Assembly: GCF_004210375.1 (NCBI RefSeq)
Contig: NC_134837.1
Location: forward strand, 161,923,310 to 161,987,309
From: Tachypleus tridentatus
Lineage: Eukaryota > Arthropoda > Merostomata > Xiphosura > Limulidae
DNA length: 64,000 nt
Direction: 5' to 3'
Part shown: piece by piece, positions 1 through 64,000 of the stretch
How positions within the stretch are numbered: position 1 is the first letter of the stretch
Layout: each line of letters starts with the position of its first letter
The notes under the pieces: generated by a model
The model's input: the letters and a program-made list of their open reading frames with translations, nothing else
What the model was told of the DNA's origin: nothing
Database searches by the model: none
Program-made: the position numbers and the translations under genes

Positions 1-2261
1 TGGATACTCTAATACGCACAAGTAAGAATTTAGAGAGAATGTTCTGGACTCTAGGTATCACACAGAAGTATCATCTTCCAATAGAAATTAGGTCAACGAG
101 TTAAGGATTGATAAAAATAACACACTTGGAGGATAAAATACGTATTTATGTAGCTTTACAGAACCAATTGGTTTCTAGACAACCAGACTGTTGAGACAGA
201 TACTGAGAAATCACTTCACTAAAAAAAACACACAAACAAATGAGCGAGAAGAACGGCAGAAATTACACCTATATTCGTATGAAAGTTTTGAAAAATCAAA
301 GCTGAGATTCAAATACAAAATTATTTGTTATTAGTAATATATATATATTATTCTATAATGTAACACACTGTATTTTCTCAAAGCATACTTAAAGTATTTC
401 AGTTATACCTAGTTCACAACAATATATCGCTGTTTGAAGAAAAGAAAATATTTGCCTGACACAAAATTATTCATAATAAAGCAGATCTCAAAGATACGTG
501 AAACAGATTAAGATATAATTATTCTACAAATAATCTCGTAATTAACATTAGATAACACATCAGTGTTAAACAAGACAGATAACGCAGACCCTAAACATAA
601 AACATCCCCTCTCTTTAATAAAGCAAATCTCACAGATACTTAACACCGAATATACATAAAAATCTCCTGAGTTACATCGTGTTAGACATAGTTGAATAAA
701 GCAAATCTTGAAAAACACCGAACCTATAACAGTTCACTGCTCTTTAATAAAACAGATCCAGAAAGTATTGAATTTAGAGCATTATATCACTATTTAATAA
801 AGAAAATAAACACATTACTGTTAGATGGTCTCCTGAGTCTTCTACAATGTTACCACTTAATGTTCAAAATGCAGCCCTATATACAATTTAAGAACTTTTG
901 CGTGAAAGAAAAATAATGTAATACTACATGAACCAAACTATATCTGCTATGTTCAATGTCAACAAGATCCTTGCCTCAGTACTTAGTTCATCAGGTCTGC
1001 CGGGATATGACAGACACAGTAATGATAAAAAATAAGAGTGAATGACATTTTAGCTAAACGTATCAATAACAGAGCCTGAGAATGATTAGTCCTTTTTAAA
1101 TTAGCTCTAACGTAACTTTTAAATCAATCCTTCATTAGTGTATGCATATGTGTACATGTTTATAATTTGCCTATCTCATATTTCCAGGTAAAGCTACAAT
1201 AAGAGCTCCACGCTCCTTAGCCTACAAGTTGTGTTTTTGTGCACGGGACACGTACCACTAATACTCGAAATTACAGTTGAAATGCTAAAAAACAGACAAC
1301 CCCTAGCTTATTAGCATTTTATACAGAGAGCAAAATGTACAGATACAGCACTAGTTTGAACATGTTTTACAACAAATGTGTTTTCAAAGTTTGTAAACTT
1401 GCGAGATAAGCGTTTTGATACTATTTACATTCGTGTTATTGCTGGCGATATGCTACCTGGTAATATCTAGCAGATATCTTATGTCAGCTATGACATAGTT
1501 GTCTGGAAAGGTCAGTGACAAGAGCTACCTTGACGTTCTTTACATTGTCGTATATCAGCATTAAATTCGTACGACTAATGTTCAGTGACTCTCACTTTGA
1601 TGTGATAGCGTGCCTTTTCCCTACTAACAAGTGCATAGTGATGTGAATATAGCCTTGTGAACATGTAAAATATGTCTGTGACAAAACTAATAGACAACTC
1701 TGAAGTAAGCCCGTGAAGGCCTCTAGCTCTGAAGTCTGTGACCTGTCGCCCTAGACCCCTCTGGACTTCTGGCCCCACTGTGATGACGCCCACAGATAAG
1801 CTTGCAAGCCAATCTTCTTGTTGAGTTTAGATAAAGCTCTCTACAGGTATTCTGACCACAAACTATCAATATCGGCTTTAATAACCAGTATAAGTCTCAT
1901 AGAAGCCGCCAACCTTACTTAGATCTTCGAAACTGAATATCTTATGATAACTAGATAAGAACTGAGAAGGAAAGAGTCGCTAATATTTTAGCTGTTCTTT
2001 ACGTGCATTGACAAGAATGTATAATTAATGACAAATTGATAGCATTATTTTATTTTGTACGGTTTTAAGGTTACAAAATGGTCAGTTTTGTTTCATAAAT
2101 ATTGCTATGAAAAGAAATCTTAAGATAAACATTGACCATTGAAGATTATAGTTATAAACGCGCGCATGCTGGTAAAACAACATTCCAGAGCTTCGTAGAA
2201 GTAGTTAACGTTGTATGAAAAAAACGGAAACTTTTGTTTTATTAGTCAACTATATGGAACT
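1..2261. other. AT-rich spacer with a degenerate internal repeat
   Basis: No gene recognised. Between about 471 and 840 a motif like TTTAATAAAGCAAATC recurs (near 471, 613, 690, 738 and 793), and TCTCCTGAG occurs near 662 and 829, which suggests a decayed tandem repeat. A 74-codon ORF at 692-916 lies in this repeat and has no other support. A 72-codon minus-strand ORF at 1575-1793 lies in a slightly more GC-rich patch; I do not recognise its product. Confidence 0.5.
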
Positions 2262-2302
2262 CACAACACCTAACCATATAACACACAACACCTAACCATA
2301 TA
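2262..2302. repeat. Two-copy 22-bp tandem duplication
   Basis: CACAACACCTAACCATATA occurs at 2262 and again at 2284, separated by three bases, giving a period of 22 bp. It is a small local duplication with no evident function. Confidence 0.85.
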
Positions 2303-3990
2303 ATCTCTTGTCCGAAAATGTAGCATGAGCTACATCTGAAAATTTTAACGGAAATTTCAGTAAAAAAACAGAAACTTATATTTCTCTATACCTATAATAC
2401 ATTAATTGTAAAATTCTAAAAGTAGGTCCTTTTGACACTAAGAAAGTTTGGAGAAATCTGTTAAAATATTTAGATATATGATGTTAAACTTTAGGAAAAG
2501 TATATAAAAATGGTTTTCTTTCGGCTTGCAAATATCTCTAAAATCCACATATCAAAACTACAATAGCAAATACAAAATATTTTGAAGTTTTTATTTCTTC
2601 AAAAGTATTAGAATTAAGAATTATGTTTTGTTTTACTTTTAACCTTTTCTCAAGGATTTTAAATCTGATTCACTTTCAAACTGTTTCTTTAGTACATTGC
2701 TCATCATACTTCTACGTAAAGTTTAAAAATTAATTTTTTTGGGGTAGGGAGACAAACTGGTCGTTATCACCCGTCGAAAAAGAAACAAACAATACTGAAA
2801 GTAATTTTCATGGTATTGTAAAATATTGCATATCAGATATCAGATCGCATATTGTACTGAATATTGTCAAGTGGTTACTTCTTCTTGTACCTAGAAAAAT
2901 ATTTCATCCGATTAGTGATCCATTTATTTTCTATTTTCACAGACATGAGGCTACGTTACTTTATATGGTTTTAAAAACTAAGATAATTCGTTGAGAAAGA
3001 AAGTGAGCACAGAATATTTCTATGATTTTTCAGACTCGGCAATGCTTCACGACTCATGTTCATAAAGATTGAGAGAACCTACCACATTCCGATTGGCTTT
3101 TTTTTTTTTTTTTTTGCAATTTAATTCACAGCATAGCTTGAGCTGAGATTTAGCCTCCCATGCTTGCATGTTGTAAAACACCATTACTGGCGTACTGCTA
3201 TTTGTAATAGTCAAATTTAGTCTTTATACTAAACCGAGTTTAGTGGAAGACCGATGAACGTTGGGTGCACGCGCCTGGACTCAGCCACTTAGAAGAAAGA
3301 ATAAGCCTGGAAACAAGATTAAACAACATCAATCATTGTTGCATTTCACAAATTACAATGGTGCAGCAGATCTGATAAGGCCCACATGGCTTAATCACAG
3401 AGTGATCAAACACTAGCTACCTCATTACAAAATATATCTGTTTATTATCAAGGGTATAAAAAATTAACATTTTATGTAGAATGTAAAGAAATATTTTCCG
3501 AAATGAGTCACTGTCCGTCTGCCGGAAAAACAAACAAACAAAATACCTCCTAACTCTTCAGTTAGGCTCCCAGCGAACTATAAAACATACCGGTAAATAT
3601 TTCATGCACTGGAGCCCCTAAATGGAAATTGCGTACCAAACAGTTTCAGAGACAACTTTTATTATAATTGGCTAGTTTACTATCTCTCTTTAGCGTCTTG
3701 AGTTGTAAATAACATGTGCTTTGAACAATATTATATAAACCTGCTTCCCTTCAACAAGGATCCACACCATTTGCTATTTGCTAGTATATATGATATGATG
3801 CATGGACCACCAACAGGCCAAAAGAATGGGACTAATACCTGAGTACCCTTTGTCCACTTACCGGGAAAAGGTAGAAACGTTTAATTACAGCGTGTAAGTC
3901 ATTTGATGAATGTAACTGTAAAGAAACGTTTACCACCCTATGATACATTTACAGGGAACAATTTCGTCATACGTTCTTCTAAACATTTAA
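2303..3990. other. AT-rich non-coding spacer
   Basis: No gene or RNA recognised. The only notable element is a run of 18 T at 3098-3115, which could be a decayed retroelement tail on the minus strand, but no element body is visible beside it. Confidence 0.4.
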
Positions 3991-3991
3991 T

Positions 3992-4375
3992 GACATAGCG
4001 TTTGTACACACCTCAAACGTTTTAAACTCACCGTGAGTTTATATAACCGTCTTCAGGCGGAGTTACTTGTAAATACAAATTTAAATACACGTTTTTCTTT
4101 TGATAAAAATCATCATGAAGTGCATATAGTAAAACGTGATCTTATAAACCTCTAGCATTTAGGGATAACTATGACGTGTTGTATAAACTTTTAAACATGA
4201 ATCTTTATTTTTGCTTAATTAGCATCAAGTCGTTTCATGTTTTTTGTTGTGCGTGGCGCAAAATAAACTTAAATAGAAACGTTAGTCTGTACACACCTCA
4301 AGCATTTTTTTTAAAGCTACCGTAATCTTATATAACCCGTCCTTAGCTGTTTGATGGCGCAAGTTATTGAGAAAA
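3992..4375 (+). repeat. Diverged duplicated block with TATATAA motif
   Basis: Two similar blocks lie at about 3998-4075 and 4281-4370. Both run GTACACACCTCAA, then a T-rich stretch, then TATATAAC, CGTC and a short GC-richer segment. They are about 285 bp apart and well diverged. A TATATAA motif in both could be read as promoter-like, but no transcript can be inferred and AT-rich DNA gives such motifs by chance. Confidence 0.45.
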
Positions 4376-4902
4376 ACTGGCTGCACTATTTTCGATTAAA
4401 TAAATTTAATAGATAAATTCAAGAGAACAACTAAATATCGAGTTAAAATGAGTAATCAAACGAGCAAACAAATTTACTTTTACCGTCTTGACTCGAATGA
4501 GGACTAGCTCGATATCGCAGTACGTTAAGCGAACACCAACCGGAATTGACGTTTAATGTTCAACGTAGTAGTGTACCTTTGGATCGGACAAACGGTTCCA
4601 GCGCAACGGCTCAAATTAGTGAAAGGGGCGGGTCAAGCCCAATTTATAGCATTATTGTTTAAGCCTGGCATTGTGTGGTGCCTTTTCTGATACTTACTAT
4701 GTGGGGGCTAATTACTCACAAGACTTATATTTCATTTTCATGACAGTATAATTTTGCATGCAGGTTTAATGGTTTAATAGAGTCTGGTTGAGTACTCAGT
4801 TTAACAGTATTAACCAGACACGAATACAAACTTTCAAGGTCTCACATTTAGTGCTGAATAATAGCTAAAGTTTCTGGTACCTTTTCTTTGTTATTTCCGA
4901 AT

Positions 4903-5003
4903 ATATTGCCATCCCACAGTCTGCAAAAACCGGGTTTCGATACTCGTGGTAGGCAGAGCACAGATAGCCCTTTGTGAACCTGTGTGTTTAATTACAAACA
5001 AAA
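4903..5003 (+). repeat. SINE family C, 5'-truncated
   Basis: Recognised by similarity to the copies at 32998 and 63019: a GGGTTTCGATACT segment in the B-box position, then GCACAGATAGCCC, then a tail resembling GTGTTTAATTACAAACAAAAC. The start of the tRNA-like head is missing or diverged. Plus orientation. Confidence 0.65.
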
Positions 5004-6064
5004 CAAGAAAAAAACCAAATATCCAAATTTTGAATTTAGTGATTTATGTGATCAAAACTAAAACGGTTTAAGCATATATTATATTGTAAAGATTATATTT
5101 ATTACAAGTTCTCAAAAAATACAATTTCAATGCATAAATTTTCTCATTTTAAACACTTAGAATATCTAAAACTAACCCATAACAAACATCTTTTCTGGCA
5201 CAACCTCGGTAAATTTTTCATTTTATTTTGTTATGAGTCTGACAGTAATTAGAGCAATAAATAGATGTATTTAGTAATCTACGAGAGGGTAACTTTACCA
5301 GCCTAGTCGTTGTGTATAAGTTTGTAGAGTTAACAAAGTAAATGAATATCTAGTCTGAATTTATGTATTTTGACATCTTTACCCTTGTTCTCTGTGAAGT
5401 CGGTTCTGTCTTATGTTTTTCTGTTTAGGTTCTTTGGATAAAGCGACTACAGAAGTATGTAGCTGGCAGCTAGCTCTCAAAATATAAACACTGAACATTT
5501 TATGTAATTGAGGCTCGCTAAGAAAAAAAAGTGAAATATATAACGTAAGAAATATTTATGAAGACATAAAAGTACGTAAAAAAAAGGTTTCTATTATTAC
5601 CTTAGGTACTTTAAAGATGTTTAGAGATGTGGAAGTAAAAATAGTAACATTGATACATTTATTCGATCTATTTGTGGGTATGTTTTGCGTCTGCCTCTTT
5701 GGTTACGAAAGGTATTGTGACGAACTGGTTGATCTATATATAGGTAGATAAACGCCGGTGAACTAACAAAGATCGTTTTAAAATAAATAATCAAATAGGC
5801 AAGCAATCCAAGTTTAAACTAAAGTACGAACATCTACAACGTATATATATTATTACACTATGTAGCTAAACATATAATACAGTTTTGTTCATTCTTATAA
5901 ACTGAATTAATAACGTCCCTAATAAAAGTGCTTTAACAATAGCAAGTCACGCAATTTGCGAATCGTTTATCAATCTCAGATACAGCCTACGTATTTTGAG
6001 TGTTGCGTGTGCTAAACATTGAGTTTACAAATCTGGATTCACTGTTTCTTGAGTTTTTTAAAAC
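5004..6064. other. AT-rich spacer with part of a dispersed repeat
   Basis: No gene. About 5450-5560 (ATGTAGCTGGCAGCTAG and the following ATAAACACTG) resembles about 9645-9750 (ATGTAACTGGCAGCTAAG, GTAAACACTG), so both are probably copies of one unnamed dispersed repeat. A 61-codon minus-strand ORF at 5621-5806 is unsupported. Confidence 0.4.
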
Positions 6065-7431
6065 TACAGTGTTTTCCAAAAGTATTAGCCCCTATCAACA
6101 ATGTCACATTTTGATGAAATAAATAAAATATAAACAACTTGTTTAATGAACTTGTTTATATTTAAAACTCTAAAGATCAAACTTAATACTGCTATATGTG
6201 TGAAGGAGGTTTAATGCCAGCAAAACCTGCAGAGGATATACATAAATTGAAATTTGCTGATTGAATTAGTATACAACCACTAAGTCAGTACCTTGGGCAG
6301 CAGTTACAACTGTGGATAGTTTTGAACAGGTCTCTGCTAGTTTTACATAATGCAATGCTGTAGTTTTTATTCGTTCTTCTTGGTAAAATTACTTCAATTC
6401 TGACAAGTTTGTTGGAAATCGTTGATGGACTGCAATCTTCAAGTCTCTCCATAAATTTTCTATTGGATTCAAGCAAGGACTTTGATTGGACTACTTCAAA
6501 ACATTCACTTTCTTCTTTTAAAACCATTCCAGTGTGGCTTTGGCCTTATGATTCGAATTATTATCCCGCCGAAATGTGAATTTTTAATCCAGGTTTAGTT
6601 TCTTAGCTGTCAGCAGGATTTTTTTCTGCAGGATTCGTTTCATTTATCTTCCCCTCAGTCTTAAAAACCTTCCCAGTCCCTGCTGATGAGAAAGATCCCC
6701 ATAACATGATGTTACCATCATTATGTTTGACAGTTGCGATGGTGTTAATTGGGTGATGGACTTGTACTATATTTAGCGCTCTAAATGTAGACCAAAACGC
6801 TCAGTTTTAGTTTCACCACAGAATATTCTGTCACACGTCTGCATTATCATTTACATGTTTTGTAAAGATGATTCTTTTTCGGTAATACTTTCTTTCTTGC
6901 CCCTCACCTCATACAAGTCGGCTTTTTGTAGGGACAAAGGTATTATTGACATAACTAACTAGATAACTCCCATGTCAGATGGAACTTTCTAAATCTTTCA
7001 AAGTTACTGTTGGCTTTACAGTGGCATCTCTAACCATCTTCCTGCTTGTTCAGCTGCTTGGTTTGGAAGGGCGGTCTAAGTAAGTATTGCTTGGTTATTA
7101 TACCACTTCTTAATGATGGAATTCTTGTACTCAAAGGGATAATCAGACTGTAAAATTTTCTTGTAACCTTCTCCTGATCTGTACTTCTCTACCACCTTAT
7201 CTCGGACTTATTTGAAAGCTCCTTGATCTTCATAGTTGGTTTGTCATACCACTCTATGAATTGTAGTTGTGGCTTGAACAGATGCATTTACTCTGAAGTT
7301 AAGTTAAACCACTTTGATTACACACATACACAGACCATTACATTATTGTTTTAACCTTTCAAACTGCCTTTCTCATCTGCAATGAATTAGGGTTGACGCA
7401 GCAAAGGAGTTTAAAAATTATTCAGTTAAGG
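6065..7431 (-). mobile_element. Degraded Tc1/mariner transposon
   Basis: The left end has a TA dinucleotide at 6065-6066 followed by CAGTGTTTTCCAAAAGTATT, a typical Tc1-type terminal inverted repeat. The minus strand then carries a decayed transposase reading frame ending near 6285. No matching inverted repeat is visible on the right. The recognisable part stops at about 7430, where a family A SINE begins, so the right end was either displaced or lost. The protein motifs belong to the Tc1 branch common in animals. It is a dead copy. Confidence 0.85.
6285..7233 (-). pseudogene. Tc1-like DDE transposase, inactivated
   Basis: This is the remnant of a cut-and-paste transposase that would bind the inverted repeats and move the element between TA sites. 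Reading the minus strand in shifting frames gives a possible start at 7233 (MKIKELSNKS), then [12 protein letters not shown] and [17 protein letters not shown] near 6690-6740. Then come FRRDNNSNHKAKATLEWF around the second catalytic Asp (codon 6563-6565) and [11 protein letters not shown] around the catalytic Glu (6449-6469). The first catalytic Asp appears lost: the site usually read as SDET is CGET here (6809-6820). Several in-frame stops and frame changes interrupt the frame, including two stops just before the Glu motif. The apparent 80-codon ORF at 6285-6527 mixes the true frame at its end with an out-of-frame start. Confidence 0.85.
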
Positions 7432-7720
7432 TTGTTTGTTTGTTTGTTTTGAATTTCGCGCAACGCGGCACGAGGGCTAAGTGCGCTAGCCGTCCCTAAT
7501 TTAGCAGGGTGAGACTAAACTAACTGGAGAGAAGGCAGCTAATCATCACCACCCACCGTTAACTTTTGGGCTACTCTTTTACCAAAGGATAGTGAGATTG
7601 ACCGTCACATTATAACGCCCCCACGGTTGAAATGGTAAGCATGCTTAATGTGACGGGGATTTGAACCTGCGACCGTCGGATTACGAGTCGAGTGCCTTAA
7701 CCACATGGCCATGCTTGGAG
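7432..7720 (-). repeat. SINE family A, full length
   Basis: Minus-oriented. The tail comes first on the plus strand as (TTTG)n and then GAATTTCGCGC. The conserved body follows (GTCCCTAATTTAGCAG; CACCACCCACCG; TTTGGGCTACTCTTTTACC). The tRNA-like head ends at CCATGCTTGG, with a B box read as GGTTCAAATCC on the minus strand. The head is the GGTTAAGGCACTCGACTCG type. It lies against the right limit of the Tc1 remnant, so it probably inserted into it. Confidence 0.9.
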
Positions 7721-7805
7721 TAGATTGTGTAAATTCTAAATAGAAAGTCCCCTTTGAATTTTTCATGACTGCAAGCTAAGACGGCAACAAAATGTAAAAA
7801 CCTTG

Positions 7806-7932
7806 CATAGGGGGTCCCCGCTAGTACATCGGTAAGTTTCCGGATTTACAACGCTACAGTCAGGGGTTCGATTCCCCTTTGTGGGCTCAGCTGTTAGCCC
7901 GATGTGGCTTTGCTATAAGAAAAACACACACA
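7806..7932 (+). repeat. SINE family B
   Basis: A short tRNA-headed element. CCCGCTAGTACATCGGTAAG stands in the A-box region and GGGGTTCGATTCCCCTT in the T-arm/B-box region, followed by AGCCCGATGTGGCTTTGCTA and an (ACACAC)-rich tail. Total about 125 bp. It differs from family A by lacking the long central body. Confidence 0.85.
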
Positions 7933-8478
7933 TGGGGGAAATGCTTTTGCAAGTCACAATATGTTTTGATCGAGATTTAAATTACTAAATGTTTAATAAT
8001 TAAATAATTTTGCTTTTACTCTTGCAAGCCGCAACTTCGCCATTAAGTTAGGATTATATTAATTTAATTACAAACTATTTTAACCCTTTAACTTGCTATC
8101 CACTAATCTCTTCGTACGCTAACCTGTTTTTTATTCTTGTGCAGTTTTTATTTTATTCAGACTGGTAACTTAGTCCGGAAGTGTTGTTTGTGTGTACAGT
8201 CTTAAGATATAAATTAACAATTTGTTTATTAATATTCTCCAAGCGAAACATGGAAACCAAACACGTAGGCTACGGTAACGATGCTTTACAAATCTGTTAT
8301 TTCTCTTTTATTATTATACTCTATATTTCTGACTTAAGCAAGTTTTGTACTTTGTAATAACATAACACAACATCCCTAACAAACTAATTATTAGAGTAAT
8401 TAAGAGATCACAATTTAGACATACATAGAAAAAGCTATTAACGCGAAGATTCCCCTTATACCTGAATTATTAATTTTG
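7933..8478. other. AT-rich spacer
   Basis: Nothing recognised beyond very AT-rich unique-looking sequence. Confidence 0.4.
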
Positions 8479-8578
8479 TTTGTTTATAATAATGCTGATT
8501 ATCTTTGTTTATAATATTGTTGGTTGTTTTTGTTTATAATATTATTGGTTATCTTTGTTTATAATATTGTTGGTTATC
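8479..8578. repeat. 25-bp minisatellite, four copies
   Basis: Four tandem copies of a unit like TTTGTTTATAATATTGTTGG plus TTATC, the first two slightly diverged. The unit length is exactly 25 bp. A 62-codon minus-strand ORF overlaps the right part and is not supported as a gene. Confidence 0.9.
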
Positions 8579-10042
8579 TTTGCAAATGTATATTTTTTAT
8601 ATTTCATGACTTTAGTCATTATACTCTGATAAGTATATAAAATCAAATTAATCGAGTTAATGCAAAATAACGCTATCTTTAGTACATTAGTAGTAATGTT
8701 CTTTGTAGATCTTGATTGAACTCCATACAATACGGTGTTTCCTTTAAATCCTGTATTTTTTAAAGTTGTGAAACATGTTCTAGAGCAGCGAAATCTTACT
8801 ATTGAATCAGTTATTTAGTAATTTATGTATGATAACCAACAGTAATATCTTTAATCATACACAAATGAGTTTGCTTGTTAATAGTTTCTAAAGGTGGTTT
8901 ATTTCAACGTTGACAGGAATATTGGAAGGACGAAACACGCCGACAGGTACTCATATTTAAACGGCTTTTTCTCATATATTTTCATTCAAAATGGATAAAT
9001 TCAACGCACATCACAAGTCGACATTTTAACATAAACACATGCACATTCGTTTATTTACTAACTTACTATACACACCTTACTACTATAGTATCTTCAAGTT
9101 TTCAACCCTCAGGTTTAACTAAAGCTAGATAAATGGGGGATTATCTGAGAGAACGCAGCTCAGACACTTATGAACAAAATAACACAAGATAATATATTTA
9201 TAGACATTAGAACAACACATAAATCGTTCTTATCTTAAAACTTAGCGGTTGGGATATTTGTGTAACTCAACAGATTAAAACAATGTAGCGAATATCAGAT
9301 ATTGTATGAAGGCATTAGGTTTGGTTGGCCATTTTACTTTTCTTACGTCCAGCATATGCAACGTGTCAGTTATGATTTTATTTAAGATTAATATTTAACC
9401 TTTTCGTTACGAAACATTAAGGATTATAAACATTAGTCGTTAGTCATTTTTAAGTAAGCTTCTAAATCTGTCTAATTGATTGAATGTATCAATCCATATC
9501 TTGAAACCTTCTTTAGAAAAATGGTTGAAGTTTTTTTTTTTTATATGGCAAGATAAGACTTGCTCAAATCATAAAATATACGTTTGGTATCTTTGGCTGG
9601 GGATCTTCGATCATGTAATTTACCTGTGGACAACAAAAAGTTTGAGAGGATGTAACTGGCAGCTAAGTGTTAAAAGGTAAACACTGGAGATTTAGTGCAA
9701 TTTAAATATAGTTATAGAAGAACTGATAAATTAAGAAGGTAAAACGTGTAAGAGGAGTAAAAAAGATTTCTGAAGGTGTAAATCATATCAATAAAATATT
9801 TGTATGATTATTGTTGTCAAACGTTAATATATAATCGCAACAAGTTTGTCATAAGTACTTGAAACACTGCTATTTAGATATATTGTCTGCTTAATACTCT
9901 AAACATCAGTTCTTACCCTCTTCACCTGTATACCACCAAGTCAAGGACGAGACTACAACAATAACAATACAATACTAAAGGCCACAATATTACAATGTAA
10001 ATAAATAACTAATGGTTTTTTATGATCACTAAGGTCTAATAA
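8579..10042. other. AT-rich spacer
   Basis: No gene recognised. About 9645-9750 matches the dispersed repeat seen at about 5450-5560. The stretch ends with TAA at 10040-10042, directly before the CACTATG terminus of the next element. Confidence 0.4.
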
Positions 10043-11742
10043 CACTATGCAACACAAATTTTGTTCCTGGATAGTATGTGTTATTTCTTAATTGCTTATT
10101 TTGTAAAAGTACAGAAAATAGCCAAACTTTACTTTTGTGACCTAGATAATGAAATTTAGAAATTAACCTATTTTCTATGTAAAAACGAGCAAATTTGCAT
10201 ATTTTCATTTACATGAGGCCTGAATAAAACAACATATGAATCAAGATTTACATGTATTTATACTAAAGTTATACAAAAATGAACAAAAATGTTTAGAAGT
10301 GAGTAGTTTTTCGAGATTTACGACTGTAATGTAAATCACTTTCACGTATCAGTCCCCAAATATAGTTTCCCATCATGTTTTTGTTATACGCTCCTTGGTA
10401 GCGGCGTTCAAAGTCGAGTACATCTTGGTGGAAGCGCTCGCCTTGCTCCTCTGAGTATGCTCTCATGTTCTCCTTGAATTTTTCAAGATAATCGTCAAAG
10501 ATATGGACTTTCAGGTACATCCTGCAGCCCATTTTGCCATAGTTCTTCATCATAGCCTCAACCAGTCCCACATAATTTTCGGTCTTGTTATTGCCCAAAA
10601 GTCCCCAACCACTGCGGCAAAGCTCCCCCAAGCTTTTTTTCCTTCCTACTGAGCTTCTTGAGGAATTCTGTGCACTTCCGAAGAATACACTAGTTTTGGC
10701 CTTTGCCTCAGACAGCTTAGGGAAGAAGTCTCGAAGGTACTTGAGGCCTGCAGAATCCTTATCAAGAGCTGTGACAAATTGTTTCATAAGATCAAATTTT
10801 ATGTGCAATGGTGAAAACAACACTTTCTGGAGGTTCACTAGTGACTCACACTTGACATTGTGCCTTCCCACAGGGAACTCGGTCTGCTGTGGCCATAGTT
10901 TCCTGTTCTAGTGCGCTGCGGTGTCCCTGCTGTTCCAAAGGTAAAGATAACAGGGAAACTTGGTAAAGTTTCCTTGGAGACCCATCAGAAATGTCACCAT
11001 CTTGAAGTCTCCGATAACCTCCCAGCCATATTCATCATACTTCAAGGCTTCTAGCAAGGTATTGACCTGTTGTATTCCTCTTTAGGGTGCACCAAATGAG
11101 CTAGGGGAAAAGACGGATACTTATTCCCGTTATAGAGCAGCACAACTTTGGGGCTTCTGGATGAGCTATCACTGAAGAAGCGCCACTCGTTCTGGTTACA
11201 GGCAATTCCATTGCCTCCACAAACTGGATACATTGTGGTAGAAGCAGAGCCCATCTTGACGAGTGAAGAAGTTTGAAATATGTCGGTGACGCTTCCTCTG
11301 ACTTGCGACTTGCACACTTTCATCTAGCAAATCCCACTCCTTGAGTCTAGATGTTAAAAGCTCGGCATTTGACTTTGTTAGACCAAGATCTCTGATCAAG
11401 TCATTAAGGTCTTTTTGGTTGTGGTAATATGGGTTTCTCTCACCGGCTGCACCTCTGAAACTGTAACTGGATCTTGAACTTCTACATTCTCTTCTGATTT
11501 GCTGCTCTCATCTGAGGATGACTGCTTTCTTTCTGGCGGAGTGAATACAGGGAGCTCATGGCAGTGTGGCACTGTGGCGATTGAAGGTCCGGACACATAA
11601 TAGCAGATGATTCTTGTCAGCCCGAAGTTTGGAAGGGTCCACCATGCAGAAGTAGCAATTATTGCTTGAGTGGTCACTGGGTTCACGTCAAATTCTTGGA
11701 ATACCGAACTTCATGGCTCTCTTCCCCTCTGTATCATCCTGC
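10043..11742 (-). mobile_element. CACTA-like DNA transposon, 3' part
   Basis: The element's 3' end is at low coordinates. CACTATGCAACACAAATTTT starts at 10043 after TAA, and is the same terminus found at both ends of the 473-bp copy at 19507-19979. Next come about 250 bp of 3' untranslated sequence and a decayed transposase-like gene (10293-11738). Ends of the form CACTA...TAGTG with a 2-3 bp target duplication are the mark of the CACTA/EnSpm (CMC) superfamily. Assignment to that group is my inference from ends and protein layout. The 5' terminus was not found: beyond the splice acceptor lies a tandem array (11869-12612) and then unrelated sequence. Confidence 0.7.
10293..11738 (-). pseudogene. 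Transposase-like protein of the CACTA-like element
   Basis: I recognise this as a protein repeatedly annotated as 'uncharacterized' in arthropods and other animals. It begins after a good splice acceptor (T-rich tract then TTTTGCAG, exon start at 11738). In order it shows KFGIPRI; a TGA where Trp is expected (11688-11690); a zinc-knuckle-like NNCYFCMVDPSK; HCHELPV; NQKDLNDLIRDLGLTK; EWRFFSDSSSRS; GDFKMVTFLMGLQG followed by CYLYLWNSRD (a second Cys apparently changed to Tyr); LHIKFDLMKQFV; ENYVGLVEA; and EEQGERFHQDVLDFERRYQG, ending SRKTTHF. The three acidic sites (DSS, GDFK, EEQGERFH) could be a DDE triad; this is inference. Damage: an in-frame TAG at 10908-10910 and frame changes near 11600, 11425, 11230, 11070, 10690 and 10610. 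It cannot encode a working protein. Confidence 0.8.
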
Positions 11743-11752
11743 AAAAGAGCAA
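11729..11752 (-). other. 3' splice acceptor of the transposase-like gene
   Basis: On the minus strand a T-rich tract (TTTTATTTTGCTCTTTTGCAG) is followed directly by the open frame DDTEGKRAMKFG. The gene therefore had at least one upstream intron, whose remains should lie at higher coordinates, where the tandem array now sits. Confidence 0.6.
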
Positions 11753-11868
11753 AATAAAATTGTTATTATGAAGAATAAATTTATTTCATCCACAACTAAT
11801 ATGTAAGGAGTTCATGCAAAATATTTTATATGGGATATTTTTCTATACTATTGGCTGTATATTGGCTA

Positions 11869-12612
11869 TATACTGTGATACTATACTATACTATACTATA
11901 TACTGTGATACTATACTATACTATATACTGTGATACTATACTATACTATACTATATACTGTGATACTATACTATACTATATACTGTGATACTATACCATA
12001 TACTGTGATACTATACTATACTATATACTGTGATACTATATTATACTATATACTGTGATACTATACTATATACTGTGATACTATACTATACTATATACTA
12101 TGATACTATTACTATACTATATACTGTGATACTATACTATACTATATACTATGATACTATTACTATACTATATACTGTGATACTATACTATACTATATAC
12201 TGTGATACTATACTATACTATATACTGTGATACTATACTATACTATATACTGTGATACTATACTATATACTGTGATACTATACTATATACTGTGATACTA
12301 TACTATATACTGTGATACTATACTATACTATATACTGTGATACTATACTATACTATATACTGTGATACTATACTATATACTGTGATACTATACTATACTA
12401 TATACTGTGATACTATACTATATACTGTGATACTATACCATATACTGTGATACTACACCATATACTGTGATACTATACTATATACTGTGATACTATACTA
12501 TATACTGTGATACTATACTATACTATATACTGTGATACTATACTATATACTGTGATACTATACTATACTATATACTGTGATACTATACTATACTATATAC
12601 TGTGATACTATA
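11869..12612. repeat. 743-bp tandem array of ACTAT and ATACTGTGAT units
   Basis: About 32 units, each made of ATACTGTGAT followed by two to four ACTAT pentamers, so unit lengths are mostly 20, 25 or 30 bp. Variants include ATACTATGAT (near 12098 and 12150) and ACCATATACTG (near 11994, 12437 and 12457). TTGGCTGT-like sequence flanks both sides (about 11850 and 12615). A 66-codon ORF at 12030-12230 is only a by-product of the repeat. The array starts roughly 130 bp beyond the acceptor of the transposase gene, so it may lie in the former intron or replace the element's 5' part. Confidence 0.95.
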
Positions 12613-12785
12613 CTCTTGGCTGTGATACCACGTTTTATACAGTTGCTGCTGCCTTTTTTGATATTTTATAAAAATGTACGAGCAGGTATAGACTTAGTAA
12701 ACGTCAAGGAATTTCGTTCCTGATAAGCTATTTACTTCAAGATGTCTCCCGCTTTATTCAAAGCAATTCAAAGCAAACTCGATGA

Positions 12786-13062
12786 GTTTGTTTGTTTTGG
12801 AATTTCGCACAAAGCTACTCGAGGGCTATCTGTGCTAGCCGTCTCTAATTTAGCAGTGTAAGACTAGAGGGAACGCAGCTAGTCATTACCACCCACCGCC
12901 AACTTTTGGGCTACTCTTTTACCAACGAATAGTGGGATTGACCGTCACATTATAACGCCCCCACGGCTGGGAGGATGTGCATGTTTGGAGCGACGGGGAT
13001 GCGAATCCGCGACCCTCAGCTTACGAGTCGCACGCCTTAACACGCTTGGCCATGCCGGGCCT
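12786..13062 (-). repeat. SINE family A, full length
   Basis: Minus-oriented and complete from the (TTTG) tail to the head terminus CCATGCCGGGCC. The head is of the AAGCGTGTTAAGGCGTGCGA type. The apparent 61-codon plus-strand ORF starting in its head is not a gene. Confidence 0.93.
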
Positions 13063-13430
13063 GAAAATAAGCAGTTTATATATCAGTTTTAGGTCTACCT
13101 TATGTATATACGTATTGGAAACAAATATATTTGAAATCGCGTTTCAATTCAATGAAAATTAATCAAGGCCGTAAATAAAATTATCAAAATAAATCAGTAT
13201 CACTGCCTTGATTTAATTTTCCGTCAAATTAAATACAAAATTTAATATATATTTTTAGAATTTTGTTCATTTATATGTAATTGTTTGATCCTTCTATATA
13301 TCAGTTTTTAGTCTGCCTTTGAGCTCTTCATTCTTAAAAACTTATATCTAAACATTCACAGACAAGTACGTGTTGGCATCGTAAACTAATGTCCAAATGT
13401 CTTCGAGCCTTGTTTCGATCCTAATCAGAT
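13063..13430. other. Spacer with a 28-bp direct repeat and a small inverted repeat
   Basis: TATATATCAGTTTTAGGTCT near 13077 recurs in diverged form near 13295 (TATATATCAGTTTTTAGTCT). Between them, AATTAATCAAGGC (about 13157) and GCCTTGATTTAATT (about 13206) form a short inverted repeat. No gene. Confidence 0.5.
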
Positions 13431-13497
13431 TGTTTGTTTGTTGAATTTTTGTGCCAAATTACTCGAGGACTATCTGTGCCAGCCGTCCCTAATTTTG
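13431..13497 (-). repeat. SINE family A, tail fragment
   Basis: Only the tail and the first part of the body are present (GTTTGTTTG, then ACTCGAGGACTATCTGTGCC and GTCCCTAATTT). It breaks off where a family C copy begins, so either family C inserted into it or the two were joined by deletion. Confidence 0.75.
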
Positions 13498-13622
13498 TTT
13501 GTTCGTACTTCAGCACAAAACTGTACAACGGGCTGGCAGTATTCGGCTGACCACCAGTATCGATACCCGGTTACTAGCATTGTAAGTTGTAGACATACTG
13601 CTGTGCTACTGGGGTCGTCCGA
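13497..13622 (-). repeat. SINE family C
   Basis: Read on the minus strand it runs CCCCAGTAGCACAGCAGTAT, GGTATCGATACTGGTGG (B-box region), CAGCCGAATACTGCCAGCCC and TTTTGTGCTGAAGTACGAAC. It directly abuts the family A fragment. The two opposing ORFs (13438-13713 plus, 13470-13679 minus) are artefacts of these repeats. Confidence 0.75.
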
Positions 13623-14251
13623 AATTGAGAAATGTGTGTATGTGGTAAAATATAATGAAAATTTCTTTAGCTTTAACACATTTACTGATTCTGGAAGTGT
13701 ACAAAGCTTCTAAATATTTCTTATTAACACTATTAACGAAAGCAAAGAAACGCTATTTTTCTGAAAGAAATTCATTATATTTATAGTTTTTTTTTCATGA
13801 ATCCAGTATCAAATACTGTTATAAACCTGAAATATTATAAGTTAAATTCTTATTTAATTCAAATAGCAGAAATTATCAAACTGAGAGTATAACGCGGTAA
13901 ATGTTGACTTATTGTAACTATCAAAATGTTTACCTCACTACAACACATTTTATTATATTATTGAAGTTTGTTATTAAGGAATCTAATTTTGTTTTTAAAA
14001 GCTGTCATTGCGAATAACTTGATGCAATGTCTACTAGTTCAAGGGTCGCACTGTATTGAGCTAACTTGTTCTTAAGTTATCACAAGGAAAGGTGGTTAGA
14101 AAATTGTTCAGAACAGGTCAAGCACTGCTATAACAAAAGATATGTAAATGACTATTTTTCGTGTTTAAAAATAAACTCGATGTGTAGAAATTTTACCTAA
14201 ATAGCCAGCTTAGTAATATTAAATGTAAAATTGAAGAAAAAACTGCATCCA
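13623..14251. other. AT-rich spacer
   Basis: No gene. Its end, 14240-14251 (AAACTGCATCCA), is the left target-site duplication of the SINE that follows. Confidence 0.4.
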
Positions 14252-14524
14252 GTTTGTTTTGAATTTTGCGCAAAGCTACTCGATGGCTATCTGTGCTAGC
14301 CGTCCCTAATTTAGCAGTGTAACACTAGAGGGAAGGCAGCTAGTCATCACCACCCACCGACAAACTCTTGGGCTACTCTTTTACCAACGAATAGTGGATT
14401 GACCGTAACATTATAACGCCCCCACGGCTGAAAGGGTGAGCATGTTTTGGTGCGATCGGGATTCAAACCCGCGACCCTCGAATTACTGGTCGAACGCTTT
14501 AAAACGCTTGGCAATGCCGGGCTC
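14252..14524 (-). repeat. SINE family A with target-site duplication
   Basis: Full-length minus-oriented copy. It is bounded by AAACTGCATCCA (14240-14251) and AAACTACATCCA (14525-14536), a 12-bp duplication with one mismatch. The head carries a GGTTTGAATCC B box and the ACGCTTGGC end. Confidence 0.95.
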
Positions 14525-14879
14525 AAACTACATCCAACTTACCATTTGTATACACTAAAATATTTAATTCAGGTAAACGTTTTGAAAGGAAGTGTTAGTG
14601 TTTCCATAAGCCAACATTTACTAGCTTACATTTTTATTTTGGTAGTTTTCTACCGTTTGATTTTAAAAATAATCTAATCTGTAAATTAATACATTGCGTT
14701 TACAAAGTAGTTTTTTCCCTTGATTTCACTAAAAAGTGATAAATATAAATAATTCCTTACCGAAAATGGTTTTCTTTTAAATTTGCTCAACAGTATTTAT
14801 TGAAAAATATTTAGAAGCTTTGTACGTTTCTAAAATTAGTAACTATTAGTAACTGTGCTACAAATTAGAAGCGATAGAC

Positions 14880-15075
14880 TGGAGTAAAGACAATTAATTA
14901 TTACCATCTACTTCAAACGCGTAAGTTACATTGTATCAACGAACAGATTATTGTGGGATTGACCTAAGCATATCTTGCTTCTGCAGCCGAAACGATGAGC
15001 AAGCATGTTCGCTGATAGAATTCGGAGCTACGACCCGAATATTGCGACTGGAGCGACGTATTTACCAAGCTTTGT
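14880..15075 (-). repeat. SINE family A, old degenerate copy
   Basis: Recognisable pieces in the expected order are ATTACCATCTAC, CAACGAACAGATTATTGTGG, GATTGACC, GCAGCCGAAACGATGAGCAAG and a decayed head with ACCCGAATATTGCGA. Much more diverged than the neighbouring copy. Confidence 0.5.
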
Positions 15076-15393
15076 AAGGTCTCTTAATAAAACAGACATA
15101 CGGTGATATTTGGTTTCAAACTCGGGAATTTTCTACTCGTTTTGTATACTGTCTACATTTAAAAGTCTCTGCATTCAATTTGTCAGTAATAATATTATTA
15201 CTATTACGAGTTTGACTTTTATCAAAATTCTTTACTGTATATAGTGTTTTCCCTAAATTAACGCCTTTAAACATACACGATGAAAGAATTTTTTTTCTTT
15301 TCGAACAGTCGTTTCTTGACTTGCAATCTAAAGTAAGAATCCTAAAGACGTGCTGAAATTAAATCTTACTCTTTCGCATCACGATAATTACAG

Positions 15394-15604
15394 TACAAGG
15401 CATGATGGGAAGCCTGGGTGACACGCTTATCTGGACGCATGACGACGAGGAAGAAGCGACAGCAAACGTTCAACGGATGCCGCGGCGAAGTGGTTGTGGG
15501 CCCGCAGGCGCCGAGAGAAGTAGAATAGGGCTAGTGCGTGAGGACAGACCTGGACACCTGTCACATACCAGGCCGCCTGTCGTTTGTCATCGGCAGGGGC
15601 TGGG
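15394..15604 (+). other. GC- and CpG-rich island, possible exon
   Basis: This is the most GC-rich part of the window and is rich in CG dinucleotides, unlike everything around it. An acceptor-like AATTACAG ends at 15393 and a donor-like GG|GTAATT lies at 15605. Between them one frame is open for about 68 codons from ATG at 15402; it contains an acidic DDEEEA stretch and later basic residues. I do not recognise the product. Elevated GC continues to about 15665. It could be an internal or first exon, or a CpG-island promoter; the coding reading is unproven. Confidence 0.35.
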
Positions 15605-15669
15605 GTAATTACCCGCTCTATCCGCCAGGGTCATAGCCCGCCTTTCACCGCAGGTTCTCAGCAAGACAC

Positions 15670-17562
15670 TGCCCCTGCATATACAAAATAATATTAAAGG
15701 ATAGATGACACTGGTTTCAAGCTCCTACAGGCTGTTCATTAAGTCAGACTTACAAAAATAAAAAACTAACCGACGCTTTACGATTCGTCCGTATAAAGTA
15801 AACATAAGAAGACAACCAAGTGACATGTGGAACCGCAATCCTACCCGAGGGGGGTTCCTGAAGTTGGATCGGAACCTTAGCAGGTAAAAACCGAAGAGGA
15901 CATGCCATTGATTTGCTGTCTCTTTTTAACCTAAAACAAAACAATCGACCAAATGACAAAATACAGCCTTTTCCAAGAAAAATTGCAACGTTAAGCCAAC
16001 AATGTCATAAAACTAAAATATCCGGTAGATTCCATTCGCTATCATTACATCTTTGTTATTCACGAGACAGACAACTTTACATCTTTCTATTGTTGAAACT
16101 TGTCCCACCCATTGCTGTGAAACACGTGTAACTTTATAAACAGTCAGTGTTATTACGATACGGTTATAGCAAGCTGTCATACAATCGTGATCTGGTGATG
16201 TTGACGCCCACTATATCGAAATAGCTCGATTTATTTCTACTATTAAACAAATATAATATAAAGTTTGTATTCTAATGTGAATTTTTTACAGAGACTTTTT
16301 TAGAGGAGTGAAAAAAGTGTTGTTTTTTAAGTTAATCAAAGAAATGTTAAAGTTTTTGATTATCAACATAGAAAGAAAACTGTTTTTAATCAAGACGAGA
16401 AATCTTTTAGGTTATTGATTTTGTAGAACCCTATCCATCGAGGAGAAACGAACACCACATTTTAGAGTTGTACGTCCGTATAGGTACAGCTGGAAACTTT
16501 TGTACTGTACGATTAGTGTTTTTTATACAATTTTATAAGTTACGAGAACCTGATTTTGATTTACAATATATACCACCAAATCATGTTAACTTTTATCGTT
16601 TAATTACCATTACTATCTGTTTAGTATGTCCCTCTTACAGCCCTACATTCAGTAATAAGTGTTTAGGGTCAGTTTTATGCTAAAATAAATGTTTGTTTGT
16701 TGTTATTTTACAGTCTGTCGTAATGAACTACAACATAAATTAATGAGGAATAATATATAATGTAATAAAAAGTTACATTAGATAGTTCGGCTTTTCTCAT
16801 GTATATTATTCTTTGCAGGTCAATTCCAGATGGCAGAGGATGCATTGGCCCCAAATAGTCAACGATTTTTCATGAGATTATAAAATCTGTTTTTGTACCT
16901 AAATGTTTTATTTAAAAGTTAATCTTTGCCCTACTACAACGTTTATTTTGTAACTGAACTAATCAAATATCTTCCTGTTTGTTTCCTAATTACAACCCAT
17001 AATTTTTCTGTTAACTTCCCGTAGCAACTTATTTCAACAGTTGTAATAATTATGGTTTGAAGTAGATGTTTTTTGTATAGTAGTGTAGTGCATTAATTTC
17101 GACAAAATTTATGAAATACGTTTAAGATTCGTGCATAACTCGGTTGTTATTTTTTTAATTCTTACAACTGTCTTCAGGTTTGTATTTTTAAAACTAACTA
17201 AATACCTTTTTCTTTTAATTTTTAAATTGTCTAAATATTTTATTTTTCTCATTCTACAACAGTAGTAATCTTCTTTAAAATATTTATTTCTAGCTATCAA
17301 ACTTCATGTAATGTTGAGTCAATAAACTCATGTGAACAAGGATAATGTACTCACTAAATAATTTTAAAAAATCCGTAATTTCTGTCTAAACATTTATCCT
17401 TTAAGATTTACACTATAAGCACCCCCTAATTTCAGTCAATTTGGTAAACAGAAATATTCAGTAATTAACAATCAAAATTCATTGTTCCTCCAGCCTGGAT
17501 CATGAGAGACTTAAAATATGATTCGAATGATTCAAGAGTCTTTATTTTTCTCGTTCTTCCTA
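15670..17562. other. AT-rich spacer
   Basis: No gene or repeat recognised. The ORFs at 15750-15959 (minus), 15913-16131 and 16468-16683 (plus) and 17109-17300 (minus) resemble chance ORFs in AT-rich DNA and match nothing I know. Confidence 0.4.
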
Positions 17563-17650
17563 GAGCCTCCTCAGTTTACGGATTGTCTGGACAGACAAAA
17601 ACCAGATTTTGATACCCTTTCTGTAGCTTTGTGTTTAATAACACATAATA
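17563..17650 (+). repeat. SINE family C, short diverged copy
   Basis: Shows GAGCCTCCTCAGTTTACGG, CCAGATTTTGATACCCTT (B-box region) and the tail TGTAGCTTTGTGTTTAATAA. The segment with AGATAGCCC seen in other copies has been deleted. Confidence 0.55.
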
Positions 17651-18961
17651 ATTACTTCTTTTACATATATATATGAGTCAGAACAGTTTTTAAAGTGATT
17701 AAATTACTGGATTTGTACAGTGTAATCAAACATTATAAATTGTCGTAACAGCTCAATAAGAGATACTGTTTGCAGCACCCTCTCGTGGATCATCTAACAT
17801 CCAGGATTAAATTGTCTTCAGTGGACAGGGCGCAAACAGCTCATTGTTTTATTTGCGCTAATAAAAACAACAACAGCCTTGACAGAAAGTGTTGAGATAT
17901 TCAGTTTTCCTCTCTTACAAAAAAAAAAAAAAGAAAAACTTATTAGAAATTTCTTAAGGATTAAAAAAATTAAAGATTTTGCGATACGTTAAGTACAATT
18001 CATTCCAGAAAGATTTTTCTTTCTCAAAATCAACCTTTCAGTAGTTTATAGTATACAGGCTCCGAAATAATATTTGAATACAGTCACGGACAGATAATTA
18101 TAAGATAGCGATCTGTATTAATTTGGCTGTGGACAAAGTAGCTTTATCTTATATGTTAAACAGTCCTTAGTATTATTAAAATGACTCCAGGAAATATTCA
18201 ATTGACAAAAGCTTCTAACACTGGACAGGTGAGAAATAGAATGAGTTCTGCTTTGTTATAGATATCACTGAGCTATGACAGTTGGGTACTAATATCCAAA
18301 ACTGTTAATGGACTAAGCTTTTTATAAACAGCTAAATAAAGGTCCAATAATAAAGGGATTCACTAGTTACATGATATTTCCAAACAAACTGAATGGTATC
18401 TCATTTGAGTTCGAGACGATAGAAAATGTTTAGTATTTTGTTACTGAAAAGAACGGAGTTTATTAAAGTTTTTAATATTATTATTCTATGGAGCTTAACC
18501 AACATAGAGGTATGATTTGTTATAAAAGCATTTCCTTACGGTAGACAATTTCTTGGATTTTTCCGAGGACTGTTGCTTTTATGTCGTACGGGCTAACCGT
18601 GACAGAGTAGACTTGTTAACTGTATGCAAGAAACTGTTAACTTCGCTAGGCGGGAAACTACAGAACCTTTTCAAAGATATTGTAACAAATGGACACTATT
18701 ATTACTGAATTTGTATTTATGCAGAATATTACAAATGCCACCCGACTGTAAAAAGGTTTTACATTTCAGATGACATGATATTACTGTCAACAGTTTGAAT
18801 TTAGTCACAACATTTCTAATCTGAGCTGTAATATATGAATCTCTGAAACCGAACTGAATATAATTTCTAGAATTATTTATACTTTTATGAACTTTTTTTT
18901 ATCAGAAATTAATATTAGAAAAAACGAATATATACACGTTTATCAACATCGTAGCTGGCAC
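17651..18961. other. AT-rich spacer
   Basis: No gene recognised. Only an A-rich run near 17920-17938 stands out. Confidence 0.4.
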
Positions 18962-18987
18962 GTATATAACCTTTAAAGGTTATATAC
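18962..18987. repeat. Perfect 26-bp palindrome
   Basis: GTATATAACCTTT is followed immediately by its exact reverse complement AAAGGTTATATAC, with no spacer. It could form a cruciform or be a dimeric protein-binding site, but nothing nearby supports a specific role. Confidence 0.85.
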
Positions 18988-19034
18988 ATTACATTATATG
19001 AACATTATATGCCGTTATTATTTGTTCTGCGAGA

Positions 19035-19301
19035 TTGTTTGTTTGTTTCGAATTTCGCGCAAAACTACTCGAGGGCTATCTGCGCTAGCCGTCCCTAATT
19101 TAGCAGTATAAGACTAGAAGGAAGACAGCTAGTCATCACCACCCATCACCACCTCTTGGGCTACCAACGAATAGTGGGATTGACCGTTACATTATAACGG
19201 CCCCCGGCTGAAAAGGCGAGTATGTTTGGTGCGACAGGGATGCGAACTCGCGCCCCTCAGATTGCGAGTTGCACGCCTTAACCCACCTGTCCATGCCAGG
19301 T
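19035..19301 (-). repeat. SINE family A with imperfect duplication
   Basis: Minus-oriented and nearly full length, with a small deletion in the body (CTTGGGCTACCAACGAATAG lacks the CTCTTTTA segment). Flanks TTGTTCTGCGAGA (about 19022-19034) and TCGTTCTGCTCGA (about 19303-19315) look like a mutated target-site duplication. The 63-codon ORF starting in its head is spurious. Confidence 0.9.
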
Positions 19302-19506
19302 CATCGTTCTGCTCGAACAAAACCACAAATACTATGAGTTTTACAACTCTTAATCAAATCTGTTACTGCAGTACTAACTCTTTGTTTCGTGTACCTACTG
19401 AAGACTGGCTGGCATGAGTATTCATCGATTTTACTTTATGAAATAAATTTTGTAGAAAAGCCATTGGTGATAGTGTGACTATATAACAATGTTACTACGT
19501 ATATAA

Positions 19507-19979
19507 CACTATGTAACAAAATGTTTACTTTTCTTGTTCCTGGGCAGAAAGTGTTATTTCCTAATTGCTTATGCCTAAAGTATATGAAAAAGACCTATTT
19601 TTCTCTTCAAACTTGGAAGCGTATAACGAAAACAAGATGGGAGACTATATTCGGGGGTTGACCTGTAAAAGTGTATTACATTACGGTTGCAAATCTCGAA
19701 AAACTACTCACTTCTAAACATTTTTGTTCATTTTTGTATAACTTTAGTATAAATACATGTAAATCTTGATTCATATGTTGTTTTATTCAGACCTTATGTT
19801 AATGAAAATGTGCAAATTTGCCCGTTTTTACATAGAAAATAGGTTAATTTCTAAATTTTATTATCCAGGTCACAAAAGCAAAGTTTGAAGGGAATAATGG
19901 TCATTTTCTGTACTTTTACAACATTAGCAATTAAGAAATAACACATACTATCCAGAAACAAAATTTGTGTTACATAGTG
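19507..19979 (+). mobile_element. 473-bp internally deleted CACTA-like copy
   Basis: It starts CACTATGTAACA and ends TGTTACATAGTG, so the ends are inverted repeats. Similarity between the ends continues for roughly 100 bp (to CTTCAAACTTGG near 19617 on the left). The left end is fused directly to the last codons of the transposase gene (AACAAGATGGGAGACTATAT, equivalent to 'NKNMMGNYIWG' in the copy at 10293). The 3' untranslated region and right end follow, in the orientation opposite to the copy at 10043. Flanking trinucleotides are TAA (19504-19506) and TGA (19980-19982), a near match to a 3-bp target duplication. It has no complete gene and would need a transposase supplied from elsewhere. 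Confidence 0.85.
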
Positions 19980-19982
19980 TGA

Positions 19983-20592
19983 TTTAGTGTTACTTAGTAT
20001 TACGACTATCATCAAAATGAAACCCTGGACTGAGAATAAAACTTTAGCACGTGCTTAATCTTTGTACTTCCTGATGATCAGCGTTTCCTTTTTCCTTTGA
20101 TTTTCACATCAGCCAGAATTTAAACTGTTTTTATATCTTTGAATTCACTCGTATTTCTTTTATTGATCGCAGTTTGACTCAATATTTGTACAATAAATGT
20201 TGAAACATCTTCACAATTTTCGTTGTTTTTTGTTGGGGGAGCCTTCTTTATTTGTTGATTTTCTGCTATATTTTATTATTATTTGTTCAAGAATACCTTT
20301 CGAATCCATTGACTACCCAAATACTTAAAACTGTAGTTTTATTTATACTGTATTCGGAATATAACAAGATAATGTTATTTCTGTTAAAGCCTGAGGCACC
20401 GTTTTAGATTATGCTCACCTAGAATAAGTGAAAATATACAGTAGTTTTTTAGGATTTATTTGGAACTTAATAATAGTTTTGTTGTTATTTGAAGAAGGCA
20501 GAGATTTAAGCATTATCATCTGATCATACACTGAAAGTAGAAAAAATATATATTTGGGAACCTGGGAAACATTTATTCAGTATACAGAAATG
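19983..20592. other. AT-rich spacer
   Basis: No gene. 20582-20592 (ATACAGAAATG) is the left target-site duplication of the following SINE. Confidence 0.4.
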
Positions 20593-20866
20593 TTTGTTTG
20601 TTTGTTTGTTTTTTAATTTCGCACAAAGCTACTCGAGAGCTCTCTGTGCTAGCCGTCCCTAATTTAGCAGCTACGGAAGGCAGCTAGTCATCACCACCCA
20701 CCGCCAACTCTTAAGCTACTCTTTTATCAACGAATAATGGGGTTGACCGTCACATTATAATGCCCCCACGGCTGAAAGGGCGAGCATGTTTGGCGCGACG
20801 GAGATGCGAACCCCCGACCCTCAGATTACGAGTCGTACGCATTAACATGCTTGGCCATGCCGGGCC
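20593..20866 (-). repeat. SINE family A with perfect 11-bp duplication
   Basis: Complete minus-oriented copy between ATACAGAAATG (20582-20592) and ATACAGAAATG (20867-20877). The (TTTG)n tail, body and AAGCATGTTAATGCGTACGA-type head are all present. The perfect duplication marks a fairly recent insertion. Confidence 0.97.
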
Positions 20867-21154
20867 ATACAGAAATGAGTAATAGTTTGAGAAACTATAA
20901 CGAATTATTTATTAGTTATTTTACTTCTCTAAATATAAAATACCAAAATACAGTACATGTAAATGAAAACGAATACGTTTTAAATATTATAGTCTCTTTA
21001 AGTTACGGAAATCTCTGTTCTTTACATTTAATATTCTCTATCCTAAAACACACGTAAATTACGTATTTGATCTTAAGTCAACTTCAATCATGAAGAAACA
21101 TGTATTTCAGCACTAACACTTTACAACAACGGGTAGATTGTCTTACATTATCAG

Positions 21155-21363
21155 GTGAAACTTGAAACTGTTCGGAGGAATTTGATGAAATGTTGTGTTT
21201 CGCTACTCAAAACGGAACACAATTTGACCTTTCTACAGAAGAAAACACATTTGATAGTCCAAGCTACAATGGACGAGAGCCAAAACACCGAGATAAGAAC
21301 GGCAAGTCACTTAAGATGTTACTAAAACTTCTAAGAAAAGCCAAAAAAGTTCTGGCAGTTTAA
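21155..21363 (+). CDS. Possible small ORF or terminal exon, basic C-terminus
   Basis: A splice-acceptor-like sequence (TTGTCTTACATTATCAG) ends at 21154. From ATG at 21190 a frame of 57 codons runs to TAA at 21361-21363, and is also open upstream for several codons (SEEFDE before the Met). It is acidic at first and ends in a Lys/Leu-rich stretch, SLKMLLKLLRKAKKVLAV, which would be a cationic amphipathic helix. A second frame over the same bases is also open, so chance cannot be excluded. I do not recognise the product, and no signal peptide is visible. Confidence 0.2.
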
Positions 21364-23409
21364 AGCTCTCAGATTAGTTGATGCAACTATGACAAACAAT
21401 AACCTTTAGAAGGTCACCATGCTAGTCTTATATTTAAACTTTCGTTCGCTTCCGGTGCAGCATCTTTGTATAAGTTAATAACAATAATAAAACTACAAAC
21501 AATAAAAACAGACTAATTTTAACTTCACGACTATTAACAGAGAAAAAGAAAAAACAATCAAAATAATAATAATTTTGAAACATAGTTTTGAAATATTAAA
21601 TTATCTTTATAATGTGTTCATGCATATAACAGCAGAGCATTTTCACTTACAGAGGTTGGAATATTCGATTAAAACTAAATAATACATGATTGGATGAAAA
21701 ATAGGTAGAATTAGCTTAACCAGTCTTGTCTTTTTAAGCTAACATTTCGGTCTGTATTTTTTTATTAACATAATACTTTTTTCCGGTCATTAATTATTTG
21801 ATTATCCTAAGATACGAAAGCAAAGTACAAAGAAAGATTGCTTAAGATTGCGTATGTTGATTTCATTAAGCAAACAGGCTGTGTTTGTTGTGATGAAACA
21901 AACTTATGTTAAAAATCATCATAAATTCAAAAACAACAGTTTGAGCTATGAATTAGAACAATAAAGTAATGTGTAATTGGTTGCATCGATTTGGCCATTC
22001 TCTGCGAAAATCACTCTAAACAAGCTGACATGGGACAGAAAGCGTAATATAGAATGGAAAACACGTCGTAACGACTACGAATTTCTTCTCCATTATATTG
22101 AAGGCTAAAGTAGAATTTTAACGAAGGGTGGATAAACCTTTACTTGACCCTTAGCTTTGGTCACTTGGGACTAAATTCAACAAGTATACCTCTTATAGGT
22201 TAGCTGTGAACACAGCAGGGGTCTTGGAAGCAAGTTCAGTTATACCGGAGTCTCATCAAGTGTATAGTTATGTAGAAGGAATGCAGCCTCACCTGTATAT
22301 AATACGGAGTCAGCGAGGGCGGTAGGAGTAAATGATTTACTTTCCGCTATGTAATGTTTTTTGCCCTATTGACCCAGCCTGTCAAGAGCTTGTTTCTTCA
22401 AACAAACTGAAGTATTCTTAATCATAGCGGAGATCAAAAGTTTTGAGCGAGAAGCCCAAACACAGTGTAGATTAACACCTTCCACACAATATGATTAATA
22501 GAAAACACACATTCCGACCTGTGGGGGACGGGAAACCAGGGTCTACAAGCAGTTGAGGCGGGGCCAGTCACGGGTGAAGTGGGAAAGGGAGGGGAGAAGA
22601 ACAGAATTCACTGGGAGGGACCACGAGCACCTCGAACTACAGATCGTGAACACAGTAACACTGATTAGTATGCAGAAGATTTCGTATTGTTAGACGTGAC
22701 TTAAGCTCGTTTTTATCCAAATACTTAGTTGCAATCCCTTTCCAAATTTTCAATGAAAACAGACAGCACCTTCGGTACCCGGATACTGTCAAAAGTCTCC
22801 ATCCGAAAGCATCACCTAGTTTAGTAGAAAATAAGGACCCATCCCTCAGAAACCTAGTATCAGTACGGTACACTTTACCTTATCTATAATTATATATTTT
22901 TTTTAAAAAAAGGTCTTTAATGTCAGAAATACGTCAGACTTAACTGATCCAGATCCAGTCCTGTCACACTAAGAGCATGAAGCGTTGAAAAAATGCTATA
23001 AGAATGTGGTGGCTTAGAAGATAGAGAGAAAAAACAAAAAGTCACGTCGAGATGTAGAAAAAAACAACAACAGTAATTACACAGTTAAACGAAACACACA
23101 GAGGTGTTGACCGATAAAAACAAAAACAACGCTTTGTCATCACCCACAGAACCAGGGTTCTATTCCAAACGTACTTTGTGTAAACAAGGCCATTCACAAC
23201 TGGCTACTTCATAGTGGCTGACGTAGATTTAGACTAACATTATTAAATGAGCTCTGTTTCATATGAACTAAACCGGGGAAATTCCCAATGAATTATATTA
23301 TACAGATTGCTTGTCACAAGGCCATAGTTTTAATATAAAGAACAGTCTAGTTACCTGTACAAACACTATGGACGATGATTCATTCATAAGAAAGAAAATC
23401 AAAGTTAAA
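21364..23409. other. Spacer with one GC-richer patch
   Basis: Mostly AT-rich with nothing recognised. About 22200-22640 is richer in GC (GGGGGACGGG, GAGGCGGGGCCAG, GGGAGGGGAG), with a TATATAAT at about 22295 that could mark a promoter. A 78-codon minus-strand ORF lies beside it at 22637-22873. I recognise neither a transcript nor the ORF product. Confidence 0.35.
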
Positions 23410-23671
23410 TAGCAGTTCAGGTGGTTTTGGTACTCCATTCGTATTCTGATGGTTATCGAATCCCAGCCACACCAAAAACATGCTCATCCTTTCAGCCGTG
23501 GAGACGTTATAATGGTTCGATCAATCCCACTATTCGTTTGTAAAAGCTTAGCCCAAGAGTTGGCCGTGAGTAATGATGACTAGCTGTCTTCTCTCTTGTC
23601 TTACGCAGCTAAATTATGGACGGCTATCACAGACAACACTCGTGTGACTTTATACCAAATTAAAAACAAAC
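23410..23671 (+). repeat. SINE family A, diverged
   Basis: Plus-oriented. Begins inside the tRNA-like head (AGGTGGTTTTGGTACTC), with a decayed B box (GGTTATCGAATCC). The body is recognisable through ATCCCACTATTCGTTTG, CCAAGAGTTGGC and GGACGGCTATCAC, and the tail is AAATTAAAAACAAAC. Confidence 0.85.
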
Positions 23672-24885
23672 TAGCAACTTACAAAATTTGTTTTAAATTA
23701 GTTTATCGTAAAAAGATGAAACTATTGCTTTAAGTTTAACATAAAGAATAATAATTAAAGCAGAAAGCTTACGAGCTTCTAGACTATTTAGTCATTTCTA
23801 CCCCCTCCCACTTTGTGTATGTTTGTAACAATATTAATGTCACCTCTGATATCTTCACAATATCGGTCTTCCAACAGATTCTCGTCATCCCTCATAACTT
23901 CACAATGTTGATCATCGTCTATTTTATTGTTTCTTTGGTCAATAATAATAACTTGGGCTGATATTGTAACTCCCTTTCATACGCTTTTGTAAGATTATGA
24001 ACTATACAGATATATCAGTGACAACTCTAAAAGATACATTAGGTAATTTGCAACATATTGACAAACCTTTAGAACTGAAATGCCTCCTAAATTTTGACTC
24101 AAACTGTGTGTACTCTTGTCGTATTACGTATTCGAAATTCACATGATACACTGTACTGAAATTTTTCATCACTTCTAATATAATGTAAATCACTATTAGA
24201 GCACTTCAATGGATCGTACTAAAACGTGTTCTAAGTACAACCAAATTTAACTCATTTTAAGTTATTTTCCACGTTAAATTTAAAACACTTCAGTTTTCTC
24301 AGCTATAATTGGGTGATCAATACTTATTTATCTCAAAACACATGCACATATATGCGCTATATTTATAATGAAGTAATATGTAACTCCAAGTACATATAAA
24401 GTACAAGTAATTGTAGACCACACACAAACTACAAAACATTTGCCACTAGGATTATAAATTTTTCTCTAAATTAGCTAATGTTTATTGTTATTAATTTTCA
24501 TAAATATGCAGCATCTTAAAATGACAGTGAATCAACATATTTGCGCAAGAACTGTTTTACAAAAGCTTTTGAATTTTCAAAACACTTAAACGAGTTCTAT
24601 ATTTTATTATTAATAAATATTAATCTGATAATAAACACACAGTAAATTACTCAATTCTAATATCAAATTTAATTATCCATTGTCTTATTTATTGTTATTA
24701 TTGTTAATTTTATTCTAATTCATCGTATAAAATTGGCGTTAGTCAAATATGAGTTGATGCTAATGAAATTTAAACAGTATATAATCGAACCGTCCAATCT
24801 CATGTCGTAGTACAGCGAATTTTAACATTTCTTTATTTCTTTCAAAGTTACGTGCTTTCAAAGTTTTAATATAAGAAAGTAAGTG
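23672..24885. other. AT-rich spacer
   Basis: No gene recognised; a 63-codon minus-strand ORF at 24002-24193 is unsupported. Confidence 0.4.
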
Positions 24886-25140
24886 ACCCGGTATGGCCAG
24901 GTAGTTAGGGCCTTCTACTCGCAGTCTGACGATTATAGGTTTGAATCCTCATCATACCAAACATGCCCGCCGTTTCAGCCGTAGGATAGCCAATTCCACT
25001 ACTAATTGGTAAAACAGCAGCCCAAGAGTTGGCGGGGGACGATGATGACTAGTTGCCTTCCCTTTAGTCTTACACTGTTTCATTGGCGACGACTAACGCA
25101 GATAGCTATCTTGTTGCTTTGCGCGAAATTAAAAAAACAA
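24886..25140 (+). repeat. SINE family A, diverged
   Basis: Plus-oriented. The head ACCCGGTATGGCCAGGTAGT and B box GGTTTGAATCC are clear; the body is shortened around AGGATAGCCAATTCC. The tail is GCGCGAAATTAAAAAAACAA. Flanking ATATAAG-type sequences on both sides hint at a mutated target duplication. Confidence 0.87.
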
Positions 25141-25228
25141 TATAAGTAAGCTTTCATGCACTGTTTATGAAAACGTGCATGATGTGAGGAATTAATACAA
25201 GAAACTTGATATGTGTTTTTGATTCTTG

Positions 25229-25496
25229 GAAATTTGTTTGTTTTTGAATTTCGCGCAAAGCTACACGAGGGCTATCTGCGCTAGCCGTCCCTAATTTAGC
25301 AGAGGGAAGGCAGCTAGTGATCACCACCCACTGCCAACTCTTGGGCTACTCTTTTACCAACGAATAGTGGGATTGATCGTCACATAATAATGCCCCCACG
25401 GCTGAAAGGACTAACCTGTTTGGTGCGACGGGGATTCGAACCCGCAACCTTCAGATTACGATTCGAGCGCCTTAACACATCTGGCCATGCCGGGCC
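25229..25496 (-). repeat. SINE family A with target-site duplication
   Basis: Complete minus-oriented copy between GATTCTTG (25221-25228) and GATTCTTG (25497-25504). The B box reads GGTTCGAATCC on the minus strand, and the head end is CCATGCCGGGCC. Little diverged, so probably young. The 70-codon ORF over its head is an artefact. Confidence 0.95.
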
Positions 25497-26322
25497 GATT
25501 CTTGAAGACAAGGAGAGTTTGAGCCAAACGTTTCATCTATTACATAGGTTTAAATCAAAGGTTTTAGTTGCGGTTTATAAGATCATGGGCAGTGTAGGAT
25601 AAGTTATCGTATAGGAATGTCGAATTATACCAAAGACAGGGGATTTGCAACCATAAGAAGAATAAAAACTATACTTATATTCACATAACCGAGAAATACA
25701 TTCTGTTAATGTCACTTTTTGTGATAGCGTGCACCGAAAGTGCATTTTTTTTATGAACGTCGCACGTCACACATGGCGTATACTCACACGTTTGGTTTGT
25801 ATTTCTTATCCGAATTATAATTTTTATAATTACGTAAAAAGAAAATTTCCCAAACATTCTCCAGCGTCTTTCTTTCAAGACTTAATTAATCTGTCTCTAT
25901 AAGGAAGTTATATAAATACTAAAGAACGATTTACTATATTATAATAACACAATACATCTTATTACATATCTGTTAAACACGGGTGCAAGTTATAAATAAA
26001 GAATATTTTAAAACATATTTATCTAGCTTAATAAAAGTTCTTTAATTTTAGAACATGGAAAAGAGACAAAAAACGTTATAAGATCAAGTTTATTAAAAAT
26101 TCAAGTAGACATTAGCTGGTACTTTATATAAATCAGGATAAGAAAGGGGCGTTGCTTAAAGAAAATGTTTTTTTCACTCAAATAACAACTGCATTTTTCT
26201 AATCACTGTATCAAATTTTATGACACAAAGGTAACCTTCTTTAACAGCAATATAATATATATTTGGAAACAACATCTGAAACTAAAATGTGGCATCGTAA
26301 GTAAAAACATGACGTTTGCCTT
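25497..26322. other. AT-rich spacer
   Basis: No gene; a 65-codon minus-strand ORF (25681-25878) is unsupported. Confidence 0.4.
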
Positions 26323-26503
26323 AGGAATATGTCACAACTTTCTGATTTTGCGTAAAGGTATGTCTTAATAAAAAAAAACTTTTAAAAATGTGTCGCAACG
26401 TTTTGGTTTCACTTAAAGTTAAAAGTAATAAAAACACTTTTAACGATATGTCAAAGTTTTTGGTTTTACTTAAGTGTAAAAACTAATGAAAACTCTCTTA
26501 GAA
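26323..26503. repeat. Diverged tandem triplication of about 60 bp
   Basis: Three consecutive units start near 26323, 26385 and 26442. Each has ATGTC(G/A)CAA or a similar start, then TTTTGGTTTT(A/C)ACTTAAAG and an A-rich part ending in CTTTTA. They are considerably diverged from each other. Confidence 0.55.
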
Positions 26504-28503
26504 ATTAAACCCCAACTGATGACATAACTTCTTATATACAGACTACCAAAAAGTAAATACACACCGAGGACAAATATTAACCTTCTCTATGCGTCATATG
26601 CAAATAACCAAAGGAATACATAATGCAGGTATAAGTCAGCAAATGTTCGAAAATGCAAACAGCGAACAAAAGGGTCCCATGAATTAATTATTGTAAAGTC
26701 ACTGATAAGTTGAGCGTTGAGAGGACTCTTTAAAGATAATGAAAAATAACCAAGTCGGTCACAATACTCCTATCCACAGTTAACAGGGAGACAATGCAGT
26801 CCAAGTAACGTCTGCAACTACAGTCAATACGTGGTTTGGGTGCCCAACACTAATAGAACGGACTTTCCTGCTGTTATGAGAAGCGTGGGGAATGACTCAC
26901 GTTAAACGGTCGATAGATACTGTTAGAGGGCAACTGCAAGTGTACCCGAATACCATCACAAGTTTTTTGTTTTGTTTTTTATAAAATGGGTTACGCTGGC
27001 TAGACAGAAACCATTACTTATTTCATGCAGGATGCCCATCGACAGTAGCGGGCACCACAGGTGCAACCACGCTCTCTTGCCTTTTGAAACACTATTCTAC
27101 CGGAAACTTTTGTTTAGTCGGCCCAAACATCAAGTCATTACCACTTTCTTATGGTCAAGTCTACGGTCTTACATAAATCCAATTAAGTACGAGTAATCTA
27201 TCCCCCCTCACCCAATCCCCTCGCCAGCTGAGAGACGAAATCTCAGAGACACATATTGTGAATACGATGTGTAACTGTGTACGTCTTAAATACTGCAAAG
27301 GGAAGATCCACTGCATAGTGATGTAATATCTTATCCTTCGTTACATGTTTCTTTAATGAAACAGCATTATTTCTGAAGCGGGAATCTATGTATTTATTAC
27401 TACTGCGTATGTGTTGTTAATGTTCCTCAGATCAGGTTTTCTCAGCTTATGACAAACATAATCAGCGCTAGTATTCAGATCGTTTGTCATCTCTTCAATA
27501 TTGTACTGGCTGATCAGCTTAGTGTGCTCACAACATCGTGTAGTTTATTCCGTATTACACCTCTAATTAAAATCGTGTTGTTATAATACCCTAATCCGAG
27601 GGTGACTTAGGTTATTGGAGATCAAAGACTTCTCTGTGTTGTAACTTGTAAGAGTTAGGAAATATGTACGATACTTACCGAACTCGATCATCTGGAAAGG
27701 CAAAACGCCATTGCTTTCAGGTATCATTAATCCTTCACCCAGTCAAACCATGTGTAAAGCCAGTATAAGGTTAACCAAGTTACTGGCTCATTTATTTTTC
27801 TTCCCTTCTAATCTAATATGCACATTTAATAACACGGCATATGAGTTCATTTATCTTGTACATAGCGTGAAAAAGTTATTTAAAAAAAACACCGTCAAAT
27901 TTCGTTATTGCGATGATTGATCCTGAGAGATAAGAGGGCTGTTTTTTTCCACTAACTTCAGATAAATGCATATAAAAAAAAAGATTTCAGCCTCTAACTA
28001 GAATAAAAAGCTTGGTTGAGAGTAAGGATTCGCTATTTTTATGAGATAACCAGGTGTGACTAATAGGTACGGAGTGCGTGAGTTGATCGCTCTGTTAGTT
28101 TCGCCAAAGGCGACAGTTTGAAGCGTGATAAGGTTTTTCCCTTTTCTACCCAACCTGGTGATGAGCTAGCATCAGCTCACTTGAGTCAGTGGACTACAGT
28201 GCATGTTAACTTACTTTAAATTATTAACATTTTATTCCCAACTGTTGACAGTATGATTGTCTTGTAGTTTAAACTACAACAGCTAACACAGAGCACTATT
28301 CACCTGTGAATCGAGTCATTTAAATATTTCAAGGCCACGTTTTGCCTGAATCACAGAAACATAATGTTAACAATAGAACAAAGAATTCGCCAATACCGCA
28401 GTCTTATACAAGTATAAGACAATACTGACTTGCGATTTATAAAAGGTGTAACTTGCTAATAAGAAACGGTGTACATCGGGCAAATAAAATAAGTATTTTT
28501 ATA
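26504..28503. other. Spacer without recognised genes
   Basis: Base composition is slightly more balanced around 26840-27240. ORFs of 74 codons (26972-27196) and 69 codons (27711-27920) match nothing I know. The last part becomes very AT-rich. Confidence 0.4.
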
Positions 28504-28517
28504 AATATAAACAGAGA

Positions 28518-28758
28518 TGGTTAAGATACTCGACTCGTAATCCCGCTCACACCCAACATGGCCGCCGTTTCAGCAGTAGGAACGTTACCATGTGACGTTT
28601 AATCCTACTATTCGTTGGTAAAAGAGCAGTCCAAGAGTTGGCGGTGGGTGATGATGACAAACTGCTTTCCCTCTAGTCTTACACTGCTAAATTATGGCTG
28701 CTAGCGCAGACAGCCCTCATGTAGCTTTGCACAAAATTCAAAAACAAACAAACAAACC
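28518..28758 (+). repeat. SINE family A, 5'-truncated, perfect 14-bp duplication
   Basis: It begins inside the tRNA-like head at TGGTTAAGATACTCGACTCG, exactly after a 14-bp sequence AATATAAACAGAGA (28504-28517). That sequence is repeated perfectly right after the (CAAA)n tail at 28759-28772. The truncated start bordered by an intact duplication means reverse transcription stopped early during insertion. It is a good marker of LINE-type target-primed insertion. Confidence 0.95.
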
Positions 28759-28772
28759 AATATAAACAGAGA

Positions 28773-30460
28773 GTATACTACAGAACTCAGAGCGTAAAGT
28801 AAATAGACAGAGATGACAGAAATGTGCATTGTACAAAAACAGTTTACATATAGAAAGATCCAGTACCATTTACACTGTGCTAACAATCGTTAACGAAATA
28901 AAAACATTTCTGTGCGTACATGTATGTAAGCAATGAAAAATCTGTGTACCAAATTCAATATAAATTGGCAGAAATACGAAGAAGTAATTGTAAAAAAAAA
29001 CAACTCACGAATTTGGTTTTTTGTATCTCTCAGATCCTCTTATAATTATTAAAAGTGGGTAAGTCAATATCTCGGACCTGTAGAAAAGTATCTTTATACC
29101 AAGTTATATGTAAATTGGTAAAAGTAAAGCTGAGTAATTGACCATAAATCACAATTACGCTTATTGTGAGATTTGATGCCTCCTTCCAAAAAAAAAAAAA
29201 CAACTTCAAAAACCAGGCTAAATACGGGTAAAATCCAACTATATTTATAACAGTGCGTTAGCCACAAGAAAATTTATATTTGTTCCAGTTTTGATCTTGA
29301 TTACTCAAAATATGTTTGAAAAGGAGCCCAAAATTCACATTTTTGGGTGGGTTTTTCTTTGCTCAAATACAATACTTAAAACGGTCTAAGTCATAAAATG
29401 AAAAAAAAATCTGGATAAACTGTATCCAGGTACAACCAACTGTCAGTTCAATCTGTTGAGAAATGAAGGATAGTGGCCACTTGAAAACTGTTTGAAAGAA
29501 GAAGAAATGATAATATAAAACCTATGCGTTTTTCCTGCGTGAATATGGTAACAAGTTTAAGGTTTGTTTGTAAGGTTTATTAAAAAAATAAAAAATGTTG
29601 TAAAGTACAAATTTCCATTCTGAGATGACACTAATTACGTTTACTTTATAAATCTATGTAACTGCAAAAAGGATAATTATAGTTTGTAGAATGGCAAATT
29701 TATTTCAAAATATTCAAAAAATTTTCATCATGTAAGAATTTCTCTTCTAAACGTTGACCAAAATCAGATTTATTTCCTATGTACTTAAAAAAGTATTCAT
29801 ATATTTGAGACCTTTAACTATCAACGTGTTTAAATGTCTTTAAAAACTCATTTCTCTAACATGGTTTGATTTTTATTCATACATTTTTTATGCAAAATGT
29901 ATTTCGTTTTCATTTACTTTTTTTAAGATTTGACCTATATTTTTTCACCCTGACGTCAGTCCTTTCTCTACATTATAATTAACAATTTTCCAATAGTTCT
30001 TTAATCTCTAATAGATTTTCACAGCTCTTTGAAAATAATCTAACATATTTTTTTTATTTATTGGTTTTGAAAGTCACTTTAAAGTTAACATATTGTAAAC
30101 TTTTTCGTCTTCAGTTGCACTAAAACTTCAACATTAGTCATCAGTAGCTTGTCTGTTGCTCTGTCTTCCATGCAATATTTTTACTGGTCCTTTACACTAA
30201 GCCTCAAATCGATATCGACTCTTAAAAATCCAAGATATCACGAGAGAATGGATTATTTGTCGAGCAGTGCACTTAAGCTTCATTTACAATCGTGGTTCAA
30301 TAATGAGTTATCATTTCTAACAGTTTTAATAACTGTCACATACTGTTACCAGAATGAATATTTTTCTAACATATATTTCTTCGTTCAGTGAATCTTGTCA
30401 CATCTATTTTGTGAAATATTATTTCTCTTCTCAACACTTCTTGTATCCGTTTACAACATG
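28773..30460. other. AT-rich spacer with a faint internal repeat
   Basis: TACCAAATTCAATATAAATTGG (near 28948) and TACCAAGTTATATGTAAATTGG (near 29097) head two similar stretches, each ending in GTAATTG about 25 bp later, about 150 bp apart. An A-run lies at 29190. The 80-codon ORF at 30149-30391 is not recognised. Confidence 0.4.
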
Positions 30461-30577
30461 CCTCCTGTTGGTGCAGCGGTAATTTTACGGATTTACAACG
30501 TTAAAATTAGGGGTCCAATTCCCCTCGGTGGATTCAGCAGACAGACCGATGTGGCTTTGCTATAATGAAACACACAC
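30461..30577 (+). repeat. SINE family B
   Basis: Shows TGTTGGTGCAGCGGTAA, GGATTTACAACGTTAAAAT, the B-box region GGGTCCAATTCCCCTCGG, CAGACCGATGTGGCTTTGC and an (ACAC)n tail. Diverged in the T-arm. Confidence 0.8.
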
Positions 30578-32420
30578 ACATTTTCAATAAATTTCTAAGT
30601 ACAATTCCACTTTTCTTCAGGTAAATATTTACTAAGCATTTACTAAATGTCCTACTCCTGCACTTTTTGAGATAATTTGTACATTTGTTATATCAATGAT
30701 AATATCAAGACAAAGCTACCTCAAGTTCGACTGGACCAGCTGATACGACGGTTCACACCTTTTGCTGTACAATTGTCATAGATGATTTGGAAGCTGTTTG
30801 AATTGAAAGACTTTCTGGTCATGGTTGGTCAAGATTCAAAGTCAAAACTTAGTAGTGCCAAGATTCTCTTTAGTTTCCGTTAACTCGATGTTCATTAAGT
30901 AGCTAAACCCATCAGTGATCATGATTGGCTCAGCTACTTGACAATGCACTCACTTCCAGCTCAAGATGAGTCTATCAAGTTTTGGCTGTTGTTGTGTTGT
31001 TGTTTTTTCAAATAAACTGAAATTGTTATTATTACTATATTTAAAATACATTAAGCAAGAATTGGATAGATAACGTTACATTAAATGTTACCTCAGCTTG
31101 ATATAGATAGGACGAGAGTAACTAGCCTGATAGCTAGGCCTAACACTGATTTATCTCGGCTTGAAAAAAAAAAAAAGAGAGAGAAAGAGATTCATAAGGA
31201 TATCTATAGAAAAACAGAAGTTTTATTCTGGTTTACTGAATGGCCTTAATAAAAGTTTTTATTTGGTTTATTGAATGGTCTGTCAAATATGACACCCAAA
31301 GCGACGTGTGTCACTTTGGTTGAACTACTTGACGAACTTCTGGTATTCAATGGTAGCTAATGTGGTATATTCAGATGAGCTAAATTATATCAAACAACCA
31401 TTTCGAATAAGTCTCCTAAACAGGAGATTCAACAAAATAAAGTATTACGGAAAAGTACTGAATGTATACTTTAGAAATAATTGGACTGAGCGAAAAATAC
31501 AATACACTAAAAACACAATCTTTATCAAACACTTAAGAGGTAAAAACACATTTTTTATATTTTTTGTTTACATTTGTCGTTTCTTTAGATGAGACTCGGA
31601 AGCAGTTTATTTAAATAAGTGGTTTATATTTAAAACGAAATATCACATTTACCTAGAGCAGCTGCGATAGTTAGTGACTGGTCACTCTTACGTTATACTG
31701 ATAAGGCCATCATCATTAGAAAGAGGGAAAGATACTGCTATAAAATTACACAAGACCGCATATAGAAATGCTTCCTCAGAGGGTAACAGGTTTAACTTTA
31801 ATAATGACAAACGTAACTTGGAATAAGATTAATTCATTGGTTTCTTCACCACGTGTTTTGTAAAAGAACCGCATGTGTTCAAAATAAAGACTTAATTTAT
31901 TAATACTACAGAAAGAAAGAAACATATGGTATTTACATTAAGCACACTAGAGTCACCTTGTGGGTAATATGCTGTTTATACAACCAGCCGACTAATAAAT
32001 TAGATGCTTAATAGCTTATTGGCTTTTAATTTAACAACCTTCCTAAAATCAGGAGTTGCAAAAATGACTAATGATTACTTGATCGTGTTTCGTACAATCT
32101 GTTCATTCCTCCAGTTCTTCCCACAAACTGTTCCGTCCCACAAATTCAGGAACTTTCTGTCATATGAGGGTTTGTTTACTTGTGAGAAATTATTCCTCTA
32201 AACTTAAGAATACCAAAATATTCACAGACTGTTTACTCCATACTTACAACAAAACGGGGCAAAAAATTACAACAATAATTCCAAGTTATTATTTGTTCAA
32301 AGTAGACTAATCACAGGCTCTCAATATTAACATACAAAGCTGTTCCACGAATGCTGTTCAAATTTCCAGATTCACAATGTTCAATAAAAACATGTTAAAC
32401 ATAAAATCGATATAAGCTTC
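30578..32420. other. Spacer without recognised genes
   Basis: A 94-codon ORF at 31308-31592 is the longest here; it is rich in Asn, Lys, Tyr and Phe as expected for chance ORFs in AT-rich DNA. An A-run followed by GAGAGAGAAAGAG lies at 31165-31190. Confidence 0.4.
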
Positions 32421-32880
32421 ACCCTTTTGTTCTATCTTTTAAGTTTCTATTCTGCCACTCAAACATGGATTATGAATCTTATTACCATTCTATTCTTCTT
32501 CAATCTGCTCTTACATTTCAACCTAAAACTATACCTGCGCAGATATCCTAGTTGCTTTGCACCATAAAACGCCAAACAACCAAAACTATACCAATCAACT
32601 TATTCACGTCTTTCTTAGTGTCTCTTACTCTTCAATTCAGCCCACCACTGCAAACAAAGTATTCAAGCTATATCATCTCAACAGACCGTATATTTACATA
32701 TGTCTTATTGCAGCCTTCATCTGTATTGAAGTCCCTTCATCACACTTCTGTTTCTATTCTTCTACATTCTGTCAACATCTATCAAAAGTCATTTTTATCG
32801 CAACTGAACATTAGGTCAATCAAGTCTCTTTTTCTTTCTTATCCTTTGAGGTTCTTGAAAAAAATTATCATATATCGAGT
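32420..32880. other. Strand-asymmetric, G-poor stretch
   Basis: The plus strand has unusually few G and many C and T. Two overlapping ORFs of 111 codons (32552-32887) and 85 codons (32557-32814) exist because G-containing stops and purines are scarce. Neither looks like a known protein. It may be a decayed transposon or a transcribed region with strand bias. Confidence 0.35.
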
Positions 32881-32997
32881 AATTTAATTGCACCTTTAAG
32901 TTGATTATTTATTCCCTCAAATTACTACTGCTGCAAACTTAAGTAATCCATTTACGTACCTTTTCATTAATAATTTTCTATTGTTTATTAATCAACG

Positions 32998-33131
32998 CCC
33001 CCCCCAGTGGCACAGCAGAATGTATGAGGACTTACAATCCTAGATTCCGGATTTCAATACCCGTCATGGGTATAGCAATACCCATACACAATGGGTTAAC
33101 TGTATAGCTTTGTGCTTAATACAAAGAAACT
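32998..33131 (+). repeat. SINE family C, full length
   Basis: The clearest copy of this family: GCCCCCCCCAGTGGCACAGC, GGATTTCAATACCCGTCATGG in the B-box region, an extra imperfect repeat GGTATAGCAATACCC, then TGTATAGCTTTGTGCTTAAT and an A-rich end. Confidence 0.8.
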
Positions 33132-33217
33132 ACTTTGTTTTCCCATATCCGATTAAACACTTGTTGTCGATTTTAAAGTAAAAAAATTGCGTCGTTTTGT
33201 CCGACTCACTCTCCTTG

Positions 33218-33485
33218 AGGCCTGACATGGCCAAGCGTGTTAAGGCGTGCGACTCGTAATCTGAGGGTCACGGGTTCGAATCCCCGTCGCGCCAAAACAT
33301 GCTCGCCCTTTCAGCCGCGAGGGCGCTATAATGTGACGATCAATCCCACTATTCGATGGTAAAAGAGTAGCCCAGGAGTTGGCGGTGGGTGGTGATGCCT
33401 TCCCTCTACTCTTACACTGCTAAATTAGGGACGGCTAGCGCAGATAGCCCTCGAGTAGCTTTGTGCGAAATACAAAATACAAATG
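33218..33485 (+). repeat. SINE family A with perfect 11-bp duplication
   Basis: Plus-oriented and near full length, with a small body deletion (TGATGCCTTCCC lacks ACTAGCTG). It is bounded by CACTCTCCTTG at 33207-33217 and 33486-33496. The B box GGTTCGAATCC is perfect. Head of the AAGCGTGTTAAGGCGTGCGA type. Confidence 0.97.
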
Positions 33486-33496
33486 CACTCTCCTTG

Positions 33497-33830
33497 TTTT
33501 TCGCATCTATTGTTTTTTGTTTTTTTTTTACTTTCTTTTATAATGTTTGTTGATCTTTATTTTTTCTCCAAAGCTTTATCTGCTCCAATAATTTCATTAC
33601 AGCCTAATAAACTTTCATCTTGTGGTGTGAGGAAGGAGAACAAAGCATTTTTAACTTGCTTTCTTTGTTTCAATACAAATGTCTACAACGTTAAAACCTA
33701 GATACTTAAATAGATAAAAACGATATATAGTGGTGGCTGGTGGCTTGTTGACCGTATAGTTGTAAGAACTGTGATTAAGACGTCAATCAGAAGTACATTT
33801 TATTTACATGGAATATAAGATTAGCTCGAA
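33497..33830. other. T-rich spacer
   Basis: No gene recognised; a 72-codon ORF at 33483-33701 begins in the SINE tail and is not credible. Confidence 0.4.
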
Positions 33831-33957
33831 TTTTGTTTGTTTACTGTTAGATACAAAGTTCCACAATGGGCTATTTGCGATGTTCACACAACGATTATTA
33901 AAACCAACTTTTAGCGTTTCAAGTTCACACACTTATCGTTGAGCCACTAGAAGCAAT
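33831..33957 (-). repeat. SINE family C, diverged
   Basis: Minus-oriented: the tail TTTGTTTACTGTTAGATACA, CAAAGTTCCACAATGGGCTA, then a decayed head ending GTTGAGCCACTAGAAGC (compare the family start CCCCAGTGGCAC). Confidence 0.6.
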
Positions 33958-34911
33958 TTAGTCCGAACATGACAATATATGAAACTTATGGTGTTGAATA
34001 TATACAGTGATTTGAGTACATACTGCATGAACCAACGTATCTTGTTTTCGTAATTTAACGGAGAAAATATTAATGTACCGGAAACTAAAAAATAATGTTG
34101 AAAAGTTAAGAAAGTTCAACGAAGGCGAAACAGGATATTAAACTATGTTTGTGAGAGTCTGCTTGAGATTCTTACTTGGTGGTTGTGGAGTTTATCTGAT
34201 TCGTAATATTCTAAGACATTCGTATTCACATTGCTGTAGAAAGTGTCTTCTAAGTATACCTTTCAAGTACATCTCCTCTGTGTGTCACGTTCTGCGTGGT
34301 TGTTTAGTGTGGTAATCATGAATACGTGCACAGTGTAAAACTGAATGCTCAAGCTTTACCAACCAAAGCAGCCAGTTAAGGATATGATTGATGACAAAAA
34401 GGGCAGAATTCAATGTTAGCATTTTCCTTCATATGGTTCTCTTTCGGAAACTTCTTTACGTATGTGGACAAAACAAATGTGGGGTCTATAAAATAATAGT
34501 GTTGTTATTATTGATAATTTTTTATATTTTAAGCACTTTTATTAAGTTCTTGGGTATAAAGTTGTCATTACTAAGTTTCAACAACCTGAAAAAGAAACCC
34601 TATATATTTTTTATTATTACAGATTCTAATAGAATCTTAATAAGGTAAGTAACGCAATGGTATGCATATAGTAACATGATTTTTCTTATAGAAAGCGAGT
34701 TACTAATGGTAGAAAGTAGCATAGAAACAATTCTAAATAAGATTCACTGATATACAACGTGAACCTTTTAAACATCTTATTAACTTCAAAGCTAAGAATT
34801 TTGTCATTATACATGTCTGTGTTAGTAAGAAAGTAGAATAGTGATTAAACAGATTTCCTACTTCGATATAAAGTTTTGAAGAATGGCACTGTGCTGGTTG
34901 GTCTTGTGGTA
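33958..34911. other. AT-rich spacer
   Basis: No gene recognised; ORFs at 34388-34648 (86 codons, plus) and 34733-34939 (68 codons, minus) are unsupported. Confidence 0.4.
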
Positions 34912-35152
34912 CTTTGTTTACTTTTTTAATTTCGCTCAAAGTTTCTCAACGACTAAGTGCTCTAGACAACCCTGATTTTGAAATGATAGACTACAGGGTA
35001 GAAAGCCAGCCAACATCATCAACCACCAACTTTTGACCAATAAATATCTAGCATTAACTGTTACATTTTAACTCATGCATATTGAAAGGACAAGGATGCT
35101 TGGCGACGGGTTTTGATCTTGCAACCCGCCTATGGCGAGTTGAACGCCTACG
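34912..35152 (-). repeat. SINE family A, old degenerate copy
   Basis: Minus-oriented; pieces in order are TTTAATTTCGCTCAAAGTTT, CAACGACTAAGTGCTCTAG, ACATCATCAACCACCAACTT, TTAACTGTTACATTTTAAC, GACAAGGATGCTTGGCGACG and CTTGCAACCCGCC. Confidence 0.65.
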
Positions 35153-35179
35153 ATAAAAACCTGGATTTTTGAACTAGCA

Positions 35180-35376
35180 CGACGGTTCTAATCCACAAAA
35201 TATTTCTAACTCCTTAAACTGTGAATGTATAGTAAGAGTGGTAGCCAAAGTTTCAGCACGAACGGTGGGTGGTAGGATGCTTCTGACTTACTGTCTCTTC
35301 TATGATCAGTAGTTTGAAATTAGGGATGGTGGCAAACAGCCTTAGTAACTTTGCCACAGCTTACAAAATACAAGAT
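35180..35376 (+). repeat. SINE family A, old degenerate copy
   Basis: Plus-oriented; TTCTAATCC in the B-box region, then TTTCAGCACGAACGGTGGGTGG, CTTACTGTCTCTTC, AATTAGGGATGG and AACTTTGCCACAGCTTACAAAA. It lies close to the preceding copy in the opposite orientation. Confidence 0.5.
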
Positions 35377-35920
35377 AACTTGTGTCTTTAAAAATATGTA
35401 TCGGTAGAATAGAGAATATTATTAAAACAGCCTTTCAGTACATTAATTAGAAGGATAAACCAAATCAGGTTTAAATAATTTAATTACAAGAATGATTAAA
35501 CTGAACTTTTATAAACTCGAACTTTTAAGTAATTGTTAAAGTACATTGTATTATTAAACTAAATTTATTAAAATGAACTGTAATAACCATATGGTTATAT
35601 AAGTATAGAACCAGTCTTTTTTGTTGATATATTTTTGGCAAATATAAAAAAATGTAGTTTGAAACCAAAATAATTTTATCGTCATGCCAGCGTGCCTCCG
35701 AATTTTCTTATTCACAGTTCAAACTTCATTCCTACTCTACCTAATTTTTGTGACAACAGGACAAAAATCTAGTAATTTAAAGGCTTAGGTTGATTTGTAT
35801 CCAAACAATGTTTAGAAAGGATTCTGTATTATTACAGTCAATGGGGTGTGGTTTCTTGGTAAATCAATGCATCATCACTGAAATGACTAGTATGTACAAC
35901 ATATGCTTTATTTCTTATCG
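35377..35920. other. AT-rich spacer
   Basis: Nothing recognised. Confidence 0.4.
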
Positions 35921-36085
35921 CCCATCGGTGGGATAGCGAAAAGTTCAAAACAGTCCAAATTTATACCAATTTTCGTTCAAATTCATTCTGCCGTTTTTGA
36001 GAAATCTTGCTCACAAACACATATATACACAAAGATGAAAACGTAAATTCCGTCCACCTTTGGTGGCGGAGCTAATTAATGAAGT
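35921..36085. repeat. Dispersed repeat with hairpin-like ends
   Basis: Starts with CGCCCATCGGTGGGATAGCG and ends CCACCTTTGGTGGCGGAGC. Between them lies TACCAATTTTCGTTCAAATTC, then TTTTTGAGAAATCTTGCTCA and a CAAACACATATATACACA tract. The layout resembles a short repeat common in invertebrate genomes; I cannot assign it to a named family. Confidence 0.45.
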
Positions 36086-36374
36086 CTTGTTTAGGAGGAA
36101 AAAGAGAAAAGTGAATAACATTTCTCATGTTTCAGTTTTTCACGATAATGATTTAAACATTCTAAAAATATTGTATACATAATCGAATCCTTATTGTCTT
36201 TTCTTATGATACTCAAGTACTACATTTAAGTTACTCCTGTTACGTATAATTTATAATATTTTACGTTTGTGTGTAATTTATACCTCAATAAAAAATGTAT
36301 AACTTATGTAGAAGCGTAAATTATACGGTAATATGTTTTTAACGTGAAGAGTAAAAGACGGTTTCCAATTTTGT

Positions 36375-36502
36375 CGCCCCTCGCTAGTACAGCGGTATGT
36401 CTCCGGATTTATAACGCTAAAATCAAGGGTTCGATTCCCCTCGGTGGGCTGAGCAGATAGCCCTTTGTGGCTTTGCTATATGAAAAACACACACAAACAC
36501 AC
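36375..36502 (+). repeat. SINE family B with perfect 11-bp duplication
   Basis: Flanked by TCCAATTTTGT at 36364-36374 and 36503-36513. It starts CGCCCCTCGCTAGTACAGCGG, has the B-box region GGGTTCGATTCCCCTCGG, then CAGATAGCCCTTTGTGGCTTTGC and an (ACACA)n tail. This copy defines the boundaries of family B at about 128 bp. Confidence 0.95.
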
Positions 36503-36513
36503 TCCAATTTTGT

Positions 36514-37906
36514 ATGTCAAGTTATAATACAAGAGCCCACATTAATATACTAAACAACGAAAGTTTAAACTAAGAGGTCGGGCATTAACAGTTTTGTTCT
36601 ATTTAATACATTACTTGTCACTCTTAAGAAGTAGATTTATCTTGTATCCTGTACTTTCTACAACAGTAAGACGAGATTCTTGAAATCATACTGGGAAATA
36701 ATTAGACCAACTTTATTTTATTTACAACTGTTTAGAATCAATCAACTATAATCTAACCATATCTACACTGATGACGTAATCGTACAATAAACAGAAAACG
36801 TTTTATTGAACACTGAATGTGAAGAAAATCAAAATAGAGCACATGTGTAACCGGTAAGTGACACGAAAAATTAATATGAATTAAAAGCCAACCGAATCTT
36901 AACATGATAGAAGTTAAACTTCAACACTTTTGTCGGACGGACGACAAATCCAACAAGTACGACTTTGCTTGTTGAAAGTCAAAGTAAGATTTATCTAAGC
37001 TCACACAGATTTCAATAGCAAAACTACAGGCTTACAAGTTAACCAATCGGCGTTGGAGATTTGGAAACCGCACTATCTTGCTACCTACATGAAACAATTA
37101 TGTGACGAACAAGCATCAAAAAATGAAAACTGTTTTCACAAATGACATAGGTGATATCATAATAGTCCTATGTTATTATGCTTAAAAAACCTTTTCAAAT
37201 GTCTGCAACATTTTTCACGACACAATATGATCTTTAACACATATACATGTGTTGTTATAGCCTGCAGCTACTCACCATTACACATATAACCTCCCTTATC
37301 TCTTTATATCTTTTACCATCTCTGAATATTAAATTATTCTAATCATAATTTTATTCAAAAAATATTAAAATACTTAAGGCAGATCATACCGATCTCAAAA
37401 ACTGATAGTCAAGTCAGTAAGTGTCACTCACTACTAGTAATGGTGAATATTTGGTAATTTTATTGAGAATAATGCAATTAACATTTTTTGAACCTCCGAA
37501 TTGTTATCTTCATTCAAAGTTGACATGATATACTTTTGAAACTAAGAGATGAGCTTCTAGAGCTTTGCAGGTTGGTCACTTTGTTGCACAGCAAGGGTTT
37601 TTTTACAGGATGATCACTTTGTTCTACACTATGGGATTTGCACTTTTTATATAACAAAGTTTTAGAGCTCCATATCTTAAAACTGTTTTTTTCTTATTAA
37701 TATTACTTCTTCTTACATCCAAACTATCATCATTTACGTCGTTTTGTGAAAACATTTTATAAGATAAATACTATATTTATATTGTATTTTGTGCTATTTG
37801 GAAAGAGAATGATTTAAGAAGCAGATAAGTTATAAATTTCCAGGTCAACACCATTAGGAAAATTTGCACGCCTGCGTTAAAAATTTGTTTCGCCCTTTCT
37901 TGAAAA
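36514..37906. other. AT-rich spacer
   Basis: No gene or further repeat recognised. Confidence 0.4.
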
Positions 37907-37966
37907 TTGTTTATTTATTGTTAGACGCAAAACTACTAAAAGGACTATTTGCACTGTGTAACAGTG
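37907..37966 (-). repeat. SINE family C, tail fragment
   Basis: Minus-oriented fragment with TTATTGTTAGACGCAAAACT and AGGACTATTTGCACTGTG, matching the 3' half of the family. The head is missing. Confidence 0.45.
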
Positions 37967-37987
37967 AGGGCTCTGAAAATTAGGTAG

Positions 37988-38261
37988 CTTGGTTTGTTTT
38001 GAATTTCACGCAAAGCTATACGAGGGCTATTTGCGCTAGCCGTTCCTAATTAGTAGTGTAAAACTGGAGGGAAGACAGCTTATCATCACCACTCACTACC
38101 AACTCTCGGACTACTCTTTTACCAACGAATAGTGGAATTGACCGTAACATTATAATGCCCCACGGCTGAAAGGGCAAGCATGTTTGGTGTGACGGGAATT
38201 CGAACCCGCGACCCTCGGATTACGTGCGGAGTGCCTTAACCACCTGGTCATACCGGGCCGG
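37988..38261 (-). repeat. SINE family A with target-site duplication
   Basis: Minus-oriented, nearly complete. The flanks AAATTAGGTAG (37977-37987) and AAATTATGTAG (38262-38272) differ at one base. The head is the GGTTAAGGCACTC type, ending CATACCGGGCC. Confidence 0.93.
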
Positions 38262-38272
38262 AAATTATGTAG

Positions 38273-38816
38273 ACTAATTTTAATAAACTTTATTGAATGA
38301 AGCTGTGTTCAAGTCTCCTTTACAATGAAATAGTAGCTCAAAGGGTCAAGTATGCCGCCTCCTATTTTGTTAAAAACATAATGGCTTTTTTCATGACGTT
38401 TTAGTAAACACTTATATATCTTAATATAGCAAATACTTGTTGATGAATATGTAACTTATTAGTTGCAAAATAATTAAAGTAGTTCATGTTCCCATCGTCT
38501 TTTTAAACAAACAAAGACTGTCGGTTACAAAATCCTCATAGGAATGTATGAATCACTCAAATAGAACGAAAATAAAAAATATCATTAACATTTCAATTAA
38601 TTCCGTTATTTATCCTTTGTTATCCCTATGTACTTCAACAACTGAATGATTTCACCAGATTTTTTTAATTAGTGTTTCACATTAAGTGTTGTAAAAGATA
38701 AAACATGTGGAAAAACACCGATAATGAATAGTGAGAAAACAAATTGATAATTTAAGGATTCCTGTCTAGTAAAAAGTGATTTTGTAACCTTTCCTTTTCC
38801 ACTAATAAAAACAAGA
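38273..38816. other. AT-rich spacer
   Basis: Nothing recognised. Confidence 0.4.
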
Positions 38817-38991
38817 GGAACTAGTTGTATCATTATCTGTGGGAACCAGTTGTATCATTAACTGTGGGAACTAGTTGTATCATTATCTGTGGGAACTAGT
38901 TGTATCATTATCTGTGGGAACTAGTTGTATAATTAACTGTGGGAACTAGTTGTATCATTATCTGTGGAAATCAGTTGTATCATTATCTGTG
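38817..38991. repeat. 25-bp minisatellite, seven copies
   Basis: Seven head-to-tail units like GGAACTAGTTGTATCATTAT plus CTGTG, total exactly 175 bp. Units two and five carry AACTG instead of ATCTG, unit five also has ATAATT, and unit seven starts GAAATCAG. The low divergence suggests recent expansion. Confidence 0.97.
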
Positions 38992-40544
38992 TAATATAAA
39001 CATGAAAACTAAAAGAAATAAAAACAAAAGTTCTTAAAATAGCTTCAAAAACCAAATTTTGTAATTGCTGAATATGTAACTAATTCAGTAAAAACAAGAA
39101 AATATTTGGCATAGCTGAAGACGAATTTGAATTTTACTTTATTTTATTGGAATTTTACTGACATAAACAGTGACCTAGTCACCTCAAGTCCAAATACATA
39201 CAATGTGAAAGTAAGATACAACTAGCGTAATTAAAGTTTATTTGGCATGCTTTAACTTTTTATTTTTAGTGAAAATCGACCATTTAAAGTATGTGCACTG
39301 TGTGTATCGCAAATCTGACTCCGAATTTTAGCTTTAGTAGCTTGGAAGTTGCCAAAACCATGGATTTCAAACTAAAGCAATTTGATTTTACAACCATTTG
39401 ATATATGTATATATATATATACTTGTTAACGTGATAATAGTGTTTGTTCTACTAGCGTGATAGCCAGAAAATAACAACCTTAGTAATGGAAAGAAAAAAA
39501 CATTCTCTAAGTTGCTGACGTGAGTGATTTTGATGTGAAAAAAAAGATGTTAAAAAGGCGGAAATTACTTTACACATTAACATCATTGGTTTTTACCTTG
39601 TTTGAAAGTAATTATCTATCGAAAATCATTACTTCCGTTATTTTATTATCCAATCTAGCAGGCCACACGCCTTAAGGACGGAAACGCCTGGTTATAAAAC
39701 CAAATCATTTTGACTTTGTGAAATGCTGGTCCATAAAAAAAATACACCAATAATTGTTAGTCAAACCTGTTTAAGGTTGTTATTTTCTTTAGACGTTACA
39801 CGGGTCTTCATTATGCACCTATATGTTAGCATTAAATGTAACCTGAACACGCAACAACAGAATATTGTAAGTATATCATATTATGACATTCATTTTAAGA
39901 GCAAGTTGAATCCTGTTTGTGTGGTATAAAATTGTAAAAATATTGTTATTTTCGTTAACCGGAAACCACAATTTTTTTTTTCATAACACGCTGTTTATAT
40001 TCATTATATTTGATATAATGAGACGTTTCAGTGTTTCTCACCACACTAAGTACTGAAATGAAATTTTAAATTGATAGAAACGAAAGACGAGAACATAATG
40101 TGCTGGTTTTCCTGCCCTTTATTATGTTTAATCACACTTGATTGTTCTCTGCTTTCTGGGTACATAATGTTACAGTAATTTGTATGAATAAAAAAAATAA
40201 TAGCGCTATAGCTGCTACTATATTTTCAGCCATAAACAACATAATGCAAGTGATGGTCTGATTATATACTCGTGCAATTCAAACTAAGTACTTTCAAATG
40301 TATAACTAGCCCTAATTTAAATAAGGCAGCACCTGAACGTATTATATATTACGGTTGGTTTTGTCTTTAAGGTTTTAGATACAAAAGTTTTATCGTTTTA
40401 AAAACACTGTTGAAACTCATAGCAGAAGAGTGAGTAGTATTCTGAAGCTCTTAAAGTAAAGCTTTCCACAAATCACAAGCATGGAATGTTCGGTTCTTTA
40501 TCATCCAAACTAATAAAGCATTCGAATATTTCATTTTATGAGCT
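38992..40544. other. AT-rich spacer
   Basis: No gene recognised. A short (AT)n run lies at about 39405-39421; a 68-codon ORF at 39723-39929 is unsupported. Confidence 0.4.
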
Positions 40545-40640
40545 TATTTCTTCCTGATATTTCACTGAGAAGTCTTCCAAATATCTCAATTAATTGTCTT
40601 CTGCTATCTCCTTGAGGTATCGTTGGGATATCCCACTGAA
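40545..40640. repeat. Degenerate minisatellite, left part
   Basis: Units like CTGATATTTCACTGAGAAGT, CTTCTGCTATCTCCTTGAGG and GGGATATCCCACTGAAG match the larger block at 41130-41460. It is cut off by the SINE that follows, which appears to have inserted into or beside the array. Confidence 0.7.
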
Positions 40641-40917
40641 GCATATGGTCAAGTGGTTAGGGCTCTCGACTCGTAATCTGAGGGTCGCGGGCTTGAATCC
40701 CCCTCACAATCAAACATGCTTGCCCTTTAAGCCGTGGGAGCGTCATAATGTACGATCAATCTCATTATTCGTATGTAAAAGAGTAACCCAAGAGTTGGCG
40801 GTGGGTCGTAATGACTAACTACCTTCCCTTTAGTCTTACACTGCTAAATTAGGGACGGCTAGCGCAGATTGCCCTCATGTAACTTTGCCCAAAATTCAAA
40901 AACAAAGCAAACAAACT
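40641..40917 (+). repeat. SINE family A, full length
   Basis: Plus-oriented, from GCATATGGTCAAGTGGTTAG to the (CAAA)n end. The B box reads GGCTTGAATCC. It interrupts the minisatellite. The 74-codon ORF over it is an artefact. Confidence 0.93.
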
Positions 40918-41129
40918 AACTTATCAAAAGAAATTTATATAAATAAACGTTTCAAGGAATTTGTTGTAATCTATATTTTAGTTTTGGTGCTTCGGAATAA
41001 AACTTAATAAATTTTACTGTTGTTTCAACTTTAAACGCAAACCGCGAAATGTCAGTAAAAAGAAAAATGTTCAAAATAACCTAGATATTCGATCAGAATT
41101 ATCTCAACTGAATTCGTTGTAAATTTAAT
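40918..41129. other. AT-rich spacer inside the split minisatellite
   Basis: About 210 bp without minisatellite units lie between the SINE and the right-hand array block. Confidence 0.4.
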
Positions 41130-41462
41130 ATTTAAGTGTTCTCACTGAAGTATCTTTCTTATATTTAACTTAGATATTTTCCTGATATCCTACTGAAGTT
41201 TCGTTCTGATATCTCACTGAGAAGTCTCTCATATATCTCACTTAAGCGTCTTCTGCTTTCCCTTTGAGATATTGTTGGGATATCCCACTGAGGAGTCTTT
41301 TTAATAACGCACTGAGGTATTTTCCTTATATTTTACTGATAGGTTTTCCAAATATCTCACTTAAGTGTCTTTCTGCTATCCCTTTGAGGTGTTGTTTGGA
41401 TATCTCACTAAGGCGTTTTTCAATATTGCACTGAGGTATCTTTCTGATATCCCACTTCCACG
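41130..41462. repeat. Degenerate minisatellite with higher-order unit
   Basis: Roughly ten to twelve diverged units of 28-33 bp built on GATATC(C/T)CACTGAGG and TCTTTCT. A larger unit (CTTCTGCTTTCCCTTTGAG through GGATATCCCACTGAGG) recurs near 41250 and 41372, as well as at 40600 in the left part, so the array has a higher-order structure of about 120-130 bp. Confidence 0.8.
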
Positions 41463-43762
41463 TTAAATTTATATGTAAGCACTAGGGCAAACACATTTAA
41501 AGCTGAAATGTGATAAAAGACGAACAATTTGTGTTTGTTTGTACTGTAATTAGAAGCTCGATAGGGTTCTGTGTTTAATTGGGAAGTAGTCACTGTTTCG
41601 ACGCAGAAAAAGAGAGAATCAGAAGATCAGCAAACATTTGTAAACGAGACTCTTTCAAAGTGTAGTTCTTTTTTAAACAACAGGATGTGACAACTGCCGC
41701 ACTGGCAACCAAGCAAGTTGATGAGACTTTTATTTATCAGCGAGACAGTACAGTTCAAGTGGAAAAAAAAAGTGTTTTTTTTCATTAATGACAAGGAACT
41801 TTCCACCCATCACACGCATGCGAGGGTAAAGGCTTTTTCCCAAGTTTGTACGCAGTATTTCAGTGCCACCCAGAAACTAAGATTATGACCATGGCTTTAC
41901 ATTTAACCAATCCTAGTCAACCTATCTTCCTCTACAACAGTATATTTTAATTATTACATCTCATAGACGTCTTTATTAGTAGTATACTCAGCAATCTGAA
42001 ACACCAGTGAAATAGGGCTAGGCCTAATGGCTATAGAGTGGAAAACAAGCCCTCCTTAGCTAGGGAGTTTTTGTTTCTATGCTGTAAATTACAAAAATAA
42101 CTGCGACGCTCCTTCGACAGGGCCTGTAACCACATTTATCAGGAATCACGGAAGAACAGATGGAGAGTTATTTGGTAACTGATAATGTGAAACTAAACAC
42201 TTTGAACCTCACATTCTTTTTGCTAAGCTTTCAATATTTCTCCTCTAAAGTTATCAAAATAAGTCACATGTGAGGTTAAATTCTGTGACAACTTTGGGAT
42301 CAGTGGCTATACAAGGTGTTTTTATGGTGACAGGAAGGTAAACCAACATCGAACGGAAATAACATTCTCCTCTGATGTGTTTCAGGGTAAGTTAAATCCG
42401 GAACTTAATCCCTGGCACATGTGGTGACCGATGGACCGAGCAACAGAGGCTGGACATTCATCTCAATCTATCGCATCCAAACGAATATCGGAATTTGGGA
42501 AGTATATTTGACAACGGAGCAGAAAGACAGCTGGGGACAGTGAAATCGCCTGAGAAACAGGTATAAAATGAGCTGTAAAATTCATATAGTCACAACGTTA
42601 TTAAAGAGTTCACAACATCCTGTCCACTAGTAATTTTATTTTGTCTCCACTAATTACATTATTTTCCTCCAAAATCCTTTCGAAGCAGAAAACTGTTTCT
42701 CACTTAACTGAGCAACAACTAATTGGTCTTATTATTAAACAACGAGCGAGAAGTTGTGTCAAGTATTACACACCCTTAACAGTAGTACGTACATATCTAT
42801 GACATTTTAGACCGATATAAATTAAACATGTTGAAATCAATATCTTCTTAGATATTTAAAAGTTTATTTGATTTTTTGTTCACATGTTTCAGGTCTCCAG
42901 AATATTTTGATTAAGATAACTGGATTATTAAAGTTTTGGAACAAGTTTCAAAATGATCTTACAGCATTTTTTGAAACATCTTTCAAAAAATATGCTGGAA
43001 AAATATAATCCGCCTGAACATAAACACACCTAATTAATAGCAGTTTGTATGTAGAATGCATAAAAGTTGCATGTATTTGTACATATTATCGAAATGCTAT
43101 GATAATCAAATAAGTGAAAATGGCATTCAGATAAATAAAACACTAAACATAATACACACGTTTATATAATCTCAAATTCTATGAGCTTCCTAATCCTGTA
43201 ACTATACATAACATAGAAGGGGTTTTATCAGACAAATCTTGTTATCTTCATCGATATTTATGCGAAAACTTAGTAATAAAAGTGCGATCTATAGATATAC
43301 AAAAAATTAAGAAGGTAAGATTTTAAAGTTCATTTTTAAAGAAGCCGTATCTGTGAACAGAATACTCTTTTCTGTTCCTGCAATTTGAATTCATTTTACT
43401 CAATGTAAGACCATGTTAACCACATTGCTTGTATCTGAACAGCTACGTGAAATACTTTTCTCTGGTTGAAAATATAACACCAGCAAACAAGTAAACTTCA
43501 GTATTCTGTGTGTCATTTCTTTTAAAAAAAACAACAACATGTACGTTTCTTCCATTCCAGTATTGTTTGAGTTGTTACGTATATATATACATGTGTGTGT
43601 GTGTGGGTTTTAATATTTTCTATAGAAGTCTTACCAGGAAATATTAATCATTCCAACTGACTTAATACCGATCCGAAGCAGCTTTAAGACCAGCGTGCTC
43701 AAAATATAAATTTGAGGGTTAGTGGTTCGTAACATGTTTCCGCAAAAATTCAGTTAAACAAT
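41463..43762. other. Spacer without recognised genes
   Basis: About 42290-42560 is more GC-balanced, with an acceptor-like GATGTGTTTCAG near 42386 and a donor-like CAG|GTATAA near 42560. All three frames between them contain stops, so it would have to be a non-coding exon if real. A short (GT)n run lies at 43591-43607. Confidence 0.35.
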
Positions 43763-44026
43763 GGGTTTGAATTTGGCGCAAAGTTACACTAGGGCTACCT
43801 GCGTTAACTGTCCCTGATTTAGCAGTGTAAGACTAGAGGGAAGGCAGCTAGTCATCATCTCATCCCCAACTCTTGGACTACTTTTTCACCTACGAATTGT
43901 GGGATTGACCGTCACATTATGACACCTCACGACTGACAAGACGAGTAGGTTTGGTACGACGGAGATTTTAACCCGCGACCCTCGGATTACGAGTCTAGTG
44001 CCTTAACCGCCTGGCCATGCGAGGCC
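43763..44026 (-). repeat. SINE family A
   Basis: Minus-oriented, tail partly decayed (GGGTTTGAATTTGGCGCAAA). The body has a TCATCATCTCATCCCCAACT segment in place of CACCACCCACCG. The head is the GGTTAAGGCACTAGACTCG type, ending CCATGCGAGGCC. Confidence 0.9.
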
Positions 44027-44221
44027 GTCAAGCAATCATGGTTCAACAGTCGATAACGGATGCATTTGATTACTTGCCTTCTCGATAGTTTATCTATCTA
44101 AAATTAAGGAAAGCTAAATACAGGTAACCTGTGGTGTACCTTTTGTCAGTTTCTGATACAAAAAACAACAACTTATTACTCTTATATAGTCTCGAAGCAA
44201 ATAAAAATATAGAAGGGTATA

Positions 44222-44498
44222 TTTGTTTTGTTTTTTTTTAATCTCGCACAAAGCTACTCGAGGGCTATCCGTGCTAGCCATCCCTAATTTAGCAGTGTAA
44301 GACTAGAGGGAAGGCAGCTAGTCATCATCACCCACCGCCAACTCTTGTGCTACTCTTTTACTAACGAATAGGGATTGATCGTCACATTATAACGCCCCCA
44401 CGGCTGGGAGGGCGAGCATGTTTGGCGCGACGGGGATGCAAACCCGCGACCGTCAGATTACGAGTCGCACGCCTTAACACGCTTGGCCATCCCGGACC
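44222..44498 (-). repeat. SINE family A, full length
   Basis: Minus-oriented and well conserved, about 200 bp from the preceding copy in the same orientation. The head is the AAGCGTGTTAAGGCGTGCGA type, ending CCATCCCGGACC. Confidence 0.93.
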
Positions 44499-45045
44499 AT
44501 TTATAAAGGAAACATACATTTCTTTTCACGTTTATTATAATTTAAATAAATAAAAATACTGCTTCACTCTCAGCCCAGAGCCGTTGAGCTATATCGCTCA
44601 GTAAAAGATATATATAACTTGATTTTAAACTAAAGAAACTCTCTAATTATTCTAACTACAAGAATTTTTAATTTCTTGAAAATACTGTAATTAATTTCAA
44701 GATACTTTGGGAATATAATAATCAACTCTGATAAATTTACCTATATTGTGCAATTTTATAATATATTATTAGTATTAAATAAGACGTATGTTTGCTTGTC
44801 CTGTTGCTCTAGTGTCGAGCAGATAGTACGTGGAAGTGACCACACATGTTGGATAACATATTAGTAGGCCTGTGTTTGTCAAATTTTAAAACATTGACCT
44901 ATGTGAAACAATAAAATAGAATAACACTATAAGGTTCAATAAATTACAAAAGTTGTAGTGCAAACTGAAAAGATTTACATACGTTAATAATAGCGTTAGA
45001 AAGAAAAAATACATTTACCCTCTACTTAATTATAAGAGAATTTTT
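44499..45045. other. AT-rich spacer
   Basis: Nothing recognised. Confidence 0.4.
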
Positions 45046-45085
45046 ATTTTTAACCAACGTTTCGCTTTTGTGTTTCATCAGGGCT
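45046..45085 (-). ncRNA. Possible hammerhead-ribozyme-like motif
   Basis: On the minus strand the order CCCTGATGA, AACACAAAAGC, GAAACGTTGG resembles the conserved hammerhead core CUGAUGA...GAAAC. The helix that should separate the two core boxes is poor (A opposite C at its base). Penelope-like retroelements are known to carry hammerhead motifs near GAAACGTTG sequences, so this may be a fossil end of such an element. No protein remnant is next to it. Confidence 0.3.
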
Positions 45086-45482
45086 AATGTTTGATATTAG
45101 AATACGTATTATTAACATAAAGTTCAATTACTGTTAATCAATATTTCATTGGTTTAGGAATAATATGTCATATTTAGGAATGTAAAAAGCACTTGGCTTA
45201 CTTAGTTAAGCTTCTTTAGTTTTTTTTTTATTCTCAGTGGCTGTTGTTAAACCTGTTAATATTACTCATTATTATTCATAAATACTCTAATTAGTTTTGA
45301 ATTATTTTTAAGAATACAACGATTAGCTTGGATTAATTTGCTTAATTTTCAGCAGTTTTATGCTGGCATCGAAAAGATATTCACAATCTGGACCTCCATT
45401 TCTTTATATTGAAAACGCAACCCACTGTTTTTTTAGACTGTAAACTTGGTTTAAAAATAACACATGATAATAAACAAATTAA
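45086..45482. other. AT-rich spacer
   Basis: Nothing recognised. Confidence 0.4.
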
Positions 45483-45542
45483 TTGTTTGCTGTTAAGCAC
45501 GAAATTACACAAAGATTTCTCTGTGCTTTGTTCACCTCGAGA
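45483..45542 (-). repeat. SINE family C, tail fragment
   Basis: Minus-oriented fragment: TTTGCTGTTAAGCACGAAAT, CACAAAGATTTCTCTGTGC, TTTGTTCACC. Only the 3' half is recognisable. Confidence 0.5.
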
Positions 45543-47330
45543 ATCTAAAGTTACTTTTTTTTAATATTAGAGATATTTATATTTACCGCTCAGCAACCGA
45601 AGAGTAGTTAATTAATAAATACCTAAATAACACATAAAAAATATCAATAGGTTACTGCCGACCGAATGCCTCCCATGATCAATGATTCGAAAGTTGGGAC
45701 GGCGCCACGTCACCTGGAGCACGCACACACAGACGCGCTACACCAGCACTCTATAATTAGTAAGAGAAAAGCAATATCTTTGGCTGGTGTTAAAAAACCC
45801 CTATTATAACATAAATCTAACCCAACCGGATTTAGTTTATTAATAATCGTATACAATTAAAATATCAAATATTAATTATTAAAACTGATTAAGTCATTCA
45901 AATAGAATTAGCAACAAATATTGTTTATTATTTTGCTATTTTTTGATAAGCCACAAAAACGAAAAGGTTATGGCTGTGTTTGTTTCTCTGATGGGTACAG
46001 ATAGTTTCATTCAAAATTATTTAAACTTCAAGTCTCGAGGGTTGTCACAACAAATAAATGAAGAAAAAGCAAATTATTTCATTAACATATGTAAACAATG
46101 TTTGAGTCAGGAATTTCATTCAATGAGCCACCCCTAATACCCTCGGCTTATTTTATCAATTACCGGAGCAATTTTATCGTAAGCTCCATTACATTTCCTA
46201 CCATGTATTCCAACAGAATATATAGAATTAGCAAGTTCACGAAGCTAAAACTTTCTTCAAAGACCTCATTCAGAACTATTAAGAGCATTATAATAAAAAG
46301 GTTACGTATATTACTACCATATTATTTTTACTTAACCTGCTGTAAAAGTTTGTATGTGGCAATTGTTTTTTAAAATAATATCATGTTTAAGAAGCAGTTC
46401 CTTCCACAGCCACTAGAGGCTTACAGGAGGTATTACAAGTAAAACTAGTTGTTACCGCTGTATTTTCAAGGGCAAACTAACTACAAAACCTTCAGACCAG
46501 ATCGTTTGTTTTACTCTACAACTTAACGAATACATAAAAAAAAATTCAAACGAACATTCACTTAAAACGTGCTAGTTGAAAGAATCGTGTGTAATAAATT
46601 TCAATGAAAGTGTCTTTGACTTGATTACCTTCTAATCGAAAAAGCGAAAACGAAAACTCTCAATGTTTGCATATGATTTATTTTGCTTATGATAGAAACT
46701 TTAATGTATTTTTGAATACCGTATCGGCCACCTCCATACTAGTATTTGCAGAGCTTGTGATAAAGTTAAATATTGACAAGAGGAAATTAAGTCCACGTAC
46801 CTCGCGTTTTTTCAGAAACCTTTTAACTTTTGAAGAAATGATAACTAATGTCAGTGGTCCTATTAATAAAAAACGTGTATATATATATACCTTCAATTCA
46901 TTGATAACAGCCTCCATTTAAACATTCTTAAATAACAAAAATTGACTCAACTTCGAATAAAAAATTTTTGTTTGTTTGCTTATTGTGCATAAACCTTAAC
47001 TTCTTTTATGCATTCTAAAAGATATAACAACAAACCGTATCACTCTTGAGAGTATTTATCTGTTATTTCAAGGAATTATTTTGAATATTGTAAAGCTTTT
47101 CTTTTCACTATAATGCCCTCAGTATACTACTCAGTTCTCAGTGATATATTCTGATGGTATGGCAACTACAGTTATATTTGTATTAATCTATTCGCAGTCA
47201 AAGAAATTCAACCTTGAAATCCGCAGCATCTGTATAGACTGTGTTAGCCACGAGTTTCAAGTTAATTTATTTCATTATTCGAAATTGTAAGTCTTACATA
47301 CATACTTCATTTTACTCATTATATATGGTA
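45543..47330. other. AT-rich spacer
   Basis: No gene recognised. ORFs at 45943-46137, 46098-46373 and 46667-46921 (plus) and 46687-46917 (minus) overlap one another and match nothing I know. Confidence 0.4.
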
Positions 47331-47509
47331 TCATCACCACCCACCGCCAACTCTTGGGCTACTCTTTTACAAGCGAATAGTGGGATTGATCGTCACATTA
47401 TAACGCCCCCACGGCTGAAAGGGCGAGCATGTTTGGCGCCACGGGAATGCGAACCCACGACCCTCAGATTACGAGTAGCACGCCTTAACCCACCTTGTCA
47501 TGCCGGGCC
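47331..47509 (-). repeat. SINE family A, missing its 3' half
   Basis: Minus-oriented. It starts abruptly in the body at TCATCACCACCCACCGCCAA and runs through the head to TCATGCCGGGCC. The tail and 3' part of the body are absent, so this is a deletion remnant rather than a 5'-truncated insertion. The 100-codon ORF across it is spurious. Confidence 0.9.
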
Positions 47510-47569
47510 AATAATAGATTTAAATCATAGAATTGAAATATAAATATTTCAGCAAGAATGACAGCTTAT

Positions 47570-47720
47570 CCGGAAGTGGCGTAAAACTGTCTCTAATTTT
47601 GAACCACTCATAAGAGAAAGGACATCCAGTCAACAGCATTCACCATCACAAGGACTTTGTGAGCCGCACCACATGATTGTGGTTGTCACGTTTATAACGT
47701 GCCCACAACTGAAAGTTTAT
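47570..47720 (-). repeat. SINE family A, old degenerate fragment
   Basis: Traces in order: GTCTCTAATTTTGAACCACT, AACAGCATTCACCATCACAA, GTTGTCACGTTTATAACGTG, CCCACAACTGAAAG. It lies just beyond the preceding copy in the same orientation. Confidence 0.4.
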
Positions 47721-48287
47721 CCTCATTCTAATAAATTACCCTACATGTCTAAGCCCTTTAAACCATTGAACTGTAGTGTAATCTAAGGAATAATTTATTA
47801 ATTCTTACCTTAAAGTCCGGTTTGTAAATGGCTTAAATAAAATTGATAATGATTGCAGTTCGCTTGCTTAATCTAGTTCATGTCATAATAACTGTTCATG
47901 AAAATTGGTGATACATGTAACACCTAGATCACTACTGTGTTTGTCGTATCCCAGCCAGCCGGATGAGTCCTGATGTTGAGCGAAAGGCTTCGTCGTCAAT
48001 GGATATGAAAGATGTAGTGTGGTTGAAACATTGTAACATATTCTTTGTTTTCACTCATGGATCTATAAAATAATTATCGTAACATTAAGCGAAAAATGAT
48101 GAAAGTACAATGAAGTATGTATGTAAGAGTAAATTATTATTTTGTTTGACAAGGTTAAACATTAAGAATCAAAGATAAACACAGAGAAACTGGAAAAGAG
48201 ATATGAAAAAAAAAAAACCAGAACTAATCATGCCTTTTATCGTACAGAGTAATTATTTATTGTTAATTAGTTTATTTAAAAAGACAT
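47721..48287. other. AT-rich spacer
   Basis: Nothing recognised. Confidence 0.4.
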
Positions 48288-48552
48288 TCAGTCATGGCAA
48301 AGTGGTTAAGACACTCGACTCGTAATTTAAGGGTTGCTGAGTTCGAATACCCGTTGCACCAAACATGCTCCCCATTTCAGACGTGGGATTACAGTGTAAT
48401 GGTCAATTCTATAATTCATTGATAAAAGAGTAGCCTAAGAGTTTGCGGTTTATGGTGATGACTAACTGCCTTCCCTCTCGTCTTACACTGTTGAATTAGG
48501 GATGGCTACCGCAAATAATTTTCGTGTAGCTTTGCGCGAAATTCAATAAACC
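48288..48552 (+). repeat. SINE family A, diverged
   Basis: Plus-oriented: CAGTCATGGCAAAGTGGTTA, AGTTCGAATACC (B box), ATGCTCCCCATTTCAGACG, GTCTTACACTGTTGAATTAG and tail GCGCGAAATTCAATAAAC. Confidence 0.9.
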
Positions 48553-51407
48553 CCTTTTTAAAGTTAAAATTAGATTAAACTAGTTAATAGTATTTACCTT
48601 CATTTACTAGACACTGAAAAAATAATATGAAATGTATATAAACAAGACAAACATTATTCTAACTCTAAAAAAATGTAGTTCTTTTAATGTTCTCATATTC
48701 AAGTGCAACAAAAATAGATCTGGACCATCAACGTCATTGTTGTTAATTCAAAGTTTCCCTGATTTCTGGACATTGAAATATTTTGGATATTTGGCTACTG
48801 GTACTTAATATCTCAGCTGTTAGGCAACATTTTTATATCATGAAATATGAATATGTTTGTGTGTACCTATGTGTATATACGCAGAAGGTTGGATATTCTT
48901 TAACACAACAATTTTGATGAGGTATTCAATTTACGTACTTAAAAACTGACAAATTTAATTACACAAAACGTTTTTACTGATACACAGTCAATATATTCAA
49001 GCCCTAGATTAGAACTGATGACAGTAACTGTAGCAACTGCTCGATTTATTGTGTTATTTTTAAATCTCGAAACGTTCGTACTCTTTGTTTTTGCAGCAGT
49101 TGGTTGAAGAGGCTAAAAATATGTTAATTAAATTTCTTTGTTCAATTTTCCTTTGTTCGATGTAGAAGATTATTTCACATTATTTTGAAAAATTATCAAC
49201 ATCCAGCTTACATATGGTTTCCTTCGTGAAGGTGTAAATTTTATAATAATATTAATATTTAAGAAGCTAATGCATATTTTCATCCACTAAAAACACCAGG
49301 GAAACATCTCTCGCTTGTTTATAAACGCACGACACTCAAAAGTCATTTACATGAATTACCTAGACGTAAATTAAAATAAAAAATATTGTTACTAGTTTAA
49401 ACACAAAGGGGAATTATTGATAAAATAACACATATGAAACAAACCTGTAACTATACTGTAATAAAACTGTATCGCTTTAAATCTGTAATAAAAGTTTCAA
49501 CATTCATAAAGTAGTCACATGTTCATTGGTCTACGTATACTAGAAAACCTCGCTTCAACATTGTCGATGCACCTGGTGTAGCACTTTTATCTGTAGTAGA
49601 GCCACTGATTTACACTATTTTTCCTAAGTCTATGCATAAGGTATTATTACCAGGTGTTGTTGATACAACTAAGTTACTTGAATAAAACTGTTGGTAAAAT
49701 CTTTTGAGTACTATAAATAAATATTACAGTGGAAAACAGTTAAGTTTCAAAAGTATCAACTTCTTATAAAAATAATGCACTGAACGTGTTTTTCAACTTA
49801 TTTTAAAGAACACCATAAATATTCTTAAGTTTCCTTAGTGAAGAAGGTTTCTTCTCTCTAAATTTTAGTTTCTCTATAAAGAAGTTAAGAACAGGAAGTT
49901 GTTTGGTAGTTTAATCATAACCAAAGTTTTTTCAAAATCCTTACGTTTGAATAGTTTATTTTCAGGTGTGCATGAAACCGAACTGTTTACACTTCTGACA
50001 ATGAATAAAGTAAAAACTTTGTGTGTCCCGTTTTCTTCCTTATCTCGCTCGCTTTTAGAAGTTGTTAAGAAACAATTTATACAATACAGATAATGTTGCG
50101 TATCAAACCATATCTCAAGCTCCTTTAAAATCTTAAAACTAAGTATCAATGAAATCTGGCCATATATTTCGTAGAAAGGGTATTGAAGAAATGCTCAGAG
50201 ATTGACTGATGCCAGCAAAACTGTTACCACTGGCAAGACAGTAAAAATAAATTGTACAAGAAAGCTGGGTCGCCATCTAACGGAAGTGTAGCGCGAGAGA
50301 AAACTTGACGGAAAGGAGACTTGAAACTATACAAGTGATTATCTATATTGTGTCCAATATGATTATCAAACGCCAACTTTATAAGTGTGTTATAAGTGTT
50401 CAATCTTATCCTCTGTCATTGAAAAGGTTAAAGGCGGAAGGTACAGATGATTTGTAAAATAATTCTTATGTTCTATATTATTCTATATATATTTTTACAG
50501 CGTTCATGACTAGCTGTGAAATACACGTGAAATGATTTTCAAAGTTTTACTGTAAATGGATCCGTAACATTGAGAAATACATAACTGTTATGTATTAAGT
50601 GAACTAAATCTTGATATCCTACATTAAACAAAATATTTCTGGTTCACCCTGAATGCTTTTGAATTTATAAGCCTAAACAAATGTACTCATCATTCAGAAA
50701 ACTATACTTAAGCTTATAAAACTTAAAGCTCAACAGCTTGTTTTGTTAAATGTAATTGAAGGTGCAATAAGATAAACTTCGCATGCTCCTAAGAAAAACG
50801 GAGTTCCGGAATAGAGACACTGATAAAAATCGCAAGATTTGTTTTTCAATAGTGCAGTATTACAGTAGTGAATGGATAGAATTAATATTCAAAGGTATTT
50901 AAGTAAAGTTGTTGGAAAATCTAAATATTAAACACAAAACATGGTAGAAAAACAAAAGATGACCATTCTGGTCACGGAAATTTTATAGGAGTGATAATTA
51001 TAAACATAGTCTTGTTAACAATGTTACACACAGAAAATTTTATAACAATTTATAAAATAGTGGGAAATATGCAGTAACAGTCTTTTGAAAAAACAAAATT
51101 CTAATGATTAATAATTATCAAAATTATTCAGAAGTGTTCTTATATGACTTCTGTAGAGGTCGTGTCTAACAAAAATTTCCAATTCTGACAAAACAAAGAG
51201 CAAGTAGATTCCACTAGTATCTGTTGTACGCATGCTCCAGGACACGTTTTTCTACCCAAATTACTGATAGCTGTATTCGTGTTGCACACCGATACCTAAA
51301 GTGCAGCTGCTCCGTATTATCCACTTTCGTTAATAATTACATCCTCTGCCGGAAATATCTTTTTTACAAATTAAACACACTTATTTACTTACGTGCCTCA
51401 TTAATGC
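48553..51407. other. AT-rich spacer
   Basis: No gene recognised over 2.8 kb. Opposing ORFs at 49874-50149 (91 codons, minus) and 49899-50093 (64 codons, plus) overlap and neither looks like a known protein. Confidence 0.4.
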
Positions 51408-51523
51408 AGCCCTTCCACTGACACAGCGTTATGTCTGAGGACTTACAAAACTAAAACCTGAGTTTTGATACCAGTGGAGAACAGAGCACAGATAGCCCAT
51501 TGTGAAGCTTCGGTCTTAGTTTG
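51408..51523 (+). repeat. SINE family C
   Basis: GCAGCCCTTCCACTGACACAG, GAGTTTTGATACCAGTGGAG, GAGCACAGATAGCCCATTGTG and TTCGGTCTTAGTTTG. Its 3' end meets the tail of the next, oppositely oriented family A copy, so the two are joined tail to tail. Confidence 0.75.
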
Positions 51524-51794
51524 TAGTTTGTTTTTTTGAATTTCGCGCAAAGCTACTCGAGGGTTATCTGTGCTAGCCGTCCCTAATTTAGCAGTGTTAG
51601 AGGGAAGGCAGCTAGTCATCACCACCCACCGCCAACTCTTGGGCTACTCTTTTATGAACGAATAGTGGGATTGGCCGTCACATTATAACGCCCCGACGGC
51701 TAAAAGGGCGAGCATGTTTGGTGCGACCAGGACTCGAACCCGCGAACCTCAGATTAGGAATCGAACGCCTTAACCCAGCTGGCCATGCCAGGCC
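51524..51794 (-). repeat. SINE family A
   Basis: Minus-oriented, near complete, with a small deletion (AGCAGTGTTAGAGGG lacks AAGACT). The head is the GTTAAGGCGTTCGATTCC type, ending CCATGCCAGGCC. Confidence 0.93.
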
Positions 51795-51940
51795 AACTTT
51801 TATTTGTGGGTAAAGATTAATTTTTATGAAATTTCAACATTGCGTGCAAATAAGTGTGTCAGTATGAAAATTTCAGATAACTTAAAAACTTATGGTTCTT
51901 TTGACATATAATATATAAAGGAAATCTTACGTCTAGAACG

Positions 51941-52052
51941 ATTGCCCCCTGAGTGGCTCAGCAATACTTTTGAGGGCTCATACCGAGTTTTGATACTGAC
52001 GGTGGGCACAACATAAATAAACAATTGTGTAGTTTTGCGCTTAATAAAAAAA
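51941..52052 (+). repeat. SINE family C
   Basis: GCCCCCTGAGTGGCTCAGCA, CCGAGTTTTGATACTGACGG, then GTGGGCACAACATAAATAAAC, TGTAGTTTTGCGCTTAATAA and an (AAAT)n tail. Confidence 0.7.
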
Positions 52053-52233
52053 TAAAATAAATAAAATGATTATAATTTTAAAATTACCTGATTTTACAGG
52101 AAGTAAATTCTACCAGCGACACATTGGGAGATAAAAGTTTTATAAGTTTTTCTTAAGAAAGTTTATATATGGTTCAAGTATTTTTGGTAAAATGCTCTCA
52201 AAAGCTGTTCTGTGTGCATTTAATCTGTATCAA

Positions 52234-52455
52234 AGCCTGGTACGGCCTGGTGATTAGAACACTTGGCTCGCAATTTGCAAAGTTGTTCGCACTTTCAGCT
52301 GAGGGACATTGTACTGTAATTGTAAATCCTACAATCTGTTGGTTAAAGAGCAAACCAAGAATTAGCGGTGGGTGGTATTAACTAGCTGCCTTCTCGCTAG
52401 TTTATAACTTCCCGGTTAAGAACAGTTAGCGTAGATATCCCCCGAGTAGCTGAAC
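52234..52455 (+). repeat. SINE family A, degenerate
   Basis: Plus-oriented: AGCCTGGTACGGCCTGGTGA, ACACTTGGCTCGCAATTTG, TTTCAGCTGAGGGACATTG, GCGGTGGGTGG, TAACTAGCTGCCTTC. The B box has been lost in a deletion after GCAAAGTTG. Confidence 0.75.
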
Positions 52456-52612
52456 CAGTATATTAAACCTATCCATACTATTACGGACAGTGTTAACCTA
52501 TTTTCTCAATGCTCTACATACTTTGACGCATTTTATTTGAACCAACAATTTTGTGTTATTGCATATGAGATAAAGGAAAGAAATAAAAGCAGTATTAATA
52601 TGAGAGAAAAAC

Positions 52613-52702
52613 AATTTAACTACACAGTATAACATGATTTTAAACCCTCTTTATCGTAATTTAACTACACAGTATAACATGATTTTAAACCCTCTTTATC
52701 GT
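52613..52702. repeat. Perfect 45-bp tandem duplication
   Basis: A 45-bp segment starting AATTTAACTACACAGTATAAC and ending CTCTTTATCGT is present twice in direct succession without a mismatch. It is either very recent or an assembly duplication. Confidence 0.97.
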
Positions 52703-53154
52703 ATTCAAACTTTCTGAATAAATCTTGGAATTTTAGATGTGTTACTGGTGAAATTATATTTACAATAATTTGAGGTTTACTTATCATTCTACTATAATGG
52801 GCTAAAAGTAGTCTAGATGATAGGGTACCAGACTATAGATCTAAGGTTCTTGGGTCAAGTACCGTTATCATCAAAAGAAATATATATTACGCTCTGTATC
52901 TTGGGATCTTGTGGGCCTTATAAGAGTGACAGACAAATTCCACCATTCAGTCTGACAAGCATAGCCTTTCCTCTAGGGACAGCTAATACATATAACTTTC
53001 ATTTAGGTTTAGGTGAGGTTCAACAAATACACAAAAACCTTCGAAACTTTTATTAATAAGAATCGCACACCAATATATCAATTGTAATGGTGTTGGAGAT
53101 AACAAGTGAAATATTTCTTGATGACGAGAAACCCACTTGAAGTAAAAATGTATC
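52703..53154. other. AT-rich spacer
   Basis: No gene; a 79-codon ORF at 52817-53056 is not recognised, though it lies in a slightly less AT-rich patch. Confidence 0.35.
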
Positions 53155-53202
53155 TTAAGACGGCTGGTATAGGTATTGAAACTTGTATTAAAATAAAGTA
53201 GA

Positions 53203-53242
53203 GAACAACGTTTCGACCTCCTTAAATCATCTTCAGGTTAAC
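53203..53242 (-). ncRNA. Possible degenerate hammerhead motif of the Penelope-like element
   Basis: On the minus strand CCTGAAGATGA is followed by TTTAAGGAGGTC and GAAACGTTG. The middle part can fold as a short stem GATTT/AGGTC using two G-U pairs, followed by the conserved GAAAC box. The first core box departs from CUGAUGA, so activity is doubtful. Confidence 0.3.
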
Positions 53243-53479
53243 AAAGAAAGTTTGCAACTGACCGTTGTCGAGCACATCTTAGAAACGAGAGTGTAAACGG
53301 GTACGAGATTGTAGGGGGCGATGCAGTATATGTTAGGTTATTAATTAGTACAGGTAAAAAGGTGTTCCTTTATTCTAGTTTAATTTTTGTTTGAATTGTT
53401 GTACAAGTAGGTGTTCTTTGATTTTGCGTTTGTTTATATTTGTTTCCCTACTTAGTGTCTATGGTTATGTTGTGTTTAT

Positions 53480-54545
53480 TTTATTTGCAGTGTTCAAAAA
53501 CATGTGAAGATGTTTTTCTTTCAATCTGGTTTCCCTTTTTCTTCTTGTTTCTCCAATATAGAAGTCGTGGCAGTTATCACATTGTATTTTATAAATAATA
53601 TTGGTATGGTGTTTGTCAGTGTAGTTTTTACACAGTATGGACTTTCGTTTTGTACCTGGTTTTTAAATAAATTTGGTGTTCATTGGAATGTTGTGTTTTG
53701 TTATAAGTTGTTTTTTTTCCAAATGTTGGTTATTTTTTCGCTGATGTCGGGAACATATAGTATGCAGCAGTATAAGGTTTTGCAGTGTGTTGTACCTTGG
53801 GATGTATTATGTTTTGTTTATTGTTGACCATGTTGTTGATCTCGGTGTGTGTGTGTAAGTTTTTTAATAGCTTTTGGACGAAATTTGTTGATGTCGATGA
53901 AGTGTTGTTTTGTTTTGATGATTTTGTCTTTAATTTGATCAGGTGAGCATAGTATTGTGGCTGTGTTTATCTGGTTTATTAATAGTTGAGTTTTTTGTTT
54001 TGTTTCATGTGCTGAGTCCCAGAGAATGTATAATTCAGTATGGGTGATTTTTTTCTGTGAATTTCTGTTTGGAACTGTGTATCAGTTTTGTGATCTTGAA
54101 GTTAACAAATGCCACTTGGTTGGTTATTTTGTGTTCACAGGTGAACTTAATTTAATGTTGAGGGTTATGGAGTTAACGTGGTTGAAAAAAACTATGTGTG
54201 TGTTCTGTAGATGTGAATCTAACAACTGTATCATCAACATACCTGTGCCAGTATAGTAAATGGTGTAAGGCTGAATTGATTGCTTGAGAATCAATCTGTG
54301 TCGTGAAAATGCTGGCTAGAACTGGTGACACGAGATTGCCCATACTTAAGCCATTTATTTGTAGCTAGCATTGGTCATTGAACATGAAGTAAATTTTGGT
54401 GGTAGTGAATTCCATAAAGGTTGCTAAATGGTTGCTCGGGATGTGTATCAATAGGTTTAGGTCTTGGATATAAAGTTCTAAAGCTGTGTTGCAGGCTTCG
54501 GTAGCTGGGACTTCTGTGAAGAGGGAAGTTACACCAAAACTGGCC
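53480..54545 (-). pseudogene. Penelope-like reverse transcriptase with GIY-YIG domain, inactivated
   Basis: The protein would copy element RNA and nick DNA at the target. In order on the minus strand it shows FGVTSLFTEVP (a polymerase motif usually read as SLFTNVP), INGLSMGNLVSPVLAS, the catalytic YVDD (codons at 54230-54241, within LLYWHRYVDDTVV), and VAFVNFKI. The endonuclease part follows with NIIYKIQCDNCHDFYIGET and RLKEKHLH. In-frame stops lie just upstream of the MGNLVSP motif (54365-54367 region), after the YVDD segment, and further on. Catalytic residues survive, but the frame does not. The long plus-strand ORFs at 53504-53827 and 54026-54256 are antisense shadows of this gene. Confidence 0.85.
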
Positions 54546-54560
54546 ATTAAAACTTTGTGG

Positions 54561-54883
54561 TTTAATTAATCAAAAATAGATTTAAAGTTAAAGGAGTCTT
54601 TGAAAAAGCAGCTGGATGATGATACATATTTAGAAAATGCCTTGAAATGAAATATTTCTTATCCAAAACTAACAAAACAGTTCTATAACAGTAACAGTTA
54701 TAGAGACAAATGCAGCCGAAGAAGCGTCCTAAAGCATTCTAACAGTATTTTGAAATGGTAACAAGCAATCAGATGTCAGTATGACTGATTGGGTAATAAT
54801 GTAAATACAGGTTGCTTTTTTTAATCAAACGCATGGTATCTATTTCATGAATGAGCCTGTAGTACGCAGCCAATGGTATAATT
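54561..54883. other. Spacer
   Basis: No gene. Ends with TCCTATATCTG (54884-54894), the left target duplication of the next SINE. Confidence 0.4.
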
Positions 54884-54894
54884 TCCTATATCTG

Positions 54895-55179
54895 GGGGCC
54901 TGGCATGGCCTAGCGCGTTAAGGCGTGCGATTCGTAAACTGAGGGTCGCGGGTTCGCGCCCGAGTCGCGCCAAACATGCTCGCCCTCCCAGCCGTGGGGG
55001 CGTTATAATGTTACGGTCAATCCCACTATTCGTTGGTAAAAGAGTAGCCCAAGAGTTGGCGGTGGGTGGTGATGACTAGCTGCCTTCCCTCTAGTCTTAC
55101 ACTGCTAAATTAGGGACGGCTAGCACAGATAGCCCTCGAGTAACTTTGTGTGAAATTCCAAAACAAACAAACAAACAAA
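54895..55179 (+). repeat. SINE family A, full length, perfect 11-bp duplication
   Basis: Plus-oriented and the best reference copy. TCCTATATCTG flanks it at 54884-54894 and 55180-55190. The head starts GGGGCCTGGCATGGCCTAGC, the B box region is GGGTTCGCGCC, the body is intact and the tail is four CAAA repeats. The full element is about 285 bp. Confidence 0.98.
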
Positions 55180-55190
55180 TCCTATATCTG

Positions 55191-56173
55191 ATGTGAGCCA
55201 CTACTTTAATCTGTGAACCAGTCAATATAAAATCTGAGAATTTTGGGAACATTCCATCCATACAAGTAGCACCAAAGTAAACTGTTCTTGAACTGAAAAA
55301 CCGCAGCATTATATATATTATTTGGAACTACTGCAGCACATTGCTGTATGTAGTACCTTATGTAAGGATAGTATTTTAACAAGTATCTTATGGAGTTCTG
55401 AAGAACAATGCTCTCATAGGATCACATGTAATCCCTAGTACTTTTTGCTTTATAAAACCATCACCGTTTTAGTTGTTTTAGGTAAATTGAACTTATTGCC
55501 TAGTTTACCAGAATTTTATGTCCTAACTTTCGAAATCTGAAAACAAACATGCGCATCTGGTACTAAAGAACTCCTTGTAAGTGTTTTTTTACTCTTATTA
55601 ATACGTTTAAGTTTTGATGGAAAGAAAAAAGTTGTTACGAATATTCATTATTTCTAATTTGTTCTTACCCTCCGGCATAAACTTTCGTTGCAGGTGTTAA
55701 CTTAAGTTTCCCGGTGAGAAAACTTAGAGGTATAATAACACAGACAAAATAAAGGTTAGACGATTCGTATGCCGACTACAATTTATATATCATCTTTAAG
55801 AGAGAACCAATCGTAACAACAATTCTCCCATCTGATTTAACTGAATTTTGTAACGATTTATCTTTATACCCACGCAGTTTTTCTTTTTAAGCATATTTGT
55901 CACAGGGTTATTTCTAAAAAAAAATCCTTTCCACGTTGTCTGCGGGAGAAAGTTGTAATTTCCATACTAAACGGTTCTTCGTCTAGCAAGTTCTCTCCAG
56001 AGGCAATTTTTAGTTAGTGCCAAGAAACTCGTTTTTCTGATTTATCCGCCCTAGGGATCGACGGGAAGTCACGAGACCTTCGTTTTCCTGCTTGCACGGA
56101 AAGCCAGGAAATAATTATGTACTAGGCCTAGAAAGGTGCTAACATCTCAATGATTTGGATGGGAATGTTTTAG
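55191..56173. other. Spacer
   Basis: No gene recognised; composition becomes more GC-balanced toward the end (from about 55900). Confidence 0.4.
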
Positions 56174-56355
56174 GAGGTTCAGCTGATTGTGGCTGTCTCT
56201 GATTTATCGATCTTTCACGTACTTAAAGCTCCAGAATGGTATGCATATACTGGGCAGAGGTTAATAAAACGTGAAACGAAGTTACGAAGTCGTCATTTGC
56301 ACCTGATTGCGGTGCACAACATGAAGCCTCGACTAAGCCGTGATGCCCTGCTGTG
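56174..56355 (+). other. Candidate internal exon, unrecognised
   Basis: An acceptor-like GGGAATGTTTTAG ends at 56173. The next frame is open for about 61 codons up to TAG at 56357-56359, and a donor-like GTG|GTAGAA lies at 56356. The translation includes APEWYAYTGQRLIKRETKL and HNMKPRLSRDALLW, with a composition unlike the Asn/Lys/Ile/Phe-rich chance ORFs around it. Against it, a 74-codon minus-strand ORF (56223-56447) and a 68-codon plus-strand ORF (56353-56559) overlap the patch, so the GC rise alone may open frames. Confidence 0.25.
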
Positions 56356-56776
56356 GTAGAAAAGGGCGTTAAAAACTCACTCTCTGTAGTGCCCACCATA
56401 ACTGTCTTTAAACGGTGCAAAACGGCCCTTCCGAATCTAATAAACATGGAAACATCAGTGGCAAGTAGATGTGACGCTTCAAATGGAATGCCAGCAATAT
56501 TCTTTCCCCAAGTTCAAAGCGAGATAAACAAAAATAGAACTTATGAGACGAACGACTAAGCTGATGTTATTAGAGATTCATAAGAGTGTAATCAGCCGTG
56601 GAAGAGAAACAGAACCAAAATACTTCTGTATAGTGTAATCGTACAGAGAAAGACCCGGATCAATGAACACCAGAACAGAGTGATGAATCGTAATAAATAG
56701 TACCTAAGGTTTACATAGTTTAATAAATGACCCACTGAATATTTTGAAGATATTAATTTTGGGAGGTTTTACAGTG

Positions 56777-57060
56777 TGGTCCGGCATGACCAGGTGACTG
56801 GGGCCCTCCACTCGCACTCTAAGGGTCGCGGGTTCCAATCCCCGTCATATCAAACATACCCTTTCAGCTGTGGAGGTGTTATAAGGTGATAGTCAATCCT
56901 ACTATTCGTTGGTAAAAGAGTTGCCCACAAGATGGAGGTGGGAAGTGATTACGAACTGTTTTCTTTAGTTTTACGTCGAGAAATTAGAAATGACTAGCGC
57001 GGATAGACCCCGTCTAGCTTTAGGCAAAATTCAAAAACTAACCAAACTAACCAGCAAACG
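56777..57060 (+). repeat. SINE family A with target-site duplication
   Basis: Plus-oriented, complete but diverged. TTTACAGTG flanks it at 56768-56776 and 57061-57069. The head is TGGTCCGGCATGACCAGGTG with B box GGTTCCAATCC. Confidence 0.94.
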
Positions 57061-57069
57061 TTTACAGTG

Positions 57070-57769
57070 AGAAAACAAGAACAAGATAGAATGATATTAC
57101 TTTATTTTTCTCTTTGCTCTTAGATTTCAGTCCTATCGTCGGAAAAAGCGGTATTTTTGAATATTTATCGAACAAAACAAAGACAAAAAATGGCATTGGC
57201 GTCTTTGTGACAACTTGTGTAAAAATTCTGTAAAGACAGAGTTTATTTATGGCTGAAACCAAAAATTGCAGTAATTTTTTGCTGTAAATAATATCCACAG
57301 TGTCTTTAAAATTTTGATCTCGACTGGAAGTACCGTATCTTAACAGTGGCAAAAAAAACAAAACTCATTGCTTTAAAATGATTATGTTATAAAATATACT
57401 TAAACATAAAAACTTGTTTCTGACTGGCAGACACAGCTCAGTAGTCTTTCTTAGTGGAGGGCTTACTTTTATGACATAATTTTTATTACTTTCTCTCGTA
57501 AAAGCTAGATAATAGAGGACAGTATCAAACCAGCGGCAGTAGCAGTAACTTTGAGAATTACCAACAGAGTATTCTCCTAATAAGAGACATATTCAAGGCT
57601 GAGATGACCAAGAAATTACCTCTATGTAATAATGAAATATTTTGCCCACTCTGACTGTTTTATGCTTTCCGAGATTTTTCCATGGCTGTCAAAACTTACA
57701 TAAAAACTTAATCCTGCAATACAGGACAAACTAGGTATCAAATACAAATAAGAGAATAAGTTTATGTTT
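57070..57769. other. AT-rich spacer
   Basis: A 99-codon minus-strand ORF (57062-57361) lies here; it is not recognised. Nothing else supported. Confidence 0.4.
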
Positions 57770-57780
57770 ATTTTAAATAA

Positions 57781-58057
57781 TGCGGGTCCCGAAGTGGCCA
57801 GGTGGCTAAGGCACTAGAATCGTAATCCAGCGCCCTGCGTTAGAATCCTCGTTACACCAAACATACTTGCCCTTTCAGACGCGGAGGAGTTATTATGTGA
57901 CGATCAATCTCACTATTCGTTGGTAAAAGAGTTTCCCAAGAGTTGGCGATGGGTGATGACGTCTAGCTGCCTTCCCTCTAGTGTTACATTGCTAAATTAG
58001 GGACGGCTAGCGCAAATAACCCTCGTGTAGCTTTGCGCGAAATTGAAAATAATATAA
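57781..58057 (+). repeat. SINE family A with target-site duplication
   Basis: Plus-oriented, complete. The flanks ATTTTAAATAA (57770-57780) and ATTTTAAGTAA (58058-58068) differ at one base. The head is GGTGGCTAAGGCACTAGAAT with a decayed B box (CGTTAGAATCC). Confidence 0.94.
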
Positions 58058-58152
58058 TTTTAAGTAAAATATATGTCCTTTACTTAAAAAATGATTTTTA
58101 TAATTTCCAAACAGATAACTGATAATATTAGTAAGTTGAAACACGGCAGAAA

Positions 58153-58173
58153 TGTGTGTGTGTGTGTGTGTGT
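58153..58173. repeat. (TG)n microsatellite
   Basis: About ten TG repeats. They underlie the Cys-Val repeats in a 102-codon ORF at 58091-58399, which is therefore not credible as a gene. Confidence 0.9.
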
Positions 58174-58731
58174 ATTTATCTTTAAGCAGTTTTATCAAAT
58201 AATTTCAATTTTCCCACCTTTTAACACGACTGTCAGAGTGAAATTTATAAATAAGTCGTTTCATTTGAACGATAATATTATCCATCATAAAAATTTTACG
58301 CGTCTTTTTTTTTTCGTGCAAGTCGCAGGTGTTACAAGAAATAATATGAATGCCAAGTTAAGCGACGCTTTTCACGACGAAAAAAATACATATTGGTAGA
58401 TATTGCTTCGAACACACCTGCCACTACACCATCCACATTTTCATAAATTACTGATAAAACCCTTCAGCTTATGACCTACCCGAGATTTTAATATAAAAGT
58501 TCAAAACTATGTTTTTATAAATTCAAACATTTCATTAATTACTTTATTGAAAATTTATGTTGTTATACAACCAGAAAAGTTCATAAAAAATGATAATAAA
58601 TACGGAAAATAACTACTGCATGAAACCCTACCTCACAGCTTCTATCATTGTAACATACATATTTATATCTTCATCATCTGTAAAATACCTTAAGACCGTA
58701 TCACGATCACGTTTTCCTTTGATGTCTTAGC

Positions 58732-59045
58732 TCGATCTTTCTCCCAACCATAGAAAAGTGATGGCCTCCTCTGCCAATGTACTTGTATCTCACTTATCAT
58801 GTTTAACTCAGAATCAACCATATCTTTATTTTTTGATCAGCATCTTTCTCCCAACGAAGAAAATTGGTAGCTTCCTGTGCTAGTTTCCATGTATTTTACT
58901 TATCATGCTTAACTCTAAATAAACCACACCTTTATCGTTTAGCCGTATTTTTATACCAACGAAAAAAGTTGGTAGCATTCTCTGTCAATGTTTCTGTATT
59001 TTACTTATCATATTTAACTTTAAAAAAACCATATCTTTATCTTGT
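58732..59045. repeat. Diverged tandem trimer of about 105 bp
   Basis: Three units start near 58732, 58839 and 58940. Each has TTTCTCCCAACGAAGAAA or a variant, then TTGGTAGC, CTGTGC/TGTCAATG, GTATTTTACTTATCATG, TTTAACTC and ACCATATCTTTATC. A 103-codon ORF (58864-59175) reads through two units in the same frame, producing a repeated FYLS-L-TL-KP-LY peptide; I regard this as a by-product. Confidence 0.85.
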
Positions 59046-59468
59046 TCGCTGCACATGGCCAGAGTGTCACATTCATTTACTGGGTCATCTTTATTCAAAC
59101 TTAAGCATGTTACTGTTACTGTTCATATCTTCATTCCCCCCTTTGTTGTCATTCAACCAAGAAGTTAACAGTTGACAACCCTGTTTGTCCGCATGTTCAA
59201 CGTTAGAAAATAGATCATGGAATGATTGAAGCTTATAGCCCAGTGAATTTAACTACAAAACAACGAGACAGAGTTCCATCCATCCAGAGCTGTTTATTAC
59301 GTATACAAATATCAATATAACAAAACATAATAGAATATAGCTTCATTAAGGTATGCATATTTACACGATATTGTTATAAATTGCCAATGCTAATGCTATT
59401 TTATGATTTGGTTTTTAAGATCATTGTATTTTATTTTGTAATTTTAATTTTATTTACTTTCCGTTCTC

Positions 59469-59592
59469 TAGTCTCCCTCAGGAACAGCGGTAAGTCTTCA
59501 GATTCACAATGCTAAAATCAGAGGTTCGATTCCCCTCGGTGGACATAACAAATAGTCAGATGTGGCTTTGTTATAAGAAAAACACACACCTC
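59469..59592 (+). repeat. SINE family B
   Basis: TCTCCCTCAGGAACAGCGGTA, GAGGTTCGATTCCCCTCGG, CAAATAGTCAGATGTGGCTTTG and an (ACAC) tail. CCGTTCTC (59461-59468) and CCATTCTC (59593-59600) may be its target duplication with one mismatch. Confidence 0.85.
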
Positions 59593-59761
59593 CCATTCTC
59601 CAATTTCATTTCGATTTTATGTGTTCGGAGTTTTAGTTCAGTTTTTACATTATGTATTATTATTTTGATTAATTGTATTTTGATTTTGAGATTGATATTT
59701 ATTTATTAGTTTTTTATTTCTACTTAAACAGTGCTTTATTTTAATTTTTCCGACTCTCTCT

Positions 59762-59946
59762 TTACTGATGTGTGATAATACGTCCTGTCTTTTTCGTTTT
59801 TAGGCGACATGGCGTCTTGCGTGTAACCTGAAGAAAATGGTTACCAAATTTAGCGAATTGCAACAAATATTCTGGTTCTATCATCTCATTAAATTTAAGA
59901 TTTTTTGGGCGAGGTAGCTCTTGAAATAAGGAAGGAGTTGCAATGA
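59762..59946 (-). other. Candidate exon or coding fragment, unrecognised
   Basis: On the minus strand an acceptor-like ATGACTATTTCAG ends at 59947. The next frame is open for about 60 codons to TAA (59762-59764). It reads PSLFQELPRPKNLKF, EPEYLLQFAKFGNHFLQ and CRLKTKKTGR. A donor-like CA|GTAAAG lies at the end. The residue mix is more protein-like than in neighbouring ORFs, but I cannot name a family. Confidence 0.3.
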
Positions 59947-60087
59947 CTGAAATAGTCATTTTTTTTTTCATCCAGTAAGTAGTACAATATGTATTTATTT
60001 AGGTATGTTCACATAATGTTCTGAAGACCTGCTAGTTTAAGAAGACAAAACCACAATATTCATTATCTGTTTCCAGTTTCTCATAGT

Positions 60088-60235
60088 CATATCATGATTT
60101 GGTTCTAGTGGAAGTCTCAATTTTGCCTTGAGATGAGATTTTACTCAACCATAGTGGTTGAGTAAAATCTCTACTCAAGGAAATCCAGGGAACAGCCAAA
60201 ATCGAGACTTTTACCAAAACCAAGTTATGTTATCC
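60088..60235. repeat. Long nested hairpin
   Basis: A perfect inverted repeat AGATTTTACTCAACCA / TGGTTGAGTAAAATCT (60136-60151 and 60155-60170, 3-bp loop) sits inside further matching arms: CCTTGAG/CTCAAGG, AAGTCTCAATTTTG/CAAAATCGAGACTT and ATTTGGTT/AACCAAG. Weak similarity continues outward (CCAGTTTCTCATA near 60073, TATGGGAAACTGG near 60290). The whole could be a foldback-type element or a hairpin RNA template. Confidence 0.85.
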
Positions 60236-60462
60236 AAAACATTATAAGAATAAAAAGTCTTACAGAGAATGTCAAAACCAAATTAAAGAGTATGGGAAAC
60301 TGGTCATTGTACTTTCTTTATCACAGGCATTCCTTTCCATGCAAATTATTTATATAGGCGGACAGGTTCACTACAGTCTTTCAATTTGGCTCATTGTTTA
60401 TATTGTTTTTCACTAGGTACAATAAACAACCTAATCATGTTACATCAAATTCAACTTGCTCA

Positions 60463-60945
60463 GCTGGTCCTTCTTGAGGTGCTCAACCACATCAAATGTT
60501 GCCCACTTGTATCTGAGTATCAGAATGTTGTAGTCTGACTTGGAATCTAAGTGTTACAGGCTGAACCTGAAAGAAATTGCCAGAGTTCTTCTTAACCACT
60601 TTGTAGAAGATTAATAAAGTTATCAATTTTGTGTCAATGCTTATAGAGATTAAAATGATATTAGCCAGTTCTAGTTCTCAAGTATTTTCGGTCTGTAATG
60701 CATCACTGTCAATGTCTTTCATAAACTCATAGATGTGTTTGTTTAATATAAAGATTCTAAAATCAAGCGTAAAACATGCAACATATGTGCATGCACCATA
60801 ACTGACAGTAGTCCTTTCAGTTCCAAGTCATGATATTTAGCAACACAGGATATATTAAATATGGAAAGTGTTTCAGACAACCAGTCCAGTCTTCTAGTCA
60901 ATTCAAGCTCTTGTTTCCTCACCAATATCAGTAATTAGATCATGC
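60463..60945 (-). other. Candidate decayed coding region, unrecognised
   Basis: Minus-strand open stretches lie close together. 60925-60743 reads RKQELELTRRLDWLSETLS, then KYHDLELKGLL, ending with a stop. An overlapping frame then reads FRIFILNKHIYEFMKDIDS. An acceptor-like CAATTTCTTTCAG lies at about 60573, followed by a stretch ending DVVEHLKKDQLSKLNLM and TAA at about 60463. Frame changes between the parts suggest a pseudogene or wrongly guessed exons. No family recognised. Confidence 0.25.
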
Positions 60946-60987
60946 ATGATCGTTTTTCACGAGCTTATTCACGTGTACCAATAATTA

Positions 60988-61177
60988 AGCTCGTTTTTTT
61001 TTTTTATTTTCTGCAAACCTACACGAGGGTCATCTACGCTAGCCATCCCTAATTTAGCAGTGTAAGACTAGAGGGAGGGCGGTTAGTCTTCACCACCTAT
61101 CGTCAATTCTTGGAGTACTATTTTACCAGCAAATAGACGTTATATAGTCTCCATGATTGATAGAGCGAGTATGGAGG
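60988..61177 (-). repeat. SINE family A, degenerate, head lost
   Basis: Minus-oriented: T-run, ACACGAGGGTCATCTACGC, CATCCCTAATTTAGCAGTG, GACTAGAGGGAGGGCGG, TTGGAGTACTATTTTACCAG. The head is missing after AGAGCGAGTATGGAGG. Confidence 0.85.
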
Positions 61178-61309
61178 CCTTGCACAAAGTTAACCTACAG
61201 TTAAAATTCCAGAACTTTTCACTATACGCAATTTATTAATAAATGTATGTAATTAGACAGATTTAAAGCTCTAATGCAGAAAATTAGCACTCATATTATT
61301 ACGTAGCAA

Positions 61310-61464
61310 TCATTTCTTAGCAGTCAACTTGTCAGATATCTTCCAATATGCTACAGTATGTAACTCACGTCTCAAACCGATGTCAAGGTCAGTGTTTATT
61401 TCGACAACCAGTCTGCATTTATGTAGCTTCAGCTTTTCCTTTTCACAATCAAAGCAAAATATTC
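61310..61464 (-). other. Candidate exon, unrecognised
   Basis: On the minus strand an acceptor-like GACGGATTAGTGCAG ends at 61465. The next frame is open for about 50 codons to TGA (61310-61312). It reads IFCFDCEKEKLKLHKCRLVV, then INTDLDIGLRRELHTVAYW and ISDKLTAKK. The many charged residues and three Cys spaced FCFDC...HKC look protein-like. There is no start Met, so a simple ORF scan misses it. I do not recognise the family. Confidence 0.3.
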
Positions 61465-61479
61465 CTGCACTAATCCGTC

Positions 61480-63018
61480 ACAAGTCATTACTTTATGAGG
61501 CATATAAGAATTAATTAAAGTTAAATGTTATCAGTGAAGGAATACAACAGGTACTACATGTTTGAAAGTTAACTAAGTTTCTATACTTCACATGAAAAAC
61601 ACAGTTTGAAGGATGTAGTGCAATTCCTGGAAAATATTAAAAAAGCAACAAACATCTCGTTTAATCAGCATAGAATGCGTATTAAGTTAGCTTGCTTACC
61701 TTAAGAACTGACAAGAAAATAGTGATGCGAGTATTATCTCATTCATGCATCAGTTCTCTGGTATTAACAGTTACCTCACGGCTTACTATATCCAAGATGA
61801 CTTTTGGCGTAATCTTAAAAATGAATTTAATAATGATTGTAAAACTTCGTATGTGAATATTTTAGTTTGTCTAACTGAAAATAATGATATTATTATATTT
61901 AATACAATGGGACAACAAAAAACTGGGCTTCATAGAACACCATTCTTGTACGAAAAAAAATGGAATACATTATTCTCCGGAAAAGCCACTGCGTATCTAA
62001 GAGTACCTTTCCTCGTTTAGATTCTAAGATACCATTTTTTTTTTCACTGTACGGAGGAAGACAGAGCGTTTTAAGATTGTGACGGAAGCAATTCTTTTGG
62101 TCTACGACACAACTGAAACTCTGTGAATCGTGTCACTGGTCTTTTTTTGTCTGAGAAAAGCCTTCGCTTCACTTTGATTCTAATAGCACAAGTTTTTCTG
62201 TTCATCTGGACCCGAAAAGAGCAAAACTATATAACGATGACACCAAGTTTCCTCGATAAGAGAGCCCTGAGGCATAGAGCCCAGAGATAGAAAGTAATTC
62301 TCACGAGATGATTTAAAACGCTGTATTCGACTTCCGTTTGGGGAGGAGACTTCCTTTCTTTATCTATTGTTTATCTCAAACCTGTCATATTCTTATATAC
62401 GATAACCTTTTACTTTTTTTATTTCTCCTTTTGTTTTGGTTCTCACGTTAACATAAAGTGTTTATGGAGAATAAAGTTCTTTTCTGCGTCATGTAACTGA
62501 TCAGCTTAATTATTTCGTTATAACTTATATATATATATATATCAGAATTAATGGTTCATGTAGCCAATTACTGTCATATGGACGAAAGCATTATCATTTT
62601 ATAGTTAATTACAGATCCAATCTCAAAGTTGATTTGTAAGTTTTACACATAGTCTTGACCTAATTCTGTAAATAAGTGTTTTATCTTGTTACAAGTTTTG
62701 TAATTGAAAACAATTTCTGCTTCTAATTGAACTTCATGTGGTTGCATGTGAAAAAAACGACTTTATGATTTTACAAAATATTACGTACTATAGTATGGAA
62801 TAGCCTAATTTTCAGATAAAGTTTAATTTAGATTTAAAAGTTAATTGAAATTCCGATAGGTATTAAATTTATGATATTTGTCAAAAATTGATACACAGTT
62901 TTTTTTCTTGAGATAAATATATTTTAACGTACAAACAATAATACAATTTATAATAATGGTTACTATAAATTGTTATTACAAATAGTGACTTATATATAAA
63001 CGTTTTACAAACTCATAA
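61480..63018. other. AT-rich spacer
   Basis: A 91-codon ORF at 61745-62020 is not recognised. An (AT)n run lies at about 62527-62543. Nothing else supported. Confidence 0.4.
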
Positions 63019-63133
63019 CGGGCCCCAGTGGTATGTTTGCGGACTAACAGCTAGCAAAACCAGGTTTCGATGCCACTGGTGGGCAAAGTACAGGTAGCTC
63101 GTTGTATCGCTTTGTGCTTAATTTTAAATAAAC
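63019..63133 (+). repeat. SINE family C
   Basis: CGGGCCCCAGTGGTATGTTT, CCAGGTTTCGATGCCACTGG (B-box region), GGTGGGCAAAGTACAGGTAGC, ATCGCTTTGTGCTTAATTTT and an A-rich end. Confidence 0.75.
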
Positions 63134-63427
63134 AGACAAAACTTACAAATAAAACTGATACTTCTCTCTGGTCTGGAACTGAATTATTTATCGACGGTTT
63201 ATGATGAGCGAATTACTTTCGAGTTGATATCAGTATAGTTCACTTAACGGCTAGCTAGTTATCACTCCACTCTTGATTTTTTCACAGCCGAAGTTATATA
63301 CAATATCTTCGTTGAAATACTAACGTCCGAAGTGAAGTCACTGAAGTTAAACGGTTTATAGTGTTCGAAATCAATAAACGTTCCTGGTACAATATCAGTA
63401 CTTTTCCGATTAATAAGCGTTTATCAC
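63134..63427. other. AT-rich spacer
   Basis: Nothing supported; a faint family A body trace (ACGGCTAGCTAGTTATCAC) near 63248 is too weak to call. Confidence 0.35.
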
Positions 63428-63477
63428 AGTTATAGCTTCCGAGGTAAAGTTATAGCTTCCGAGGTAAAGTTATAGCA
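63428..63477. repeat. 20-bp tandem repeat, 2.5 copies
   Basis: AGTTATAGCTTCCGAGGTAA is present twice in tandem, followed by a partial third copy (AGTTATAGC). Confidence 0.9.
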
Positions 63478-64000
63478 TACTAATTGTAACAAACCAACAA
63501 TAGAAAACTATCTCTTGGTGCGTCGATTTATAAATTTTAGGTGAAGTTCTCGAAAGCTCAGTTGGCAACAATACTGGCAATCACTAGTATTTTATATACA
63601 CACATAGTACATTGTTTATTATTACACTCGAGGATCTTCCACAGATTTAGAAAATAGGCTGTAATTTCACAATATACATTTAACAATTAAATGCATTTCT
63701 AAATATTTATTAAAATAAAACCGTCGATATTAAAATAAAAATATAAAAGTAAATCTGTTACAAAAAAAAGTAAATATTGATGTTACGCCATAAGTAAAAC
63801 GTTTTGTTGTTTTTTTCTAAAATCCTAGAGTGCGAAGTTCTAGAAGTCTTTGGACCTCAATGAATGAATGTAGTCGTTGATTAGTGATTGAAGGAAGAGA
63901 TAATATACTTTTAATTCTTGTTAACTGAATTTACATATGTGCATGATGCCTTCTGCTGACTTGTCATAAAATCGGAATTTCGGAAATAGTTGTTATTAGT
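63478..64000. other. AT-rich spacer
   Basis: Nothing recognised up to the end of the window. Confidence 0.4.

Follow-up and report, generated by a model that had tools for sequence, protein, structure and literature searches.

On the minus strand of a 64,000-nucleotide stretch of the Tachypleus tridentatus genome (contig NC_134837.1; the whole stretch is referred to here as the window) lies the remnant of a protein that we take to be annotated as ‘uncharacterized’ in many animals. The remnant sits beside a terminus reading CACTATG, which raises the question of what the protein once did, and whether it belonged to the element that the terminus delimits. The answer reached here is that it represents a transposase, now broken, from an old Chapaev3-type element. 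Both this sequence and a shortened relative nearby are considered, with a probability of about 0.91, to be dead copies of a single family of cut-and-paste DNA transposons belonging to Chapaev3, a branch of the CMC group.

The window element and its deletion derivative

The features on which the argument rests are given below in window coordinates.

10039..10042: flank ATAA, the A-TWA target signature described in PMC4079192
10043..11854, minus strand: decayed Chapaev3-like transposon, 3' part only (3' terminus, 3' UTR, exon 2 and the 3' part of the intron), with 38 genome matches
10043..10049, minus strand: element terminus, CACTATG on the plus strand and CATAGTG at the 3' end of the element, flanked by TTA-T on the element strand
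10293..11738, minus strand: transposase pseudogene exon 2, 1446 bp, with frameshifts and premature stops
10428..10451, minus strand: third acidic site, EEQGERFH
10488..10511, minus strand: H(4)H site, HIFDDY in the window copy, the second His changed to Tyr
10794..10814, minus strand: LH motif, SPLHIKF
10935..10952, minus strand: C(2)C site, C-Y-L-Y in the window copy, the second Cys lost
10998..11018, minus strand: second acidic site, VIGDFKM, containing GDFK
11159..11176, minus strand: first acidic site, FSDSSS, in the shifted frame
11739..11746: clean splice acceptor TTTTGCAG, directly 5' of exon 2
11866..12614: tandem array of 20/25/45 bp, beginning where the intron homology of the element ends
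19503..19506: left flank of the derivative, A-TAA
19507..19979, plus strand: internally deleted non-autonomous derivative with both termini, 473 bp, about 30 C-terminal codons kept
19980..19983: right flank of the derivative, TGA-T, giving a target duplication TAA/TGA with one mismatch

The original prediction placed the protein remnant just inside the terminus, and this is borne out: exon 2 starts at 11738 and reaches its stop at 10293, 250 bp inside the CACTATG at 10043. The exon can be read mostly in one frame, apart from two mutually cancelling frameshifts around 11200-11070, and the main frame is interrupted by 10 premature stops, several of them within the shifted stretch. The 5' half of the element, comprising exon 1 and the 5' terminus, is missing from this copy. 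Homology of its intron to three full copies ends at 11852-11854, and the loss of the 5' half coincides with the tandem array at 11866-12614, the motif of which was present in none of the four other full copies checked. The 5' part was not found beyond the array within the window, where the corresponding portions of three full copies had matches to the derivative and terminal repeats alone.

The derivative does carry the same terminus at both ends, as had been claimed, and lies about 9.5 kb from the main element rather than 8 kb. Its inverted ends read CACTATGTAAC...GTTACATAGTG; the inverted repeat consists of an 81-bp arm and a second arm of 27 bp, the latter at the extreme ends. Alignment of the main copy with the derivative begins at the first base of CACTATG and contains 321 identical columns out of 362. 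It is this homology that constitutes the evidence, since CACTATG by itself is ordinary: the window contains it 10 times, the two strands taken together, and it was rejected as evidence on its own.

A lone CACTATG at 5856 is preceded by ATTA, which conforms to the target signature, and stands without recognised element sequence alongside. Its comparison with the derivative produced just short, chance-like stretches among the matches listed, and no element is claimed there.

Other repeats populate the surroundings. A dispersed repeat of about 280 bp, which we assume to be SINE-like, is abundant, with 23 matches in the window including itself (among them 20590-20868, 12786-13061, 14252-14522 and 19035-19304). 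A decayed transposase remnant, presumably Tc1-like, occupies 6060-7430 on the minus strand. Elsewhere in the genome, an open frame that we take to be mariner-like lies upstream of one element copy (L015), at about 254-950 when that locus is oriented with the element.

Copies in the genome, their ends and their target

A DNA search of the genome from which the window comes (2.17 Gb in 205 contigs), in which the best 40 of 7664 candidates were scored, returned 54 matches, corresponding to 40 places and 14 short pieces. The places are the window itself, a near-identical duplicate and at least 38 others, the latter at 82-87% identity. Thirty-eight of the 40 were fetched, leaving out the window and one partial copy on C9. 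A protein search gave 147 matches, with 146 of 20765 candidates scored, and 30 of these loci were fetched.

Full-length copies are about 2.4-2.6 kb long, with CAC...GTG ends and two exons of about 69 and 480 codons. Eighteen long copies, including the duplicated pair L013/L014, were examined for their gene layout. Exon 1 was found by DNA match in all 18, with its start replaced in L022; it begins MASRSCKHSPDAFCYVCGQ in several copies and is followed in 14 of the 18 by the donor GGTAAG, 204-211 bp after the exon start, giving a length of about 69 codons. Across the same 18 copies exon 2 measures 1361-1487 bp, with a median of 1449 bp (about 483 codons); the window copy alone would give 481 codons, and the length varies more among copies.

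Some copies have multiplied with their surroundings. The pairs L013/L014 and L040/L041 have flanks in common at 99.3% identity, and their insertions were therefore copied by later duplications. A second copy of at least 7 kb around the window element (8006-15018) likewise lies on the same contig, some 378 kb distant and 98.5% identical; this duplicate (L046, G000:C13:161553500-161560500) reflects either segmental duplication of recent date or a haplotype left unpurged in the assembly.

For counts of ends and target duplications, L046, L014 and L041 were left out of the 38 regions as repeats of the window copy or of an insertion already counted. Ten more were set aside because one or both of their ends failed to align as far as the terminal base or the base next to it (L009, L012, L022, L023, L028, L033, L037, L039, L044 and L045). 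Of the 25 copies kept, 12 are longer copies of 2372-2561 bp and 13 are copies of 1181-1702 bp that lack internal sequence. The element starts with CAC in 19 and ends with GTG in 22.

The original prediction turned on whether copies would have such ends and 3-bp duplications, a point that these 25 copies address. An exact 3-bp duplication flanks 12 of the 25, while exact duplications of 2, 4 or 5 bp flank none. The other 13 lack an exact 3-bp duplication; over all 25 copies 16 of 75 duplication positions are mismatched, as expected of old copies. The target itself reads A-TWA-T, with the preceding A in 23/25 copies and the following T in 24/25. The left side is ATWA in 17 copies and the right side TWAT in 19, against a window background in which ATWA precedes CAC in 46 of 1533 cases. 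Left and right duplications pair in 12 copies compared with 8.6 on average after shuffling (p 0.046), a weak excess; because the target is nearly fixed, pairing is a weak test. When the joined flanks of one copy (L026) were used to search for an empty site, its left flank proved to be a repeat that ends at the insertion point.

The transposase and its decay

For the protein, 56 single-register pieces, drawn from 54 loci, were aligned. In the acidic columns the residue is D in 23/29, D in 41/52 and E in 38/45. Between the second D and the E lie a C(2)C pair (C in 45/52 and 40/52), an LH motif (L in 49/53, H in 47/53) and an H(4)H pair (H in 42/45 and 38/45). In a reference copy the second D lies 54 residues beyond the first and is followed 19 residues later by the start of the Cys pair, and the E comes about 194 residues after the second D, the catalytic E being one of several neighbouring candidates.

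All three acidic sites named in the original prediction (DSS, GDFK and EEQGERFH) are present in the window copy; the accompanying Cys pair is incomplete there, its second Cys having been lost. This residue, like the second His that is also lost in the window copy, is the majority residue in the other copies. The reading of these sites as the catalytic residues of a CMC-type DDE transposase stands as far as the arrangement of D, D with the Cys pair, and E is concerned, and is unsupported in its assignment to the CACTA/EnSpm subgroup, the features being those described for Chapaev3.

Conservation is no higher in the motif columns than elsewhere, the majority residue accounting for 85% of the median alignment column. 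This is as expected, because the copies decay neutrally, and the columns display ancestral residues. Mismatch rates of 0.103, 0.087 and 0.109 at codon positions 1, 2 and 3 point to such neutral decay. The median piece differs by 7.6% from the majority sequence, at least one premature stop is present in 50 of 54 pieces, and every full-length copy read is broken. The longest stop-free stretch among those listed for 17 full-length copies is 330 aa, while 9 of the 147 protein-search matches are free of stops across the C-terminal part that matched, about 260 residues long.

The start of the protein is rich in Cys. Exon 1 contains C-x2-C twice, close to its start and close to its end; in several copies exon 2 begins with W-x-E-P followed by a further C-x2-C. 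This arrangement is compatible with the Chapa zinc-finger domain, which Kapitonov and Koonin (2015; PMC4411706) describe as common to Chapaev3 and RAG1. The transposase would have begun with a Cys-rich N-terminal region, for which exon 1 and the first part of exon 2 code; behind it lay a DDE catalytic core in which a long C(2)C/LH/H(4)H insertion separated the second D from the E. The protein presumably bound the inverted ends of roughly 100 bp, cut at CAC/GTG and inserted the element at A-TWA-T, where TWA would be duplicated. Catalysis by the acidic residues, an RNase H fold and a role of the Cys and His residues in holding zinc are all predicted on this layout.

Database and fold searches returned little. 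No Pfam DDE model matched the fragments and copies scanned; the Pfam matches obtained were all below cut-off, the best being GRAS (E 0.00063, 19.2 bits against a curated cut-off of 27). For Transposase_21 (PF02992) and PF06918 no match was listed at E <= 10, a limit to be read in the light of HMMER filters, which drop most matches above about 0.1. A single-sequence search of the PDB gave no match. A profile of the 56 pieces gave eight, led by interferon beta (E 0.0033) and including a primase, which were taken as chance. No homologues were found in viral contigs, prokaryote genomes, phages or plasmids. Two AF2 models had mean pLDDT values of 33.8 and 48.5, too low to be used for fold assignment; the latter, of an aligned copy, had a pTM of 0.25 and no clear RNase H sheet. 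‘Uncharacterized’ is accordingly a description of the databases, since the protein has no meaningful match in Pfam or the PDB.

Placement within the CMC group

Zhang et al. (2014; PMC4079192) report CAC/GTG ends for Chapaev and, in all Chapaev3 elements examined, a duplicated TWA with A before it and T after it. They also describe for Chapaev3 the C(2)C, LH and H(4)H motifs and MITEs formed by internal deletion. The family described here has each of these: CAC...GTG termini, a 3-bp TWA duplication between A and T, the three motifs together with D, D and E, and internal-deletion derivatives. In the same paper full-length Garfield and Merrow elements have exons encoding 78 and 478-484 aa (77 and 477 in one), and most other Chapaev3 transposases appear to be single-exon. 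The two exons found here, the second of about 480 codons, and an overall length of about 2.3-2.5 kb resemble Merrow and Garfield, and the two-exon layout fits these alone among the Chapaev3 families. The likeness is one of description only, and exon 1 differs, being somewhat shorter here, at about 69 codons compared with 78 aa. Membership of Chapaev3 is thus assigned by structure and motifs (ends, target and exon layout), which were set against published descriptions rather than aligned sequences.

According to Kojima (2025; PMC12730594), EnSpm, Mirage, Chapaev and Transib have the pairs C(2)C and H(3-4)H in the interval from the second D to the E, and a Cys/His insertion common to CMC, Transib and RAG1 is already in print; the Cys pair and His pair found here between the second D and the E agree with the group as a whole. 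Majorek et al. (2014; PMC3985635) link PF06918 to Chapaev and PF02992 to CACTA. Among arthropods, Chapaev3 is listed in a blowfly (PMC3630058). For the superfamily the published duplication size is 3 to 4 bp. The present family is like Chapaev (DUF1280/PF06918) in CMC mechanism and ends, and unlike it in its 3-bp duplication, the other Chapaev elements being taken to make 4 bp, and in the lack of a PF06918 match.

There is a small chance that the copies represent a CMC lineage next to Chapaev3 that has so far gone unnamed, of which the widespread ‘uncharacterized’ animal proteins would be live or domesticated members. It is smaller still if such a lineage is taken to be separate and absent so far from Repbase: the lack of any meaningful database match would suit it, as Repbase was compared by description only, but ends, target, motifs and exon layout all agree with Chapaev3.

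It is equally hard to sustain that this is a CACTA/EnSpm element proper, sharing the CMC mechanism and belonging to the EnSpm subgroup. The ends starting CACTATG, the 3-bp duplications and the Cys pair after the second D are all as in CACTA/EnSpm (Transposase_21, PF02992). EnSpm duplications, however, are not known to be restricted to TWA, whereas the target here is nearly fixed as A-TWA-T; the exon layout and sizes are close to Garfield and Merrow, and no Pfam DDE model was matched, Transposase_21 included. That the protein comes from a host gene family flanked by repeats by chance, as its supposed ‘uncharacterized’ annotation in many animals might suggest, has next to no probability in the face of copies that are dispersed, share sharp ends, are flanked by target duplications, are in part shortened and decay neutrally.

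With the window sequences read as Chapaev3 copies, the family is a further one of an already described kind, and the function of its transposase is in print for Chapaev3. The literature text searched held none of six peptide words of the protein, did not bring CMC-Chapaev together with Limulus, and did not tie a Chapaev transposase to an invertebrate ‘uncharacterized protein’. The suggestion that a new function had been found for an unassigned protein is weakened all the same, because Chapaev3 transposases were described in 2014 (PMC4079192) and in a Repbase report of 2008 (as cited in PMC4411706). As the copies scanned are without a Pfam match, automated annotation would fail to identify them as transposases, which suggests why such proteins stay ‘uncharacterized’; with a model built from copies like these, annotators could mask them.
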